Positions 1 to 64,000 of a stretch of 64,000 nt of DNA are shown here, piece by piece. The DNA is from Paracoccus subflavus (GTDB taxonomy: Bacteria; Pseudomonadota; Alphaproteobacteria; Rhodobacterales; Rhodobacteraceae). The position numbers and the translations under genes are program-made. Each line of letters starts with the position of its first letter. The stretch's first letter is position 1. Below the pieces are notes generated by a model. It searched no databases and was not told the origin of the DNA. It saw only the letters and a program-made list of their open reading frames with translations. Location: the NCBI RefSeq assembly GCF_004310345.1, contig NZ_SISK01000002.1:186001-250000 (forward strand), in the 5' to 3' direction.

Positions 1-438
1 GTCGATCTCGACCGAGAATTCGGCATCATCGGTCATCGGAATGGCGGAAACGATTGCTTCGGCCAACCGCCGCATCTGGTCGGGCGGCAACAGCGACGGC
101 GTGCCCCCACCCCAGTGCAGCCGCGACAGACGCAGGCCCTGCGGCAGGTGGCCGCGCAGCAGGTCCAGTTCGGCCAGAACCGTGTCCACATAGGCGATAA
201 CAGGGTCCAGCGTCCGGGTGCCCTGCGTGCGGCAGGCGCAGAACCAGCACAGCCTGCGGCAGAAGGGAACATGGACATACAGCGAGATCGCCGATCCCTC
301 GGGGATGGAGTGCAGCCACGGCGCGACGATATGGGAATCGATGCCGGCCGTGAATTGCGTCGCGGGCGGATAGCTGGTGTATCGCGGAACGCGCGAATCG
401 AACAATCCCAGCCGCTTCAGTTGCGATACCTTGCTCAT
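1..438 (-). CDS. hemN: Oxygen-independent coproporphyrinogen III oxidase, N-terminal part (cut by window edge)
   Basis: Radical-SAM enzyme that decarboxylates coproporphyrinogen III to protoporphyrinogen IX without oxygen in haem synthesis. The visible 146 residues hold VPRYTSYPP near residue 17, the [4Fe-4S] cysteine motif PFCRRLCWFCAC (C60, C64, C67, C69) and the SAM-binding GGGTP at 110-114, all typical of HemN. The ATG at 438 gives the usual N-terminal length; no clear Shine-Dalgarno sequence precedes it. It is divergent from an FNR-type regulator only 35 bp away, and an FNR box lies in between, so anaerobic control is likely. The gene continues beyond position 1. Confidence 0.93.
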   Translation of the reverse strand, partial: MSKVSQLKRLGLFDSRVPRYTSYPPATQFTAGIDSHIVAPWLHSIPEGSAISLYVHVPFCRRLCWFCACRTQGTRTLDPVIAYVDTVLAELDLLRGHLPQGLRLSRLHWGGGTPSLLPPDQMRRLAEAIVSAIPMTDDAEFSVEID

Positions 439-473
439 GCGGTTAGGATTGCATCTTAGCGCGCGAGATTGCC

Positions 474-487
474 TTGACCCAAATCAA
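474..487. promoter_or_regulatory. FNR-type binding site (TTGAC-N4-ATCAA) between hemN and fnrL
   Basis: The sequence TTGACCCAAATCAA matches the FNR consensus TTGAT-N4-ATCAA at nine of ten defined bases. Its centre (480.5) is 42 bp upstream of the hemN start codon. On the other side it overlaps the only plausible start codon of fnrL, so the regulator may bind its own translation start region. Binding is inferred, not shown. Confidence 0.75.
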
Positions 488-1232
488 TGAAAAATCCGCC
501 AGCCGCGACGGCCGGGAACGGTGCGGGGACTGCCCTATCCGTTACCGCGCGGTCTGTGCGCACTGCGAGGCCGACGAACTGGCCCTTCTGGAGGGCATGA
601 AGCTTTACCGCAGCTTCGAACCCGGCCAGCCGATCATCTGGGAAGGCGACCGGATGGATTTCGTGGGGTCGGTCGTGACCGGCGTGGCCACCCTGACCCA
701 GACGCTTGAGGATGGGCGCACGCAGATGGTGGGCCTGCTGTTGCCCAGCGATTTCCTGGGCCGGCCCAGCCGCGACCTTGCCCCCTACAACGCCGTTGCC
801 GCGACCCGCGTTGTGTTGTGCTGCTTTCGCCGCAAGCCGTTCGAACAGATGATGCGCAGCACGCCCCATCTTGCGCATCGTCTGCTGGAAATGACCCTGG
901 ACGAACTGGACGCGGCGCGCGAATGGATGCTGCTTCTGGGCCGCAAGACCGCACGCGAAAGGATCGCGTCCTTCCTGACGCTTCTGGCGCGGCGCGAGGC
1001 GGCGCTGCACAAACGCCAGCCGGGCGGCCGGATGCAGATCGACCTGGCCCTGACGCGTGAGGCGATGGCGGATTATCTGGGGCTGACGCTGGAAACCGTC
1101 AGCCGCCAGATCAGCACGCTCAAGCGCGAAGGGGTGATCGAACTGGTGGGCAAGCGCGCCATCATTCTGACCGATTTCGAACGTCTGGCCGAAGAATCCG
1201 GCGACGATGCCGATGGGGGCTATCCGGACTGA
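474..1232 (+). CDS. fnrL: FnrL/FnrP-type Crp-Fnr family oxygen-sensing transcriptional regulator
   Basis: Cytoplasmic [4Fe-4S] transcription factor that switches genes to low-oxygen metabolism. 252 residues. The N-terminal cysteines are C17, C20, C28 (CGDCPIRYRAVC), with a central cysteine in LCCFRRKPF near 116; these match the FnrL cluster ligands. The cyclic-nucleotide-binding-like domain follows, then a helix-turn-helix with ETVSRQ, the FNR recognition pattern E-x-x-S-R. The start is TTG at 474, the only near-cognate start before the cysteines apart from an ATT at 468, and it lies inside the FNR box. It is divergent from hemN, as in related Rhodobacteraceae, where this pair lies near the cbb3 oxidase genes. 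Confidence 0.93.
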   Translation: MTQINEKSASRDGRERCGDCPIRYRAVCAHCEADELALLEGMKLYRSFEPGQPIIWEGDRMDFVGSVVTGVATLTQTLEDGRTQMVGLLLPSDFLGRPSRDLAPYNAVAATRVVLCCFRRKPFEQMMRSTPHLAHRLLEMTLDELDAAREWMLLLGRKTARERIASFLTLLARREAALHKRQPGGRMQIDLALTREAMADYLGLTLETVSRQISTLKREGVIELVGKRAIILTDFERLAEESGDDADGGYPD

Positions 1233-1340
1233 CCGGTCCTGCCGGACATGGCCGGCCTGGTCCCCCGTCCAGGGATGAAACCTGCAAGGCACCGGGCCGC
1301 AACGCGACAGTGCGCTGCCGCCCGGTTCAAGGGCGCAGGA

Positions 1341-2120
1341 TCAACCCGCTGCGCCGGTCGGATACCAGTTCGCAAGGATCACAAGGCTGCCGGCGTCCGA
1401 CGCCTCGACCAGACCGGCGAATTCCTGCACGTCGCTGTCGCGGTGGTGATAGGGAAAGACCGTGACGGGCCGGAACGCAGCCACCGCGTCGGCGGCCTGT
1501 TCGATCGTCATCGTATAGGGCAGGTTCATGGGCAGGAACGCGACCTCGATCCCCTCCAGGGCGCGCATCTCGGGTGTGTCCTCGGTATCGCCGGCGATAT
1601 AGAACCGCTTGCCGCCAATCGTCAGCACATAGCCGTTGTCGCGGCCCTGGGGATGATATTGCAGCCGGTCGGGGGTGATGTTGTAGGCTGGAACAGCCTC
1701 GATCCGCATGCCCATTGTTTCGCCCTCGTCGCCATTGGCCATGGCGGTCGAACGGGATTGCATCTCGGCGGGCAGCATGGAATGGACCGCAGGGTTCGCG
1801 ATGATCGCCACGGGGGGCAGGGCTTCTAGGGTCGGCAGGTCGTAGTGATCGCCATGTTCGTGGGTAATCAGGATCAGCGACGGCTGCGGCTTGCCTGCAT
1901 AGGCCTCGGCGCCGCCTACCGGGTCGACATAGATGACACCGCCCGGAGTCTCGATCACCATCGAGGCGTGATCGACCGGATGAAAGATCACGTCGCCGCC
2001 ATCCACAGGAAAGGAAAAGGAGGACTGCGTTTCCGCCTGGGCCATGGCAAGGCTGGGCAGAACGGTGGCGCCAAGGGCGGCGATGCCCAGCATCAGGCTG
2101 GCGCGGCGGCTGAGGATCAT
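1341..2120 (-). CDS. Exported metallo-beta-lactamase-fold hydrolase (COG2220 type)
   Basis: A 259-residue protein with the metal-binding motif THEHGDHYD (H87, H89, D91, H92) and a later AGDTED, typical of the UlaG/COG2220 branch of the metallo-beta-lactamase fold. The N-terminus SRRASLMLGIAALG followed by a hydrophobic run and AMA|QAE looks like a twin-arginine signal peptide, so the protein is probably folded and metallated before export to the periplasm. The ATG at 2120 is chosen because GGAG lies seven bases upstream; a longer frame to 2177 lacks such a site and would bury the signal. The substrate is unknown. A cytoplasmic relative from the same superfamily lies at 56340. Confidence 0.85.
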   Translation of the reverse strand: MILSRRASLMLGIAALGATVLPSLAMAQAETQSSFSFPVDGGDVIFHPVDHASMVIETPGGVIYVDPVGGAEAYAGKPQPSLILITHEHGDHYDLPTLEALPPVAIIANPAVHSMLPAEMQSRSTAMANGDEGETMGMRIEAVPAYNITPDRLQYHPQGRDNGYVLTIGGKRFYIAGDTEDTPEMRALEGIEVAFLPMNLPYTMTIEQAADAVAAFRPVTVFPYHHRDSDVQEFAGLVEASDAGSLVILANWYPTGAAG

Positions 2121-2248
2121 CGAGAACTCCGCTGTGAAGCATGTGAAACGATAGGGACGGGTGGGAACACGGATCACGCCTGCGGGGTTCCCTTGCCGTC
2201 GGTCGGCGCAGCGGGCAGGCTGGCACCGACCAGCCCGTCGAGGTGACG

Positions 2249-3307
2249 ATGACTCATCTGTGGATCCGCGCCGAAAGCCGCCCGAACGAGGATCGTGCAG
2301 GCATCACCCCAGAGGGTGCGGCCGACCTGATGGCCCGGGGTTTTGCCGTCACTGTCGAGGACAGCCCCACCCGCGTCTTTCCGACGGACGCTTACGCGCG
2401 CGCCGGGGCCACCATCGTGCCGGCGGCAAGCTGGACCACGGCCCCCGACGATGCCATCGTCTTGGGGGTGAAGGAACTGCCCGCCGACGACACGCCGCTG
2501 CGCCATCGCCACATCATGTTCGGTCATGCCTACAAGGGTCAGCCTGAAGGGCAGGCCCTGCTGCGCCGCTTTCGCGAGGGGGGCGGGGTTCTCTATGATC
2601 TGGAATACCTGACCGATGACAACGGCCGCCGTCTGGCCGCCTTCGGATACTGGGCGGGATATGCAGGCGCGGCGGTCACGCTCAAGGCCTGGGTTGCGCA
2701 GCAGCGGGGCGGGATCTGCGGCCCCATCCACGCCTATGCCGACCGGGCGCTGTTGCTGGACGAATTGCGCGCGCAGATGGACGCGACCGGCCGCCACCGC
2801 CCGCACGCCCTGGTGATCGGTGCCAAGGGTCGCGTGGGCAGCGGGGCTGCCGACCTGCTTGTGGAACTTGGCGTGGCCGTCACCCGCTGGGACATGGCCG
2901 AGACCGCCCATGGAGGCCCGTTCCCCGAAGTGATGGCGCATGACCTGTTCATCAACGCGATCCTTGCCCGGCCGGGTGCGCCGGTCTTTGTGCCCCGCGA
3001 CGGCGTGGCGCCGGGCCGGGCGCTGCGCGTCATCGGCGACGTGGCCTGCGATCCGGTCAGCGACTTTTCCCCCATAAAGGTCTATGACCGCGTAACCACC
3101 TGGAGCCAGCCGGTTCTGCGCGTGGCCGACCTCCCGCCGCTGGACGTGATGGCGATCGACAACCTGCCCTCGATGCTGCCGCGCGAAAGCTCGGTTGATT
3201 TCGCGCGGCAGTTGCTGCCGGTTCTTGCCTGCCTCGACCGTATCGACCACGGGGCCTGGGGCCGGGCCGCGGCCGTGTTTCGCGACCATGCCAACAGGCT
3301 GGACTGA
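2249..3307 (+). CDS. Saccharopine dehydrogenase-like protein (AlaDH/PNT N-terminal fold)
   Basis: Resembles the short, yeast LYS1-type NAD+ saccharopine dehydrogenase, which makes lysine and 2-oxoglutarate from saccharopine. 352 residues. VLGVKELP carries K75 and FGHAYKGQ carries H93 and K96, matching the catalytic lysine and histidine of that family. The Rossmann motif VIGAKGRVGSGA spans about 189-200. The ATG at 2249 is preferred over GTG at 2243 because GAGG lies five bases upstream. Bacteria that make lysine through diaminopimelate also carry this gene, so the physiological direction and substrate are uncertain. It stands alone between a minus-strand hydrolase and a plus-strand sugar dehydrogenase. 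Confidence 0.85.
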   Translation: MTHLWIRAESRPNEDRAGITPEGAADLMARGFAVTVEDSPTRVFPTDAYARAGATIVPAASWTTAPDDAIVLGVKELPADDTPLRHRHIMFGHAYKGQPEGQALLRRFREGGGVLYDLEYLTDDNGRRLAAFGYWAGYAGAAVTLKAWVAQQRGGICGPIHAYADRALLLDELRAQMDATGRHRPHALVIGAKGRVGSGAADLLVELGVAVTRWDMAETAHGGPFPEVMAHDLFINAILARPGAPVFVPRDGVAPGRALRVIGDVACDPVSDFSPIKVYDRVTTWSQPVLRVADLPPLDVMAIDNLPSMLPRESSVDFARQLLPVLACLDRIDHGAWGRAAAVFRDHANRLD

Positions 3308-3391
3308 CACAGACGTGATGGTTGTGCGGGGAACGTGAGTGGACAGGGCGGGTTCGGCCAGTGTTCCCTAGTTAACGAAAGGCCCCTGTCC

Positions 3392-4597
3392 ATGACCTTG
3401 CCTTGCCATTCGTCCCGCCTTTCCCTGCTGAGCGCAGGGGCCTTCCTTCTGGCCGGAACCGCGCTCGCGCAGGATTTCAACGCAGCGCCCCCCGAGGCCC
3501 CCGGTCAGGAGCCGGCCTTTCAAGGCCAGACCCGCGCGCCTGTCCTGGCGGACGACGTGGAATTGCAGCAGACCGTGTTGGTCGAAGGGCTGGACCATCC
3601 CTGGGGCCTTGCCGAATTGCCCGATGGTGCCTGGCTTGTAACCGAACGGTCGGGCAATCTGCGGATGGTCGGTCAGGACGGCACCCTGTCCGATCCCATC
3701 GCGGGGCTGCCGGATCTGGACACCCGCGACCAAGGTGGCCTGCTGGACGTGGCGGTGCGCGACGACTTCGCCGAAACCCGCCGGGTGTGGATCAGCTTTG
3801 CCCAGCCGCGCGACAACCGCAAGACTGCGACCGCCGTGGCCACGGGCACGCTGTCGGACGACAATGCAAGCCTGCAGAACGTGCAGGTGATCTGGCAACA
3901 GCAGCCGGCCTGGGATTCCACCAAGCATTACGGATCGGTTCTGGTGTTCGACAATGACGGCGGGTTGATCGTGACCACGGGCGAACGGTCCGTGCAGGAC
4001 GCGCGCGTGTATGCCCAGAACGTCACCACGACGCTGGGCAAGGTCGTGCGCATCGATCCTGAAACCGGCGCCCCGATGGGTGATCCCGGCGTGGCCGAGG
4101 CCCTGCCCGAGATCTGGTCCTGGGGGCATCGCAACATCCAGGGCGCCGCGCTGGACGGTCAGGGGCGGCTATGGACCATCGAACATGGTCCCAAGGGCGG
4201 CGACGAGTTGAACCTTCCGCAGGCGGGCCGCAACTATGGCTGGCCCCGCGTTACCTATGGCGTCGAATACAGCGGTCAGTCGGTAGACGAGGGCAGCACC
4301 CAGCTTGCGGGCACCGAACAGCCCGTTTATTACTGGGATCCCGTGATCGCACCGGGTCAGATGACGTTTTACGACGGCAGGATGTTCCCTGACTGGCAGG
4401 GTGACCTGCTGATCGGCGGTCTTCAGGCCGAGGCTCTGGTGCGGCTTGACATGGACGGCGACCGCGTCGCGGGCGAGGCGCGCCACCTGCAGGGCATCGG
4501 ACGTGTGCGCGAGGTCGAGGTGGCCCGCGACGGGTCGATCATGCTGCTGACCGACGAAGATAACGGCCGATTGATCCGGGTCACCTCTGCGCAGTAG
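3392..4597 (+). CDS. PQQ-dependent sugar dehydrogenase (soluble aldose/sorbosone dehydrogenase family)
   Basis: Periplasmic beta-propeller oxidoreductase of the YliI/Asd glucose-sorbosone dehydrogenase family, which oxidises aldoses with PQQ. 401 residues. The signal peptide runs to TALA|QDF (cut after about residue 26). Family blocks are present: LDHPWGLAELPDGAWLVTER, the YGSVLVFDNDGGLIVTTGER region, WSWGHRNIQGAALD, EHGPKGGDELN and NYGWPRVTYG. The ATG at 3392 is chosen because AAAGG lies about ten bases upstream and the signal peptide begins there. No PQQ synthesis genes are in the window. It ends 13 bp from the convergent DUF3775 gene. Confidence 0.88.
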   Translation: MTLPCHSSRLSLLSAGAFLLAGTALAQDFNAAPPEAPGQEPAFQGQTRAPVLADDVELQQTVLVEGLDHPWGLAELPDGAWLVTERSGNLRMVGQDGTLSDPIAGLPDLDTRDQGGLLDVAVRDDFAETRRVWISFAQPRDNRKTATAVATGTLSDDNASLQNVQVIWQQQPAWDSTKHYGSVLVFDNDGGLIVTTGERSVQDARVYAQNVTTTLGKVVRIDPETGAPMGDPGVAEALPEIWSWGHRNIQGAALDGQGRLWTIEHGPKGGDELNLPQAGRNYGWPRVTYGVEYSGQSVDEGSTQLAGTEQPVYYWDPVIAPGQMTFYDGRMFPDWQGDLLIGGLQAEALVRLDMDGDRVAGEARHLQGIGRVREVEVARDGSIMLLTDEDNGRLIRVTSAQ

Positions 4598-4610
4598 GGA
4601 GGGATCGACG

Positions 4611-5054
4611 TCAGACGGGCCGCGTCACGTCATCCTCGGCATCTTCGGGCGAGATGCCGAGGGCTTCCAGCCCGGCCTCGAGCAGGTCGGCCAGGCGCGG
4701 CTCGCCCATCAGATAGCTTTCGGTGGGGGTGGTCCGCTCGATCCGGGCGGTTTCGATGGCTTGTTCCAATTCCTCGGGCTCGAAGCTCTCTCGGCCGATC
4801 CACATCACGGCCACCAGCGAGGCCTGCTCGTCCTCGTTGAGGGTGGCGATGAATTCGGAAAGCTCGCTTTGAATGCCGTGCTGCGGCCGGCTGCCCGAAT
4901 GCGCCCAGGGATTGACGCCGATGAATTCGGAAAGCTCGCTTTGAATGCCGTGCTGCGGCCGGCTGCCCGAATGCGCCCAGGGATTGACGCCACTGTCGTA
5001 TTCGCGGGCGCGGATGATGATATGGGCGATCTTGGCGGGACTGATTTGCAGCAT
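4611..5054 (-). CDS. DUF3775 domain protein with exact internal tandem duplication
   Basis: A 147-residue acidic protein of unknown function. The pattern MLQISPAKIAHIIIRAREYD, then LNEDEQASLVAVMWIGRESF, then SYLMGEPRLADLLEAGLEALG fits DUF3775. Residues 22-45 and 46-69 (GVNPWAHS...LSEFI) are identical, so this copy is 24 residues longer than a form with one unit; as I recall the family, relatives have only one such segment between the first helix and the central core. The duplication is exact at DNA level (72 bp). It sits just downstream of mutL, on the same strand. Confidence 0.75.
   Translation of the reverse strand: MLQISPAKIAHIIIRAREYDSGVNPWAHSGSRPQHGIQSELSEFIGVNPWAHSGSRPQHGIQSELSEFIATLNEDEQASLVAVMWIGRESFEPEELEQAIETARIERTTPTESYLMGEPRLADLLEAGLEALGISPEDAEDDVTRPV
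4848..4991. repeat. Exact 72-bp tandem duplication inside the DUF3775 gene
   Basis: Bases 4848-4919 and 4920-4991 are identical over 72 bp, starting GATGAATTCGG and ending ATTGACGCC. The unit is 24 codons, so the frame is kept. The absence of any mismatch points to a very recent event or to an assembly artefact. Confidence 0.97.
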
Positions 5055-5102
5055 GACGCGGCTCCTTGGATGGGCCGACTGTCGCGCCGTTGCACAGCAG
5101 GG

Positions 5103-6929
5103 TCAATCCTTGCGGCCGAACAGGCGTTCGATATCGGCAAGGCGCAGCTTGACCCAGGTGGGGCGGCCGTGGTTGCACTGGCCCGAACGGGGGGTCCGCT
5201 CCATGTCCCGCAGCAGGGCGTTCATCTCGTCCACAGTCATCCGCCGGCCTGACCGAACCGATCCGTGACAGGCCACCGACGACAGCACCGCATCCAGCCG
5301 CGCGCGCAGACGGTCTGACGATCCCTGATCGGCCAGATCGTCCAGGATGTCGCGGATCAGCGCCGGGGCATCCAGGTGCGTCAGCATGGCCGGGGTTTCG
5401 CGCAGCACCACTGCCCCGCCGCCAAAGGGCTCGATCACCAGCCCCAGATCGGCCAGATCCTCCGCGATGGACAGGATGCGGTGGGCATCCATGGGGGACA
5501 GTTCCACGATCTCGGGGATCAGAAGCACCTGGCGCACGATGCCCGACCGTGCCGCCTGCGCCTTGAGCCGTTCATAGACCAGCCGTTCGTGTGCGGCATG
5601 CTGATCAACGATGACAACCCCGTCTAGGGTCTGCGCGATGATATAGTTTTCATGAACCTGCGCCCGTGCCGCACCCAAGGGGGTGTCGCCGGGCAGGGGG
5701 GTGTCGCCGGGCAGGGGGGCGTCGTCCGGACGATCGGCTCGTGCCGAGGGCGCCTCGGCAAAGCCGGGGATCGGGACGTGAAGGTGTGGCGCTGCCCCCA
5801 TCGCCCCATCCCGAGGTTCTGGTTCCGGCACAAAGGCCCGCGACGCCGGCGCCTCGGCGCGGAATGCGTTCAGCGCCGCCTGGGCCAGGGTGGTCGAACT
5901 GCGATGCCCGGCGCCTGCCAGCCCGTGCCGCAGGGCCGCGACCACCAGGCCGCGCGCCGCCTGTGGGTCCCGAAAGCGAACCTCGGCCTTGGCGGGATGG
6001 ACGTTCACGTCCACAAGCTGCGGATCGCACGACAGAAACAGCACGGCGCCGGGATGCCGCCCGGCAGGCAACACATCGCTGTAGCCCGCACGCAGGGCCC
6101 CCATCAGCAGCCGGTCGCGGACCGGGCGGCCGTTGACGTTCAGGTGCTGCGCCACCGCCGCCCCGCGCGACCAGGTGGGCAGCGCCGCAAATCCCGTCAG
6201 GCGCAAGCCGTCGCGTTCGGCGTCGAGGGACATGGCATTGTCGATGAAGTCGCGCCCCATGATCCGGGCCAGCCGGGCGGGCAGGGCATCGAACAGATCG
6301 CCGCTCTCGGCATCGGCGCGAAAGATTTCCTTTCCATCGACGGTCAGGGTAAGGCCAACATAGGGCTCGGCCATGGCCAGACGGCGCAGGCAGTCGGCCA
6401 CGGCCATGGTTTCGGCCCGGTCGCCGCGCAGGAATTTCAGCCGCGCGGGCGTGGCGAAGAACAGGTCGCGCAATTCAACCACCGTGCCGGGATTGGCCGC
6501 GGCGGGGCGCGCCGGGCCGACCTTGCCCCCTGTGACGGTGATGGCTGCACCCTCGCCGTCCCGTGTCCGCGAGGTGATGACCAGCCGCCCCACCGCGCCC
6601 AGCGAGGGCAGCGCCTCGCCCCGGAAACCGAATGACCGGATCGCCAGAAGATCGCTGCCGTCGATCTTGCTGGTGGCATGGCGCGACACCGCCAGGGGCA
6701 GATCCTCGGGTGTCATGCCGCAGCCGTTGTCGCAGACGCGGATCAGCCGCTTGCCGCCGTCCTCGATCATCACGTCGATGCGCGTGGCCCCCGCGTCCAG
6801 CGCGTTTTCCACCAGTTCCTTGACGGCCGAGGCGGGACGCTCCACCACTTCGCCGGCGGCAATGCGGTTGGCCGTCGCCTCGTCCAGTTGGCGAATGACG
6901 GGCAGGATATTGGGGGCATGGTGGTTCAT
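5103..6929 (-). CDS. mutL: DNA mismatch repair protein MutL
   Basis: Mismatch-repair mediator linking MutS to strand removal. 608 residues. The GHKL ATPase N-terminus shows IANRIAAGEVVERP-type sequence, ELVENALDAGA with the catalytic Glu (E41), and DNGCGM at 67-72. The C-terminal domain carries DQHAAHERLVYE (442-453), the DQHA-x2-E-x4-E endonuclease motif, plus ACHGSVRSG and CNHGRPT. It is therefore a nicking MutL of the type found in bacteria without MutH. The linker is Pro/Ala-rich and contains a short tandem repeat (PLPGDT twice). The gene is followed by the DUF3775 gene and preceded by the M16 peptidase pair. Confidence 0.97.
   Translation of the reverse strand: MNHHAPNILPVIRQLDEATANRIAAGEVVERPASAVKELVENALDAGATRIDVMIEDGGKRLIRVCDNGCGMTPEDLPLAVSRHATSKIDGSDLLAIRSFGFRGEALPSLGAVGRLVITSRTRDGEGAAITVTGGKVGPARPAAANPGTVVELRDLFFATPARLKFLRGDRAETMAVADCLRRLAMAEPYVGLTLTVDGKEIFRADAESGDLFDALPARLARIMGRDFIDNAMSLDAERDGLRLTGFAALPTWSRGAAVAQHLNVNGRPVRDRLLMGALRAGYSDVLPAGRHPGAVLFLSCDPQLVDVNVHPAKAEVRFRDPQAARGLVVAALRHGLAGAGHRSSTTLAQAALNAFRAEAPASRAFVPEPEPRDGAMGAAPHLHVPIPGFAEAPSARADRPDDAPLPGDTPLPGDTPLGAARAQVHENYIIAQTLDGVVIVDQHAAHERLVYERLKAQAARSGIVRQVLLIPEIVELSPMDAHRILSIAEDLADLGLVIEPFGGGAVVLRETPAMLTHLDAPALIRDILDDLADQGSSDRLRARLDAVLSSVACHGSVRSGRRMTVDEMNALLRDMERTPRSGQCNHGRPTWVKLRLADIERLFGRKD
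5683..5718. repeat. 18-bp tandem repeat in the mutL linker
   Basis: Bases 5683-5700 and 5701-5718 are identical (starting GTGTCGCCGGGC) and encode PLPGDT twice in the flexible linker between the ATPase and endonuclease domains. A partial third copy follows in protein sequence (PLG). Changes in copy number would keep the frame. Confidence 0.93.
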
Positions 6930-6978
6930 GTCCCCAAATCTAGCATCGGCCCCCCTGACGGGCCAGCGATTCGGCCGG

Positions 6979-8316
6979 TTATTCGACCGGCAGGACTTCG
7001 GTCAGGGCAGGATCGGTCGCAGCGATCCCTTCGGGGCGTCCTACCAGCACAAAGCGCAGCCGGTCGGACTTCAGCAACCGTCCGGCAACGCGCTGCACAT
7101 CCTGCGCCGTCACGGCCTCGACCTTGGCATTGCGGGTGTCCACATAGTCGATGGGAAAGCCGTTGATCTGCATTCCCGCCAGAATGCCCGCGATAGCGCC
7201 GTTTCCATCGAAGCGCAGCGGATAGGCGCCGGTCAGATAGGTCTTGGCGTCCGCCAGTTCTGCATCGCTGACGCCTTGGGCCATGCGATCCCATTCCTGC
7301 CGGATCAGATCCACCGCCTGTCCCGTGGTGGCGTTCGACCCGGACATGCCGCCCTGCCAGGTCTGGCCGTAAAGCCCCGTGGCAAGCCCCGTCCCCACGC
7401 CATAGGTCAGCCCGCGCTTCTCCCGGATCTCTGTCATCAGCCGCGAGCTGAAGCCGCCGCCGCCCAGGATGTGATTGGCAACATAGGCCGCAAAATAGTC
7501 GGGATCGTCGATGGGCAAGCCCGGACCGGCAAAACTGACAACGGTTTGCGGGCTGTCCCAGTCGATCACCGTGACGCCGCCGGTCAGTTGCAGATCTGCC
7601 GGTTCAGGCAAGGGCGCGGTGCCCTGTTCGGGCAGGCCCCCCAGAACCGTATCGACCAGCATCCCCAGTTCCTCGGGGGTGATGTCGCCTGCTGCCCCGA
7701 CCACCACACGGTCGCGGGCCAGAACGCGGTTCTTGGCGGCCACCAGATCCTGACGGGACAGGGCCGCGACCGATTCCGCCGTGCCGTTGATCGACGTCGC
7801 ATAGGGATGGTCGCCCCAGGCCTGGCGGGCCATTTCCTTGGCGGCGATGGCCTGCGGGTCGGTTTCCTGGGACCGGATGATCGCCTGGACCTGCGCGCGG
7901 ACCCGTTCAACAGCGGCATCGTCGAACCGCGGCTGGGTCAGCGCCTCGGCCAGAAGGGCCGCGGTCTCGTCGCGGTTCTGGGTCAGGGCGCGCATGCCGA
8001 CGGTCAGAACGTCGTCGGACACGTCAAAGGAAAACCGCGCGCCAAGATCCTCGGCCGCCTGGGCAAAGGCCACCGAATCGCGCTTGCCTGCGCCTTCTTC
8101 CAAGGTGGCCGTCATCAGGTTGATCGCGCCGCGCTTGTCGGGCGCATCCAGACTTGCACCGCCCTTGAAGTCGAATTCGACGGCGACAAAGGGAATGCTG
8201 TCGTCCTGGACCAGCCAGGCGGTGATGCCGCCGGGCGACGTGACCTCCTGGATCTCGATGGCCTGGGCCGGCACCGCCAGCACGGCGAAGAACAGGGAAA
8301 GGGCGGCTCGGATCAT
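6979..8316 (-). CDS. M16 family peptidase-like protein, non-catalytic subunit
   Basis: A 445-residue pitrilysin-fold protein with a cleavable signal peptide (AVPAQA|IE near residue 19). The zinc motif HxxEH is absent: the matching stretch reads NLMTATLEEGAG. The C-terminal substrate-binding R/Y signature is kept in TEIREKRGLTYGVGTG. This is the pattern of the non-catalytic partner of two-subunit bacterial M16 peptidases. Its ATG overlaps the stop codon of the upstream catalytic subunit gene (ATGA), indicating translational coupling and a heterodimer acting outside the cytoplasm. Confidence 0.9.
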   Translation of the reverse strand: MIRAALSLFFAVLAVPAQAIEIQEVTSPGGITAWLVQDDSIPFVAVEFDFKGGASLDAPDKRGAINLMTATLEEGAGKRDSVAFAQAAEDLGARFSFDVSDDVLTVGMRALTQNRDETAALLAEALTQPRFDDAAVERVRAQVQAIIRSQETDPQAIAAKEMARQAWGDHPYATSINGTAESVAALSRQDLVAAKNRVLARDRVVVGAAGDITPEELGMLVDTVLGGLPEQGTAPLPEPADLQLTGGVTVIDWDSPQTVVSFAGPGLPIDDPDYFAAYVANHILGGGGFSSRLMTEIREKRGLTYGVGTGLATGLYGQTWQGGMSGSNATTGQAVDLIRQEWDRMAQGVSDAELADAKTYLTGAYPLRFDGNGAIAGILAGMQINGFPIDYVDTRNAKVEAVTAQDVQRVAGRLLKSDRLRFVLVGRPEGIAATDPALTEVLPVE

Positions 8317-9773
8317 CCTTCGACCTCGGCTGGGGTTGCGGGGGCAGGGCCGGGCGCCGGACTTTCAGGCGCCGAGGCAGGAGCGGCCGGGGGAACAGCG
8401 GCGGCCGAGGCGGGTTGCGCATCCGGGGCCGTGGAAGGGGCCGGGGGGGCGGGCAGCAGCCAGCCGGTCACGGCGGCATCGCTTTCCAGAACCGTGCGTG
8501 CCGCGCGCATCACGTCATCGACCGTAACGGCCGCCAGAAGGTCGGGCCAGTCGTTCACGTCATCGACCGTCAGCCCGGTCGCAAGCCCTTGGCCATAGTC
8601 GTAGGCCCGGCCATGCGCCGAATCCAGGGCATAGATCCGGGCAGCCTCGATCCGCGTCTTGACCCGGTCCAGAGCCGCCGGATCGGGGCCTGTTTCCAGA
8701 AATGTCGTCAGGGCCTTGTCCAGTTCGGCCTCGGCCTCCTCGGGGGCCATGCCGTCCGCAGGCACCATCGAGATGCCGAAGCTGGTCGGATCGACGGCCA
8801 GCCCGTCATAACCCACATCGACCCACAGCGCCTTGCCGGTCAGCGCCAGGTCGCGCCCCAGAACCGAGGTCTGCATGGACCCTCCCAGAAGCTCTGCCAG
8901 AACCGTCAGCGCCGCCGCATCCGCCTGGTCGCCGGGATTGCGCTCGGGTGCGAGGTAGCTGCGCGTCATGACCGGTTGTGCGACGCGGGGATCAGTCATC
9001 TGCATCCGCCGCGCGGCGCGCTGCTGCGGTTCCTGGGGGCGGATACGCGGCGCGGACTCGCCCTTGGCGGGGATGGGGCCATAATACCGCTCGGCCAGTT
9101 CGCGGGCGCGTTCGGGGGTAACGTCGCCGGCCAGGATCAGGATCGCCTCGTTCGGGGAATAGTGTTCGTCGTACCAGTCCAGCGCATCCTCGCGCGTCAG
9201 ACCCTCCATTTCGGCACGCCAGCCGATCACCGGGCGGCCGTAGGGATGGTTGTAGAACAGCGTGGCGTTGCGTTCCTCGGAAAACAGCGCGCCCGGATCG
9301 CTGTCCACGCGCTGCGCCCGTTCCTCCAGCACCACCTGCCGTTCGGCCTGCCAGTCGTCCTCGCCGATGCGCAGGTTGGCCATGCGGTCGGCCTCCATTT
9401 CCATCACCAGGGGCAGTCGGTCGGATGCGATCCGCTGGAAATAGGCGGTGAAATCATAGCTGGTGAAAGCGTTGTCCATGCCGCCGTTCGCCGTGACGGT
9501 GCGCGACAGTTCGCCCGGCTCCAGCTTTTCGGTGCCCTTGAACATCAGGTGTTCCAGGTAATGCGCGATGCCAGACTTGCCGGGTGGCTCGTCGGCCGAT
9601 CCGTTGCGATACCAGACCATCTGCACCACCACCGGCGCCCGCGGATCCTCGATCACAACGGTTTCAAGCCCGTTGGGCAGGGTGAAATGGGTTACGCCCT
9701 CGGGCATCTGGGCAAGGGCAGGGAATGCCGAGACCGTCAAGGCCAGCAGCGCGGAAAGGGTCGGTCGGTGCAT
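8313..9773 (-). CDS. M16 family zinc peptidase, catalytic subunit
   Basis: A 486-residue exported metalloprotease. The inverted zinc motif HYLEH is at H71-H75 in GIAHYLEHLMFKGT, with the downstream glutamate region LEERAQRVDSDP. The signal peptide MHRPTLSALLALTVSAFPALAQ supports the start at 9773, which also has AAGGAG ten bases upstream; a longer frame to 9833 is less likely. The last 45 or so residues are a low-complexity Ala/Pro/Glu tail, perhaps a spacer. The gene is followed with ATGA overlap by the non-catalytic partner. Substrates of this pair are unknown. Confidence 0.9.
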   Translation of the reverse strand: MHRPTLSALLALTVSAFPALAQMPEGVTHFTLPNGLETVVIEDPRAPVVVQMVWYRNGSADEPPGKSGIAHYLEHLMFKGTEKLEPGELSRTVTANGGMDNAFTSYDFTAYFQRIASDRLPLVMEMEADRMANLRIGEDDWQAERQVVLEERAQRVDSDPGALFSEERNATLFYNHPYGRPVIGWRAEMEGLTREDALDWYDEHYSPNEAILILAGDVTPERARELAERYYGPIPAKGESAPRIRPQEPQQRAARRMQMTDPRVAQPVMTRSYLAPERNPGDQADAAALTVLAELLGGSMQTSVLGRDLALTGKALWVDVGYDGLAVDPTSFGISMVPADGMAPEEAEAELDKALTTFLETGPDPAALDRVKTRIEAARIYALDSAHGRAYDYGQGLATGLTVDDVNDWPDLLAAVTVDDVMRAARTVLESDAAVTGWLLPAPPAPSTAPDAQPASAAAVPPAAPASAPESPAPGPAPATPAEVEG

Positions 9774-9883
9774 CGGGGACACGCTCCTTGGGGGCATGTC
9801 CTGAAATCTGACCTGCCCCGGTCGCATGTGCAACGGGACTCGCGGGAATGTGTCGTCGAAAGAAGGGGGTCCGGTCCGCCGGA

Positions 9884-10402
9884 TCAGTCGTCCTGCGGGG
9901 CAGGCGAAGTCTGGGTGATGGCCCCCGCCCGCTGCCAGCGCTGCTGTTCGGCGGTCGAATCCAGCGCCAGCGGGCGATAGGTGCGCTGATAAACGGTGGT
10001 GCCGAACAAGGCTTCCAGAGGGCGACGGCGATTGCCCGACCGCCAGTCGGCATCGGCCTGCGCCAGTCTTTGCCTGATGGCCGGATCGGTGCCCCGACGC
10101 GAGGCATGGGCCACCAGCGCCTGATCGGCCGCCCCGACCCCCTGGTCGGCCAGCCGCGCAGGATTGCCGCCCAGAGCCGCCACCGCATCCGCGGCGGGGG
10201 TCGGGTCGGTGATGTTGGCGCCGCCCGGCGTGGGTTCGGGCAGCAGCGCCAGATCCGGCGGCATGGACAAAGAGCGGGTGGGCAGGATGGCAAATTCGTC
10301 CGGGCTGTTCTGGCCCGTCTCGATATTCATCAGTTGGTTGCTGCCACAGGCTGAAAGCCCGATCACGCCCACCACGGCGATGCCTCTGACGAAAGCCTGC
10401 AT
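9884..10402 (-). CDS. DUF3035 family lipoprotein
   Basis: A 172-residue predicted lipoprotein. The lipobox LSAC places the acylated cysteine at residue 19 after a short basic N-terminus and hydrophobic stretch. SPDEFAILPTRSLSMPPDL followed by LPEPTPGGANITDPTP is the conserved core of DUF3035 proteins of Rhodobacteraceae, which are often called beta-barrel assembly machine subunit BamF-like; that role is not shown here. The gene lies between lspA, whose product matures such lipoproteins, and the M16 peptidase pair, all on the minus strand. Confidence 0.82.
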   Translation of the reverse strand: MQAFVRGIAVVGVIGLSACGSNQLMNIETGQNSPDEFAILPTRSLSMPPDLALLPEPTPGGANITDPTPAADAVAALGGNPARLADQGVGAADQALVAHASRRGTDPAIRQRLAQADADWRSGNRRRPLEALFGTTVYQRTYRPLALDSTAEQQRWQRAGAITQTSPAPQDD

Positions 10403-10432
10403 GAACCCGTCCCTTGTTTCTTGTGCCCCGTT

Positions 10433-11068
10433 CTATCCGGATTTGCCGGTGCCGTCACGGGGATTGTCCGGGGTCCGGGTGCGGGTCTTTCGCGCGGGTC
10501 TTTCGGGTTCCTTCTTCTGCGGCATCAGGACCAGCCCGATGGCGCCGGCAAAGATGGCGATGTCGGCCACGTTGAAGCTGTAGGGATTTTGCCAGCCGGG
10601 CAGCGACATGTTCAGGAAATCCGCGACTGCCCCGTACATCAGCCGGTCGATCACGTTGCCCAGCGCCCCCCCGATCAGGGACCCGGCCGCGATACGCGCC
10701 AGAACGCTGGCATTGGATCGCCAGATCCAGACCCAGACCCAGGCGACGATCGCCAGGGCGACCGCGATCAGGATCCATCTGGTGATATCGGTATCGGACG
10801 CCATCAGCCCGAAGTTTACGCCCTGGTTCCAGGCCATCCGCAGATTCAGCCAGGGCGGCAGCACGTCGATTTCCCGGACCCGGTCCAACCTCAGCACATG
10901 GACCACCCAGTATTTCAGCACCTGATCGGCCACAAAGATCAGCGTGGCGACCCAGATCACCAGCCGCATGTCGCTGCGCGCCGGGGGGGCGGGCCTTTTC
11001 GGGGGGCGGGGGCGCCGGGCCTTGGGCGGCGTCGCAGGCTGCGGATCAAGGGGCAGTTCCTGTTGCAT
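10433..11068 (-). CDS. lspA: Lipoprotein signal peptidase (signal peptidase II)
   Basis: Inner-membrane aspartyl protease that removes signal peptides from diacylated prolipoproteins. 211 residues with four membrane helices. Family motifs are VADQVLKYW, WNQGVNFGL, GGALGNVIDRL and FNVADIAIF, the last two carrying the catalytic aspartates. The frame begins with a 33-residue Pro/Arg-rich stretch not usual in the family; an internal ATG at 10969 (MRLVIWVATL) would give a standard-length enzyme, so the start is uncertain. The first ATG is three bases after the purH stop codon. The C-terminal tail is basic and Pro-rich. Confidence 0.93.
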   Translation of the reverse strand: MQQELPLDPQPATPPKARRPRPPKRPAPPARSDMRLVIWVATLIFVADQVLKYWVVHVLRLDRVREIDVLPPWLNLRMAWNQGVNFGLMASDTDITRWILIAVALAIVAWVWVWIWRSNASVLARIAAGSLIGGALGNVIDRLMYGAVADFLNMSLPGWQNPYSFNVADIAIFAGAIGLVLMPQKKEPERPARKTRTRTPDNPRDGTGKSG

Positions 11069-11071
11069 GGG

Positions 11072-12661
11072 TCAGTGCCGGAAATGCCGCTGGCCGGTAA
11101 AGACCATGGCAAGGCCCAGACGGTTGGCGGCGGCGATCACCTCGTCGTCGCGCATGGACCCGCCGGGCTGAATCACAGCGCGGGCGCCTGCCTCGGCCAG
11201 GGCCTCGATGCCGTCGGCAAAAGGAAAGAAGGCGTCCGAGGCGACGACCGCGCCGATCGTCAGGGGTTGGGACAGGCCAAGCGTTTCGGCCATGTCCTCG
11301 GACTTGCGCCGGCCGATGCGGGTGCTGTCAACGCGGCTCATCTGGCCCGCGCCGATGCCAACGGTCGCCATGTCCTTGGCATAGACGATGGCGTTCGATT
11401 TCACGTGCTTGGCGACAGTCCAGGCGAACAGCATATCGGCCAGATCCGTTTCCGATGGCTGGCGGTCGCTGACGATCTTCAGATCGGACGGGCTGACACG
11501 GCCATCGTCGCGGCCCTGGACCAGGAACCCGCCCGCGACCTGCCGGAAGGCCAGCCCCGGCGCGCGCGGATCGGGCAGGCCGCCGGTGGTAAGCAGGCGC
11601 AGGTTCTTCTTGGCGGCAAAGATGCGTCTGGCATCCTCGTCGGCATCGGGGGCGATCACGACCTCGGTGAATATCTTCACGATTTCTTCCGCCGTGGCGC
11701 CGTCCAGGGTCCGGTTCAGCGCAACGATGCCGCCAAAGGCCGAGGTGCGGTCGCAGTCATAGGCCCGCCTGTAGGCGTCCAGCCCGGTCGCGCCCTGCGC
11801 CACGCCGCAGGGGTTGGCGTGTTTGATGATCGCACAGGCCGGGCCAGCAGCGGGATCGAATTCCGCGACCAGTTCAAAGGCCGCGTCGGTGTCGTTGATG
11901 TTGTTGTAGGACAGTTCCTTACCCTGCCACTGTCTTGCGGTGGCGACACCGGCACGGTTTTCCCCCGTCACATAGAAGGCCGCCTGCTGGTGCGGGTTCT
12001 CGCCATAGCGCAGGGACTGCGCCAGAGTGCCCGCAAAGGCGCGGCGGCGCGGTGTGGCCTCGCCGATGGCGTCGGCCAGCCAGGTGCTGACTGCGGCGTC
12101 ATAGGCGGCGGTACGCGCATAGGCGATCTGCGCCTGCCGCTGGCGGAAGGCCAGCGTGGTGCGGTCGTCATTGTTGTCCAGTTCCGCCAGCAGGGCACCA
12201 TAATCCTGCACGTCCACGATCACGGTGACGAAACCGTGGTTCTTGGCCGCCGCCCGAATCATCGCAGGGCCGCCAATGTCGATGTTCTCGATGCAGTCGT
12301 CGTATCCGGCGCCCTGGGCCACGGTTTCCTCGAACGGATACAGGTTGACGACCAGCAGGTCGATGGGACCGATGCCATGGGACTCCATCGCGGCCAGGTG
12401 TTCGGCATTGTCGCGCAGCGCCAGCAACCCGCCATGGACCGCCGGATGCAGCGTCTTGACGCGGCCATCCATCATTTCGGGAAAGCCCGTCACATCGGCC
12501 ACGTCCACCACCGTCAGCCCCGCCTCGCGCAGCGTCCTGGCGCTGCCGCCGGTGGACAGGATCTCGATCCCGCGCGCGTCCAGCTTGCGCGCAAAGTCGA
12601 TCAGACCGGTCTTGTCGGAAACGGAAATCAGCGCGCGTCTGATCGGCACGGGACGGGACAT
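11072..12661 (-). CDS. purH: Bifunctional AICAR transformylase / IMP cyclohydrolase
   Basis: Catalyses the last two steps of IMP synthesis: formyl transfer to AICAR and ring closure. 529 residues. The N-terminal cyclohydrolase domain (MGS-like) shows [24 protein letters not shown] and [13 protein letters not shown]; the transformylase domain shows [16 protein letters not shown] and KHANPCGVA. The ATG at 12661 has GAGG eight bases upstream; earlier in-frame starts add a short unconserved extension. It sits between rsmB and lspA on the minus strand, with lspA starting three bases after its stop. Confidence 0.97.
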
Positions 12662-12751
12662 GAGGGCCTCGCATCTGGGTTCGCGCCCAATAACCGCCCT
12701 GCCGGCCAAGGTCCAGCACCCCGCGCGGCGTTCGGCCAGGTCTTTCTCACC

Positions 12752-14005
12752 CTATCCCGGCTTGCGCAGCCGCATCATGAAGAACCCGTCCATGCCCCCC
12801 CGCTCGGGCCAGAAATCCGGTCGGGTGCGCAAGCCGCCCCCAGGCGTGATCCAGGATCGCTCGATCCCGGGCAGGACGGGGGTTTCTGCCATCAGGCCCG
12901 GATGGCGGGTCAAGGCCGCCTCGAGCTGCGCTTCGCCTTCATCGGGCAAGAGCGAACAAACGGCATAGACCATCCGTCCCCCCGGCGGCAGCAGCGAGAG
13001 CGCATGGTCGATCAGCCGCGATTGCAGATCCACCAGGGCCGGAACCCCCGACCCGTCGCGCAGAAAGGGCAGGTCGGGATGGCGTCGGATCGTGCCGGTG
13101 GCCGAACAGGGCGCGTCCAGCAGGACCGCGTCCAGCGGTGCATCGGGACGCCAATCCAGGGCATCGGCCGTGACCAGTTCGGCGGCAAGGTCGCAGCGGC
13201 GCAGGTTTTCTGCCACACGGTTCAGGCGGGCGGGGCTGATATCCACGGCCAGCACCTGTGCGCCGACCGCGGCCAGTTGCAGGGTCTTGCCGCCCGGAGC
13301 GGCGCAGAGATCGGCGATGCGCTCCGCCGGTCGGGGTTCCAACAGTCGGGCGGGCAGGGCGGCTGCGGCGTCCTGGACCCACCACTCACCCGCCGCAAAG
13401 CCGGGCAGGGCGGATACCTGTGCGGACCCGTGGATGCGCAGCGATCCGGTGGGCAGCACTTCGGCGCCCTCGACCGCAGTTCCCGGCTTGGGCGTCAGGT
13501 CCAGCGGCGCGCCCGCCTGATGCGCGATCTCGATGGCCTGTGCCGCGCTTTCGCCCCAGGCGTCGGCGACGGGCCCCCGCAGCCAGGCGGGCATCGGCTG
13601 CGGTGGCAGGCCGGCCCAGCCCTGATGGACCGCAACCTTGCGCAAGACCGCATTCACCATGCCGGAGGCCGCTTGCCCTTTTTGTCCAAGTCCGCGCGTC
13701 AGGCTGACCGCCGCATCGACGACACCGTGCGGGGCGCCGTCCAGTTCCAGCAATTCCACCACTGCCAGACGCAGGATGTCGGCCACCGCCGGGGTGGGCC
13801 TGCGGCTGACATAGGCCGCGATCACCGTATCCGCGCGGTCATGGTGTCGCAGCACGGCGGCAGCAAGGCGACCGGCGCGGGCCTGGTCGGCGGGCGCCAG
13901 CGCCTTCAGCGCACCAGCCTGATCGGACAGCGACAGCCCGTCCCTGACCCCCGCCAGCAGCCGCAATGCGCCCAAGCGCGCCAAATCCACGCCATGCTTT
14001 GCCAA
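12752..14005 (-). CDS. rsmB: 16S rRNA (cytosine-967-C5)-methyltransferase
   Basis: SAM-dependent m5C methyltransferase acting on helix 31 of 16S rRNA. 417 residues. An N-terminal NusB-like RNA-binding domain (to about residue 140) precedes the catalytic Rossmann domain with ADLCAAPGGKT, VLAVDISPARL, LLDAPCSATG and the catalytic AVCSLLPDEGE. The last motif differs mildly from the usual S-x-C-S-L form but keeps the cysteine. Divergent from a small DUF1674 gene across 70 bp. RsmB and the related RsmF differ by the NusB-like domain, which is present here. Confidence 0.93.
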   Translation of the reverse strand: MAKHGVDLARLGALRLLAGVRDGLSLSDQAGALKALAPADQARAGRLAAAVLRHHDRADTVIAAYVSRRPTPAVADILRLAVVELLELDGAPHGVVDAAVSLTRGLGQKGQAASGMVNAVLRKVAVHQGWAGLPPQPMPAWLRGPVADAWGESAAQAIEIAHQAGAPLDLTPKPGTAVEGAEVLPTGSLRIHGSAQVSALPGFAAGEWWVQDAAAALPARLLEPRPAERIADLCAAPGGKTLQLAAVGAQVLAVDISPARLNRVAENLRRCDLAAELVTADALDWRPDAPLDAVLLDAPCSATGTIRRHPDLPFLRDGSGVPALVDLQSRLIDHALSLLPPGGRMVYAVCSLLPDEGEAQLEAALTRHPGLMAETPVLPGIERSWITPGGGLRTRPDFWPERGGMDGFFMMRLRKPG

Positions 14006-14075
14006 ATCGCTTTCCTTTGCCTAAATCCGCTGAAAGACTGACCGTGACCCTTACGTCCAAACGGGGACTCTTGCC

Positions 14076-14267
14076 ATGACCGATCTGCTGCCGAAGAACC
14101 GGGCCGCTCTGCCCCCCGCCGCCCAGCGTGCCCTGGCCGAGGCCGCCGAACGCCGCAAGGCCGCCGCCGCTGCGCAGCCCTTGCCCAGGGAATACGGCGG
14201 CCGCGACGGACCGGAACCCGTGCGTTTCGGCGATTACGAAAAGAACGGCCTCGCGGTGGATTTCTGA
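14076..14267 (+). CDS. DUF1674 protein, SDHAF4-like succinate dehydrogenase assembly factor
   Basis: A 63-residue protein. The second half, EYGGRDGPEPVRFGDYEKNG ending in VDF, is the DUF1674 signature shared with the mitochondrial SDHAF4 factor, which binds flavinylated succinate dehydrogenase subunit A before complex assembly. The first half is an Ala/Arg-rich helix. The stop codon is two bases before the amidase start, so the two may be cotranscribed. The role in this organism is inferred from the family. Confidence 0.85.
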   Translation: MTDLLPKNRAALPPAAQRALAEAAERRKAAAAAQPLPREYGGRDGPEPVRFGDYEKNGLAVDF

Positions 14268-14269
14268 GC

Positions 14270-15604
14270 ATGGACTGGCGGCGCGTCCCGGCAGCCCAGC
14301 AAGGCCGCGCAATCATGGCGGGCCTTCTGGACCCCCTGGACCAGACCGAGGCCTATCTGGCAGCCATCAAGGCCCATCCGGATGGCGAACGCATCTATGC
14401 GCGCACCACGCCCGACCGCGCCCGGTCCGAGGCTGTTGCCGCCCATGACCGGGCCAAGCTGGAACAGCGCCGTGGACTGCTGGACGGCGTGGCGATCAGT
14501 TGGAAGGACAACATCGACAGCGGCGGCACCGTAACCGAGGCCGGATCGAGGCTGCTGGAAGGGCGGGTGCCGCGAAAGGATGCCATCGTCCTGGCGCGTG
14601 CCGCGCGGCAGGGCACCATCCTGCTGGGCAAGACCCACATGACCGAACTGGCCTTTTCCGGACTGGGACTGAATCCCCGCACCGCCACGCCGCCCAACGC
14701 GCTTGACCCCGATCTTGCGCCCGGCGGATCGTCCTCGGGCGCGGCGGTGTCGGTGGCGCTGGGACTGGCGGCGGCGGCGGTGGGGTCGGACACGGGCGGC
14801 TCGATCCGGGTGCCTGCCGCCTGGAACGATCTTGTGGGCTTCAAGCCCACGCATGATGCGCTGCCGGAAAAGGGCGTCGTGCCCTTGTGCCGCAAGTTCG
14901 ACGTGGTCGGCCCCATCGCCCGCACCGTCGAGGATTGCGCCGAACTGCTTGCGCTGATGGCCGGGGCCAGATCTGCCGACTTGGCCGGTGCCGATGTTGC
15001 AGGGCTGCGGCTGATGGTGCTGGACGGCGTGCCCTTTGCCGAGGCCGAGGAAGGCCCTGTCGCCGCTTTCGAGGATGCGGTGGATCGGCTGGCCCGCGCG
15101 GGGGCGCAGATCGTGCGGCGGTCGTCGGACTGGGTGGACCGGGCGATGCCGCTGTCGCCTGCGCTCTATGCCCCCGAGGCCTATGGCATCTGGCGCGCCC
15201 AGATCGAGGATGCGCCGGAACTGATGTGGACGCCGATTCTGGAACGGTTCCGCGGCGGGGGGGATGTCGGCGCCCCCGATTACGTCGCCGCATGGGAAAG
15301 TCTGGTCCGCATCCGGCGAAAATGGGTCAAGGAGGTCGCCGCAGGCCATGACGCGATCCTGCTGCCCACGGTGCCCATCATGCCCCCGAACGCCGCGCGG
15401 CTGCTGGAGGACGGGGCCGAATTCGTCCGCGCCAACCTGCTGACGCTGCGCAACACCCGCATCGGCAATCTGCTGGGTCTGCCCGTCTGCACGCTGCCTA
15501 CCGGGCATCGGGCCTGCGGAATTTCGGTCATGGGCCATGCAGGGCGGGATCTGCATCTGCTGCGCATCGCTGCGGGCGTCGAATCGGCTCTTGCGGTGGC
15601 CTAG
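14270..15604 (+). CDS. Amidase signature family protein
   Basis: A 444-residue Ser-cisSer-Lys amidohydrolase. The lysine is K79 in ISWKDNIDSGG, the cis-serine lies in PGGSSSGAA near 155, and the nucleophile is S178 in GSDTGGSIRVP. It resembles GatA and aliphatic or aryl amidases, but no gatC or gatB is adjacent and GatA-specific features are not evident, so it is more likely a catabolic amidase. The start ATG lies two bases after the DUF1674 stop. Confidence 0.85.
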   Translation: MDWRRVPAAQQGRAIMAGLLDPLDQTEAYLAAIKAHPDGERIYARTTPDRARSEAVAAHDRAKLEQRRGLLDGVAISWKDNIDSGGTVTEAGSRLLEGRVPRKDAIVLARAARQGTILLGKTHMTELAFSGLGLNPRTATPPNALDPDLAPGGSSSGAAVSVALGLAAAAVGSDTGGSIRVPAAWNDLVGFKPTHDALPEKGVVPLCRKFDVVGPIARTVEDCAELLALMAGARSADLAGADVAGLRLMVLDGVPFAEAEEGPVAAFEDAVDRLARAGAQIVRRSSDWVDRAMPLSPALYAPEAYGIWRAQIEDAPELMWTPILERFRGGGDVGAPDYVAAWESLVRIRRKWVKEVAAGHDAILLPTVPIMPPNAARLLEDGAEFVRANLLTLRNTRIGNLLGLPVCTLPTGHRACGISVMGHAGRDLHLLRIAAGVESALAVA

Positions 15605-15733
15605 ACAGGGCGGGATGCGCCGGGCAGCGGACTCTCAGCCTTTTCTTGGCCTGCGGCCCATCCGTCCCAAAAACATTTTTGCCCAGCGGAAAGGCCCGGC
15701 TTTTGCTGGACGCACCGGCGCGTTCACGATAGT

Positions 15734-15749
15734 GTTTTCTGTGGAAAAC
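15734..15749. promoter_or_regulatory. Small inverted repeat upstream of the aminotransferase-ftsK pair
   Basis: GTTTTC-TGTG-GAAAAC is a perfect six-base inverted repeat lying 29 bp before the aminotransferase start, in a 174-bp gap that is AT-richer than its surroundings. It may be an operator or a small hairpin; no known regulator is assigned. Confidence 0.3.
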
Positions 15750-15778
15750 GGGGCCCGAGATCCCGAAAGCGAGGCAGA

Positions 15779-16987
15779 ATGGCAATCCCCGAGCGGTTCT
15801 CGAACCTGCCGGACTATGCGTTTCCGCGGCTGCGGGCGCTGTTGTCAGGCATCAACCCTGGGTTGAACGACGGCGAATCTCCGGCGGTCCTGACCATCGG
15901 CGAGCCGCGCCATGCCATGCCCGATTTCGTGGCCGGGGTGATGGCCGCACATATCGGCGGATTCGCGAAATATCCGGCGAACGAAGGCACGCCGGGGCTG
16001 CTGGAGGCGGTCAGCGGCTGGCTGTCCGCGCGCTATGGCCTTGACGTGATGCCCGACCGGATCATGGCGCTGAACGGCACGCGCGAGGGGCTGTTCAACG
16101 CGGCCCTGGCGCTGTGTCCTGAACGAAAGAACGGTGCGCGGCCTGTTATCCTGATCCCGAACCCCTTTTATCAGGTCTATGCGGTCGCCGCGGCCGCCCT
16201 GTCCGCCGAACCCGTCTTTGTGCCTGCGACACCCGAAACCGGTAATCTGCCCGATTACGCATCCCTGCCGGCCGCGGTTCTGGACCGGACGGCCATCGCC
16301 TATCTGTGTTCGCCCGCCAATCCGCAAGGGGCGATTGCGGATCGCGATTATCTGGAGCGTTTGATCGCGCTGGCCGACAGGCACGACTTTCTGGTCTTTG
16401 CCGACGAATGTTATTCGGAAATCTGGCGCGACGCGCCACCTCCGGGTGCCTTGGCGGTTGCCACCGACATGGGGCTGGCGGACCGGGTGGTGATCTTCAA
16501 TTCGCTGTCCAAGCGTTCGAACCTGCCGGGCCTGCGATCGGGCTTCGTGGCGGGCAGCCCGGCAAATATCGCCCAGATTCGCCGCCTGCGTGCCTATGCC
16601 GGGGCGCCGCTTTCGCTGCCCTCCCAGGCCGTCAGCGAGGCCGCCTGGCGCGACGAGGCGCATGTGATAGCCAGCCGCGCGCTGTATCAGCAGAAATATG
16701 CGATCGCAGACCGGGTGCTGGGCAACGTGCCCGGATACCGTCCCATTCAAGGCGGGTTCTTTCTGTGGCTGCCCGTGGAGGACGGCGAGGAGGCGGCAAG
16801 GACGCTGTGGGCCCGGGCGGGCATCCAGGTCCTGCCCGGTGCCTATCTTTCGCGCGAGGTGGACGGGTTCAATCCGGGCCGCGGCTTTGTCCGCGTGGCT
16901 CTGGTGGCGGATGCTGCGGAAACCGAAGCGGCGCTGCGACGGCTGCGCGCGGTTCTTTATGACGGAATGACGGACGGGGAAGGTTGA
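15779..16987 (+). CDS. Class I/II PLP-dependent aminotransferase (DapC-like)
   Basis: A 402-residue fold-type I aminotransferase. The PLP lysine is K245 in [16 protein letters not shown]; other family marks are SPANPQG near 178 and FADECYSEI near 207. The sequence style matches the alphaproteobacterial enzymes often named succinyldiaminopimelate aminotransferase (DapC), but aspartate-type aminotransferases are close, so the substrate is not certain. The stop codon lies five bases before the ftsK start, so the two genes probably form an operon. Confidence 0.85.
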
Positions 16988-16992
16988 ACACC

Positions 16993-19575
16993 ATGGCAAG
17001 CTGGCAGGCGAAACACCGCGATCCCCTGTTCGACCAGACCACCCGGGCGGCGCTTGAACGGCGCGGCAAGGAGGGGCTGGGCGCCGGGCTGATCGTGCTG
17101 GGCATCGTGATCGCCCTGATCCTGGGAAGCTGGTCGGCTGACGACCCCAGCTTTCTGTCCGCGACCGACGCCCCCGCGCAGAACAGGCTGGGCAGCTTCG
17201 GGGCCTATATCGCCTCTCCCCTGATGATGATCGCGGGTCTTGGCGCCTGGATTCTGGTGCTGGCATTGCTGGTCTGGGGGCTGCGTTTCATGCTGCACCG
17301 GGGCGAGGACCGGTTCATGCGGGCGCTGTTCACCCCCATCGCGGTGGCGCTCACCTCGGTCTATTGCAGCACGCTAGTGCCGGGCGAAAACTGGGAACAA
17401 AGCTATGGCCTGGGCGGGCATTTCGGCGACATGATCATGGGCGCGATGCTGAACCTGATGCCCGTCAAGGCACAGGTCGGCATCCGCATCGCGGGCCTGA
17501 TCGTGGCTTTGGGCACCGTGGTGATGACCGCATTCGTGCTGGGCTTCGAGCGCGGAGAGCTGCGCATCCTGTGGCGGCGCTTTGTCACGGGGCTGCTGAC
17601 GGCGCGCGGTCTGGCCGTAAAGGCCACGGGCCGCGGTGTCGGAGCCTCGGCGGCATTGCGGTCGCGGCTGTCCGCGCGCCGAGACACAAGGATCGCCCCC
17701 GAGACGGTTCCGCAGCCGACCGTGACCGCCCGCCGCAAGCCTGCGATGCCTGTCTTTGAACTGGAAGAGGACCTGCCCGAACCCGAACTGATCGAACGGG
17801 ACGCCGATTACGACGGCGGCGCCCCCTCGGCCGAGGAGGTCAGCGGCCGTATCAGCGACGCGATCCGCACCCGTTCGGGCAAGCCCTCGGTGCTGGCCGC
17901 CGTAGCCGCCCGGCTGTCGCGCGAAGGCGTGCACCCGCCGGCGCCCGTCCCGTCGCAAACCCCTGCGCCGCAGGACGGTTCTGCGACGCTGTCTTTGAAC
18001 AAGCCGACCCCTCTGCCGCGCCACGCGCAAGACGCCCCCCTGGCTTTGCCCCAGGAGGATGACCCGGTCCGCTACGAACGTCCGCCGCTGGCCCTGCTGA
18101 CGGCGCCCTCGGCCAGCGACAAGCCCCCGGTATCCGAGGAGGCGCTGACCGAGAATGCCCGGTTGCTGGAGGCGGTGCTGGACGATTATGGCGTCAAGGG
18201 CCAGATCACCGAGGTTCGTCCCGGTCCGGTCGTGACGCTCTATGAACTGGAACCGGCGCCGGGCCTCAAGGCCAGCCGCGTGATCGGCCTGTCCGACGAC
18301 ATCGCGCGATCCATGTCGGCGTTGTCCGCGCGCGTGTCCACCGTGCCGGGCCGCACCGTGATCGGGATCGAACTGCCCAACGCCCGGCGCGAAAAGGTCC
18401 TGCTGCGCGAGATCCTGGCCTCCCGCGCCTTTGGCGATGGCACCCAGCCGCTGCCCTTGGCGCTGGGCAAGGACATCGGCGGCGATCCGGTCGTGGCGAA
18501 CCTGGCCAAGATGCCGCACCTGCTGATCGCGGGCACCACCGGGTCGGGCAAGTCGGTTGCGATCAACACCATGATCCTGTCGCTGCTCTACAAGCTGACG
18601 CCCGACGAATGCCGGCTGATCATGATCGACCCCAAGATGCTGGAACTGTCGGTCTATGACGGCATCCCGCACCTGCTGTCCCCCGTCGTCACCGATCCCA
18701 AAAAGGCCGTGGTCGCCCTGAAATGGGTCGTGTCGGAAATGGAGGAGCGGTACCGCAAGATGTCCAAGATGGGGGTGCGCAACATCGAGGGCTATAACAC
18801 CCGCGTCCGCGAGGCGCTGTCCAAGAACGAGATGTTCAAGCGCACCGTCCAGACCGGCTTTGACGAGGATACCGGAGAGCCGGTGTTCGAGACCGAGGAG
18901 TTCAAGCCCGAGACCTTTCCCTATATCGTCGTGATCGTCGATGAAATGGCCGACCTGATGATGGTCGCGGGCAAGGAAATCGAGGCCTGCATCCAGCGTC
19001 TGGCGCAGATGGCGCGCGCGTCGGGCATCCACCTGATCATGGCGACGCAGCGGCCCTCGGTCGATGTGATCACCGGCACCATCAAGGCGAACTTCCCGAC
19101 CCGGATCAGCTTTCAGGTCACGTCCAAGATCGACAGCCGCACCATCCTGGGCGAACAGGGGGCCGAACAACTGCTGGGCCAGGGCGACATGCTGTACATG
19201 GGCAACGGCGCGCGGATCACCCGCATCCACGGCCCCTTCGTCAGCGACGAGGAGGTCGAGGAGGTCGTGACGCATCTGAAATCCTTCGGGCCCCCGTCCT
19301 ACAAGTCGGGCGTGGTCGAGGGGGTCGAGGATGAAAAGGCAGACGACATCGACGCGATCCTTGGCCTTGGCGGCGACGGCAGCGACGATGCCCTGTACGA
19401 TCAGGCGGTGATGATCGTGGCCAAGGACCGCAAGTGTTCCACCAGCTATATCCAGCGGAAGCTGGCCATCGGCTACAACAAGGCCGCACGCCTGGTCGAG
19501 CAGATGGAAGAGCAGGGGGTCGTCAGCACCGCGAACCACGTGGGCAAGCGCGAGGTGCTGGTGCCCGAGGTGTGA
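16993..19575 (+). CDS. ftsK: DNA translocase FtsK
   Basis: Septal DNA pump that clears and resolves chromosomes at division. 860 residues. Four membrane helices lie in the first 180 residues, followed by a Pro-rich linker to about 360, the alpha/beta motor with Walker A GTTGSGKS near 515 and Walker [11 protein letters not shown] near 647, and a C-terminal winged-helix gamma domain ([18 protein letters not shown]) that reads KOPS sites. The ATG at 16993 has GAAGG nine bases upstream and is preferred to TTG at 16984. The linker is short compared with E. coli, as usual in this group. An AT-rich foreign-looking gene begins eight bases after the stop. Confidence 0.97.
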
Positions 19576-19582
19576 GGTTAGT

Positions 19583-19936
19583 ATGTCTGACGATAAAGAG
19601 GAGAGGCAATGGATTGCATCAATGGAAGGTCGTGAAATTGCCGTCTCTAATCAACAGTTAGATGCTTTTCGGCAGTTTTACTTGGAGAAGGAGATTTCAT
19701 CTCGCGTTTCCGATTTGATTATTCTTGATATGTGTGTTTTAAACATGATATCCGGAATTGCTCCCCAAGAAGTGCTGGCGTCCATGAAGAGCTTAGAGGA
19801 AGACGAACTATCTGGAAACACAAAAGCAGCAACGCAATTTAAAAATTCACCATTAAAGGGCCTGTGGCATAAGCACTATTTCTCCGCTCGATTTGTTCCT
19901 CGAAATATCCGTCTGGCATTGGGAAAAACGGATTAG
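19583..19936 (+). CDS. Unknown protein, N-terminal part of a split gene
   Basis: A 117-residue protein with codon use unlike its neighbours. The ATG has GAGG five bases upstream, a site that overlaps the ftsK stop codon, so it would be translated from ftsK readthrough transcript. Notable stretches are LIILDMCVLNMISGIAPQEV and LKGLWHKHYFSARFVPRNIR. The frame stops at 19936, three codons after a G-GGA-AAA run. In the -1 frame the sequence continues GKNGLERMVQEIF and runs on into the next entry, so this is probably the first half of a protein of about 210 residues. I do not recognise a function. Not a known toxin or antitoxin pattern. Confidence 0.6.
   Translation: MSDDKEERQWIASMEGREIAVSNQQLDAFRQFYLEKEISSRVSDLIILDMCVLNMISGIAPQEVLASMKSLEEDELSGNTKAATQFKNSPLKGLWHKHYFSARFVPRNIRLALGKTD
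19921..19928 (+). other. Probable -1 frameshift site joining the two halves of the AT-rich gene
   Basis: The frame of the first half reads TTG GGA AAA ACG GAT TAG. Slipping back one base at G-GGA-AAA gives GGG AAA AAC GGA TTA GAA and enters the second half without a stop. The heptamer has the X-XXY-YYZ form of a slippery site, but I see no strong hairpin just downstream, so a one-base deletion in the A run or a sequencing error is at least as likely. Confidence 0.5.
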
Positions 19937-19941
19937 AACGC

Positions 19942-20226
19942 ATGGTACAAGAGATTTTTGATCCATCGCAGCCGGTAATTACTAAAGAAATGATAGAAAA
20001 ACTGGCTTACCGGATTAGCCATGAACCTATCCAGAAAAGAGCAGAAGAAAAAAAAATCACAGGAGAATGGATAATTTTTGCAAAGCATTGTAGTAGGAAT
20101 TATTATCTTTGTCTCGGCACACACGAATCGGGCGATCAGTATATTTTTGATCGCATTATGCAGTATTGCACCAGATGTTTTCCAGATCTCCCGGCATGGA
20201 TCGCGGCAGCATCCATGAAATCCTGA
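19942..20226 (+). CDS. Unknown protein, C-terminal part of a split gene
   Basis: A 94-residue frame starting at an internal ATG; no Shine-Dalgarno sequence precedes it, and its reading frame is open back to 19873, overlapping the previous entry. Marked stretches are ITGEWIIFAKHCSRNYYLCL and GDQYIFDRIMQYCTRCFPDL. With the preceding half it reads as one continuous protein across a -1 shift. I believe from memory that such halves occur together in single proteins of unknown function, but could not check this. If unexpressed, the whole region is a recent pseudogene. Confidence 0.5.
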   Translation: MVQEIFDPSQPVITKEMIEKLAYRISHEPIQKRAEEKKITGEWIIFAKHCSRNYYLCLGTHESGDQYIFDRIMQYCTRCFPDLPAWIAAASMKS

Positions 20227-20297
20227 GATATGACGGTTAGTTTCGACAGGGTTGATTGCTGGAAATCTGTTAAGTCAATCTATATGATTTCATCACA

Positions 20298-20975
20298 ATG
20301 ACCCTCTGGCATATCCACCTTCTGAACGCCCGCCACGCCCTGACGCCTGTCCTGTCCGAAGCCCGGCAGGCCAGCCGGGACGCGGTTGCCCGTGCCTCGG
20401 ACCATGCCGCCTTGCCCGATTTCGATCTCGTCATCCGCGCGCATCATGACCGGTCCGCCGACGGCGCGATCCAGGGACATTCCCCGGCGCCCGGCGTGAT
20501 CGAGGTCGCAGTGACCCCCGACCGCTTCGATCCCACCGCATTCACCCGTGCGCTGGTCCGGCAGATGGCGCATCTGATCCGCCAGGACGGACCGGGCTAT
20601 GGCAGGTCGCTGGGCGAGGTTCTGGTCAGCGAGGGGCTGGCCGGGCATTTTCTGGTGCAGGTCACGGGCGGCGGGCCTGACGCCGTCGATACCGTCAGGC
20701 CCGCGCAGGGGGCGATGCGGCAGGCCATGAACGAATGGGCGCGGCGCGATTACGACCACCCCCGGTGGTTCGGGGGCAAGGGGGATCTTCGCCGGGGAAC
20801 GGGGACCGGGATCGGTCATCGCATCGTTGCCGACCATCTGGCCAATCATCCGGGCGACACCGCGGCCGGACTGCTGACCGCACCGGCCGAGCCGTTCCGC
20901 CAGAACCTGCGTCGCCTCGCCGCCGACGCCCAGGGCGAGTCGCCGGACGAGGCCGCAGCGGACTCAGAAGGCTGA
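20298..20975 (+). CDS. DUF2268-type putative Zn-protease homologue with degenerate active site
   Basis: A 225-residue protein. The stretch ending in GPGYGRSLGEVLVSEGLAGHF matches DUF2268 (predicted Zn-dependent proteases), where it follows an HExxH motif. Here the HExxH position reads RQMAH (residues 88-92): the first histidine and the catalytic glutamate are lost, while the last histidine (H92) and the later glutamate (E112) remain. It is therefore probably not a zinc protease, unless the alignment is off. It lies directly after the AT-rich island and convergent with the rhomboid gene. Confidence 0.65.
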   Translation: MTLWHIHLLNARHALTPVLSEARQASRDAVARASDHAALPDFDLVIRAHHDRSADGAIQGHSPAPGVIEVAVTPDRFDPTAFTRALVRQMAHLIRQDGPGYGRSLGEVLVSEGLAGHFLVQVTGGGPDAVDTVRPAQGAMRQAMNEWARRDYDHPRWFGGKGDLRRGTGTGIGHRIVADHLANHPGDTAAGLLTAPAEPFRQNLRRLAADAQGESPDEAAADSEG

Positions 20976-21632
20976 AGGGCGCCGCCCGCCGCCCAGGGCC
21001 ATCGCAGCGCCCATCAGCAGCCCGGCCAAGGTGCCGCCCAGATGCGCCTCCCACGCGATCGCGGGCATCAGGATCGTCAGCACCACGTTCAGCCCCACCA
21101 TCAGCGCCACCCCACGCCACAACTGGCCCAAGGGCCGGCGGCGGCGCCAGCCGGTCACGGCGGCAAAGCCCACCAGCGCGCCGGCCAGCCCGAAGATCGC
21201 GCCGGATGCCCCGACCATCGGCCCCCCGGCGGGCGTCATCACCGCAAACAGCAGGGCCGCCGCGACCTGCGTCACGGCATAGACCAAGGCCATGCGCCGC
21301 GCCCCGATCAGCCGGTTCAGTTCCCGTGCCAGCACCACCAGCGAAAGCATGTTCATGCCCAGATGCAGCAGCCCGGCATGAAGAAAGCCGTAGGTCACGA
21401 ACATCGTCAGGGGATGGCCCGGAAAAAGGCCCTGTCCCGCCCAGAGGATCGCCGACCAGAACCCGCCCAGAAAGGTCAGCGCCTGCCGAAAGATCGGCCA
21501 GCCCATCAGGTCGGCCGTGATCGCCAGTCCCTGCATGGTGCAGCACAGGATGATCACACCCCTGACCCACAAAGGCAGGCGCGGGGGCTGGCCGTATCGG
21601 ATCGCGACATGGTCTTCGGATTGCGCCACCAT
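20964..21632 (-). CDS. Rhomboid family intramembrane serine protease
   Basis: A 222-residue membrane protein with about six helices. The catalytic serine is S143 in GASGAIFG, the histidine is H197 in HLGGTLAG, and HLGMNM (N94) supplies the oxyanion residue. Rhomboids cleave substrates inside the membrane; the target here is unknown. The start codon is adjacent to the stop of the Trm112-like gene, and the series LON, Trm112, rhomboid looks like one operon. The 3' end overlaps the convergent DUF2268-like gene by 12 bp. Confidence 0.9.
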   Translation of the reverse strand: MVAQSEDHVAIRYGQPPRLPLWVRGVIILCCTMQGLAITADLMGWPIFRQALTFLGGFWSAILWAGQGLFPGHPLTMFVTYGFLHAGLLHLGMNMLSLVVLARELNRLIGARRMALVYAVTQVAAALLFAVMTPAGGPMVGASGAIFGLAGALVGFAAVTGWRRRRPLGQLWRGVALMVGLNVVLTILMPAIAWEAHLGGTLAGLLMGAAMALGGGRRPSAF

Positions 21633-21842
21633 TCAGTCGGCCTTGATCTGCCGGGCCTCGCCCACCAGCATGATGGGAATGCCCGCGCGGATCGGAAAGG
21701 CCAGACCTGCCGCCCGCGACACCAGTTCCTGACGCGCGGCATCATAGGACAGCGTGGCGTGGGTCACGGGACAGACCAGCGATTCCAGCATGTGACGGTC
21801 GAAACCGGGGGGCTCGGCCCCGGAATGATCGGGTCGGTTCAT
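21633..21842 (-). CDS. Trm112 family small protein
   Basis: A 69-residue protein. [16 protein letters not shown], then [20 protein letters not shown], is the Trm112 pattern; eukaryotic and some bacterial relatives activate methyltransferases. Only one cysteine is present, so zinc binding as in eukaryotic Trm112 is not expected. Its ATG overlaps the LON-domain stop (ATGA), and the rhomboid gene follows without a gap. Confidence 0.85.
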
Positions 21843-22477
21843 TGCAGTCGTTCCTCGTTGTCGCCGCCATGCAGGGCGAACTCGATCAGGCCCTGCAGCA
21901 ACTCGCGCCGGTCCGCCAGGGTCGGGCTTTCCAGCAGCGCCTGCCGGTCGCCCGGTGAAAAAGGCAACACCATGGACAGCGAGTTGATCAGCGCCTCGTC
22001 CTGGGCCTCGGCCGCGGCATCCCAGTCGGTGGACAGGTCGTGCGCGGCCATGTAGCGGCGCAACAGCGCAAACAGCGCCTCGCGGTCCATGGCGGGGTCA
22101 TTCTCGTTTTCCCGAAGATCGCGGGTAAACGAGGACCAGTCGACCTCGCCCACGAGATAGGGGGTAAAACCCTGTTTCGCCTCGATCAGCCGAAACCGCG
22201 AGATCGCGCGGAGCGAGATCATCTGCCGGCCATCATCGGTTTCGGAAAAGGACACCACCCGCCCCGCGCAGCCGATGGCGGCCAGGCCGCCGGTCGCCTC
22301 GGCGCCCTCGGGCTGGATCAGGCCGATCAGCCGGTGATCGGTCTTGAGCGTGTCGTCCAGCATCTGGAGATAGCGTGGCTCGAACACATGCAGGGGTATC
22401 CGCGCGCGCGGCATCAGCACGGCCCCTGTCAGGGGGAACAGCGGGATGCGCGAAGGCAGGTCGAACCGAAACAGCAT
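21839..22477 (-). CDS. LON substrate-binding domain protein
   Basis: A 212-residue protein made only of the N-terminal LON domain: [32 protein letters not shown], then GCAGRVVSF and [11 protein letters not shown]. No ATPase or protease domain follows, as in the ybaM/COG2802 type proteins. The ATG at 22477 lies two bases after the stop of the thioredoxin-TPR gene, the usual arrangement in this group; longer in-frame starts overlap that gene. Function unknown, perhaps protein binding. Confidence 0.88.
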
Positions 22478-22479
22478 GA

Positions 22480-23391
22480 TCAGGCAAAGATCAACGAGGA
22501 CAACCGCCTGCGGCCCTTTTGCACCAGCGGATCGTTGGGCTTGAGGCTGTCGAAGATGGTCAGCAACTGTGCCTTCACCGCGCCCTCGTTCCAATCACGG
22601 TCGCGCCGGAAGCTGTCCAGAAGGATATCGATGGCCTCCTCGACCCGGCCGGCGGCATGCAGGGCCTGAGCATAGTCCAGCCGCGCCTGCTGATCGTCGG
22701 GCCGGGCATCGACCTGGGCCTGAAGATCGGCCAGAGGCCCGGCATTCGCGGCCTGGCGGGCCAGATGCAACTGCGCGCGCACGGCCTCGACCGGGGCGCT
22801 GGCGGCGGCGGGGGCAGGAATGCTGTCCAGCGCCGCCTGCGCGGCGTCGGGATCGCCCGCCGCAAGATGGGCTCGCGCGACGCCGGCCCATGCCTCGGCG
22901 CTGGCCGGATCTTCCGCAGCAATGGCGGCAAAGGTTTCGGCGGCGTCTGCAAAGGCGCCTTCCTCCAGCATCTGTTCGGCGGCGGCCAGCGCCTCGGCCA
23001 GCCCGCCGTCGTCGCCCGACAGCGCCGCCAGCTTGTCCACGAACTGCTTGACCTGGCTTTGCGGAACCGCGCCCTGGAAGGCATCGACCGGCTGGCCCTG
23101 AAAGAAGGCATAGACCGTCGGGATCGACTGAACGCGCAGTTGTGCGGCGATCATCTGGTTTTCGTCCACGTTCACCTTGGCCATGCGGACGCGCCCCTTG
23201 TGACGGGCGACCTCGGCCTCGAGCTGGGGGCCGAGCGTCTTGCACGGCCCGCACCACGGCGCCCAGAAATCCACGATCACCGGCACCTGCATGGACGCCT
23301 GCACCACCTCGGCCATGAAATTCGCCTCGGTCACGTCCTTGATGAAGTCGGCGGTCTTGGGGGCGTCGGCAGTGTCGAAAAGCATGGTCAT
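22480..23391 (-). CDS. Thioredoxin-TPR fusion protein (YbbN/CnoX-like)
   Basis: A 303-residue protein. Thioredoxin domain to about 115 with the redox pair C47-C50 in FWAPWCGPC, followed by an Ala-rich tetratricopeptide-like region. E. coli YbbN (CnoX) has the same layout and acts as a chaperone-holdase working with GroEL; it lacks the CGPC pair that is kept here, so this form may also be redox active. The ATG at 23391 has GGGA upstream; the ATG six bases later is an alternative. First gene of the LON-Trm112-rhomboid run. Confidence 0.9.
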   Translation of the reverse strand: MTMLFDTADAPKTADFIKDVTEANFMAEVVQASMQVPVIVDFWAPWCGPCKTLGPQLEAEVARHKGRVRMAKVNVDENQMIAAQLRVQSIPTVYAFFQGQPVDAFQGAVPQSQVKQFVDKLAALSGDDGGLAEALAAAEQMLEEGAFADAAETFAAIAAEDPASAEAWAGVARAHLAAGDPDAAQAALDSIPAPAAASAPVEAVRAQLHLARQAANAGPLADLQAQVDARPDDQQARLDYAQALHAAGRVEEAIDILLDSFRRDRDWNEGAVKAQLLTIFDSLKPNDPLVQKGRRRLSSLIFA

Positions 23392-23550
23392 GGGATTCCC
23401 AGATGGTTCGGGTCGAAACGGTTGGCGACAATATGGGGGTTGCCGCGCCGCAGGGGAAGGGTTGTTTCGGGTCGCCAAAGCCGGGGAACCCCAAATTTCC
23501 CGGACCCCCTGCCGGACTCCGGTGGGATGCCTCAGGCCAAAGGGACGCGC

Positions 23551-24336
23551 CTAGAGATCGAAGCTGGCCAGCACGGGCACATGGTCGCTGGGCTGGTCCC
23601 AGCCTCGGCAGGGGCGCAGGATGCGGCTGGCATGGGCGGCCCCGGCAATGTCGGCGCTGGCCCAGACATGGTCCAGGCGACGACCCTTGTCGGCGGTGTC
23701 CCAATCCCTGGCGCGATAGCTCCACCATGAATAAAGAAGCCCGGACGGGATGTCCTGACGGGTTATGTCCACCCATCGGCCCGCGTCCTGGGCCGCCAGC
23801 AGGTGATCGACTTCGACCGGGGTGTGGCTGACGATCTTCAGCATCTGCTTGTGCGACCAGACGTCATCCTCGCGCGGGGCGATGTTCAGGTCGCCCACCA
23901 GGATCGATCTTTGCGGGCGGTCGGCGTGGAAGACGTCGCGCATCTCGGCCACGAAATCCAGCTTTTGCCCGAATTTCTCGTTCACCGTGCGGTCGGGAAC
24001 GTCGCCGCCCGCCGGCACATACAGGTTGTGGACGGTCACGCCATTCTCCAGCCGCGCGCTGACGTGGCGGGCATGGCCCAGCCGGGCATAATCGCGATCG
24101 CCCGCATCGGTGATCGGCAGCCGCGACAGGATCGCCACGCCGTTGTAGCCCTTTTGTCCGCGCGCCACGATCCAGCGGTAGCCCAACGCCCGGAACTGAT
24201 CGAGGGGGATCTTGTCCACCGGCGACTTGCATTCCTGAAGGCACAGGATGTCGGGCGATTCCTCGCGCAGGAAACGGGCAACCAGTCCTTCGCGCAGGCG
24301 GACCGAGTTGATGTTCCAGGTGGCGACGGTGAACAT
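23551..24336 (-). CDS. xthA: Exodeoxyribonuclease III
   Basis: AP endonuclease and 3' repair exonuclease of base-excision repair. 261 residues. Family motifs: TWNINSVRLR at the N-terminus, CLQECKSP with the metal-binding Glu, YNGVAILSR, LVGDLNIAP and the C-terminal SDHVPVLASF with catalytic Asp-His. The ATG at 24336 has AAGGAG seven bases upstream. Divergent from the MFS transporter gene. Confidence 0.95.
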   Translation of the reverse strand: MFTVATWNINSVRLREGLVARFLREESPDILCLQECKSPVDKIPLDQFRALGYRWIVARGQKGYNGVAILSRLPITDAGDRDYARLGHARHVSARLENGVTVHNLYVPAGGDVPDRTVNEKFGQKLDFVAEMRDVFHADRPQRSILVGDLNIAPREDDVWSHKQMLKIVSHTPVEVDHLLAAQDAGRWVDITRQDIPSGLLYSWWSYRARDWDTADKGRRLDHVWASADIAGAAHASRILRPCRGWDQPSDHVPVLASFDL

Positions 24337-24491
24337 GGGCAGGCTCCTTTGGCGGGCGGACCCTAACAAGGCTGTTCGGGCGTGTCGAGTTGACGCAGGG
24401 GCAGGAAAAATGCCGTGCCCCTGCGATCTTGGCTTGGGGAGGCCGGAAACAGCCGCTAAGCAATGCCATCCGGCAAGGCCAGGGGGGAAAC

Positions 24492-25808
24492 ATGCAGTTG
24501 ACGATCGACGAGGCTTTGGCGCGGGGCGGGGCGGGGCGGTTCCAATGGCGGCTTCTGGGTATCTTCGGTCTGGTCTGGGCCGCCGACGCGATGCAGGTTA
24601 TCGCCGTGGGCTTTGCGGCTCCCTCTGTCGCGGCCACCTTCGAGATCGAGCGTGTGACGGCCTTTCAGATCGGCACCGTGTTCTTTGCCGGGATGTTTCT
24701 GGGCGCATTCGCCTTTGGCCGGATCGCCGACCGGATCGGGCGGCGCAACATCCTGGTGCTGACCGTCGCAATGGATGCGGTCTTCGGCTTTGCATCGGTC
24801 TTTGCGCAGGACTTCACGATGCTGCTTGTGTTGCGGTTCCTGACCGGCATGGCGGTGGGCGGCACCTTGCCCGTCGATTACGCGATGATGGCCGAGTTTC
24901 TGCCGCCCCGGAACCGCGGCCGCTGGCTGGTCTGGCTGGAGGGGTTCTGGGCAATCGGCACCATCGTCGTGGCGGTGACGGCCTGGATTGCCGCGACGCA
25001 GGGGGCGGTTGATCCATGGCGCTGGATCTTTGCGGTAGCGGCCTTTCCCGCCGTGATCGGCATCGTTCTGCGGCTATGGGTGCCTGAATCGCCCATGTAC
25101 CTGATCCGCAAGGGCGATCAGGCGGGTGCGCGGGCGGTGATCGACCGGATTCTGGTGACCAATGGCGCGCAGGCGTTGCCGGCCCAGGCCGTTCTGGTTC
25201 CCGCGCAAGTGCCGACCGGGGCCGAGACCTCGATCTTTTCCGAACTGCTGCGGACCCGGACCATGGGGGTGCTGGCGGTGTGGTTCCTGGTGTCGCTGTC
25301 CTATTACGGGGTGTTCGTCTGGGTTCCCGGACAGCTTGCCACCGAGGGCTTCGGCTTTGTGCGCGGCTATGCGTTCCTGGTGGTGCTGGCCCTGGCGCAG
25401 GTGCCGGGCTATGCGCTTGCCGCTTGGGGGGTCGAGGCTGTGGGGCGGCGCACGACGCTCTTGGGATTCCTGCTGCTCAGCGCCGTGGGTTGCGCGTTGT
25501 TTGCGGTGGCCAGCGGCACGGCCATGGTTGCAGGCGCGCTGATCCTGATGAGCTTTGCGCTGCTGGGCACATGGGGCGCGCTTTATGCCTTCACGCCCGA
25601 ACTTTACCCGACCCATTTGCGCGGCACCGGCATGGGCACCGCCAGCGCCATGGCCCGGCTTGGGGGGATACTGGCGCCCAGCCTGCTGGCGGTGGTCTTT
25701 GCCAAGGGCTTCGGATTTGCCATCGGCGTCTTTGCGGGCCTGCTGCTGCTGGGGGCGCTGGCCCTGCTGCTGGTCAAAACCGAGACGCGCGATCAGGCCA
25801 TCGCCTGA
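24492..25808 (+). CDS. Major facilitator superfamily transporter (sugar/aromatic-acid type)
   Basis: A 438-residue carrier with about twelve membrane helices. The loop 2-3 signature GRIADRIGRRN and the loop after helix 4-5, PPRNRGRWLVWLEGFW, fit the SV2/NiaP/aromatic-acid symporter branch of the MFS. PESPMYLIRKG lies in the central loop and PELYPTHLRGTGMG near helix 10. The substrate cannot be named. The ATG at 24492 follows AGGGGGGAAA. The glutathione transferase gene starts about 44 bases later and may be cotranscribed. Confidence 0.85.
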   Translation: MQLTIDEALARGGAGRFQWRLLGIFGLVWAADAMQVIAVGFAAPSVAATFEIERVTAFQIGTVFFAGMFLGAFAFGRIADRIGRRNILVLTVAMDAVFGFASVFAQDFTMLLVLRFLTGMAVGGTLPVDYAMMAEFLPPRNRGRWLVWLEGFWAIGTIVVAVTAWIAATQGAVDPWRWIFAVAAFPAVIGIVLRLWVPESPMYLIRKGDQAGARAVIDRILVTNGAQALPAQAVLVPAQVPTGAETSIFSELLRTRTMGVLAVWFLVSLSYYGVFVWVPGQLATEGFGFVRGYAFLVVLALAQVPGYALAAWGVEAVGRRTTLLGFLLLSAVGCALFAVASGTAMVAGALILMSFALLGTWGALYAFTPELYPTHLRGTGMGTASAMARLGGILAPSLLAVVFAKGFGFAIGVFAGLLLLGALALLLVKTETRDQAIA

Positions 25809-25851
25809 AACCCGGCGGCTGTGCCGCCCGTTGGCCCCTGAATCACACGGA

Positions 25852-26835
25852 GTGCGGGACCTGGGCCAACTGGTCGAGGGCGTCTGGAAGGACGAGTGGT
25901 ATGATACCAAGTCGAGCGGCGGCGAATTCGTCCGCGACACGGCGCGGCATCGCAACTGGGTGACAGGCGACGCCACCCCCGGCCCGACAGGCGAGGGCGG
26001 CTTCAAGGCGGAAAGCGGGCGATACCACCTGTATGTGTCCTATGCCTGTCCCTGGGCGCATCGGGCGCTGATCTTCCGGGCGCTGAAGGGGCTGGCGGAT
26101 CACATCGACGTCTCGATTGTCCATCCGGATATGCTGTGGAACGGCTGGGAATTCCGCACCGACTTCGACGGCGCCACCGGCGACCGGCTGTTCGGCGAGC
26201 CGTATCTGTACAAGCTGTATCTGCGCGCCGATCCCCAGGCGTCGGGGCGGGTGACGGTGCCGGTGCTGTGGGATTGCGACCAGGCCCGGATCGTGTCGAA
26301 CGAAAGCGCCGACATCATCCGCATGTTCAACAGCGCCTTTGACAGCATCACCGGCAACAGCGACGACTATTGGCCCGAGGCGCTGCGCGACCGGATCGAG
26401 GCCGTGAACGACCGCATCTACGACACGGTGAACAACGGCGTCTACAAGGCGGGCTTCGCCACCACGCAGGACGCCTATGACAAGGCCGTCCACCCGCTGT
26501 TCGACAGCCTGGACTGGATCGAGGGCATCCTGTCCGAGAACCGTTATCTGACCGGCGAGCGGCTGACCGAGGCCGACTGGCGCCTGTTCACCACGGTGGC
26601 GCGCTTCGACGCGGTCTATCACACGCATTTCAAATGCAACCGCCGCCGGGTCGTCGATTATCCGAAGATGTGGGGCTGGGCGCGCGAGTTGTATCAGTGG
26701 CCCGGCGTGGCCGAAACGGTCCGGCCCGACCATTTCACGCGGCATTACTATTTCAGCCATGACATGGTGAACCCGCACCGGATCATCCCGGTCGGACCGG
26801 ATACGGACTGGACCAGGCCGCACGGGCGTGGATGA
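25852..26835 (+). CDS. Xi-class glutathione S-transferase (glutathionyl-hydroquinone reductase, YqjG/ECM4 type)
   Basis: Reduces glutathionyl-hydroquinones with glutathione. 327 residues. GQLVEGVWKDEWYDTKSSGG and GPTGEGGFKAESGRYHLYVS are family-typical, and the catalytic cysteine is C66 in YACPWAHRALI. The C-terminal helical domain carries LTEADWRLFTTVARFDAVYH. The start is taken as GTG at 25852, which gives the family-normal N-terminus, though the spacing from GGAG is too short for a good site; TTG at 25831 is an alternative. The frame stays open upstream into the transporter gene. Confidence 0.9.
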   Translation: MRDLGQLVEGVWKDEWYDTKSSGGEFVRDTARHRNWVTGDATPGPTGEGGFKAESGRYHLYVSYACPWAHRALIFRALKGLADHIDVSIVHPDMLWNGWEFRTDFDGATGDRLFGEPYLYKLYLRADPQASGRVTVPVLWDCDQARIVSNESADIIRMFNSAFDSITGNSDDYWPEALRDRIEAVNDRIYDTVNNGVYKAGFATTQDAYDKAVHPLFDSLDWIEGILSENRYLTGERLTEADWRLFTTVARFDAVYHTHFKCNRRRVVDYPKMWGWARELYQWPGVAETVRPDHFTRHYYFSHDMVNPHRIIPVGPDTDWTRPHGRG

Positions 26836-26844
26836 ACAAGGGAA

Positions 26845-26914
26845 GCCCCGGCGCGGGAAACGCCGGGGCATCAGAGGGGAGAGGAGGGAGAGTGTGGCCG
26901 CATCCGCCGGCCAC
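26845..26914 (+). terminator. Two stem-loops after the glutathione transferase gene
   Basis: GCCCCGGCG (26845-26853) pairs with CGCCGGGGC (26861-26869), and GTGGCCG (26894-26900) pairs with CGGCCAC (26908-26914). Neither is followed by a T run, so they may be weak terminators or RNA-stabilising hairpins between the convergent transferase and toxin genes. Nothing else is seen in this 164-bp gap. Confidence 0.4.
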
Positions 26915-26999
26915 TGGGCTTCGGGAGGTGAACGCCAAATCGGTTGGGCGGTTCCCGGCAATCACAGCAAAAACCGGCGCGGGACTTGAAGCTGGGCGA

Positions 27000-27326
27000 T
27001 CAGCCTGCCAGGCCCAGAAACAGCGTAAGCGACCTGCCGACTTCGACCATGGCGGTATCATCCAGGCGGCCGAACGAGGGGCCAAGCTTGTCCGTTCGCA
27101 GGGTCATCGCCTTGTCGATCATGACCTGGGATGCCAGCCGCAGGCCATTTGCCGCAGAGGGTTCCACCGTCAGTCGGATCAAGGGCGCATCGATCAGGGT
27201 CGAGGTGACAAGAAGCACGGTCACGGTAGCCGTGTCCGTAAAGAAATCCGACTGGACCACAAGCGCCGGGCGCGGCTTGCCGTAATCGCCCTGAAGCGCG
27301 ACCGTCACCAGATCGCCGCGCCTCAA
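27000..27326 (-). CDS. MazF/PemK-type toxin endoribonuclease
   Basis: A 108-residue protein with the MazF fold pattern: MRRGDLVTVALQGDYGKPRP at the start, ALVVQSDFF, then VLLVTSTL and ASQVMIDKAMTLRTDKLG. MazF toxins cut single-stranded RNA at short motifs. The start overlaps the antitoxin stop by four bases (ATGA), so the pair is translationally coupled, antitoxin first. Target sequence is unknown. Confidence 0.9.
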   Translation of the reverse strand: MRRGDLVTVALQGDYGKPRPALVVQSDFFTDTATVTVLLVTSTLIDAPLIRLTVEPSAANGLRLASQVMIDKAMTLRTDKLGPSFGRLDDTAMVEVGRSLTLFLGLAG

Positions 27327-27541
27327 TCCCAGCCGTCCATTTCGTCCAGGGCCGTGTTCAGGAAATCGTTCAGGGTGACATCGGCGTCATCGGACCGGGA
27401 TGCAATCGCGGCTTGACGACGGCACTCGGCTGCGAAACCGGGACGGCGGGTATCGGGCACCCAGATTTGAATCGGGCGCAGGCCGGCTGCCCGCAAGCCG
27501 TCGCGGTGTTTCTGTACGCGAGTCGATACGCTGTTCGGCAT
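27323..27541 (-). CDS. MazE-type antitoxin (DUF3018 family)
   Basis: A 72-residue protein. RVQKHRDGLRAAGLRPIQIW followed by VPDTRRPGFAAECRRQ is the DUF3018 antitoxin core, and the acidic C-terminus (TLNDFLNTALDEMDGWD) would bind the toxin. The ATG at 27541 has GGAGG six bases upstream. That ribosome binding site lies in the right arm of a 34-bp dyad (27547-27580), suggesting autoregulation at DNA or RNA level. Longer in-frame starts would run through the terminator of the response regulator gene and are rejected. Confidence 0.88.
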   Translation of the reverse strand: MPNSVSTRVQKHRDGLRAAGLRPIQIWVPDTRRPGFAAECRRQAAIASRSDDADVTLNDFLNTALDEMDGWD

Positions 27542-27546
27542 CGGAA

Positions 27547-27580
27547 CCTCCTGCTTCGTTACATGTAACACGGCAGGAGG
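27547..27580. promoter_or_regulatory. 34-bp dyad containing the antitoxin ribosome binding site
   Basis: The perfect 12-bp palindrome GTTACATGTAAC (27558-27569) is flanked symmetrically by CCTCCTGC (27547-27554) and GCAGGAGG (27573-27580). All share one centre at 27563.5, with only three mismatched pairs between core and arms. The antitoxin's GGAGG site lies in one arm. It could be the operator bound by the antitoxin or toxin-antitoxin complex, or an mRNA hairpin that hides the ribosome binding site. Confidence 0.7.
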
Positions 27581-27603
27581 TGTGCTCCAAGAACTTTGCC
27601 ATG

Positions 27604-27631
27604 AAAAAGGCCCGGCGGTAGACCGGGCCTT
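27604..27631 (-). terminator. Rho-independent terminator of the response regulator gene
   Basis: On the minus strand, AAGGCCCGG pairs with CCGGGCCTT around a seven-base loop, followed by a run of T (the A run at 27604-27608). It begins about 20 bp after the regulator's stop codon and separates it from the toxin-antitoxin operon. Confidence 0.9.
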
Positions 27632-27651
27632 GGGGCACGTTTTCGCGCTGC

Positions 27652-28338
27652 TCACGCCACCAGCCGATACCCGCCCGATTCCGTCACCAGCAGGCGGGCG
27701 TTGCTGGGATCGGGCTCGATCTTCTGGCGCAGGCGATAGATGTGGGTTTCCAGCGTGTGCGTGGTCACGCCCGCATTGTAGCCCCAGACCTCGTGCAGCA
27801 GCACGTCGCGGGCCACCACGCCGTCCTGCGCGCGATACAGGAATTTCAGGATGTTGGTTTCCTTTTCTGTCAGGCGGATCTTGCGGTCCTTCTGGTCGAT
27901 CAGCATCTTCATCGCCGGCTTGAAGGTATAGGGTCCAAGCTGGAAGATCGCGTCCTCGGACTGCTCGTGCGTGCGCAACTGGGCGCGCAGGCGGGCCAGC
28001 AGGACCGGAAACTTGAACGGCTTGGTGACATAATCGTTGGCGCCCGCGTCCAGGCCCAGGATCGTGTCCGCATCGGTATCATGGCCTGTCAGCATGACGA
28101 TCGGGCATTTGACGTTCAGCTTGCGCAGTTTCTTGCACAGTTCGCGCCCGTCGGTGTCAGGCAGGCCCACGTCCAGGATCACCAGGTCGAACAGCGCCCC
28201 CTTGGTGGCCTCGACGGCGCCCGCGCCGCTGCCCGCCTCGGTCACGTCGAATTCGTCGGTGGCCGTCAGTTGCTCGGCCAGTGCCTCGCGCAGATCTTCC
28301 TCGTCATCGATCAGCAGGATTTTTTTCAGTCCGGGCAT
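27652..28338 (-). CDS. OmpR-family response regulator (orphan)
   Basis: A 228-residue two-component regulator. Receiver domain: acidic pair D11-D12, phosphorylated D56 in LVILDVGLP, T84 and K106 in VTKPFKFP. The C-terminal winged helix (about 130-228) has KIRLTEKETNILKFL and GVTTHTLETHIYRLRQKIEP. The ATG at 28338 follows AGGAGG. No histidine kinase is adjacent, so it is an orphan. Tandem 10-bp repeats about 100 bp upstream (28440-28459) could be an autoregulatory site. It resembles conserved, sometimes essential, orphan regulators of this group, but I cannot assign a name such as CenR with confidence. Confidence 0.9.
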   Translation of the reverse strand: MPGLKKILLIDDEEDLREALAEQLTATDEFDVTEAGSGAGAVEATKGALFDLVILDVGLPDTDGRELCKKLRKLNVKCPIVMLTGHDTDADTILGLDAGANDYVTKPFKFPVLLARLRAQLRTHEQSEDAIFQLGPYTFKPAMKMLIDQKDRKIRLTEKETNILKFLYRAQDGVVARDVLLHEVWGYNAGVTTHTLETHIYRLRQKIEPDPSNARLLVTESGGYRLVA

Positions 28339-28439
28339 GTTGCCTCCTGTCACATGTTGCGTGAAGGAGTGGGGTGGCGCAGCCATTCCGTCCAGCATCA
28401 TGTCGGAAATCTCACATGGAGTTGTCGGCAAGGACGCTT

Positions 28440-28459
28440 ATGTTTCAATATGTTTCAAA
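28440..28459. promoter_or_regulatory. Tandem 10-bp direct repeat between the response regulator and ribA
   Basis: ATGTTTCAAT is followed directly by ATGTTTCAAA, nine of ten bases equal with a 10-bp period. OmpR/PhoB-type dimers bind just such head-to-tail repeats. The site is 102 bp upstream of the regulator start and 15 bp before the ribA start, so control of either or both is possible. Confidence 0.55.
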
Positions 28460-28474
28460 TGACCGGGACCGTTC

Positions 28475-29533
28475 ATGAGCCTGATCCCCACCCTGGCGGA
28501 AACCGTGTCGCGGGCGCGCAATGACCTGCGGCTGGGTTTGCCCGTGATGATCGGGGGCCATCTGGTCGCGGCGGTGGAAACGCTGGGGCCCGCCCGTCTG
28601 GCCGACATCCGCGCCTTGGGCCGCCCGGTGCTGGCCCTGACCGAACGGCGGGCCGAGACGCTGAAGGCGCGGGCCTATGACGACGGGCTGGCCCGGGTGA
28701 TCGTGCCGGGGGACGCGGATCACGCCTGGCTGCGGGCGCTGGCCGATCCGTCGGGCGATCTGATGACGCCGATGAAGGGGCCGCTGTTCACCGAACGCGA
28801 TGGGGACGCCACGCCGCATCTGGCCGGGCTGGCGCTGGCGAAATCGGCTCAGCTTCTGCCCGCGGTGCTGGTGGTGGCGGCAGACCCCTTGCCCGGCCTG
28901 ACCCGGATCGCGCCCGGATCGCTGCTGGCCCAGCTTGCGCACGAGGCCGCCATGGCCCCGGTTGCCGCCGCCAACCTGCCGCTGCTGGCGGCCGAGAAAT
29001 CGCGCCTGCACATCTTTCGTCCCGACGATGGGGGGGCGGAGCATTACGCCATCGAGATCGGCGACCCGCCCCGCGATGCCCCGGTCCTGGCGCGCCTGCA
29101 TTCGGCCTGTTTTACCGGCGATGTGCTGGGCAGCCTGAAATGCGACTGCGGGCCGCAGCTTCAGGCGGCGCTGACAGCCATGGGGCAGGCGGGGCAGGGG
29201 GTGCTGCTGTATCTGAACCAGGAAGGGCGGGGGATCGGGCTGGCCAACAAGATGCGCGCCTATGCGCTGCAGAACCAGGGTTTTGACACTGTACAGGCCA
29301 ACCACCGGCTGGGGTTCGAGGACGACGAGCGCGATTTCCGCATCGGCGCGGCGCTGCTGCGGCGAATGGGGTTTTCGGCGGCCCGGCTGATGACCAACAA
29401 CCCCCGCAAGGTTGCCATGCTGGAGGGCCATGGCATCCGCGTGACCGAACGGGTGCCGCTGGTCGTTGGCCGCAATCGTTTCAACGCGGCCTATCTGGAC
29501 ACCAAGGCCGACAAGTCGGGGCACCTGCTGTGA
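28475..29533 (+). CDS. ribA: GTP cyclohydrolase II with degenerate DHBP synthase-like N-terminal domain
   Basis: First enzyme of riboflavin synthesis, opening GTP to the pyrimidine precursor. 352 residues. The C-terminal GTP cyclohydrolase II domain (from about 175) has HSACFTGDVLGSLKCDCG with the zinc cysteines, LNQEGRGIGL, and RLMTNNPRKV. The first 170 residues align in style with RibB but lack its acidic active-site loop, as in other alphaproteobacterial RibA proteins, so DHBP synthase activity is not expected. Its stop overlaps the L,D-transpeptidase start (GTGA). Confidence 0.92.
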   Translation: MSLIPTLAETVSRARNDLRLGLPVMIGGHLVAAVETLGPARLADIRALGRPVLALTERRAETLKARAYDDGLARVIVPGDADHAWLRALADPSGDLMTPMKGPLFTERDGDATPHLAGLALAKSAQLLPAVLVVAADPLPGLTRIAPGSLLAQLAHEAAMAPVAAANLPLLAAEKSRLHIFRPDDGGAEHYAIEIGDPPRDAPVLARLHSACFTGDVLGSLKCDCGPQLQAALTAMGQAGQGVLLYLNQEGRGIGLANKMRAYALQNQGFDTVQANHRLGFEDDERDFRIGAALLRRMGFSAARLMTNNPRKVAMLEGHGIRVTERVPLVVGRNRFNAAYLDTKADKSGHLL

Positions 29534-30027
29534 CGCCCGGCGATCTGGTCCTGACGCCGCAGGGGGTGCGCTACCGGGGGCGCCTGTTTCCATGCAGCAT
29601 CGGCAAGCGGGGCGTGACGCGGGACAAGCGTGAAGGCGACGGGACCACGCCGGCCGGGGTGATGCGGATCACCGGCCTGTGGTATCGTCCCGACCGGCTG
29701 GCGCGGCCCGCCCCCTGGGCGCGGCCCATAGGTCCGGGCGATCTGTGGTGCGATGCGCCCGATCACCCGGCCTATAACCACCACGCCCGCGCGCCGCTGG
29801 CCGCCAGCCACGAACGGTTGCGGCGGTCCGACCCGCTGTATGACCTGATCCTGACGACCGACTGGAACTGGCCTGATGCCGTTCCGGGGCGCGGTTCGGC
29901 GATCTTTCTGCACCAGTGGCGCAGGCCGGGATACGGGACCGAGGGGTGTATCGCCTTTGCCCGGCGCGACCTGATCTGGATCGCCCGGCGGGCGGTGCCG
30001 GGAACAAGGCTTATCGTGCGGACATAG
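29530..30027 (+). CDS. L,D-transpeptidase family protein (YkuD domain)
   Basis: A 165-residue protein with the YkuD catalytic pattern: H128 in AIFLHQW and C140 in GYGTEGCIAF, the second being the active cysteine of the usual H-x(n)-S-H-G-C-x-R/N motif with G-T-E before it. The GTG start overlaps the ribA stop. No signal peptide is visible, which is odd for a peptidoglycan enzyme; export or a cytoplasmic role is open. Relatives in Rhodobacteraceae show the same short form after ribA. Confidence 0.8.
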   Translation: MTPGDLVLTPQGVRYRGRLFPCSIGKRGVTRDKREGDGTTPAGVMRITGLWYRPDRLARPAPWARPIGPGDLWCDAPDHPAYNHHARAPLAASHERLRRSDPLYDLILTTDWNWPDAVPGRGSAIFLHQWRRPGYGTEGCIAFARRDLIWIARRAVPGTRLIVRT

Positions 30028-30136
30028 CCCTTGCCGCAATGGCGATGGCCGTTCCGGCAGCGCCCCTTGTTGCAATTGCTCGCCCCCGCCTGGCATCGAA
30101 AGAGGTTCAGGGACGACGAATCGGGATGCCGCGATG

Positions 30137-31177
30137 TCACGAGGCAAGGTCGGCCCGCGCCATATCCCAGACCTTGCGCATCAGGCCGGGCAGCGCATCG
30201 CGGTCGATCCGGCTCAGCGGCACCAGATGGCCCCATCGGGGAGCCGCGTCCAGGTCGCCTGCCATCACCCGCAGGGACAGATTGAAATGGGTGAACACAT
30301 GGCGGACATGTCCGATCTCTCGCCACGCGGCCGCACCGGGCGGCGGCAGGTCGCGCCCGTCCCAATGGGCCGAGGGGAAGGCCAGCATGCCGCCCAGCAG
30401 GCCCTTGGCCGGGCGTTCCTCGAACACCACCGCCTCGCCGTGGCGGGCGACCCAGGCGATGCCGGTCCGGTCGGGCTTGGCAGCCTTGGGCGCCTTGCGG
30501 GGCAGGCTGGCGGCAATGCCCTGGGCACGGGCATCGCAGTCGTGGATCAGGGGACAGATGCCGCAGGCAGGATTGCGCGGGGTGCAGATCGTGGCGCCCA
30601 GATCCATCATCGCCTGCGCGTAATCGCCGGGCCTTTCGCGGGGGGTCAATGCCTCTGCCAGGGCCACCAATTCCGGTTTGGCGACCGGCAGGGGGGTCTG
30701 GACCGCAAACAGCCGTGCGACCACCCGTTCGACATTGCCATCGACCACGGTTTCCGGCGCGTCATAGGCAATCGCCGCGATCGCCGCCGAGGTATAGGCC
30801 CCGATGCCCGGCAGTTCCCGCAGCCCTTCGCGCGTGTCCGGAAACCCGCCCATGGCCGCAACCGCGCGGGCGCAGGCCAGCAGGTTGCGGGCGCGGGCAT
30901 AATATCCCAGCCCTGCCCATTCGGCCATCACCTGCGCATCGTCTGCTGCCGCCAGATCCTGCACGGTGGGCCACAGCGCGGCGAAACGATGGAAATAGGA
31001 TTTCACTGCGGCGACGGTGGTCTGTTGCAGCATCACCTCGGACAACCAGACGCGATAGGGGTCCGCGCGCACGGGGCTGTCCTGATCGCGGCAGGGCAGA
31101 ACCCGCCAGGGCAGGACGCGGGCATGGCGGTCGTACCAGTCCAGCAGTTGCGGGGCGATCACCCGGTTGTCACGCAA
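30137..31177 (-). CDS. mutY: A/G-specific adenine glycosylase
   Basis: Removes adenine mispaired with 8-oxoguanine. 346 residues. Catalytic E47 (VWLSEVMLQQTTV), the helix-hairpin-helix LPGIGAYTSAAI (122-133), catalytic D146 (ETVVDGNVERV) and the [4Fe-4S] cysteines C198, C205, C208 and C214 (C-x6-C-x2-C-x5-C) are all present. The C-terminal NUDIX-like domain recognises 8-oxoG (VFEERPAKGLLGGMLAFPS). It is divergent from the DciA-like gene, a conserved order in this family. Confidence 0.96.
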   Translation of the reverse strand: MRDNRVIAPQLLDWYDRHARVLPWRVLPCRDQDSPVRADPYRVWLSEVMLQQTTVAAVKSYFHRFAALWPTVQDLAAADDAQVMAEWAGLGYYARARNLLACARAVAAMGGFPDTREGLRELPGIGAYTSAAIAAIAYDAPETVVDGNVERVVARLFAVQTPLPVAKPELVALAEALTPRERPGDYAQAMMDLGATICTPRNPACGICPLIHDCDARAQGIAASLPRKAPKAAKPDRTGIAWVARHGEAVVFEERPAKGLLGGMLAFPSAHWDGRDLPPPGAAAWREIGHVRHVFTHFNLSLRVMAGDLDAAPRWGHLVPLSRIDRDALPGLMRKVWDMARADLAS

Positions 31178-31235
31178 TTATCAATCCCTCGTCTCGGCGC
31201 CGCACTTTCCTAATGTTCGGCGGCTGACTAAGGAT

Positions 31236-31829
31236 ATGGGGACAACGACCGATCAGGCAAAGATGGCTGACCCGCAGAACCGCCACCCTAACCGATTCCC
31301 GGATCCTGCCAGCCGCCGCCGGCACGGCTTTCGGCAGGCCGCCACCCTGCTGGCCGACCGGGTGCAGAATGCGGCCGCGCGCCGGGGTTTTGCCGTGGCC
31401 CGCCTGCTGACCCATTGGCCAGAGATCGCAGGGCCCCAACTGGCATCGGTGACGCGGCCCATCCGCATCAGCCATGCCCGGGGGGGATTCGGCGCGACGC
31501 TGACCCTGCTGACCACCGGACCCGCCGCCCCTCTGGTCGAAATGCAGTTGCCCCACCTGCGCGAACGGGTGAACGCCTGCTATGGATACAACGCCATCCA
31601 GCGGATCGTGCTGACCCAGACCGCCGCCACCGGATTTGCCGAAGGCCAGGCGGTCTTTGCCCCGGCCCCCTTGTCCCGGAACGATCCCCCCGATCCGGCA
31701 ATCCGCGAGGCGGCCGACCGGATCGCCATGCAATTTGACGACCCTGCGCTGGCCTTGGCCATGGCCCGGCTGGCGACCAACATCGCAACCAAACGACACC
31801 GGAACCACCGAAAGGATTTTCCATGCTGA
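31236..31829 (+). CDS. DciA-like protein (DUF721 family)
   Basis: A 197-residue basic protein. RHGFRQAATLLADRVQNAAA, then LLTHWPEIAGPQLASVTRPI, then LVEMQLPHLRERVNACYGYN is the DUF721 pattern. DUF721 proteins (DciA) help load the DnaB replicative helicase in bacteria lacking DnaC. ATG at 31236 or 31263 could be the start; the first keeps AGGA upstream but too close. The stop overlaps the DsbA-family gene start, so the two are coupled. Confidence 0.85.
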   Translation: MGTTTDQAKMADPQNRHPNRFPDPASRRRHGFRQAATLLADRVQNAAARRGFAVARLLTHWPEIAGPQLASVTRPIRISHARGGFGATLTLLTTGPAAPLVEMQLPHLRERVNACYGYNAIQRIVLTQTAATGFAEGQAVFAPAPLSRNDPPDPAIREAADRIAMQFDDPALALAMARLATNIATKRHRNHRKDFPC

Positions 31830-32452
31830 TCCGTTCTGCCGCCGCCGCGCTGGCGATCGCCTTTGCGGCGCCTGCCGTCATGGCCCAGGATACCCCTGCC
31901 GCTCAGTCCGAAACCCTTCCCGACATCGCGCTGGGATCCGAGGATGCGCCGCTGACGGTGATCGAATATGCCAGCTTTACCTGCGGGCATTGCGCCAATT
32001 TCCATAAGGATACCTTTCCGGCCCTCAAGGCGGAATACATCGACACCGGCAAGGTCCGCTTCATCCAGCGCGATGTCTATTTTGACCAGCCGGGCCTGTG
32101 GGCGGGCGTGCTGGCGCGCTGCGGCGGCGACGACAAGTTCTATCCCGTTTCGGATATGCTTCTGGAAGAACAGCAGGAATGGCTGGCCGGCGGCACGGGC
32201 GAGGAGATCGCCGCCAACCTGCGCAAGATCGGCCTCAAGGCCGGCATGACCGAAGATCAGATGACGGCCTGCTGGGAAGACACCGCCAAGGCCGAGCAGT
32301 TGATCACGACGTTTCAGCAAAACGCCGCCGCTGACGAGATCGAGGCGACACCCACCTTCATCATCGGCGAGCAGAAGGTCCAGAACCAGCCCTGGGAGGG
32401 GTTGAAGGAAGTCATCGACGCCGAACTGGCAAAGGCCGAGGCTGCCAACTGA
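31823..32452 (+). CDS. DsbA-family thiol:disulfide oxidoreductase
   Basis: Periplasmic 209-residue thioredoxin-fold protein. The signal peptide ends near VMA|QDT (residue 21). The redox pair is C54-C57 in SFTCGHCANFH, and the cis-proline loop is EATPTFIIG. It may introduce or shuffle disulfides in exported proteins. The start overlaps the 3' end of the DciA-like gene by seven bases, an arrangement common in Rhodobacteraceae. Confidence 0.92.
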   Translation: MLIRSAAAALAIAFAAPAVMAQDTPAAQSETLPDIALGSEDAPLTVIEYASFTCGHCANFHKDTFPALKAEYIDTGKVRFIQRDVYFDQPGLWAGVLARCGGDDKFYPVSDMLLEEQQEWLAGGTGEEIAANLRKIGLKAGMTEDQMTACWEDTAKAEQLITTFQQNAAADEIEATPTFIIGEQKVQNQPWEGLKEVIDAELAKAEAAN

Positions 32453-32589
32453 AGCTAGCGTGGCCCGTCTGCCATGCCGGCGGGCCATGCGACGCCGAAA
32501 TTCGTTCCCCTTTATGAACAGGGTTTGATTTCCGACCCGTTCGGCCCGATGTTGCGCCTGCGTCACCGTGACGCGCGCAAGGGAAAATC

Positions 32590-33060
32590 GTGGCCATGAT
32601 CCGAGAGTTCAGGGAATTCATCGCCCGCGGCAATGTCATGGACCTTGCCGTCGGGATCATCATCGGCGCGGCCTTCACGGCGATCGTGAATTCCGTGATG
32701 ACCGACCTTATTACCCCGATCCTGGGCGTGCTGACGGGCGGCGTCGATTTTTCGAACCTGTATGTCGTGCTGCCCACCGACATCGCCGTGCCCGAGGGGG
32801 CTGGCCTTGCGGCTGCCCGCGACACCGGGGCGCCGATCCTTGCCTATGGGGCCTTTATGATGGCGGTGCTGAACTTTCTTCTGGTTGCTTGGGCCGTTTT
32901 CCTGCTGGTCAAGGCGGTCAACCGCGTGCAACGGCTGGCAACCCGGCCAAGGCCCGATGAGGTGGTGGCCGCACCGACCCAAGAGGAACTGCTGGCGCAG
33001 ATCCGCGATCTTCTGGCCGACCGTGCCATCTGGGCCGACCCTCGCGACCCGCGCGCCTGA
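32590..33060 (+). CDS. mscL: Large-conductance mechanosensitive channel
   Basis: Inner-membrane pentameric channel that opens on osmotic downshock. About 156 residues. IREFREFIARGNVMDLAVGI starts helix TM1 with GIIIGAAFTAIV, and the second helix is FMMAVLNFLLVAWAVFLLV. The C-terminal helix carries PTQEELLAQIRDLLADR. The GTG at 32590 is about seven bases from AAGGG; the ATG at 32596 is an equally possible start. It stands alone between dsbA and ald. Confidence 0.95.
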   Translation: MAMIREFREFIARGNVMDLAVGIIIGAAFTAIVNSVMTDLITPILGVLTGGVDFSNLYVVLPTDIAVPEGAGLAAARDTGAPILAYGAFMMAVLNFLLVAWAVFLLVKAVNRVQRLATRPRPDEVVAAPTQEELLAQIRDLLADRAIWADPRDPRA

Positions 33061-33066
33061 GGGGTG

Positions 33067-34185
33067 TCACCCCGCCAAGGCCTCGTCGGGCGTGATCGCC
33101 TCGATTCCCAAGGCTTCCCCCACCGGGCGCGAGGTCAGGCGTCCTGCATGGGTCGAAAGCCCCGCCCGCAGATGGGGATCGTCGCTGACGGCCTGATGCC
33201 AGCCCTTGTCAGCCAGGGCCAGCACAAAGGGCAGCGTCGCATTGCCCAGCGCCTGGGTCGAGGTGCGGGCCACGGCGCCCGGCATGTTGGCCACGCAATA
33301 ATGGACGATCCCGTCCACATCGTAGATCGGGTTTTCGTGGGTCGTCGGGCGCGAGGTTTCAAAGCACCCACCCTGGTCGATGGCGACATCCACAAGCACC
33401 GCACCGGGCCGCATCATGCCAAGCTGGTCGCGCGTCACCAGTTTCGGCGCGGCAGCGCCGGGGATCAGCACAGCGCCGATCACCATGTCGGCCACGCGGA
33501 TCAGGTCGGCGGTAGCCGCCGCACTGGAATATTGCGTGGTCAGACGGCCCATGAAAATGTCGTCAAGATATGACAGACGCGGCACCGACCGATCGGTGAC
33601 GGTGACGTTTGCCCCCATGCCCACCGCCACCCGCGCGGCCGCCGTGCCCACCACGCCGCCGCCGATGATGACAACATTCGCGGGCTGCACCCCCGGCACC
33701 CCGCCCATCAGCACGCCGCGTCCGCCATTGGCCTTTTGCAGCGCCCATGATCCGACCTGCGGGGCCAGCCGCCCTGCGACCTCGGACATGGGGGCCAACA
33801 GGGGCAGGCCGCCCCGTACATCGGTCACGGTTTCATAGGCGATGGCGGTGACGCCGCTGTCCAGCAGATCGCGTGTCTGGTCCGGATCGGGCGCCAGATG
33901 CAGATAGGTGAACAACACCTGACCCTTGCGCAGCATCCGACGCTCTGCGGCCTGCGGTTCCTTGACCTTCACGATCATCTCGGCCGTATCGAAGACGGAC
34001 TTTGCATCGGGCGCGATCGTGGCCCCCGCGTCGCTGTAATCCCGGTCGGCAAAGCTCGCACCCAGGCCCGCGCCGGTTTCGATCACCACCTTGTGGCCAC
34101 GTCCGATGGCCTCGGTCACGGCAGCGGGCGTCAGGCCCACACGAAATTCCTGCGGCTTGATTTCCTTTGGGCAACCTATCTTCAT
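33067..34185 (-). CDS. ald: Alanine dehydrogenase
   Basis: NAD-dependent oxidative deamination of L-alanine to pyruvate and ammonia. 372 residues. MKIGCPKEIKPQEFRVGLTP at the N-terminus, VKVKEPQAAE with the catalytic lysine, TYLHLAPD with the catalytic histidine, and the Rossmann motif VVIIGGGVVGTAAARVA. The start at 34185 gives exactly the family N-terminus; the open frame further upstream has no support. It is divergent from an Lrp-type regulator, the usual partner that activates ald in response to alanine. Confidence 0.96.
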   Translation of the reverse strand: MKIGCPKEIKPQEFRVGLTPAAVTEAIGRGHKVVIETGAGLGASFADRDYSDAGATIAPDAKSVFDTAEMIVKVKEPQAAERRMLRKGQVLFTYLHLAPDPDQTRDLLDSGVTAIAYETVTDVRGGLPLLAPMSEVAGRLAPQVGSWALQKANGGRGVLMGGVPGVQPANVVIIGGGVVGTAAARVAVGMGANVTVTDRSVPRLSYLDDIFMGRLTTQYSSAAATADLIRVADMVIGAVLIPGAAAPKLVTRDQLGMMRPGAVLVDVAIDQGGCFETSRPTTHENPIYDVDGIVHYCVANMPGAVARTSTQALGNATLPFVLALADKGWHQAVSDDPHLRAGLSTHAGRLTSRPVGEALGIEAITPDEALAG

Positions 34186-34263
34186 GGCTCCATCCTTCCC
34201 TGCTGCCGCAAGTGTGGCATGACGCGAAAGCAAGGTGCTGCGAAGCTGCCTGTGGAACAAAGG

Positions 34264-34285
34264 CCAGCATGGCAAAAATTGCTGG
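34264..34285. promoter_or_regulatory. Inverted repeat in the ald/Lrp divergent region
   Basis: CCAGCA (34264-34269) and TGCTGG (34280-34285) are separated by ten AT-rich bases. Lrp/AsnC dimers bind dyads with AT-rich centres, so this is a candidate site for the adjacent regulator, 79 bp from the ald start and 33 bp from the regulator start. Confidence 0.45.
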
Positions 34286-34317
34286 AAATGCGGGGATGCG
34301 TCGAAGAATATCGCGTC

Positions 34318-34779
34318 ATGTCCGATCTTGATGCAATAGACCGCCGGATCCTTGCCCTTCTTCAGAAAGAGGGGCGAATCACCAATGCCGAATTGGCACT
34401 GCGCGTTCATCTGTCGCCCTCGGCCTGCCACAGGCGGGTCCAGCGGCTGGAGGAGGCGGGCGTCATCAACGGCTATGTGGCGCTGCTGGACGCGCGCAGT
34501 CTGCGCCGCCAGACCACGGTTTTCGTGGAAATCACCCTGTCCGGCCAGACGGATGAGGTATTGGAGGCATTCGAAAAGGGGGTGCGCGCCATTCCCGATG
34601 TGCTGGAATGCCACCTGATGGCCGGGACCGCCGACTATCTGCTCAAGATCGTGGTCGAGGATACCGACGATTTCGCCCGCATCCATCGTCAGCATCTGGC
34701 CCGGCTGCCGGGCGTGGCGCAGATGCATTCGTCGTTCGCGCTGCGCACGGTGTTCCGCACCACCGCGATCCCGGTCTGA
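34318..34779 (+). CDS. Lrp/AsnC family regulator, probably of ald
   Basis: A 153-residue regulator. N-terminal helix-turn-helix: LDAIDRRILALLQKEGRITN, then LALRVHLSPSACHRRVQRLE; C-terminal RAM ligand-binding domain from about residue 68 (TVFVEITLSGQ, CHLMAGTADYLLKIVV). The sequence is AldR/BkdR-like, and divergence from ald suggests it senses alanine or another amino acid. The esterase gene starts one base after its stop codon. Confidence 0.92.
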   Translation: MSDLDAIDRRILALLQKEGRITNAELALRVHLSPSACHRRVQRLEEAGVINGYVALLDARSLRRQTTVFVEITLSGQTDEVLEAFEKGVRAIPDVLECHLMAGTADYLLKIVVEDTDDFARIHRQHLARLPGVAQMHSSFALRTVFRTTAIPV

Positions 34780-34780
34780 C

Positions 34781-35638
34781 ATGGCGATGGGTCGCCGTTC
34801 CCTGCTGGGCCTGCTGGCCGCCGCCTCGGCGGGATCTGCGCTGGGCCAGCCGCGCCGCGATCCGCCGCCCGAGGTGGCAGATCCCCGTTCCAGTCATTTC
34901 GCCTTCGGCCCCGAAGGCAGGCAGTGGCGTATCCTTGTCGGGTTGCCTGCCGTTCCGCCCCCGGCGCAGGGCTATTCGGTGATCCTGTCGCTGGACGGCG
35001 CAACGACCTTTCCGCATTTCTGGCAGCATCGGCAGGAACGCGCAGCGCAGTCGCCCGTCATCCTGTTCGCCATCGGCTACGAAGGTGCCAACCGTCGCTG
35101 GTACGACCTGACATCGCGCGCGATGAAACCCATCGCCCCCATCCTGTTCTATCGCGCCCCGCCCGCCGATCGCCTGACAGGCGGGCGCGAGGCATTTCTG
35201 GCGATGATCGCCGACCAGCTTCTGCCCGAACTGGCCCTCCGCTATCCGTTGGATCGGGACGACATGACGATCTATGGGCATTCGCTGGGCGGATTGTTCG
35301 TGGTTCACGCGCTGCTGTCACGGCCGGGCCTGTTCGCCCGTTATGCGGCAGCCGATCCCTCGGTCTGGTGGAACGCCGGCGAATCGCAACGCGAGGCGGC
35401 GGCTTTTGTTGCAGGCGTCAGAGCGGCAGGCGGGACGATCAGACCCGGCGTCCGGCTGATGATCGCACAGGCGGGACGTACACGGCAGAACCATCCCCAT
35501 GATCCGACAGCCCTTGTGCGGATTCTGTCGGGCCTTGGAGGGTTGGAGGTTCTGTATCGGCCCTATCCGCAGGAAAGCCACGGCTCTCTGGTAGGGCCCT
35601 CAACAGGCGATGCACTGGATTGGCATTTGAAACGCTAA
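34781..35638 (+). CDS. Putative exported alpha/beta-hydrolase (esterase D/IroE-like)
   Basis: A 285-residue serine hydrolase. Nucleophile S168 in IYGHSLGGLFVVHALL and a late histidine in YPQESHGSL fit the PF00756 esterase family, which includes esterase D and siderophore esterases such as IroE. The N-terminus MGRRSLLGLLAAASAGSALG resembles a Tat-type or Sec signal, so export is likely. No siderophore genes are near. It probably shares a transcript with the Lrp gene. Confidence 0.8.
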   Translation: MAMGRRSLLGLLAAASAGSALGQPRRDPPPEVADPRSSHFAFGPEGRQWRILVGLPAVPPPAQGYSVILSLDGATTFPHFWQHRQERAAQSPVILFAIGYEGANRRWYDLTSRAMKPIAPILFYRAPPADRLTGGREAFLAMIADQLLPELALRYPLDRDDMTIYGHSLGGLFVVHALLSRPGLFARYAAADPSVWWNAGESQREAAAFVAGVRAAGGTIRPGVRLMIAQAGRTRQNHPHDPTALVRILSGLGGLEVLYRPYPQESHGSLVGPSTGDALDWHLKR

Positions 35639-35642
35639 AGTG

Positions 35643-36347
35643 TCAGGTTGTCCGGGGCTGCCGGGACGGCAGGCCGGCCGCATAACCAACCATCAGAGAC
35701 AGAAAAATCATTTCGCCACCGTCTTCCAGAATGGCCATCAGGTCTTCCAACCGTGTTGCTCCTGGCGTGTAGGTATGCAGAAAGTCGATCACGACCCCGC
35801 AGAATATCATCCCTCCGAACAGCAGCAAAAGGGGAACCATCTGACTCCGGGCAGAGGGCGACGAATGTTTCCAGCCGTAAGCGAATGCCAGGACGATTAT
35901 GATGCCCTCCATGGCCATGAACATTATTTCGCCAATCCCCAAGGGCAACTCAGGGAACAGCGAGGGGGCAATCACATCACCGAAATATTCATGCAATTGA
36001 AGGCTGTCATCCAGAAGTGCTAGCAGGCCCAGAAGGGCGATCCCAAGAAAGACAGGCTGTTTCCGTCTGCTATTCAAGGCCAATGCTATGCCGATCAGGA
36101 ACAGCCATTTCACATAATTTGTCGTCTCGCCGATACCCCAGTCGCGATCAATCCGCAAAGCGTTGGGGGATTTGCCAATCACTCCTGCAACCGTAGCAAC
36201 GCCAACGCCGACATGCACCAAGATCAGCAGGACATCGACCAGCAGCAGTCCCCGCGTCACGCGCCGATCAAAGATGCCAAGGACGGCAGAAAGGGAAAAA
36301 CTCCACCTTTTGTCGGCCACCGCAGCGATAGTAGTTCCATTTTTCAT
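35643..36347 (-). CDS. Unknown integral membrane protein, AT-richer than neighbours
   Basis: A 234-residue protein with about six predicted membrane helices and no family I can name. Charged residues occur within or at the ends of helices: LLDDSLQLHEYFGD and AILEDGGEMIFLSLMVG. Such DD-x5-HE and E-D-G-x-E patterns recur, in my memory, in uncharacterised bacterial membrane proteins and could bind a metal, which is speculation. The ATG at 36347 has AAGG about ten bases upstream; GTG at 36356 is an alternative. Composition is lower in G+C than its surroundings (26 of 60 bases from 36061), suggesting transfer. Confidence 0.7.
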   Translation of the reverse strand: MKNGTTIAAVADKRWSFSLSAVLGIFDRRVTRGLLLVDVLLILVHVGVGVATVAGVIGKSPNALRIDRDWGIGETTNYVKWLFLIGIALALNSRRKQPVFLGIALLGLLALLDDSLQLHEYFGDVIAPSLFPELPLGIGEIMFMAMEGIIIVLAFAYGWKHSSPSARSQMVPLLLLFGGMIFCGVVIDFLHTYTPGATRLEDLMAILEDGGEMIFLSLMVGYAAGLPSRQPRTT

Positions 36348-36447
36348 ACATCGCACCCCTTAAGTTACAAAACTGTTACACAGGATGCAGGAACAAGCAA
36401 TCAGCAGTATTTCTGTCGTTGTGAAATCACCCGATAACTAGGCATGC

Positions 36448-36478
36448 AAACCCCCGCAGAAATGCTCTGCGGGGGTTT
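36448..36478 (-). terminator. Strong hairpin terminator of rpsU
   Basis: AAACCCCCGCAGA (36448-36460) pairs perfectly with TCTGCGGGGGTTT (36466-36478) around a five-base loop. It lies about 48 bp after the rpsU stop codon on the minus strand. The T run is short, so termination may be partial. Confidence 0.75.
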
Positions 36479-36525
36479 GACATATAATGCAGCTCGCGTT
36501 GTCTGTCACAACGCTTCGCGTCGCC

Positions 36526-36732
36526 TTACAGCGCGCCTTCGCGCTGTGCCTTTTTACGGGCCAGCTTGCGGGCGCGGCGCACGGCCTCTGCCTTTTCACG
36601 GGCTTTCTTGACCGACGGTTTCTCGAAATGCTGCTTGAGCTTCATTTCGCGGAACACGCCTTCGCGCTGAAGTTTCTTCTTCAGGGCACGAAGCGCCTGT
36701 TCGACGTTGTTGTCGCGAACGTTGACCTGCAT
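36526..36732 (-). CDS. rpsU: 30S ribosomal protein S21
   Basis: A 68-residue basic small-subunit protein needed for mRNA binding at initiation. [20 protein letters not shown] is the family N-terminus and [20 protein letters not shown] the helical basic tail. It is divergent from the COQ9-family gene, the usual arrangement in Rhodobacteraceae. A hairpin terminator follows. Confidence 0.96.
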
Positions 36733-36828
36733 GTGGTTGTCACCACCTTCCTAGGTTAGAGTTGCAAGATTGCAGGATGCGCCCCCCTACCAAGGCAGGG
36801 CGTCCTTGTCCAGACCGGAGGCTGTTTC

Positions 36829-37485
36829 ATGAAACGAACCGACCGCGAGGCGCTGCTGGATGCCGCCCTGAACCATGTGCCCTTCGACGGGATGAACGAC
36901 CGCGCGCTGATGGCGGGCGCGCGCGATCTGGGCATGTCGCGCGATCTGGCGCGGGTGCATTTCCCGAATGGCGGTGCGGGGCTTGCCGCAGCCTACCATC
37001 GCCGTGCCGACCGGATGCTGCGCGACAGCATGGTCCAGACCCCGCCGGGCGGGCGCATCCGCGACCGCGTGGCCGAGGCGATCTGGCGCCGGCTGATGCT
37101 GGTCGATCCCGAACTGGTGCGCGCCGGTGCCGCCACCCTGTCCCTGCCGCAGCACGCGCCCCTTGCCGCACGCCTGGTCTGGGAAACGGCGGATGTGATC
37201 TGGACGGGCCTGGGCGATACATCCGACGATGTGAACTGGTACACAAAGCGGGCCACCCTGTCGGCGGTCATCAGTGCCACGGTGCTGTTCTGGCTGGGCG
37301 ATCATTCGCCCGACCATGCCGACACGCGCGCCTTTCTCGACCGGCGCATCGACGGCGTGATGCGGTTCGAGCAGGTCAAGGCAGGCTTGCGCAAGCTGCC
37401 GGGTGCAGAAACCTTGGCGGGACTGGCCTTTGGCTGGGTCCGCGCCCCGCAGCCGCGCGATCTGCCCGGCCGAATCCGGCCCTGA
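36829..37485 (+). CDS. COQ9 family ubiquinone biosynthesis protein
   Basis: A 218-residue helical protein with a TetR-like N-terminal helix set (LLDAALNHVPFDGMNDRALM) and the COQ9 C-terminal part (DDVNWYTKRATLSAVISATV, FWLGDHSPDHADTRAFLDRR). COQ9 binds lipids and presents quinone intermediates to hydroxylases in ubiquinone synthesis. The quinone oxidoreductase gene starts 27 bases later, so both may be one transcript concerned with quinones. Confidence 0.92.
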   Translation: MKRTDREALLDAALNHVPFDGMNDRALMAGARDLGMSRDLARVHFPNGGAGLAAAYHRRADRMLRDSMVQTPPGGRIRDRVAEAIWRRLMLVDPELVRAGAATLSLPQHAPLAARLVWETADVIWTGLGDTSDDVNWYTKRATLSAVISATVLFWLGDHSPDHADTRAFLDRRIDGVMRFEQVKAGLRKLPGAETLAGLAFGWVRAPQPRDLPGRIRP

Positions 37486-37512
37486 GCCTTGCCCTTGACC
37501 ACAGGAGAAACG

Positions 37513-38508
37513 ATGTTCCCCGATGCCATGAACGCGATCGAGATCGCAGACCCCGGCGATGCCACGATGCTGCGTCCCACGACGCGCCCGGTGCCGGTGC
37601 CGCGTCACGACCAGATCCTGATCCGCGTCGCCTGGGCCGGTGTGAACCGGCCCGACGTGCTGCAACGCCAGGGTCTTTATGCCCCGCCCGCGGATGCCTC
37701 GGACCTGCCGGGGCTGGAGGTGTCGGGAGAGATCGTGGGCATGGGCGTGGGCGTCACGCGCTGGCGCAAGGGCGAACAGGTCTGCGCCCTGGTGCCGGGC
37801 GGGGGATATGCCGAATACGTTGCCTGTAACGGCGACCACGCGCTGCGCATCCCCTATGGCCTGACCATGCGCGAGGGCGCCTGCCTGCCCGAAACGGCCT
37901 TTACCGTCTGGTCCAATGTGGTGACTCGCGGCCGCCTGGCGGGGGGCGAGCGGTTTCTGGTTCACGGCGGCACCTCGGGGATCGGGATGATGGCTGTCCA
38001 GGTGGCCCGCGGCCTGGGCGCGCGGGTTTTTGCCACGGCCGGCAGCGACGAGAAATGCGCGGCCATCGCCGCCCTGGGGGCCACGCCCATCAACTATCGC
38101 GATGCCGACTTCGTAAAGGTGCTGGAGGCCGAGGGCGGGGCCGACCTGATCCTGGACATGGTGGGCGGCGGCTATATCCCGCGCAACGTCCGTGCCTTGG
38201 CCGATGACGGGCGGCTGGTGATGATCGCCTTTCTGGACGGACCCAAGGTCGAGTTGAACTTTGCGCAGGTCATGGTCAAGCGCCTGACGCTGACCGGATC
38301 GACGCTGCGCCCCCAATCGGACGCCGCCAAGGCCGAGATCGCCGAGGCGCTGCGCAAACGGCTGTGGCCGATGATCTCGGCCGGGACGGTCAAGGTCGCG
38401 ATCGACAGCGAATTCGACCTGAACGATGCGCCAAACGCCCACCGCCGCATGGAAAGCAGCCAGCATATCGGCAAGATCGTCCTGAAGGTGGCAGGCGATC
38501 CCGGCTGA
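37513..38508 (+). CDS. NAD(P)H-quinone oxidoreductase (PIG3/QorA type, zinc-free MDR family)
   Basis: A 331-residue medium-chain reductase without zinc ligands. GVNRPDVLQRQGLYAPPADA is the PIG3-type signature, VHGGTSGIGMMAVQVARGLG (about 150-170) binds NADPH, and LVMIAFLDGPKVELN follows. The ATG at 37513 follows AGGAG. It probably reduces quinones, in keeping with the COQ9 gene just upstream. The next gene is convergent. Confidence 0.9.
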   Translation: MFPDAMNAIEIADPGDATMLRPTTRPVPVPRHDQILIRVAWAGVNRPDVLQRQGLYAPPADASDLPGLEVSGEIVGMGVGVTRWRKGEQVCALVPGGGYAEYVACNGDHALRIPYGLTMREGACLPETAFTVWSNVVTRGRLAGGERFLVHGGTSGIGMMAVQVARGLGARVFATAGSDEKCAAIAALGATPINYRDADFVKVLEAEGGADLILDMVGGGYIPRNVRALADDGRLVMIAFLDGPKVELNFAQVMVKRLTLTGSTLRPQSDAAKAEIAEALRKRLWPMISAGTVKVAIDSEFDLNDAPNAHRRMESSQHIGKIVLKVAGDPG

Positions 38509-38520
38509 CCGGCCGCCGCG

Positions 38521-39978
38521 TCAGGCCCAGTATTTCCGGGCCCTGGCCAGCCGGTCATGGGCATCCTGCGCCGCCCTCATCAGGGCATCGCGGTCGGCTG
38601 TGGCCGTCAGGCGATCCGCCTGGGGCATGTCGATCAGGCCCAGGCGTTCCAGCACCAGCGGCGCGGCGGCCAGATCGTTCAGCGCGCCCATGCGGTCCTG
38701 GAAATCGCTCAGCGCGGCGCCAAAGCGCTTGTGGGCCTTGCGATGGTCGTCCTGGAACAGGGGTTCAAAGAAATCCGCGGCATAGCGCAGTTTCTTGGCG
38801 TCCTTGCGCAGGTCGTGACGGGCCTCGTCGTTCAGGGCGGCCAGGTTCCGCCCGCCCGCCTTGACCTTGCGCCGGAACCGCGACAGGGCCTTGGCGGCAA
38901 AGTTGTGGGCGGACATGCCGCGCGCATCCGCTGTGGCCGGATCGGACTGCCAGTCGCCCATGGCGATCCATTCGGCCAGATCCAGCATCAATCCGCGCGT
39001 GCGGCCCGACAGCAGGGCGGTTGTCATCCTGTCGTAGGCTTTCGCGCGTGCGGTACGCAGGCGGTCGCGCAGGGCGCCGTCCGGGCTGCGTACCAACAGC
39101 ACGTCCAGATCGCGGGCATCGCCCAGTTCCCCCGCCAGCCAGCGCAATTCCTCGCGCAAGGCGGCCCCGTGATCGCCCAGCATCGGCTGAAAGATCGCAA
39201 GGGCCGATCGCAGACGGCGCAACGCGACCCGTGCCTGATGCAGGGATTCCGGGGATCGCGTAGCCAGCAGCAGATCCTCGTTTAGGCGGAACTGCCGCTG
39301 GCAGGACAGGACGATACGCCCAAAGGCCTCGGCGGCGGTCAGGTCGCCTGTAAGGGGGATCGCTTCGGCCTTTGCCGCCTGGGGCAGGGGGCCGATCAGG
39401 CGATAGCCGCGTTCGGATTTCGACAGCACCCCCAGCGATAGTGGGGCGGCTGCGCTGATCCGGCGGGCCAGGGCGAACAGGGCCTGCGGCGAACCTGACA
39501 CCAGTTCCAGCTCGCATTCGCAGATCGGGCAGCGGCGGTCGGCGGCGGAAATCTCGCCCTGGTCGATGACAACCTCGATCCGGGCGCCGTCATGGGACAC
39601 TTCCCAGGTGCGGCGCGTCACGGCCACGGCAAAGACCGGGGCAAGCTGCGCCGCCTGTTCGCCCAGGACATCGGCCAGGGGCGTCCGGTCGTCAGGGACA
39701 GGGGTGTCGCCCCTGACCGGAATTTCCCATTCCGGCCGAGAGAAAACCCCGACGGCGGCCTGATCTGCCTGCTTGATGGTCTGGATGCGCTTGCTGCCGG
39801 TCCTGCGGATGCGCAGCGACAGGCTGGCCGCGGCAAGATCATGACCGGGCGTGTCGAAATAAACCGACCGCTGCATGGCGGTTTTCGGCCGGCCCGTCAG
39901 CAGGCCCGAGACGCGAAGGGATTCGGCGGCGTCCTCGGTCAGTTGCAGCTTCAGTTCGGTCTCTTGCGCGGCGGTCAT
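38521..39978 (-). CDS. CYTH-CHAD domain protein (triphosphatase-like)
   Basis: A 485-residue protein. The N-terminal CYTH domain (to about 200) has the E6-T-E8-L-K10 motif of triphosphate-tunnel enzymes and matching basic and acidic strands. The C-terminal CHAD domain (about 210-485) has LHQARVALRRLRSALAIF and HDLRKDAKKLRYAADFF, the histidine-rich helices that bind polyphosphate. The fusion is like E. coli YgiF, an inorganic triphosphatase. The start overlaps the stop of the RNase T2 gene (ATGA), so the two are translated together. Confidence 0.9.
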   Translation of the reverse strand: MTAAQETELKLQLTEDAAESLRVSGLLTGRPKTAMQRSVYFDTPGHDLAAASLSLRIRRTGSKRIQTIKQADQAAVGVFSRPEWEIPVRGDTPVPDDRTPLADVLGEQAAQLAPVFAVAVTRRTWEVSHDGARIEVVIDQGEISAADRRCPICECELELVSGSPQALFALARRISAAAPLSLGVLSKSERGYRLIGPLPQAAKAEAIPLTGDLTAAEAFGRIVLSCQRQFRLNEDLLLATRSPESLHQARVALRRLRSALAIFQPMLGDHGAALREELRWLAGELGDARDLDVLLVRSPDGALRDRLRTARAKAYDRMTTALLSGRTRGLMLDLAEWIAMGDWQSDPATADARGMSAHNFAAKALSRFRRKVKAGGRNLAALNDEARHDLRKDAKKLRYAADFFEPLFQDDHRKAHKRFGAALSDFQDRMGALNDLAAAPLVLERLGLIDMPQADRLTATADRDALMRAAQDAHDRLARARKYWA

Positions 39979-40610
39979 CGGATTTTTTCCATCAGCAGTC
40001 GCGGGCGGGAACAATCGCGCCGCACGTCCGGGGCGCAGTCGCGCGGCGCCAGGTCGCGGGTCAGGCAGATCCGCACCTCGTGCAGGGCATCGGCCTTGCA
40101 GGTGACGGTCACGCCATCGGGCGACAGGCGGGGATTGGCCTCAGTAAAGGCCTCCTCGACAACAGCGGGGGGCAGGGTGATGTCGCGGGCCAGATCGTCG
40201 AAGGGGGCGGGCACCGCCACACTGCGGGCGGCCTCGCGCAGGGCGGCGTAATAATCGGCTGCCGACAGTCCCGAACATCGGCCATGCTTGCGCCATTGGT
40301 GCAGCGCCAGTCCGGCCGGCATCAGGTCGGATACGGCCTGCGTTTCGCGCCGCGAAGGATCGCGTTCACCGGTGTCGCAATATTCGGGATAGCCGCGTTC
40401 GTATTGCGGCCAGAGCCCGTGAACGGTGAAGTCGATCCCGCTACCCGGCTTGCATTCGCTGGCACCGCGCCGGTCGCCGGTCGTGCGGCACCAGGCGGGC
40501 TGCCAGCTCAGCGACAGAACGTAATAGTCGAAATCCCCCGCTGCGTCCTGCGCGGGCACGGCGGCAGGCCACAGGGGCAGGATCAGGGCAAGGAACCGAA
40601 GGGCACTCAT
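39975..40610 (-). CDS. Secreted RNase T2 family ribonuclease
   Basis: A 211-residue periplasmic or secreted RNase. The signal peptide ends near VPA|QDA (residue 20). Active-site segments are H64 in FTVHGLWPQY and H104/H109 in HQWRKHGRCS; cysteines C41, C53, C78 and C112 can form the family disulfides. The arginine in QWRKHG replaces the more usual glutamate of WEKHG, a change that could reduce acid catalysis. The ATG at 40610 gives a clean signal peptide. Coupled to the CYTH-CHAD gene downstream. Confidence 0.88.
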   Translation of the reverse strand: MSALRFLALILPLWPAAVPAQDAAGDFDYYVLSLSWQPAWCRTTGDRRGASECKPGSGIDFTVHGLWPQYERGYPEYCDTGERDPSRRETQAVSDLMPAGLALHQWRKHGRCSGLSAADYYAALREAARSVAVPAPFDDLARDITLPPAVVEEAFTEANPRLSPDGVTVTCKADALHEVRICLTRDLAPRDCAPDVRRDCSRPRLLMEKIR

Positions 40611-40793
40611 GGCGGCAGAATGCCCTCCCTTATGACTGTCGTCCACAGACCTGTGCGAATCCTCTTTTCTGCACGCATCAAAATCGCTATAGCGGCTGCC
40701 AATTCCCCCCGAAAACGAGGAATGGCAACCGCCGAAAGCCGTTTTCCCGGCCTGAAACCTGCTGTTCGGGGCAGACACGCGAAGGAGATTGAC

Positions 40794-41534
40794 ATGAGCA
40801 AGCCACTGATGGCCAAGGCGACCGCCGTCTGGCTGGTGGACAATACCACGCTCAGCTTCAAGCAGATCGGCGATTTCTGCGGTCTGCACGAACTCGAGGT
40901 GCAGGGCATCGCCGATGGCGACGTGGCTGCGGGGGTCAAGGGTTATGACCCTGTGGCTTCGCACCAACTGGATGCCGAGGAAATCCGCAAGGGCGAGGCC
41001 GATCCAGCCTACAGCCTGCGTCTCAAGCACAATCCCGCCGCCGAGGGCGAGGAAAAGCGCCGTGGGCCGCGCTATACGCCGCTGTCCAAGCGACAGGACC
41101 GTCCCAATGCGATCCTGTGGCTGGTCAAGTTCCACCCGGAACTGCCCGATGCGGCCATCGCCAAGCTGGTGGGAACGACGAAACCGACCATCGCCTCGAT
41201 CCGCGAACGCACGCACTGGAACATTCAGAGCATGCAGCCCATCGACCCGGTGGCCCTGGGCCTGTGCCGCCAGACCGAACTGGATGCGGCCGTCCAGAAA
41301 GCCGCGAAAAAGGCCGCTGCCAATGGCGAGGTGATGAGCGACGACGAACGCCGCAAGCTGGTCAGCACCGAAACCTCGCTGTCCATGCCGGACGAACCGC
41401 GCCTGCCGTCGTCCATTGCGGGGCTGGAGAATTTCTCGCTGACCCGTGACGAGGAAAAGGCGCCAGAACCCAATCTGGATGCCGACAGCTTCTTCAACCT
41501 GCCCGATCGGGACGAGGACGACGAGGACCGCTGA
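40794..41534 (+). CDS. trcR: TrcR-type cell-cycle transcriptional regulator (DUF1013)
   Basis: A 246-residue protein restricted to alphaproteobacteria. MAKATAVWLVDNTTLSFKQI, then GIADGDVAAGVKGYDPV, then LSKRQDRPNAILWLVKFHPE and KLVGTTKPTIASIRERTHWN are DUF1013 hallmarks and contain HTH-like segments. In this class it is annotated as a cell-cycle transcriptional regulator. The acidic C-terminus ends in DRDEDDEDR. The ATG at 40794 follows GAAGGAG. A bidirectional terminator comes next. Confidence 0.85.
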   Translation: MSKPLMAKATAVWLVDNTTLSFKQIGDFCGLHELEVQGIADGDVAAGVKGYDPVASHQLDAEEIRKGEADPAYSLRLKHNPAAEGEEKRRGPRYTPLSKRQDRPNAILWLVKFHPELPDAAIAKLVGTTKPTIASIRERTHWNIQSMQPIDPVALGLCRQTELDAAVQKAAKKAAANGEVMSDDERRKLVSTETSLSMPDEPRLPSSIAGLENFSLTRDEEKAPEPNLDADSFFNLPDRDEDDEDR

Positions 41535-41547
41535 TGGCGGTTCATGA

Positions 41548-41581
41548 AAAAGGCCGGTGCGTCGATGCGCACCGGCCTTTT
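41548..41581. terminator. Bidirectional terminator between trcR and the GlsB-like gene
   Basis: AAAAGGCCGGTGCG pairs with CGCACCGGCCTTTT over 14 bp around a six-base loop, with T runs on both strands. It serves the convergent trcR and GlsB/YeaQ genes. Confidence 0.92.
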
Positions 41582-41597
41582 CTGTTTCAGAACGCCA

Positions 41598-41855
41598 TCA
41601 GGCGCGGCCACGCACCATCCGCACGATCCAGATCAGGAGACAGGCACCGATCACGGCCACGATAAGCTGCCCGATGATGCTGCCTTCGGCGCTGGTGCCG
41701 ATCAGCATGTCGAAGATGAAGTTACCGACCAGGGCGCCGATGATGCCGATGATGATGTTCATCAGCAGGCCGGTATCGGTCTTCATGATCTTTTCAGCGA
41801 TCCATCCGGCAATAGCCCCCAGGATGATCGACATAATCCAGCCAAAACCTTCCAT
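41598..41855 (-). CDS. GlsB/YeaQ/YmgE family stress-response membrane protein
   Basis: An 85-residue protein with three membrane helices rich in Gly and Ile: WIMSIILGAIAGWIAEKIM, LLMNIIIGIIGALVGNFIFD and IIGQLIVAVIGACLLIWIV. This is the transglycosylase-associated protein family, often induced by stress; function unclear. The ATG at 41855 follows AGGGGAAG. It lies downstream of gabD on the same strand only after the gap 41856-41969. Confidence 0.92.
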   Translation of the reverse strand: MEGFGWIMSIILGAIAGWIAEKIMKTDTGLLMNIIIGIIGALVGNFIFDMLIGTSAEGSIIGQLIVAVIGACLLIWIVRMVRGRA

Positions 41856-41969
41856 GCACTTCCCCTTTTTCCAAATGACCCCCATGGAACCGGAACGGCG
41901 GGGCCTTCGCCAGTCAATGCACAACTCCCGCCATGCGTTCCCGCAAGCGACGGATTTTGCTGCAATCTG

Positions 41970-43442
41970 TCAAATCGACAGGCAGATGTACTTCAACTCC
42001 AAGTAATCCTCGATCCCGTGACGGCTGCCCTCGCGGCCCAGCCCCGACTGCTTGACCCCCCCGAATGGCGCAACCTCGGTCGAGATGATGCCGGTGTTCA
42101 CGCCGACGATGCCGTATTCCAAGGCCTCCTGGACACGGGTGATGCGGCCGATGTCGCGGGCATAGAAATAGGACGCCAGGCCGAAGATCGTGTCGTTGGC
42201 CTTGGCAACGGCTTCCTCTTCGGTGTCGAACCTGAACAGCGGGGCCAGGGGGCCAAAGGTTTCCTCGGTCGCGACCTTCATGCGGTCGGTGACTCCGGTG
42301 ACGACGGTGGGTTGAAAGAACAGCCCCTCCATCCGTTCGCCGCCGGTGACGACCTCGCCGCCGCCGTCCAGAACGTCGCGGATATGCTCCTCGACCTTCT
42401 CGACCGCATCCTTGTTGATCAGCGGTCCGGTGGTCACGCCGTCTTCCAGCCCGTCGCCCACGCGCAGCTTGTCCACCGCCGCCGCCAGCTTTTCGGCGAA
42501 TGCGTCATAGACCCCCGCCTGGACATAGATGCGGTTGGCGCAGACGCAGGTCTGGCCGTTGTTGCGGAACTTGGACGCCATCGCGCCCTCGACCGCCGCA
42601 TCCAGATCGGCGTCGTCAAAGACGATGAAGGGCGCATTGCCGCCCAGCTCCATGCTGCATTTCATCACCTGATCCGCGGCCTGGCGCAGCAGGATGCGTC
42701 CCACCTCGGTCGAGCCGGTGAAGGTCAGCTTGCGAACCAGCGGGTTCTCGCAGAACTCCTTGCCGATGTCCGAGGACCGCGACGATGTGATCACGGATAG
42801 GATGCCCTTGGGCAGGCCCGCGCGTTCCCCCAGCACCGCCATCGCCAGGGCCGACAACGGCGTCTCGGCGGCGGGGCGGGCGACAAAGCCGCAGCCCACC
42901 GCCAGCGCCGGCCCTGCCTTGCGGGCGATCATGGCATTGGGAAAGTTCCAGGGGGTGATGGACCCCACCACGCCGATCGGCTGGCGGATCACGGTCAGCC
43001 GCTTGTCAGGCTGGTGCCCGGGGATGGTTTCGCCATAGACGCGCTTGGCCTCTTCGCCGAACCATTCAATGAAGCTGGCGCCATAGGCGATCTCGCCCTT
43101 GGCCTCGGGAAAGGGCTTGCCCATCTCGGCGGTCAGGATGCGGGCAAGGTCGTCCTGATTTTCCATCATCAGGTCGAACCACTTGCGCATCACCTGCGCG
43201 CGGTCCTTGGCAGTGCGGGCGGCCCAGCCCTTCATCGCCTCGGCCGCGGCCTCGATGGCGCGGGCGGCATCCTTTCGATCCATGTCGGCGACCTTGGCGA
43301 TGATGTCGCCGCGGGCCGGATTGACGACGTCGAAGGTCGCACCGTCGCACGCCTTGACCCATTCGCCGGCGACGAAGGCGCGGGTTTCCAGCAGCGACGG
43401 ATCGCGAAGCAGGGTCTGTAGGTCAGTGGAATGCTTGGTCAT
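41970..43442 (-). CDS. gabD: Succinate-semialdehyde dehydrogenase (NAD(P)+)
   Basis: Oxidises succinate semialdehyde to succinate in GABA breakdown. 490 residues. TPWNFPNAMIARKAGPALA, TFTGSTEVGRILLRQAA, the catalytic Glu in MELGGNAPFIVFDDADLD, and the catalytic Cys in RNNGQTCVCANRIYV are present; the second cysteine two residues after the first is typical of GabD, where a redox pair forms. The ATG at 43442 follows CAGGAG. No GABA transaminase gene is adjacent, so the true aldehyde could be a close relative such as glutarate semialdehyde. Confidence 0.9.
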   Translation of the reverse strand: MTKHSTDLQTLLRDPSLLETRAFVAGEWVKACDGATFDVVNPARGDIIAKVADMDRKDAARAIEAAAEAMKGWAARTAKDRAQVMRKWFDLMMENQDDLARILTAEMGKPFPEAKGEIAYGASFIEWFGEEAKRVYGETIPGHQPDKRLTVIRQPIGVVGSITPWNFPNAMIARKAGPALAVGCGFVARPAAETPLSALAMAVLGERAGLPKGILSVITSSRSSDIGKEFCENPLVRKLTFTGSTEVGRILLRQAADQVMKCSMELGGNAPFIVFDDADLDAAVEGAMASKFRNNGQTCVCANRIYVQAGVYDAFAEKLAAAVDKLRVGDGLEDGVTTGPLINKDAVEKVEEHIRDVLDGGGEVVTGGERMEGLFFQPTVVTGVTDRMKVATEETFGPLAPLFRFDTEEEAVAKANDTIFGLASYFYARDIGRITRVQEALEYGIVGVNTGIISTEVAPFGGVKQSGLGREGSRHGIEDYLELKYICLSI

Positions 43443-43656
43443 GGCTGGCTCCTGAAAGGTCGGGGCAAGATCAGCACGCGGGCGGGGCGATGTCAAAGCG
43501 GCGACGATCCGCCTGAAGACGTGCAGGGCGGGGGAAAGTCGCTTTGTGGGTGAAACCAGTAGGATGCGGCCGCGTTGAGCCGACATCGCTAAGCCTTCCC
43601 TCTTGGCGACTCTCTCTGGACGGGGCGGTGTGCCGACGGCACGCCGCCTTTTTCCT

Positions 43657-44646
43657 TCAACGATGCAAGGTGTTCCAGCAGGGTTGCAGATCGTCGGGAA
43701 CGGGCGTGGCCGCATGGATGCCCCGTGCGATCGCGCGCGCAAGAACACAAGCTGCCGCATGGCCCAGCGCAAAGGCATCGGAAACTGGATCGGGCAGGGG
43801 CCGTGATCGGGTCGAGACCGCAAACACAAGGTCGCCGTCAAGGGGCGTATGGCTGGGCACAAGCGCGCGGGCCATGCCGTCATGGGCCGCAACGGCCAGC
43901 CGTTGAAGCGAGGCCTTGTCCAATGCGGCGTTGGTGGCGACGATGGCAATGGTCGTCGCCTCGCCCAACCGCTTGGCCGGGGCGGGCTCATGCCCGGCCG
44001 CAAAAGTCGAGGACAGGCCGAGGGCGCCGAATTCCGCCCCCAGTTCCCAGGGGGCGGCCCAGAAATGCGGCCCTTTTCCCACGGTGGCGCAGCCCAGGGC
44101 GTTGACCACGACCAGCGCCCCGACCGTCAGCCCGTTTTCCAGCAAGGCCGAGGCCGACCCGATGCCCCCCTTGAGGTTGCCCGTCATGGCGCCTGTTCCC
44201 GCGCCTGCCGTGCCGATCCCGAAATCCTCGGCTGCGGCCTCAAGCGCCCTCTGGCCAAGCGCAGGATAGGGGTTTTCCGTCCAATCCTTCTGCCCGCCGT
44301 TCAGCAGATCGAAAATGATGGCCCCCGGCACGATGGGCACCCGCGCCGATCTGACGGCAAAGCCCCGTCCCGCCATGCGCAGACCGGCCATGACCCCATC
44401 GCAGGCTGCCAGCCCAAAGGCCGATCCCCCCGACAGAACCAGGGCATCGACCCCGTCCACCAGCTTGTCGGGGGCCAGCAGGTCGGTTTCGCGGGTGCCC
44501 GGCGCGCCTCCCATCACGTGAACCGCTGCACCAAAGGGTGCATCGGCGGTCAGCACCGTCACGCCCGATTTCAGCTTCGGCTCTGCGGCATGGCCGACCC
44601 GCAGGCCGGGGATATCGCTGATCAGGTTGCGCGGACCGGGGATCAT
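43657..44646 (-). CDS. P1 family peptidase (DmpA/S58-like)
   Basis: A 329-residue protein of the DmpA-type Ntn-hydrolase family, which mature by self-cleavage and act as aminopeptidases. NLISDIPGLRVGHAAEPKL starts the domain; LSGGSAFGLAACDGVM, GTGAMTGNLKGGIGSASALL, and IAIVATNAALDKASLQRLA follow. The ATG at 44646 gives the usual family N-terminus, though its ribosome binding site is not clear; an ATG at 44736 adds 30 residues that look non-conserved. Substrate unknown. Confidence 0.82.
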   Translation of the reverse strand: MIPGPRNLISDIPGLRVGHAAEPKLKSGVTVLTADAPFGAAVHVMGGAPGTRETDLLAPDKLVDGVDALVLSGGSAFGLAACDGVMAGLRMAGRGFAVRSARVPIVPGAIIFDLLNGGQKDWTENPYPALGQRALEAAAEDFGIGTAGAGTGAMTGNLKGGIGSASALLENGLTVGALVVVNALGCATVGKGPHFWAAPWELGAEFGALGLSSTFAAGHEPAPAKRLGEATTIAIVATNAALDKASLQRLAVAAHDGMARALVPSHTPLDGDLVFAVSTRSRPLPDPVSDAFALGHAAACVLARAIARGIHAATPVPDDLQPCWNTLHR

Positions 44647-44986
44647 GATGGCGTCAAGACCTTCCGCGCAGGATCCAGCACGCCCGACAAGTTCGCTGCC
44701 GGGTCCGATGACCAGCAGACGAGGGGGTGTCGGCATGGCTTTGGCCGCAAGCGATCAAGACAATCTCCAAGGCTATGACCGTGTGATTCGCAGCGCCTGT
44801 CGTCAGGGGCAAGTCAGCAATTGATATGAGGTTACATAATCGCCCTAAATCCACTGGAGGGAGAACGTTCAATCTGTCGGGAATGCCTGCCGATTGCAAA
44901 ATGTTCCCGGTTAACCTTCCATGCTTGGTGAACTCCGGAGCTTGCCTCACTCTGTCGTGGCGCGAACTGTTTAGAGGAGGCTGACT
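44647..44986. other. Gap between the P1 peptidase and the VPLPA-CTERM gene
   Basis: About 340 bp, or 250 bp if the peptidase starts at 44736. Composition is lower in G+C than its surroundings. It must hold divergent promoters for both genes. AGAGGAGG just before 44987 is a strong ribosome binding site. I found no coding sequence, RNA gene, long inverted repeat or confident promoter hexamers in it. Confidence 0.6.
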
Positions 44987-45541
44987 GTGCTTGGTATCAA
45001 AACTGTTCTGGCGGCTTATGCCGTTTCGGCATTTGCAATTCTCGGTGTCCCTGAAACCCATGCCGCGACCCTGGACTTTTTCAGTCCGGTTCCGGCGCCC
45101 CTGATCCTGGACCCTGACAGTCCCGGCATCGTCGGCGGTCCTTGCGCGGATGGGCAATGCCTGGGGGTGAATACCCAGGGCGCCGCGTCCCTGACGGTCG
45201 AGACGGGCTACACGTTCTCGATCTCGTCGTTCTGGTTCCAGCTTCTGGGCAACATGGACGACCTGCTGGTGACGACCAACAAGGGCTCTGTGCTTCTGAC
45301 CGAGGCGGTCTATGGCCACAACAATGGCGGCCAGACCTTTATCGCGTCGGATGGGATCTTCAAGGACATCACCTTGTTGAGCTTTATCATGCAGACCGGC
45401 GGTCAGGGGCAGGCCGGAAACGGCCGGGTCGATGACATCGAGGTCGATGTAGCGCCGATCCCGCTGCCGGCATCGGCGGTGCTGCTGCTTGCCGGCCTGG
45501 GCGGGCTTGCCGCGGTCCGCCGCAAGAAAAAGGCTGCCTGA
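44987..45541 (+). CDS. VPLPA-CTERM sorting domain surface protein
   Basis: A 184-residue exported protein. The signal peptide ends near THA|ATL (residue 27). The C-terminus APIPLPASAVLLLAGLGGLA then VRRKKKAA is the VPLPA-CTERM tripartite signal: short motif, hydrophobic helix, basic tail. Such proteins are cleaved and anchored or released by a dedicated exosortase, which is not in this window. The middle part is a small beta-rich domain of unknown role. GTG start with AGAGGAGG six bases upstream. Confidence 0.88.
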   Translation: MLGIKTVLAAYAVSAFAILGVPETHAATLDFFSPVPAPLILDPDSPGIVGGPCADGQCLGVNTQGAASLTVETGYTFSISSFWFQLLGNMDDLLVTTNKGSVLLTEAVYGHNNGGQTFIASDGIFKDITLLSFIMQTGGQGQAGNGRVDDIEVDVAPIPLPASAVLLLAGLGGLAAVRRKKKAA

Positions 45542-45586
45542 TCCGGGCGACCCTTCATGACCGGCCGGTTCGCGGGGACTTGCCGG

Positions 45587-46024
45587 TCATTCCTTCATGA
45601 ACTCGATCTGGCGCACGCGGACATGGCGCAGCGATTCGATCAGAAGCGCCGTGGTGAGGCCAAAGCTCAACAGGCCGTTCGCCGCCGCTATCCCCCCAAG
45701 AAGGCGCCAGTCCTGGGGCAGCAGCACATCGCCATAGCCCAGCGTGGTGAATGTCACGAGCGTGAAATACATCGCCTCCTCGAAGGTGTCGAACACGTCC
45801 AGCAGGTGAAAGGCCGCCGCCCAGAGCCAGACCGACACGGTGACCATGACCATGACGGCCAGGCTGGAGACAAGCACGATCAGGACCAGCTTGGGCCGGT
45901 GCGGCGCGCGCAGCAGCCATGTCTCGCTGCGGGCATAGGCCCATTCCAGCAGCCAGATCAGCATTGCGCCCATGACGATGCTTCCCAGCATCAAGACCGA
46001 TCCCAGCGCGAACTGTACGAACAT
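45587..46024 (-). CDS. Two-helix potassium channel-like protein
   Basis: A 145-residue membrane protein. The pore loop TLVTFTTLGYGDVLLP contains the K+ selectivity signature TLGYGD between hydrophobic segments. Three to four hydrophobic segments are visible, so it has one or two helices before the pore module. No ligand-binding RCK domain follows. The ATG at 46024 is chosen over GTG at 46057 because the latter begins with a charged stretch. Ion-channel family (PF07885). Confidence 0.85.
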   Translation of the reverse strand: MFVQFALGSVLMLGSIVMGAMLIWLLEWAYARSETWLLRAPHRPKLVLIVLVSSLAVMVMVTVSVWLWAAAFHLLDVFDTFEEAMYFTLVTFTTLGYGDVLLPQDWRLLGGIAAANGLLSFGLTTALLIESLRHVRVRQIEFMKE

Positions 46025-46122
46025 GCGTCCCCCAAGCCTTCTGAATGTCCCTGCCACGGCGCGGAGCCGGATAGGCCTGGCTCTCTTTACAGGCCAGCCG
46101 CCACCCCCTATCTACCCCCGTC

Positions 46123-46593
46123 ATGACCAGTGAACCCGACAAGAATTACAAGATCATCGCCGAAAACCGGCGGGCGCGGTTCGATTACTTCATCGAAAGC
46201 GATCTCGAGGTCGGAATCATCCTGACGGGGTCCGAGGTCAAGTCCCTGCGCACCGGACAGTCGAACATCGCCGAAAGCTATGCCTCGGTCGAGGGGGGCG
46301 AGTTGTGGCTGATCAACGGCTATATCGCCGCCTACAAGCAGGCAGGCGTCTGGGGGCACGAGGAACGGCGACGGCGCAAGCTGCTGGTATCACGCAAGGA
46401 GCTTGCGCGGCTGTGGCAGGCCATCGGGCGCGAGGGGATGACCCTGGTGCCGCTGGTGATGTATTTCAACCACCGCGGCATCGTGAAGCTGAAGATCGGC
46501 GTCGCCAAGGGCAAGAAGAATCACGACAAGCGCGAAACCGACGCCAAGCGTGACTGGAGCCGACAAAAGCAGCGGCTGCTGAAACAGGGCTGA
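46123..46593 (+). CDS. smpB: SsrA-binding protein
   Basis: Partner of tmRNA in rescue of stalled ribosomes. 156 residues. [39 protein letters not shown], and the basic C-terminal tail [20 protein letters not shown] are all family hallmarks. Divergent from the channel gene. No tmRNA gene was recognised nearby. Confidence 0.97.
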
Positions 46594-46654
46594 GGCCCAT
46601 TGCACGGGGGCGTCCCGTTCGCTAGATGCGTCCCCGATCCAGGGAGCAAACGCC

Positions 46655-47509
46655 ATGCAGGACGATCCGACGACCTTGGTTTCGACCGCATGGCTGGCCG
46701 CGCGGCTGGACGATCCGGACCTCCGCCTTGTGGATGCAAGCTGGCACATGCCTGCTGCCGGGCGCGACGCCCGCGCCGAATATGAGGCTGCCCATATCAC
46801 GGGTGCGGTGTTCTTCGACATCGAGGCGATCAGCGATCCGTCCAGCCCCCTGCCGCACATGGCGCCCTCGGCCAAGGATTTCGCCACGGCGGTGCAGGGC
46901 CTTGGCATCGGCGACGGCCATCAGGTGGTCGTCTATGACCATTCCGATGTCCGCAGCGCCGCGCGGGTCTGGTGGACCTTCCGCCTGATGGGCAAGACGA
47001 ATGTCGCCGTCCTGGATGGCGGTTTCGGAAAATGGCGCGCCGAGGGGCGGCCCGTCAGCAATGTGGCCCCCGTTGTCCAGCCCGCCCGTTTCACACCACG
47101 ACCGCAACCAGACCGGCTCCGTGACCGGACCCAGGTCGCCCAAGCCAGTGCGGCGGGCGATCCCCCCATTGTCGATGCCCGCGCGGCCGGGCGGTTCCGC
47201 GGCGAGACACCGGAGCCGCGCCCCGGCCTGCGGTCGGGTCATATCCCCGGCGCACGGAACCTGCCTTTTGACCGGCTGCTGAACGCCGACGGCACGATGA
47301 AGGCGCCGGATTTCCTGCGCGCGGAATTCGAAGCCGCGGGGGTGGATCTGGAAAAGCCCGTCATCACCAGTTGCGGCAGCGGCATCACCGCCGCCGTGCT
47401 GTCGCTTGCACTTGATCGGATCGGGCACCGCAACCACGCGCTTTATGACGGAAGCTGGACCGAATGGGGCAGCTTGCCGGACCTGCCCATCGCAACCGGA
47501 GACGCCTGA
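46655..47509 (+). CDS. sseA: 3-mercaptopyruvate sulfurtransferase
   Basis: Two-domain rhodanese of 284 residues that moves sulfur from mercaptopyruvate to thiol acceptors. LRLVDASWHMPAAGRDARAE and VYDHSDVRSAARVWWTFRLM lie in the first domain, and the active loop TSCGSGITAAVL with the catalytic cysteine in the second. The CGSG-type loop favours mercaptopyruvate over thiosulfate. Its stop codon TGA overlaps the start ATG of the aminotransferase gene (TGATG), so the two are coupled. Confidence 0.94.
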   Translation: MQDDPTTLVSTAWLAARLDDPDLRLVDASWHMPAAGRDARAEYEAAHITGAVFFDIEAISDPSSPLPHMAPSAKDFATAVQGLGIGDGHQVVVYDHSDVRSAARVWWTFRLMGKTNVAVLDGGFGKWRAEGRPVSNVAPVVQPARFTPRPQPDRLRDRTQVAQASAAGDPPIVDARAAGRFRGETPEPRPGLRSGHIPGARNLPFDRLLNADGTMKAPDFLRAEFEAAGVDLEKPVITSCGSGITAAVLSLALDRIGHRNHALYDGSWTEWGSLPDLPIATGDA

Positions 47510-48690
47510 TGCTGTCCAGCCTGCAACCCCAAACCCCCGATTCGATCCTGAAGCTGATCGAGGAATTCAAGGCCGATACCCGGCAGGGCAAGATCGATCT
47601 GGGGGTCGGCGTCTATAAGGACTCGCAAGGGGTGACGCCGGTCATGCGGGCGGTCAAGGCGGCGGAACGGCGGATCTGGGAAACCCAGACGACCAAGGCC
47701 TATACGGGTCTGGCGGGGGAACCCGAATATCGCAATGCCATGGCGCAGATGGTGCTGAAGGATGTGCCTGCGGACCGTCTGGCCTCGCTGGCCACCGTCG
47801 GCGGCACCGGTGCGATCCGCCAGGCGCTGGAACTGGCGCGGCTCGCCAATCCGGGGGTGACGGTCCATGTCTCGAACCCGACCTGGCCGAACCATCTGTC
47901 GATCATGAAGTTCATGGGCCTGCCCTTTGTGGAATACCGCTATTTCGACGCTGAAACGCGCGGCGTCGATTTCGACGGGCTAAAGGCGGACATCGCCAGG
48001 GCGGGCAAGGGCGACATCGTGCTGCTGCACGGCTGCTGCCACAACCCGACCGGCGCGAACCTGACCATGGCCCAGTGGGAGGAGGTCGCGGCGATCCTGG
48101 AGGCATCGGGCGCGATCCCACTGATCGACTTGGCCTATCAGGGCTTCGGCGACGGGCTGGAGGAGGACGCGGCCGCGACGCGGATGATCGCGCAGCGCCT
48201 GCCCGAGGTGCTGATCGCGGCATCCTGTTCAAAAAACTTCGGCATCTATCGCGAACGGACGGGCATCCTGTTCGCCCTAGCCGAAAACGCGGCGGCGCGC
48301 GATTTGGCGCAGGGGTCGATGGCCTTCCTGAACAGGCAGAACTATTCGTTCCCGCCGGATCATGGCGCCCGGATCGTCAGCACCATCCTGACCGACGACG
48401 CGCTGCGCGCCGACTGGGCCGCCGAACTGGAAGAGGTGCGCAACACCATGCTGGGCTTGCGTGCGCAGCTTGCGTCGGACCTGCGCGATCTGTCGGGCAG
48501 CGACCGGTTCGACTTCATCGGCAATCATCGCGGCATGTTCTCGCGACTGGGGGCCACGCCGGAACAGGTGCAGCGGCTGAAATCCGATGCGGCGATCTAT
48601 ATGGTGGGCGATTCACGGCTGAACATCGCCGGGTTGAACCGCCATACCGTGCCCGTGCTGGCCCGCGCGATCATCGACGCGGGCATCTGA
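47509..48690 (+). CDS. tyrB: Aromatic amino acid aminotransferase
   Basis: A 393-residue class I aminotransferase acting on aromatic and dicarboxylic amino acids. KIDLGVGVYKDSQGVTPVMR, GLAGEPEYRNAM, LLHGCCHNPTGANLTMAQW, LIDLAYQGFGDGLEEDA and the PLP lysine region AASCSKNFGIYRERTG match my memory of the characterised Paracoccus denitrificans enzyme almost throughout. C-terminal YMVGDSRLNIAGLN is also shared. Coupling with sseA upstream suggests a link between transamination and 3-mercaptopyruvate, since cysteine transamination yields that compound. Confidence 0.93.
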   Translation: MLSSLQPQTPDSILKLIEEFKADTRQGKIDLGVGVYKDSQGVTPVMRAVKAAERRIWETQTTKAYTGLAGEPEYRNAMAQMVLKDVPADRLASLATVGGTGAIRQALELARLANPGVTVHVSNPTWPNHLSIMKFMGLPFVEYRYFDAETRGVDFDGLKADIARAGKGDIVLLHGCCHNPTGANLTMAQWEEVAAILEASGAIPLIDLAYQGFGDGLEEDAAATRMIAQRLPEVLIAASCSKNFGIYRERTGILFALAENAAARDLAQGSMAFLNRQNYSFPPDHGARIVSTILTDDALRADWAAELEEVRNTMLGLRAQLASDLRDLSGSDRFDFIGNHRGMFSRLGATPEQVQRLKSDAAIYMVGDSRLNIAGLNRHTVPVLARAIIDAGI

Positions 48691-48698
48691 TCGGGGCG

Positions 48699-50870
48699 TC
48701 AGCCCGGACTGCGCAGCAGGTCGTTCACGCCGCGCAGCACCGGGCCGTTCTCGCCCATGTCCACCACGACCGCGCCGGTCCGACGCAGCCGGCTCTGATC
48801 CAGCATCACGCAGGGCCAGTCGGTTCCCCCTTCCAGCCGCTCTGACACCACGACGATACGCTGCGCCTGGCAGGCGGCGGGCGCGCGGTCCGCGGCGCCC
48901 TTGCCGGTGAAATGCCAGATTTCCCAGCCCTGCGGCAATGCGGCCATGCGGTCGCGCCTGTCGCCCTGCCAGGCGGGACGGGCGGCGGACTCCTCTTGCG
49001 TGGCGGTATCGCCGTCTTCTTGCAGCCATGTCCCGACGATGAAGGCCCCGCCCGAGGGCTTGGACGCAGCCCGCCCCATGGCTGTCATCAGCCCCACCGC
49101 CTCGCCCTCGGGCGCGATCAGCAGCAAGGGGCGGCGGTCCGTGGCCCAGAGAAGGGCCGAGGCCACCAGCATCGCAATTCCCGCCGCCATGCCGGCCCCG
49201 GCGGGGGTGGCGGGCCGGATGCGCAGGCTGCCCCGCCAGCACAGCACCGCCAGCGTCGCGCCAAAGCACATGAGCGGAATCACCGGGCCGGGGGGCAGGG
49301 GCAGGGCCGTGACCGCCCCGCCCAGCCCCGCAACGAAATCGGACACCCACAGCATCCAGCGTGTGCCAAGACCCATCACCCACAGCGCCGGTCCCGCCAG
49401 ACCCACGGGCGCCAGCAGCGCCCCGATGACGCCCGCAGGCATCACCAGCGCCCCCATCACCGGCACGACCAGCAGGTTTGCCAGCAGCCCGTATTGCGAC
49501 ATCCGGTTGAAATGCGCCGCGGCCAGCGGCGAGGTCGCGACCGAGGCCACCAGCGACGACACCAGCAGCATCGCCACCGGCCGCAACCAGAACGGCATGT
49601 GCGGCGAGATGCGCGACCAGGGTCCATAGGACAGGATAAGCGCCACGGTGGCCGCAAAGCTCATGTGAAAGCCGGGATGGGTGACGGCCTCGGGCGAATA
49701 GATCAGGATGATCGTCGCGGCGAGTGCCACCGTTCGCAGCGAAATTGCCCTCCGGTCGGCGATGATGGCCAGCAGCATCACCGCCACCATGACAAAGGCG
49801 CGTTCCGTCGCCACACCGCCGCCCGACAGCCACAGATAGGCCCCCGATGCCAGCAGCGCGCCCAGCGCCGCGATCTTGTGGATGCCCTGCGGCAGAGGAG
49901 CCCCCAGTCCCTGCGCCAGTACCAGCGCCATGCGCAGCGCCGTATAGACGAAGCCGGCCAGCATCGACATGTGCAGCCCGGAAATCGAAATGATGTGGTA
50001 CAGGTTCGAGGCGCGCATGGATTCGTTGGTGGCCTCGGCGATGCCCGACCGGTCGCCGGTGGTCAGGGCGGCGGCGACCGCGCCTTCCTGTCCGCCGATG
50101 CGCGTCTGGATGGCCTGGCTGATCGCCATGCGGGCGCGGTGCATCGCCCACAGGCCCCCTTCGGCCGGGGCAACGGTCATGATGGGCGTGCGGGAATAGC
50201 CGACGCCGCCAAGCCCCTCGAACCAGGCCAGCCAGCGGAAATCGAAGCTGCCGGGTGATGCCGGGGCAGGGGGCGGGCCAAGATGGCCGGTCAGCATCAC
50301 CCGCTGGCCCAGAGGCGGCAGGGGGTCGGTATTGTCCATCAGCGACAGGCGGACCATGGCAGGTGTGCGGTCGGTGGCCGTGTCGCGCAGCACTACCCGG
50401 TCCAGCGTCAGCCGGATGCGGTCGCGGGCGGATCGGTCGATTTCCACCAGCCGCCCCTCGACCGGACCGTAGTATCGCCATTCCATCACCGGCGCGGCCA
50501 CGCTGGCCGAGCGCAGCTCGATCAGTCCGAATCCGGCAATGACCAGCAGCAGTCCCGTCGTGCCCGTGTGCAGCGCGTCGGCCATCGGCCAGCCGATGCG
50601 CCCCCGTCCCGCCCAAGGCAGCGCCAGGCGTCGTGCGGCCAGAAGGCAGGCGGCCAGAACAGCGAGGGCCAGCCATGTGCCGGGGCCGGGAGGGGCGGGC
50701 AGGGCGAACCAGGCGGCAATTCCCGCGGCAAGGCAGACCGGCACCCAGACGAACAGTCCGGCCCGCAGCGATGCCGCCAACCGCGCAGGGCGGACATCGG
50801 CGTGGCGAGACATCCGCCGCGCGTCCGAAAATCCTGGCATCGCCACCCTGTCGCCTGTCATGGCGGCCAT
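48699..50870 (-). CDS. ComEC/Rec2 family DNA-uptake channel protein
   Basis: A 723-residue inner-membrane protein. The N-terminal DUF4131 region is followed by the competence domain: [20 protein letters not shown], then [20 protein letters not shown] and [16 protein letters not shown]. ComEC transports single-stranded DNA in natural transformation. The C-terminal metallo-beta-lactamase nuclease domain of many homologues is absent, as usual in this group. The ATG at 50870 has a weak ribosome binding site, and a later start at 50840 is possible. Divergent from gltX. Confidence 0.9.
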
Positions 50871-50976
50871 TCTTGTTCTTTCCCCCCGGCTTCTTTATTC
50901 CTGCCCGACATTGGCATGGAGTGCTTACCAAAGCGTTAAAAGCCTCTGTCCCATGCCTCATCTTGCAAAGGCCGCC

Positions 50977-52374
50977 ATGTCCCAGAACCGCCCCGTCGTC
51001 ACCCGCTTTGCCCCTTCGCCCACGGGATACCTGCATATCGGCGGCGCGCGGACGGCGCTGTTCAACTGGCTTTTCGCACGCGGCCGGGGAGGCAGGTTCC
51101 TGCTGCGGATCGAGGATACCGACCGCGCCCGATCAACCCCCGAAGCGACCGAGGCGATCCTGAAGGGTCTGACCTGGCTGGGCCTTGACTGGAACGGCGA
51201 TCCGATCAGCCAGTTCGCCCGCCGCGACCGCCATGCCGAGGTCGCGCGGCAGATGCTGGCCGGCGGGACGGCCTATAAATGCTTTTCGACCCCCGAGGAG
51301 ATCGCAGCCTGGCGCGAGGAAAACCCCCGCCAGCCGTTCCAAAGCCCATGGCGCGACGCGACCGACCTGCCCGACGCGCCCTATGCGATCCGTCTGCGGG
51401 CGCCGCGCGACGGCGAAACGGTGATCGACGATGCGGTGCAGGGCCAGGTCCGGGTGGCCAACGACCAGTTGGACGACATGGTCATCCTGCGGTCGGACGG
51501 CACGCCCACCTATATGCTGGCGGTGGTGGTGGACGATCACGACATGGACGTGACCCATGTGATCCGGGGCGACGACCACCTGACCAACACCTTCCGGCAG
51601 GTCCAGATCTTTGACGCGATGGGCTGGCCGCGTCCGGTCTTTGCCCATATCCCCCTGATCCACGGCGAAGACGGCAAGAAGCTGTCAAAACGGCATGGGG
51701 CGGTCGGCCTGCACGAATTTGCGGCCCTTGGCTATCCGGCGGCGGCAATGCGCAACTATCTTGCGCGACTGGGCTGGAGCCATGGCGACGACGAACTGTT
51801 TAACGACGAACAGGCCCGCGCGTGGTTCGACCTGGGGGGTATCGGGCGGGCACCCGCGCGTCTGGACTTCAAGAAGCTGGAGCATGTCAGCGGGCATCAT
51901 GTCGGCACGATGCCGGATGCCGACCTGCTGGGCGCACTGGACGGGTTCCTGGCTGAAACAGGCGGCCAGCCCCTGACGCAATGTCAAAAGGACCGGCTGG
52001 CTCCTGCGCTTTCCGTCTTGAAGGAAAAGGCACGGACGCTGCCGCAACTGCTGGAGCAAGCCCGTTTCGCGCTGATCGACCGTCCCGTGGACATTGATGA
52101 GAAAGCATCCGGGTCTCTGGATACGGTATCCCGTGGTATGCTGTCCGCGTTGACTGCCGCAATGCAGCATGTTAGCTGGACCCGAGACGAGCTGGAGCAG
52201 GCGGCCAAGCGGGTTGCCGAGGAACACGGCGTCGGGTTGGGCAAGCTGGCGGCACCCCTGCGCGCCGCGCTTGCCGGCAGGACGTCTACCCCCAGTGTGT
52301 TCGACATGATGACGGCGCTAGGCCGCGAGGAGTCGCTGGCCCGGCTGCAGGACCAGACGGATTCGGCAGGCTGA
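50977..52374 (+). CDS. gltX: Glutamyl-tRNA synthetase
   Basis: Class I synthetase of 465 residues. The HIGH-like motif is in [20 protein letters not shown] and the KMSKS-like motif in [16 protein letters not shown]- and Glu-binding parts [14 protein letters not shown] and [12 protein letters not shown] are present, and a helical anticodon-binding domain follows. The ATG at 50977 has AAAGG about five bases upstream; the ATG at 50953 is an alternative. Divergent from comEC; gltA follows 75 bp later. Confidence 0.96.
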
Positions 52375-52449
52375 AGGCCTGCCTCAACTTGCCAGGGACG
52401 GCCGCGCACAGACGAGGGCCGGCCCGGCCCAGCCGAAAGGATGCTTTGA

Positions 52450-53739
52450 ATGGCCGACACGACCGCCACGATCAGGATCAATGGTTCCGACTACGAATTG
52501 CCCGTCCTCAGCCCGACGCAGGGGCCGAAGGTGCTGGATATCCGCAAGCTATACGGGCAGGCGGACGTGTTCACCTATGATCCCGGCTTCACCTCGACCG
52601 CGAGTTGCGATTCCACCATCACGTATATCGACGGCGACAAGGGAGAGTTGTGGTATCGCGGCTATCCGATCGAGCAACTGGCCGAAAGATCGCATTATCT
52701 CGAGGTCTGCTATCTGCTGCTTTACGGCGAACTGCCTACGGCGGAACAGCAGGCCGATTTCGAACGCCGCATCACCCGGCACACCATGGTGCATGAACAG
52801 ATGCACAATTTCTTTCGCGGATTCCGCCGGGATGCGCACCCGATGGCGACCATGGTCGGTGTGGTGGGTGCGATGTCGGCCTTTTACCACGATTCGACCG
52901 ATGTCAACGATCCCTGGCAGCGCGAGGTCGCGGCGATCCGCCTGATCGCCAAGATGCCCACGATCGCGGCGATGGCCTATAAATATTCGATCGGCCAACC
53001 CTTCGTCTATCCGCAGAACGAACTGGATTACGCAGCCAACTTCCTGCACATGTGCTTTTCGGTTCCGGCCGAGAAATACAACGTCGATCCCGCCCTGGCC
53101 CGCGCCATGGATCGCATCTTCACCCTGCATGCCGATCATGAACAGAACGCGTCCACCTCGACCGTGCGGCTGGCCGGGTCGTCGGGGGCGAACCCCTTTG
53201 CCTGCATCGCGGCGGGCATCGCCTGTCTGTGGGGTCCGGCGCATGGCGGGGCCAACCAGGCCTGCCTCGAGATGCTGCGCGAGATCGGGTCCGTGGACCG
53301 GATCCCCGAATACATCGCCAAGGCCAAGGACAAGGACGATCCGTTCCGCCTGATGGGCTTTGGCCACCGCGTCTACAAGAACTTCGATCCCCGCGCCAAG
53401 GTGATGAAGGAATCCGCCGACGAGGTTCTGGATTTGCTGGGCATCCACGACAACCCGACCCTTCAGGTTGCCAAGGAACTGGAACGGATCGCGCTCGAGG
53501 ACGAATACTTCGTGTCCAAGAAGCTGTATCCCAATGTCGATTTCTATTCCGGCATCATTCTCGAGGCGATGGGCTTCCCGACCTCGATGTTCACGCCCAT
53601 CTTTGCCCTGTCGCGCACGGTTGGCTGGATCGCGCAGTGGAAGGAAATGATCGGCGATCCGCAGAACAGGATCGGCCGCCCGCGCCAGTTGTATGTGGGA
53701 CAGGATCGCCGCGACTATATCGACGTCGAGGCGCGCTGA
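52450..53739 (+). CDS. gltA: Citrate synthase
   Basis: First step of the TCA cycle. 429 residues, the hexameric bacterial type with an N-terminal strand domain ([20 protein letters not shown]). Catalytic histidines lie in [11 protein letters not shown] and [14 protein letters not shown], and the aspartate region is [17 protein letters not shown] Rho-independent terminator follows 17 bp after the stop. Highly conserved and unlikely to be anything else. Confidence 0.98.
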
Positions 53740-53755
53740 CCTGCGGCACCGGATG

Positions 53756-53779
53756 AAAGGCCCCTTCGGGGGCCTTTTT
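53756..53779 (+). terminator. Rho-independent terminator of gltA
   Basis: AAAGGCCCC (53756-53764) and GGGGCCTTT (53769-53777) pair around a TTCG loop, ending in a T run. The TTCG loop is exceptionally stable. Confidence 0.93.
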
Positions 53780-53826
53780 CATGACGCCCCTTGCGAAGGT
53801 GCCGGGCCGATGGCAAGGGAGCGGGC

Positions 53827-54477
53827 ATGACGGAAACATCAAAAATCGCGCTTGTGACGGGCGCATCACGCGGCCTGGGTGCCGCCTTGACCGAGGAATT
53901 GGCGACGCGGGGTTATCACGTTCTGGCGGTCGCGCGCACGGTCGGGGGGCTTGAGGAACTGGACGACCGCATCCGCCGCAAGGGCGGCGTCGCGACGCTC
54001 GCGCCCATGGACGTAAGCGAAGCGCCTGCGATGCAGCAACTGGCCCGGGCGATCCTGGACCGCTGGGGCGGGCTGGACATGTGGGCGCATTGCGCGATCC
54101 ACGCCGCCCCGCTGGCCCCCGCGTCGCATGTCGACGGCAAGGATTGGGCCAGGTCGGTCCTGGTCAACATGGACGTGACGCGGGGACTGATCGCGTTGTT
54201 GGAGCCGTTGCTGCGCGCACGAGGCGGCACGGCGCTGTTTTTCGACGATCCGCGTGCGGGACAAAAATTCTTTGGTGCCTATGGCGCGACCAAGGCGGGC
54301 CAGATCGCGCTTGCCCGCAGTTGGCAGGCCGAAACCGCCTCCCTTGGCCCGCGCGTGGTCATTGCCGAACCCACCCCGATGCCCACCGCCGTGCGGGCGC
54401 GGTTCTTTCCGGGCGAGGATCGGACGACGCTGACGCCCTGCAAGAACGAGGCGGTGCGGATTCTGGACGCATTATAG
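53827..54477 (+). CDS. Short-chain dehydrogenase/reductase with altered active site
   Basis: A 216-residue Rossmann protein. The cofactor motif VTGASRGLGAAL is intact, as is YGATK (catalytic Tyr and Lys). The usual NNAG reads AHCAIHA, and the strand before the active site, normally with the catalytic serine (ISS), reads LFFDDPRAG. With Asp in place of Ser, normal SDR chemistry may be lost or changed. ATG at 53827 follows AAGGGAG. It follows gltA; no pathway partner is adjacent. Confidence 0.85.
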   Translation: MTETSKIALVTGASRGLGAALTEELATRGYHVLAVARTVGGLEELDDRIRRKGGVATLAPMDVSEAPAMQQLARAILDRWGGLDMWAHCAIHAAPLAPASHVDGKDWARSVLVNMDVTRGLIALLEPLLRARGGTALFFDDPRAGQKFFGAYGATKAGQIALARSWQAETASLGPRVVIAEPTPMPTAVRARFFPGEDRTTLTPCKNEAVRILDAL

Positions 54478-54534
54478 GCTGGCGTCCCGTGCCGGCCAGG
54501 GATGCCTTGACCCCGGGCCCCTGCAAGGAGATTT

Positions 54535-56343
54535 TTACGAAGACGATCCGAGAGGCAGGGTTGCCTGCTGCAACCAGATACGCGTGTCGTCATCCAGATG
54601 GGGCGAAAGCGCATCCCGCACCTGCGCGTGATAGGCATCCAGCCAGTCGATTTCATCGCGCGACAGCGCGGCCATGTCGATCAGGCGGCGATCGATGGGA
54701 CACAGGGTCAACGTCTCGAATCCCAGCATGGTGCGGCCTGCCTCTGCTTCTGCCGGGCGGATCGCGACCAGGTTCTCGATACGAATGCCGAAGTTGCCTT
54801 CGCGGTAATAGCCCGGTTCGTTCGACAGGATCATGCCCGCTTCCAGCGGCAGGGTGCTGACGCGGCTGATGCGTGCCGGGCCTTCGTGGACACACAGTGC
54901 CGCGCCGACGCCGTGTCCGGTGCCATGGTCATAGTCCAGCCCCTGCGCCCAGAGATGCTGCCGCGCAAGCGCGTCCAGATGCGCGCCCGCGACGCCTTTC
55001 GGAAAGCGTGTCCGGCTGAGGGCGATCATGCCCCGCAGCACGGCGGTATAGGGAACCACGGCATCGGGCAGCGGATCGCCCAGCGGCACGGTGCGGGTGA
55101 TGTCGGTTGTCCCGTCGGGATATTGCCCGCCGGAATCGATCAGCAGCACCTCTCCCCGTGCAAGGCGGCGGTTGGTGGCGCGGGTGACGCGGTAATGGAC
55201 GATGGCGCCGTTCGGGCCTGCCCCGCAGATCGTGTCGAAGCTGATATCGGTGATACCCGCCTCGCGGCGCAGGGATTCCAGCTTTTCGACCACGTCGATC
55301 TCGGTCAGCCTGCCTGGGTCCTGTGCATCAAGCCAGGCCAGCAGCCGCGCCATGGCCACCCCGTCGCGCAGATGGGCTGCGCGCATCCCCACCAGTTCGG
55401 CGGGGTTTTTGCGCGCCTTGGGCAGGATCGCCGGATCCGGGGCGCGGGCGATCTGGGTATCGGCGCTTTCCAGCAGGCGAAAGGCGGCCTCGGGTGCGGT
55501 GGCGGGGTCGATGCGGACAGGCCCCTCCAGATCCAGCAGGGCGGGGGCCAGGCCCTCGGGGTGCAGGATCGCGACCTGATTGCCCAGATGGGCGCGCAAG
55601 GCGTCGTCGAACTTGGCCGGGTCAGTGAACAGCGCGACATGGCCATCGTCCGACAGGACCGCGAATGACTGCACCACCGGGTTCTTGGGCAGGTCGCTGC
55701 CCCGGATGTTCAACAGCCAGGATATGGAATCGGGCAGCGTCAGCAACGCCGCCGCTTGCCCGTCCTTGCGCAACTGGGCCGCCAGACGGGCGCGTTTGTC
55801 GGCCGCCGTTTCACCCGCAACGCTGTCGTCATGGATGCGCGCCCGGCCCACCGGGGGGGCGGGGCGGTCGGTCCATATCTGATCGACGGGATTGCGGTCC
55901 ACGGCGATCAGGCCGATGCCGCTGTCGATCAGGGCCTTGTCCAGGGTTTCAACCTCCTGCCGGGTGTGCAGCCAGGGATCAAATCCGACACGTCCCCCAG
56001 CGGGCAACGCATCCCTCAGCCAGTCCGAAGGCCTGGTTTCGGGCCAGGCAACCGGGGTGAAATGGTCCGGATCAACCTGCCCCTTGACCTGAACGCGATA
56101 ACGCCCGTCGATGAACAGGCCCGCGCGGTCCCTGGTCACGATGGCAAAGCCGGCGCTGCCGGTGAACCCGGTCAGCCACCCCAGCCGCGCATCGGCATCG
56201 GCCACGTATTCGCCCTGATGGGCATCGGCGCGCGGTATGATGAAGGCGTCCAGGCCGTCGGCCGCCATCTGCACGCGCAAGCTGGCCAGGCGGGCGGCGT
56301 GATCGGCCCGGACCGGCGCGTCGTCGAAGGTCTGAAAGCTCAC
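54535..56343 (-). CDS. Aminopeptidase P family (M24B) metallopeptidase
   Basis: A 602-residue Xaa-Pro aminopeptidase like eukaryotic APP1. Two creatinase N-like domains (FIIPRADAHQGEYVADAD, WLTGFTGSAGFAIV) precede the pita-bread domain, whose metal ligands lie in LLIDSGGQYPDGTTDITRT (two Asp), HGTGHGVGAALCVHEGP (His), LSNEPGYYREGNFGIRIEN (two Glu). Releases N-terminal residues before proline. The start overlaps the stop of the UPF0173 gene (ATGA). Confidence 0.93.
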   Translation of the reverse strand: MSFQTFDDAPVRADHAARLASLRVQMAADGLDAFIIPRADAHQGEYVADADARLGWLTGFTGSAGFAIVTRDRAGLFIDGRYRVQVKGQVDPDHFTPVAWPETRPSDWLRDALPAGGRVGFDPWLHTRQEVETLDKALIDSGIGLIAVDRNPVDQIWTDRPAPPVGRARIHDDSVAGETAADKRARLAAQLRKDGQAAALLTLPDSISWLLNIRGSDLPKNPVVQSFAVLSDDGHVALFTDPAKFDDALRAHLGNQVAILHPEGLAPALLDLEGPVRIDPATAPEAAFRLLESADTQIARAPDPAILPKARKNPAELVGMRAAHLRDGVAMARLLAWLDAQDPGRLTEIDVVEKLESLRREAGITDISFDTICGAGPNGAIVHYRVTRATNRRLARGEVLLIDSGGQYPDGTTDITRTVPLGDPLPDAVVPYTAVLRGMIALSRTRFPKGVAGAHLDALARQHLWAQGLDYDHGTGHGVGAALCVHEGPARISRVSTLPLEAGMILSNEPGYYREGNFGIRIENLVAIRPAEAEAGRTMLGFETLTLCPIDRRLIDMAALSRDEIDWLDAYHAQVRDALSPHLDDDTRIWLQQATLPLGSSS

Positions 56344-57032
56344 AACGTGATCGCCTTCATCACCTCGGGTTCGATCACCTGAACGCCCGGCAAACCCTCG
56401 ATCAGCGCCTGGGCTGATTGTTCCAGCAAAGGGAAGGTCTTGTAATGGCAGGGAATCACGGACTTGAAGTCGAAATACTTTCTGGCCGCCCAGGCCGCGC
56501 GCTTCATGTCCATGGTAAAGTGCCCGCCCGCGCAGAGAATGCCGATATCCGGCTGGTGGTATTCGCCCATCCAGGCCATGTCCGCCATGATGTCAGTGTC
56601 GCCCGAAACATAGATCACATGGCCTTCGCCCGCGATCATGTAGCCCGATTCGTGACCTGCATAGATCGGCCCGTCGGCGCCTTCGATCGAACTGGAATGG
56701 CTGGCATTCACCATCGTCACCTGCGCCCCGCCCAGATCGACGGTGCCGCCCTTGTTGAAGCCGATGCCGACGATGTCGTGATGGGTGGCCCAGGTGTTGA
56801 TCAGGTCATAGATGCCCGCCACCGGGATCTTCAGTTCCTTGGCAATGGCCAGCGCGTCGCCGGAATGATCGCCATGGCCGTGGGTCAGCAGAATGTGGGT
56901 CGCGCCCCGGACAGCCTCGTCTCGCCGATCCTCGGGGAAAACCGGGTTTCCGGAAATCCAGGGGTCGATCAGGATGACAGCATCCTCGATTTCCAGGCGA
57001 AAGCCGGAATGTCCAAGCCAGAACAGTTTCAT
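56340..57032 (-). CDS. UPF0173 metal-dependent hydrolase (metallo-beta-lactamase fold)
   Basis: A 230-residue cytoplasmic protein. MKLFWLGHSGFRLEIEDAVI, ILLTHGHGDHSGDAL with the HxHxDH zinc site, YVSGDTDIMADM and VIPCHYKTFPLLEQ are UPF0173 hallmarks. The substrate is unknown. The ATG at 57032 follows AGGAGG. It is coupled to the M24B peptidase gene. Unlike the COG2220 protein at 1341 it has no export signal. Confidence 0.92.
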   Translation of the reverse strand: MKLFWLGHSGFRLEIEDAVILIDPWISGNPVFPEDRRDEAVRGATHILLTHGHGDHSGDALAIAKELKIPVAGIYDLINTWATHHDIVGIGFNKGGTVDLGGAQVTMVNASHSSSIEGADGPIYAGHESGYMIAGEGHVIYVSGDTDIMADMAWMGEYHQPDIGILCAGGHFTMDMKRAAWAARKYFDFKSVIPCHYKTFPLLEQSAQALIEGLPGVQVIEPEVMKAITL

Positions 57033-57093
57033 CGCGTCCTCCTGCGGGTGTCGGGAACAGGTTAGCGGCGGGGCCGGGCGCTGACCAGACGGG

Positions 57094-58830
57094 TCAGACG
57101 GGGGCCGCATCCTCCAGCCGCAGGCGCAGGCGTTCGCGCCCGTTCCAGGTGGACAGATCCAGCCTTCCCGCAAGATGGAACCGCCGCCCCCGCGCACCGA
57201 TCAGTGCGGGCCCCAGCGGGCCGTTCATGGCGCCCCAGGCGACGGCCTCCAACGCCGGACCGCCCGCACTGCGGAACGACAGGCGCAGGTGGCTGTCGCC
57301 CATGGTGCCGGCGCTGTGGATCATCTGGTCGGCAAAGGCGAAACGCGGCGCCGGGGCGGCCTGGCCGAAAGGGCCCGCATCCTCGATCTGGCGATAGAGC
57401 TGCGGCGTGGCGCCCGCGCATTCCATCAGGCCGGAAATGCGCAGGTCGCGCGCGCCGCTGCGCTGTGCCAGATCGGCCGCGATCAGGTCCGACAGGCGGG
57501 CCATGGCGGCGGGGATTTTCTCCTCGGCCACGGTCAGCCCGGCGGCCATCATGTGCCCGCCGCCCTTGATCAGCAGGCCTTCGTCCGCAAGGCGGTGAAT
57601 GACGCGACCCAGATCGACGCCCGGAACCGAGCGGGCCGAACCCTTGCCGATCCCGTTTTCGATGCCGATCACCACCGAGGGCAGGTCCGTTGCCTCCTTG
57701 ATCCGGGCGGCGACGATGCCCACGACGCCCGGATGCCAGCCCTGGCCCGCCGCCCAGGACAGGCCGGCATCGCCCCGCGCCTCGACCTGTGCCAGGGCCT
57801 CGTCTCGGACGGCGGCTTCGATGGCACGGCGGTCGCGGTTCAGCGCGTCCAGTTCGGCGGCCAGTCGCCCCGCCTCGCGTGGGTCGCGACAGGCCAGGCA
57901 CCGCGCGCCCAGATCGGCACGACCCACCCGGCCGCCCGCATTGATGCGCGGCCCCAACAGAAAACCCAGGTGAAAGGCGCCCGGCGGGCCATCCAGACGC
58001 GCCACGTCGGACAGGGCCACCAGACCGGGGCGGTTGCGGCGGGCCATGATCGCCAAGCCCTGCCGCACAAAGGCGCGGTTGACGCCGATCAGGGGCGCAA
58101 CGTCGGCCACCGTCGCCAGGGCCACCAGATCCAGCAGTGCCATGAGATCGGGTTCGGGCCGTCCCATGCCGCGCAGCACGCGGCCCGCCTGCACCAGCGT
58201 CAGAAACACGACGCCGGCGGCGCACAGGTGGCCCAGAGAGCCGTCCTCATCCGCGCGGTTGGGATTCACGACCGCCAGGGCAGGAGGCAGGATCGCGCCG
58301 CCCAGATGGTGATCCAGAACGATGATATCGGTGCCCCCCGCATCGGTCAGGGCATCATGGCTCAGCGTTCCGCAATCCACGCAGACGATCAGGTCGTGAT
58401 CCCCCGCAAGCGCCGCCATCGCAGGGCCATTCGGGCCGTAGCCCTCGTCAATGCGGTCCGGAATATACAGGGTCGCGTCGCGGCCCTGTCCGCGCAGCCA
58501 GTCCAGCAGCAGGGCCGCCGAACTGCCGCCGTCCACGTCGTAATCGGCAAAGATGGCGATGCGCTCGGCATTGACCGTGGCCGCCACCAGCCTTTCCGCC
58601 GCGACGCCCATGTCGCGAAGCGACAGCGGATCGGGCAGCAGTTCGCGCAGGCGGGGCGTCAGGAAGCCTTCAGCACCCTCGGCCTCGACCCCGCGTTCGG
58701 CCAGGATGCGCGCAACGGCCAGGGGCAGGCCTGCACGTTGGGCCAGCCCTTCTGCCAGACGGTCGGCAGCGGCATCCGGGCCGACCCACCGCCGACCCGT
58801 CAGCGATCGCTCGATGCCCAGAAACGTCAC
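57094..58830 (-). CDS. recJ: Single-stranded-DNA-specific exonuclease RecJ
   Basis: 5'-3' exonuclease of recombination and repair. 578 residues. DHH-family motifs: IAIFADYDVDGGSSAALLL, CVDCGTLSHD, IIVLDHHLG; DHHA1 domain: RINAGGRVGRADLG and GKGSARSVPGVDL, ending in the nucleic-acid-binding KGGGHMMAAGLTV region and an OB fold. The start is GTG at 58830 with GAAGG upstream, giving the usual N-terminus; the frame open further upstream runs into glpX. It follows glpX on the same strand. Confidence 0.94.
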   Translation of the reverse strand: MTFLGIERSLTGRRWVGPDAAADRLAEGLAQRAGLPLAVARILAERGVEAEGAEGFLTPRLRELLPDPLSLRDMGVAAERLVAATVNAERIAIFADYDVDGGSSAALLLDWLRGQGRDATLYIPDRIDEGYGPNGPAMAALAGDHDLIVCVDCGTLSHDALTDAGGTDIIVLDHHLGGAILPPALAVVNPNRADEDGSLGHLCAAGVVFLTLVQAGRVLRGMGRPEPDLMALLDLVALATVADVAPLIGVNRAFVRQGLAIMARRNRPGLVALSDVARLDGPPGAFHLGFLLGPRINAGGRVGRADLGARCLACRDPREAGRLAAELDALNRDRRAIEAAVRDEALAQVEARGDAGLSWAAGQGWHPGVVGIVAARIKEATDLPSVVIGIENGIGKGSARSVPGVDLGRVIHRLADEGLLIKGGGHMMAAGLTVAEEKIPAAMARLSDLIAADLAQRSGARDLRISGLMECAGATPQLYRQIEDAGPFGQAAPAPRFAFADQMIHSAGTMGDSHLRLSFRSAGGPALEAVAWGAMNGPLGPALIGARGRRFHLAGRLDLSTWNGRERLRLRLEDAAPV

Positions 58831-58869
58831 GCCTGCACCTTCTTTGTTGCCCAAATACCCTTGGGGGCG

Positions 58870-58901
58870 CGCGCGGCACGCGCGGCGGGGGCGAAGCCCC
58901 C
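58870..58901 (-). terminator. Two tandem GC hairpins between glpX and recJ
   Basis: GGGGGC (58887-58892) pairs with GCCCCC (58896-58901) directly after the glpX stop codon, and CGCGCG (58870-58875) pairs with CGCGCG (58879-58884). They could attenuate or process the glpX-recJ transcript, or be one copy of a dispersed intergenic element; only one copy is in this window. Confidence 0.45.
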
Positions 58902-59867
58902 TTACTTCAGCGGGTTGCGATAGATCATCCGGCGCACCGATCCGGTCTTGGATCGCATCAGGATGGTTTCGGTCGTCAGATAGCCGGGCTCGCGCTTGAC
59001 CCCGGCCACGATGGACCCGTTCGTGACCCCGGTGGCTGCAAAGATGACGTCGCCCGTGACCAGTTCGTCCCGCGCATAGATGCGATCCAGATCGGCGATG
59101 CCTGCCTTGCGGGCCCGGCCGCGTTCGTCGTCGTTGCGAAACAGCAGCTTGCCCCACATCTGCCCGCCCATGCATTTCAGCGCCGATGCCGCCAGCACAC
59201 CTTCGGGCGCGCCGCCCGAGCCCATGTACATGTCAATGCCGGTCAGATCGGCCTCGGCGCAGTGGATCACCCCCGCCACGTCGCCATCGGTGATCAGCCG
59301 GATCGCGGCGCCGGTGGACCGCACCTCGGCCACCAGATCCTCGTGGCGCGGACGTTCCAGGATGCACACGGTGATGTCGCTGTTTTCGCAGCCGCGCGCC
59401 TTGGCCAGGGCGCGCACCCGCTCGGAGGGCGTCATCTCCAGGCTGACCACATCGACCGGATAGCCCGGCCCGATTGCCAGCTTTTCCATATACACGTCCG
59501 GCGCGTGCAGCAGCGTGCCGCGCGGTGCCATGGCGATCACCGTCAGGGCGTTCGGCATATCCTTTGCCGTCAGGGTCGTGCCTTCCAGCGGGTCAAGGGC
59601 GATGTCCACCTCGGGGCCTTCGCCGGTGCCGACCTCCTCGCCGATGTACAACATCGGCGCCTCGTCCCGTTCGCCCTCGCCGATCACAACGACACCCTTG
59701 ATGTCCAGCATGTTCAACTGGTCGCGCATGGCATTCACGGCGGCCTGGTCGGCGGCCTTTTCATCGCCACGTCCGATCAATCGGGCCGATGCATGGGCCG
59801 CAGCCTCGCTGACGCGGGCCAGGCCCAGCGAAAGCATCCGGTCGTTGAAATCCTTGGGCGCGGTCAT
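58902..59867 (-). CDS. glpX: Class II fructose-1,6-bisphosphatase
   Basis: Gluconeogenic and Calvin-type phosphatase of 321 residues. VVIGEGERDEAPMLYIGEEV, VDIALDPLEGTTL (lithium-sensitive phosphatase metal site), VAGVIHCAEADLTGIDMYMG, GGAPEGVLAASALKCMGGQM are all diagnostic. The ATG at 59867 has AAGGGA seven bases upstream and is chosen over the ATG at 59873. It is followed by recJ. Confidence 0.96.
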   Translation of the reverse strand: MTAPKDFNDRMLSLGLARVSEAAAHASARLIGRGDEKAADQAAVNAMRDQLNMLDIKGVVVIGEGERDEAPMLYIGEEVGTGEGPEVDIALDPLEGTTLTAKDMPNALTVIAMAPRGTLLHAPDVYMEKLAIGPGYPVDVVSLEMTPSERVRALAKARGCENSDITVCILERPRHEDLVAEVRSTGAAIRLITDGDVAGVIHCAEADLTGIDMYMGSGGAPEGVLAASALKCMGGQMWGKLLFRNDDERGRARKAGIADLDRIYARDELVTGDVIFAATGVTNGSIVAGVKREPGYLTTETILMRSKTGSVRRMIYRNPLK

Positions 59868-59945
59868 GTCCATCCCTTTTTGACGCAGGTCCGCCCGGTT
59901 TCTACGCCCCCCCCGGCGCGGCGGCAAGCCCGAGGGGGCCAAAGC

Positions 59946-60197
59946 TCAGGTCTCGGACAGATCCAGCGCCAGGGCATGGATGCGCGGCACGATGTCGCCA
60001 AGGGTCCGGTGGACCAGCCGGTGTTGCTGGACACGGCCAAGCCCGGCAAAGGCAGGGCTTGCCATGCGGATTCGGAAATGGGTCTGGCCCCCGTCGCGGT
60101 ATCCGGCATGGCCGCGATGGCTTTCGCTTTCGTCGATCACCTCCAGCCGGGTGGGGTGCAGGGCGGACAGTTTGTCGCGCATTTCATCGGCAATCAT
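59946..60197 (-). CDS. BolA family protein
   Basis: An 83-residue BolA-fold protein: EMRDKLSALHPTRLEVIDES near the N-terminus, THFRIRMASPAFAGLGRVQQ and HRLVHRTLGDIVPRIHALAL. BolA proteins pair with monothiol glutaredoxins in [2Fe-2S] handling; H(A/G)GYRDGGQTHF supplies the likely histidine ligand. It is divergent from the J-domain gene, a conserved pair in Rhodobacteraceae. Confidence 0.93.
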   Translation of the reverse strand: MIADEMRDKLSALHPTRLEVIDESESHRGHAGYRDGGQTHFRIRMASPAFAGLGRVQQHRLVHRTLGDIVPRIHALALDLSET

Positions 60198-60266
60198 CCG
60201 TCAAGACCTTTCATGTCGCGACAAAAACCCTAAACTGCTGCCTTCGAGTCGCAAAGGTGCCCCGGA

Positions 60267-60893
60267 ATGAGCAAAAACGACCCGTTCGGCTTTGATATTT
60301 CGGCCGCAAAGGACAAAAAGCGCAAGACCAAGGGCCGTCGCGGCATGTCCGGCGCCTTCGAAACCTCGACCCGGATCTGCGACAAGCAGGATTGCGACGA
60401 GCCGGGCCAGTACCGCGCGCCGAAAAACCCGCGGCATCTGGATGACTATTTCTGGTTCTGCAAGGAACACGTACGCGAATACAACGCGAACTGGAATTAC
60501 TTCCAGGGTCAGTCCGAGGAAGAGTTCCAGCAGTTCATCGACAATGCGACCGTGTGGGAACGTCCCACGAAGCCCTTTGGCCGGGCTGCGCAAGAGGGGA
60601 AATGGGCCCGCCACGGCATCAGCGACCCGCTGGAAATCCTGGGCGCCAACGGCACCGCCCCCGAGGCGCGGGCCAAGGCCAACCGCAAGCTGCCCCCGAC
60701 CGAGCGCAAGGCACTGGATATTCTGGAAGCCAAGGACACCTGGACCCGCGCCGAGATTCGCAAGCAGTACAAGTCCCTGGTCAAGGATCTGCATCCCGAC
60801 ATGAACGGCGGCGACCGCTCCGACGAGGATCGGCTGGCCGAGGTGGTCTGGGCCTGGGATCAGGTCAAGGACAGCCGGTATTTCAAGGACTGA
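60267..60893 (+). CDS. J-domain (DnaJ-like) protein with C-terminal J domain
   Basis: A 208-residue co-chaperone-like protein. The J domain is at the C-terminus (about 150-205) with the HPD motif in VKDLHPDMNGGDRS, and would stimulate an Hsp70 ATPase. The N-terminal half carries cysteines in RICDKQDCDEPGQYRAP and YFWFCKEHVREYN that might bind zinc. No Gly/Phe or standard zinc-finger domain is present, so it is not DnaJ itself. Divergent from the BolA gene across 69 bp. Confidence 0.9.
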   Translation: MSKNDPFGFDISAAKDKKRKTKGRRGMSGAFETSTRICDKQDCDEPGQYRAPKNPRHLDDYFWFCKEHVREYNANWNYFQGQSEEEFQQFIDNATVWERPTKPFGRAAQEGKWARHGISDPLEILGANGTAPEARAKANRKLPPTERKALDILEAKDTWTRAEIRKQYKSLVKDLHPDMNGGDRSDEDRLAEVVWAWDQVKDSRYFKD

Positions 60894-60951
60894 CACCCTG
60901 TCAGGGGGCTGCCGCCCTGTCCTTTATGGATAGGGAGAGAACGAACCTGTC

Positions 60952-62412
60952 TCAGCGTCTGCGCCGCAGGAGGGCTGCGGCCAGCGCCAGAACCGCCAGC
61001 AGGACGGCAGGGATATTGCCCCATCGCATCCAAGGCGTTTCGGGCAGGGCGGCCGGCAGGGCCGCGTCGATCTTGCCCGACACGCCAAGGCTCAGCGACT
61101 GCCGGACGGTTCCATGCGGGTCGATGACGGCGCTGACGCCGGTATTTGCGGCCCGGACCAGCGGCAGACCCGATTCGATCGCCCGCAACCGGGCCTGGGC
61201 AAGATGCTGGTAGGGGCCAGAGAACTGTCCGAACCAGGCGTCGTTCGTGGCCTGAAGCAACCAGGCAGGCCGGCGGTCCAGCCCGCGCAGATGCTGGGGA
61301 AAGATCGCTTCATAGCAGATCAGCGGCTGGAAATCGGGGATGCCGGGGGCCGTCATGACAGCAGGGCCCGGGCCGGGGGAATAGCCGTTGCCCTGCTGGG
61401 CCGCAAAGGCGCCGATCCCGACTCGCGCCAAGGCATCGCCCCAGGGGATGTATTCGCCGAACGGGACAAGGTGAAACTTGTCATAAGTGCCGCTGACCGT
61501 CGCATCGGGGTTCAGTGTGACAAGGCTGTTGTGAAACCGGCTGCCTTCACGCCGCTGGATGCCCATCACCAGCGGCGCACCTGCCGCCTGTGCCATGGCT
61601 GGCAGCACCGGACCCGCATCCTCGAGCAGGAAGTTCACGGCGGTTTCCGGCCAGATCACCAGATCGCGCGGACCAGGCGCGGCCGACAGATCCAGAAGCC
61701 GTTGAAAGAACACCGCCGCCCATTCCGGGTCCCATTTCAGATGCTGTTCGGCATTGGGCTGAACGATGCGCAGCAGGGTTGGCGTATCCGGGGGCAGGGG
61801 GGTCGCCAGACGCGCCGCGCCGGCCAGCCACAGCCCTCCGGTCAGCGCGACGGCGGGCATGACCGCGGCCAGCGGGCGCAACAGCGATGGCAGCGCGGCC
61901 AGGGTCAGCGTCACGAGACAAAGGCCGATGGCGCCGGCATAGGCCGCGGCCTGGGCCACCGGCGTGTCGATCCAGACATGGCCCGTCAGCGCCCAGGGCA
62001 ATCCGGTAAAGATCCAGCCGCGCATCCAGTCCGACAGCACCAGCGCGGCCGCGACAGCCACGGCCCGGCGGGGGCCGGGCAAGGCCAGGCGCGCGGCCAG
62101 CCCGGCGGGGATCGCCCAGAACAGCGCGCCTCCTGCAGCCAGCAGTACAAGGGCAAAGGGCGCCATCCAGCCATAAATATCAGGCTCGACCAGAAACGGC
62201 TCGACGATCCAGTGCATCGACAGTCCAAACCAGCCCAGGCCACCCGCCAGCATCGGCCAGAATGCCCCCCTGGCGCCGGCCGCACGGGCCACCAGCAGCG
62301 CCAGGGCCAAGGGCGTGGCGATCCAAAGGCCGAAGGGTGCCAACCCCAGGGCGGCGATCCCACCCAAGGCGAGATCAATCCCAAACTGCCGCAAGGACGA
62401 ACGGCCGTTCAT
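60952..62412 (-). CDS. lnt: Apolipoprotein N-acyltransferase
   Basis: Inner-membrane enzyme that adds the third acyl chain to lipoproteins. 486 residues with an N-terminal membrane part of about six to eight helices and a nitrilase-like periplasmic domain. Catalytic residues: Glu in LVIWPETAVNFLL, Lys in GTYDKFHLVPFGEYIPWG, Cys in PLICYEAIFP. A final helix ends the protein. It lies nine bases after the stop of the DEAD-box helicase gene, so they may share a transcript. Confidence 0.95.
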   Translation of the reverse strand: MNGRSSLRQFGIDLALGGIAALGLAPFGLWIATPLALALLVARAAGARGAFWPMLAGGLGWFGLSMHWIVEPFLVEPDIYGWMAPFALVLLAAGGALFWAIPAGLAARLALPGPRRAVAVAAALVLSDWMRGWIFTGLPWALTGHVWIDTPVAQAAAYAGAIGLCLVTLTLAALPSLLRPLAAVMPAVALTGGLWLAGAARLATPLPPDTPTLLRIVQPNAEQHLKWDPEWAAVFFQRLLDLSAAPGPRDLVIWPETAVNFLLEDAGPVLPAMAQAAGAPLVMGIQRREGSRFHNSLVTLNPDATVSGTYDKFHLVPFGEYIPWGDALARVGIGAFAAQQGNGYSPGPGPAVMTAPGIPDFQPLICYEAIFPQHLRGLDRRPAWLLQATNDAWFGQFSGPYQHLAQARLRAIESGLPLVRAANTGVSAVIDPHGTVRQSLSLGVSGKIDAALPAALPETPWMRWGNIPAVLLAVLALAAALLRRRR

Positions 62413-62421
62413 GCCCGACGT

Positions 62422-64000
62422 TCAGGCGTCCGCGTCGGCGCTGACCTGCGGTTCGGCGGGGGCCTCGTCGGTCTTTTTCCGGCGGGTCCGCTTGGGTTTG
62501 GGCGCGTCCTCGGGGGTTGGCTCGGCGGCCTCGTCCGGTTTCTTGCGGCGGGTGCGTTTCGGTTTTTCGGCCGGGGCGGATGCGTCAGGTACTGCTTCTG
62601 CCTCGGTCTCTGCCTTCTTGCGCCGAGTGCGCTTCGGCTTGGGCGCTTTCTCCACCGTTTCCTGTGCAGGGGCTTCGACCGAGGATTCGGGCATGGCCTC
62701 AGGTGCGGCATTTCCCGCAGGATCGGAAGCGGCGGTCTCCAGGGCAATGGATTCGTCCGGCAGCACGATGGGGGCGTCGGTCACCGCAGTTTCTGACGAG
62801 GTGTCGGGCATCGCTTCGGACTTCTTGCGCCGGTTGCGTCCCCGCCGCGGCTTGTCGGCAAGAGTTTCGCCAGCCGGCACCGATTCGACCGGCTGTTCGG
62901 GGGTTTCCCCGGAATCCCGAGCAATGGCTGCAAGCGCCGGGCGCAGTTCCACCAGCATGAATTCGGGAACATGATCGCCCATGCCCATGACCGCCGGGCC
63001 GCGAACCTCGTCCCGGCGCCCGCGCCGGTCGCGGGATGGATCGCGGCGATCCTCGCGCTTCTCCTCGCGGTATTCTTCTTTTGCGGGCTCGCGTCGTACG
63101 TCCTCGCGCCGTACTTCTTCCCGCCGTACGTCCTCGCGCCGGGCTTCCTCCCGGCGCGGCTCGGGCGCGCGATCCTCCCGGCGCGGCTCGGAAGCGCGAT
63201 CCTCTCGGCGTTCATCGTCGCGGCGCTGGCCGCGCTTTTTGTCGCGGCCATTGCGGCGGTCGTCGCGGCCTGCGCTGCGGTCGGTTTCGGACAAGGTGAA
63301 TCCCTCTGGCAAGGCGGTGCGCGGCAAGGTCTTTTTCACAAGATTTTCGATCGCCGCCAGATATTTCTCATCCGAGGGCGTGGCAATGCTGAAGGCGCTG
63401 CCCAGACGGCCCGCGCGACCGGTTCGGCCGATGCGGTGGACGTAATCCTCGGCATGGGACGGCAGGTCATAGTTGAAGACATGGCTGACTGCCGGAATGT
63501 CCAGGCCCCGCGCCGCCACGTCCGAGGCAATGAGCAGTTTCAGCGTGCCATCGCGGAAGCTGTCCAGCGTGCGGGTGCGGTGGCTCTGGTCCAGGTCGCC
63601 GTGGATCGGGGCGGCGTCATAGCCGTGCTTGGCCAGCGACTTGGCAACGATGTCCACATCCGTCTTGCGATTGCAGAAAATGATCGCGTTTTTCAGGCCC
63701 TCGCCCTCGGCGTCGATCAGCGCGCGCAGCAGGTCGCGTTTCTGCTTGGCCGCCATGTCGCGGCGGGTGGGCACCAGTTCGACCAGCTTCTGGGTGATCG
63801 TCTCGCTGGCTGTGGCTTGGCGCGCGACCTCGATCCGTTCGGGGGCGTGCAGGAAGGTATCGGTGATCCGCTCGATCTCGGGCGCCATGGTGGCGGAAAA
63901 GAACAACGTCTGGCGGGTAAAGGGGGTCAGTTGGAAGATGCGTTCGATGTCGGGAATAAAGCCCATGTCCAGCATCCGGTCGGCCTCGTCCACAACCATG
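62422..64000 (-). CDS. DEAD-box RNA helicase, C-terminal part with long basic repetitive tail (cut by window edge)
   Basis: RhlE-type RNA helicase; the N-terminal part lies beyond 64000. Visible motifs are II (VVDEADRMLDMGF), III (FSAT), IV-V (IIFCNRKTDVD, LIASDVAARGLDIPA) and VI (HRIGRTGRAGR). After about residue 245 of the visible part comes a tail of some 280 residues without known domains: an RRED/RREE repeat block encoded by 15-bp units near 63094-63145, then acidic stretches and three copies of KPKRTRRKK. Such tails bind RNA and can drive condensate formation in other DEAD-box proteins; that is inference here. Confidence 0.92.
   Translation of the reverse strand, partial: MVVDEADRMLDMGFIPDIERIFQLTPFTRQTLFFSATMAPEIERITDTFLHAPERIEVARQATASETITQKLVELVPTRRDMAAKQKRDLLRALIDAEGEGLKNAIIFCNRKTDVDIVAKSLAKHGYDAAPIHGDLDQSHRTRTLDSFRDGTLKLLIASDVAARGLDIPAVSHVFNYDLPSHAEDYVHRIGRTGRAGRLGSAFSIATPSDEKYLAAIENLVKKTLPRTALPEGFTLSETDRSAGRDDRRNGRDKKRGQRRDDERREDRASEPRREDRAPEPRREEARREDVRREEVRREDVRREPAKEEYREEKREDRRDPSRDRRGRRDEVRGPAVMGMGDHVPEFMLVELRPALAAIARDSGETPEQPVESVPAGETLADKPRRGRNRRKKSEAMPDTSSETAVTDAPIVLPDESIALETAASDPAGNAAPEAMPESSVEAPAQETVEKAPKPKRTRRKKAETEAEAVPDASAPAEKPKRTRRKKPDEAAEPTPEDAPKPKRTRRKKTDEAPAEPQVSADADA

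Follow-up and report, generated by a model that had tools for sequence, protein, structure and literature searches.

Between ftsK and a DUF2268 gene of Paracoccus subflavus lies a G+C-poor island that probably represents a horizontally acquired, frame-broken gene from a family of RelE/YafQ-type proteins with BECR fold, which occur as lone genes and whose intact members would most likely be RNases of the RelE kind. The gene was found in a window of 64,000 nucleotides, i.e., the whole stretch of DNA that was analysed (contig NZ_SISK01000002.1, positions 186,001 to 250,000) and to which all coordinates below refer. In the explanation that we favor, a single gene (19583-20226) would have been inserted between ftsK and the DUF2268 gene, at a site that received other insertions in relatives, and would later have lost its frame by one base at a run of G and A. 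Intact members would be built from a RelE/YafQ-type BECR core opened by a helical insertion and, judging from their fold and residues, may act as RNases of the RelE kind that halt translation upon some trigger. Restraint without an adjacent partner could come from their own insertion and end helices, from low expression, or from a partner encoded elsewhere, and each intact gene would be carried alone, as cargo on plasmids, prophages, and islands.

The G+C content of the island (19576-20297) is 41.0% compared with 66.0% across the whole window, and no other 721-base stretch of the window, sampled every 50 bases, has a lower value. The original prediction had pointed out the drop directly behind ftsK, though its figure of 37-40% was slightly low. 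The locus comprises the following features:

16984-19575, forward strand: ftsK, the upstream gene (list of open reading frames; name from the original prediction and our own reading of the sequence)
19574-19578, forward strand: GAGGT, a putative Shine-Dalgarno-like site overlapping the ftsK stop codon (read in the sequence)
19583-19936, forward strand: first frame, 117 amino acids, ATG start, N-terminal half of the family protein (list of open reading frames)
19850-19879, forward strand: conserved PLKGLWHKHY, aligning to HPL-x-G-x-W of YafQ and followed by the insertion (alignments)
19880-20055, forward strand: predicted helical insertion of about 58 residues within the toxin-like core, with approximate borders (L026 model and alignments)
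19921-19928, forward strand: GGGAAAAA run, site of the -1 lesion that breaks the frame (sequence, joined reading, and relatives)
19942-20226, forward strand: second frame, 94 amino acids as listed from its first ATG, C-terminal half (list of open reading frames)
20059-20124, forward strand: conserved TGEWIIFAKH-x3-NYYLCLGTH, in which E162 and H181 align with D67 and H87 of YafQ (alignments)
20298-20975, forward strand: DUF2268 gene (predicted Zn protease), the right border of the insertion site (Pfam PF10026, E 6.2e-12)

Both frames that had been marked from the bare sequence are present in the list of open reading frames, with a G+C content of 42.1% (19583-19936) and 40.4% (19942-20226). Base shuffles of the island contained a same-strand open frame of at least 117 codons in 15 of 2000 cases and of at least 94 codons in 114 of 2000, and these counts, but mainly the family match across the junction described below, show that the frames exceed chance. 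The first frame encodes residues 1-115 of the joined protein and ends in TAG (19934-19936) right after the break; the second open frame extends upstream of its ATG (19942) as far as the junction. A single -1 step at G-GGA-AAA (19921-19927) fuses them into a protein of 214 residues, in line with the ca. 210 residues foreseen, and GAGGT (19574-19578) indeed lies across the ftsK stop codon (TGA, 19573-19575) as proposed for a ribosome binding site, with four bases separating it from the ATG at 19583. Five promoter-like sites were counted at the island compared with 1.2 expected, none of them preceding 19583, and no terminator-like site of the island's own was found.

The joined protein belongs to a family recorded as PHROG 33791, without functional annotation, whose profile matches residues 36-203 and spans the junction (E 3.7e-22). 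The same profile matches all 51 members scanned, i.e., the intact or nearly intact proteins of the alignment to which all conservation counts apply and from which broken copies, the window's own protein, and most near-duplicates were left out. Intact members have about 180-240 residues and share a nearly invariant set consisting of H91, K92, H93, E158, W159, N169, Y171, and H177 (numbered as in L026, a member from a gammaproteobacterial MAG). Neither the window protein as joined nor its halves matched any Pfam model, the window protein had no NCBIfam match, and the best PADLOC match of the joined protein was weak (0.037). Across the 51 members, the most common weak Pfam match was SMI1_KNR4 (three members, best E 0.011), accompanied by weak PADLOC matches to HEase in two members (best 0.0038) and CARF_RelE in one (0.01) and by a weak NCBIfam match to slr1658 in two (0.095). 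No member of the 51 significantly matched a known anti-phage defense model of PADLOC, the weak matches being common to at most two. No family of the Pfam RelE clan was among the 25 of 27 weak families listed for the 51 whole members or matched by ten spliced members from which the insertion had been removed, and the YafQ family PF15738 was matched neither by the window protein nor by the spliced members, nor was it among the families listed for the 51. Sequence searches of solved structures returned no relative at E up to 10. Literature searches on the PHROG 33791 number, on a lone RelE-type family, on a helical insertion in the RelE fold, and on an insertion site at Paracoccus ftsK, with subscription papers mostly outside their scope, found nothing clearly relevant.

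An intact member is matched in one frame by 81 of 87 loci, a comparison that includes the window and near-duplicates and in which three single-frame loci have short coverage. When the joined protein was compared with its homologues, relatives accordingly covered both halves in one frame and not as separate proteins, as the suggestion of a broken or decaying gene would have it. Two frames are needed at the remaining six loci, i.e., the window and L023, L028, L071, L085, and L089; each of the latter five breaks at a place other than the window's site, and L023 covers only the last ca. 40% of the family protein. Early stops are found in two Rhizobium copies (L016 and L017) and a Halomonas copy (L069). 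Since other members show such frame breaks or early stops, decay has occurred repeatedly within the family. The homologous codons were further read in 13 hand-chosen relatives, in all of which the frame is continuous and the heptamer G-GGA-AAA absent. Single-frame reading of relatives covered 54 of 58 loci, with the other four having no match to the motif pattern. The first frame is 36-45% identical to its five nearest relatives over the N-terminal half, and the second is 39-54% identical to its six nearest over the C-terminal half. Of 25 positions that at least 85% of the 51 members conserve, the joined protein retains 24, so the window gene has lost only its frame, and the break divides the conserved residue set of the family between the two pieces. 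Given the continuous frame in 13/13 relatives and the different location of the other breaks, we interpret the locus as a single gene with a broken frame (or an error of base calling) and not as a case of programmed frameshifting. Barring such an error, the window copy is most likely a recent pseudogene that lost one base at the G/A run and is inactive, carrying the full conserved set on neither piece.

An error of base calling or assembly in the homopolymer, which would leave the gene intact and expressed from behind ftsK, strikes us as rather unlikely. A single lesion located in a G/A run of a draft genome of 25 contigs, with family motifs and nearly all strongly conserved positions preserved on both halves, would be expected under this scenario, but the run is short (GGG followed by five A) and the frame breaks and early stops of other members make decay nothing unusual here. 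Much less probable still is a controlled or two-piece protein produced by a programmed -1 shift or by reinitiation of translation at the 19942 ATG. Slippery sites follow the pattern X-XXY-YYZ, to which G-GGA-AAA conforms, and the downstream RNA is slightly more stable than shuffles (z -1.84, with 10 of 200 equally stable). Moreover, the second ATG lies just 5 bases past the first stop codon, and the break falls in the insertion where the L026 model has a loop between two predicted helices. However, the relatives need no frameshift at this site because their frame is continuous there, and the other two-frame loci among the 87 are broken at different positions. The idea of a programmed -1 gene with a conserved slippery site read in two frames, one of the options in the original prediction, was not supported, given the lack of the heptamer in 13/13 relatives. 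Hardly any credence can be given to two separate small genes that are each complete: both halves are open frames with an ATG of their own, but relatives span them in a single frame, neither half alone has a Pfam match, and the match to PHROG 33791 bridges the junction.

Judged by its distribution and composition, the window gene, here regarded as a single broken gene, is a horizontal acquisition, as the original prediction had held. The family was detected in two of 125 genomes of the genus, i.e., the window's own and G087 (71% complete), and in one of 385 genomes of a class-wide sample, the window's. The copy in G087 is a 41-residue C-terminal remnant (L015, 1498-1635) near a gene that we take to be atpF from its sequence; it constitutes a second relic at another housekeeping site in the same genus. 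Among mobile elements, tblastn of the joined protein found relatives in two of 50,697 phage records and ten of 72,556 plasmid records, and pattern scans retrieved 12 and then 31 viral loci (overlapping sets) as well as 48 loci in bacterial genomes. At 48 of 50 loci, the family gene has a lower G+C content than the flanking DNA, with a mean difference of 7.9 points, in a comparison from which 17 of 67 loci had been excluded as near-identical, broken, or viral.

Phylogenetic analysis of 52 rows placed the window with the gammaproteobacterial L026 and with Stappia L027 (support 96/85), and this trio is nested in a set of eight rows (95/86) that includes Nitrosomonas, Gilvimarinus, Thalassolituus, Ancylobacter, and a viral contig. 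Elsewhere in the tree, a Nitrospira member is paired with a viral contig (100/98), and a Paraburkholderia member is joined by three acidobacterial members (98/82). Phylum labels change four times on the tree, which is no proof of transfer in itself, compared with a mean of 7.0 for shuffled labels (none of 200 shuffles as low). Because the labels are more clustered than in the shuffles, exchange between phyla does not seem to be rampant.

The region behind ftsK was compared across the genus, as the original prediction had recommended, and turned out to be a variable gap that holds different single-gene insertions. The end of ftsK (its last 99 codons) is present in 124 of 125 genomes and the DUF2268 gene in 83, and both are on the same contig and strand in 75 of these 83. 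Two of the 75 pairs are more than 200 kb apart, leaving 73 neighboring pairs with gaps of up to 47 bases (39 pairs), 73-412 bases (15 pairs), or 675-1836 bases (19 pairs, among them the window with 722). The 17 larger gaps other than those of the window and G094 contain several kinds of genes, some of which are common to two genomes, and GIY-YIG-like genes are among the contents of the gap. Pfam analysis of seven of these 17 insertions identified GmrSD_N, Fic, MUG113/T5orf172, GNAT, glycosyltransferase 2, and DUF1275, with an IrrE-like match below the cut-off for the seventh. In view of these varied insertions, the ftsK gap is a site that readily accepts single cargo genes in the genus, and some of this cargo presumably belongs to kinds often linked to defense. 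Searching the island ends for a target-site duplication revealed only short or imperfect repeats, none of which frames the island.

That the family has the fold of the RelE/ParE superfamily (BECR) is well supported by structure predictions. An AlphaFold model of L026, which is 48% identical to the joined window protein, was built with the 51 aligned members and reached a pLDDT of 96. Among its VIA-align matches, which were drawn from Foldseek candidates, rows 1-12 are all RelE/YoeB/YafQ/HigB toxins (Z 8.2 to 4.9), headed by YafQ 4mmj (Z 8.2, rmsd 2.5, 85 of 90 residues) and followed by an unrelated structure at Z 3.9. Foldseek itself gave no significant match (best E 0.5), with unrelated folds leading and YoeB at rank 26, so that Foldseek on this model alone would have missed the RelE fold. 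Since a best VIA-align Z of 7-8 may arise by chance, we also modeled the distant member L067, which is 32% identical to L026 and has an insertion of just 37 residues (pLDDT 86.9, falling below 50 at residues 63-65 and 69-82). The best 50 VIA-align rows listed for this model all belong to the RelE/ParE superfamily by title, with YafQ as the best match (Z 9.4, rmsd 2.9-3.0, 89 of 90 residues), and the first 12 Foldseek ranks are likewise taken up by the RelE class, with a probability of 0.77-0.98 and non-significant E values of 0.09-0.32 (best 0.094). The aligned region of Cami1 (8phj, 8phb), a CRISPR-linked effector with a RelE domain, fits the L067 model as well (Z 6.3-6.7), but its chains have ca. 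380 residues with other domains that are absent from this family. A search of the viral models in BFVD found nothing significant.

Across members, the core is split by an insertion of 37-69 residues, which together with extra terminal helices distinguishes the family from YafQ (PF15738; E. coli 4mmj and 4mmg), the closest known system in terms of the fold predicted for the core (Z 8.2 and 9.4 for the two models). Comparison by hhalign was made with the spliced family profile alone, i.e., with the insertion omitted, and aligned 63 columns with a YafQ profile of 31 sequences at a score of 21.0, compared with a mean of 11.5 (sd 2.5, highest 20.7) for column shuffles, none of 200 being as high; the reported probability is just 9% (P 0.0036). 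Against YoeB, the score was equalled by six of 200 shuffles. The YafQ alignment places PLKGLW with HPLKGEW, GEW with PDW, and TH with TH, so that the PL-x-G-x-W motif, the pair of an acidic residue and W, and the final TH share their register with YafQ, the same as implied by the fold. Active-site residues of YafQ are H50, H63, D67, R83, H87, and F91 according to the accessible parts of two reports (PMC6529426, PMC7584586), and changing D67 or H87 to alanine abolishes toxin activity in the accessible part of the former (PMC6529426). In this weak alignment, the family has an equivalent of D67 (as E) and of H87 but none of H50, H63, R83, or F91. The family further differs from YafQ by lacking a recurring antitoxin and any Pfam match. 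With YoeB, RelE, and HigB it has the superfamily fold in common, but the sequence profiles are barely related and, again unlike these toxins, it has no recurring paired partner.

As far as the accessible text of a superfamily review goes, 13 Pfam families of BECR-fold toxins were covered, solitary toxins were removed, and many multidomain BECR-fold proteins without an identifiable antitoxin were omitted (PMC11980606). The present family shares the RelE/ParE superfamily with these 13, but none of them is among its listed Pfam matches, and it would escape a survey that, by this text, begins from Pfam families and requires an antitoxin (PMC11980606).

No recurring antitoxin-like neighbor was found among frames of at least 60 residues when the surroundings of 75 loci (near-duplicates included) were clustered, a procedure that very small or varied partners could escape. 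Similarly, Pfam analysis of 88 neighbor proteins, a subset of 195, detected no family in more than two of them and 82 families in total, 57 of which occurred once each. What did recur in the 75 loci were phage genes, present as a group near as many as nine loci and taken by us to be lambda-type tail genes, a resolvase-type recombinase near four loci (L018, L020, L022, and L026), an ABC-type ATPase near four, and other gene sets common to near-identical loci. The 25 of 82 neighbor families listed include AbiEii, AbiJ, RhuM, a DarT1-linked NADAR antitoxin, nSTAND3, and resolvase, and Mrr_cat was present in two of the 88 proteins scanned. Some members lie within phage morphogenesis genes, and some of those on plasmids are near toxin-antitoxin or restriction genes, while others are not; L022 directly follows an annotated RelB-YafQ pair. 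The proposal of a defense or selfish element fits the predicted RelE-type fold and the plasmid, prophage, or defense-gene surroundings of some relatives. What the analysis establishes is the frame break, the foreign origin, the family, the predicted fold, and the lack of a recurring partner; RNase activity, self-restraint, and a defense or selfish role of intact members, as well as the inactivity of the window copy, are inferred.

Our preferred reading of intact members as RNases competes with a less likely but sizable alternative in which they have the RelE/ParE fold without being RNases and are, e.g., gyrase-inhibitor-like, binding, or regulatory proteins such as a phage moron. ParE proteins have the RelE fold without being RNases, several ParE structures are among the listed rows of the L067 model, and some members are located in prophage tail or morphogenesis regions. 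Moreover, just two of the six residues in the YafQ active site are matched in the family, though in a weak register. What speaks for RNases is that the near-invariant H91, K92, H93, E158, N169, Y171, and H177 (L026) resemble an active site and not a bare scaffold, and that the catalytic residues of the RNases are missing from ParE according to the accessible text of the superfamily review (PMC11980606). Building on the RNase reading, we tentatively envision, as a speculation that is more likely wrong than right, that PHROG 33791 comprises undescribed one-gene RelE-type toxins that can do without an antitoxin because their helical insertion and end helices shut the active site until it is opened by a trigger, e.g., infection by a phage, and that spread singly as defense or addiction genes and are purged by frame loss, as in this window.

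Few bacterial toxins have been studied as much as those of the RelE type. The family described here is widely scattered yet sparse and combines their predicted fold with conserved residues of its own, an insertion within the core, and the lack of a partner that recurs. Toxicity, RNA cleavage, and protection from phages are directly testable with intact members from harmless hosts. The window copy itself, most likely an ordinary pseudogene, is chiefly of value as a pointer to this family and to the variable site behind ftsK.

Several minor observations were made along the way. Five viral contigs (L009, L010, L011, L012, and L072) have tail-region genes in common with a Pseudomonas crudilactis locus and, in the manner of a phage moron, a family member alongside these genes. 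The relic L023 (4066-4301), on a Ti plasmid of Agrobacterium, closely precedes genes for a macro-domain protein and DarT and has no listed gene, the gene table of this plasmid being incomplete. Elsewhere in the window, around 35643-36356, the second G+C-poor patch (ca. 52% at its lowest) overlaps an open frame on the minus strand whose 237-residue product resembles a membrane protein.
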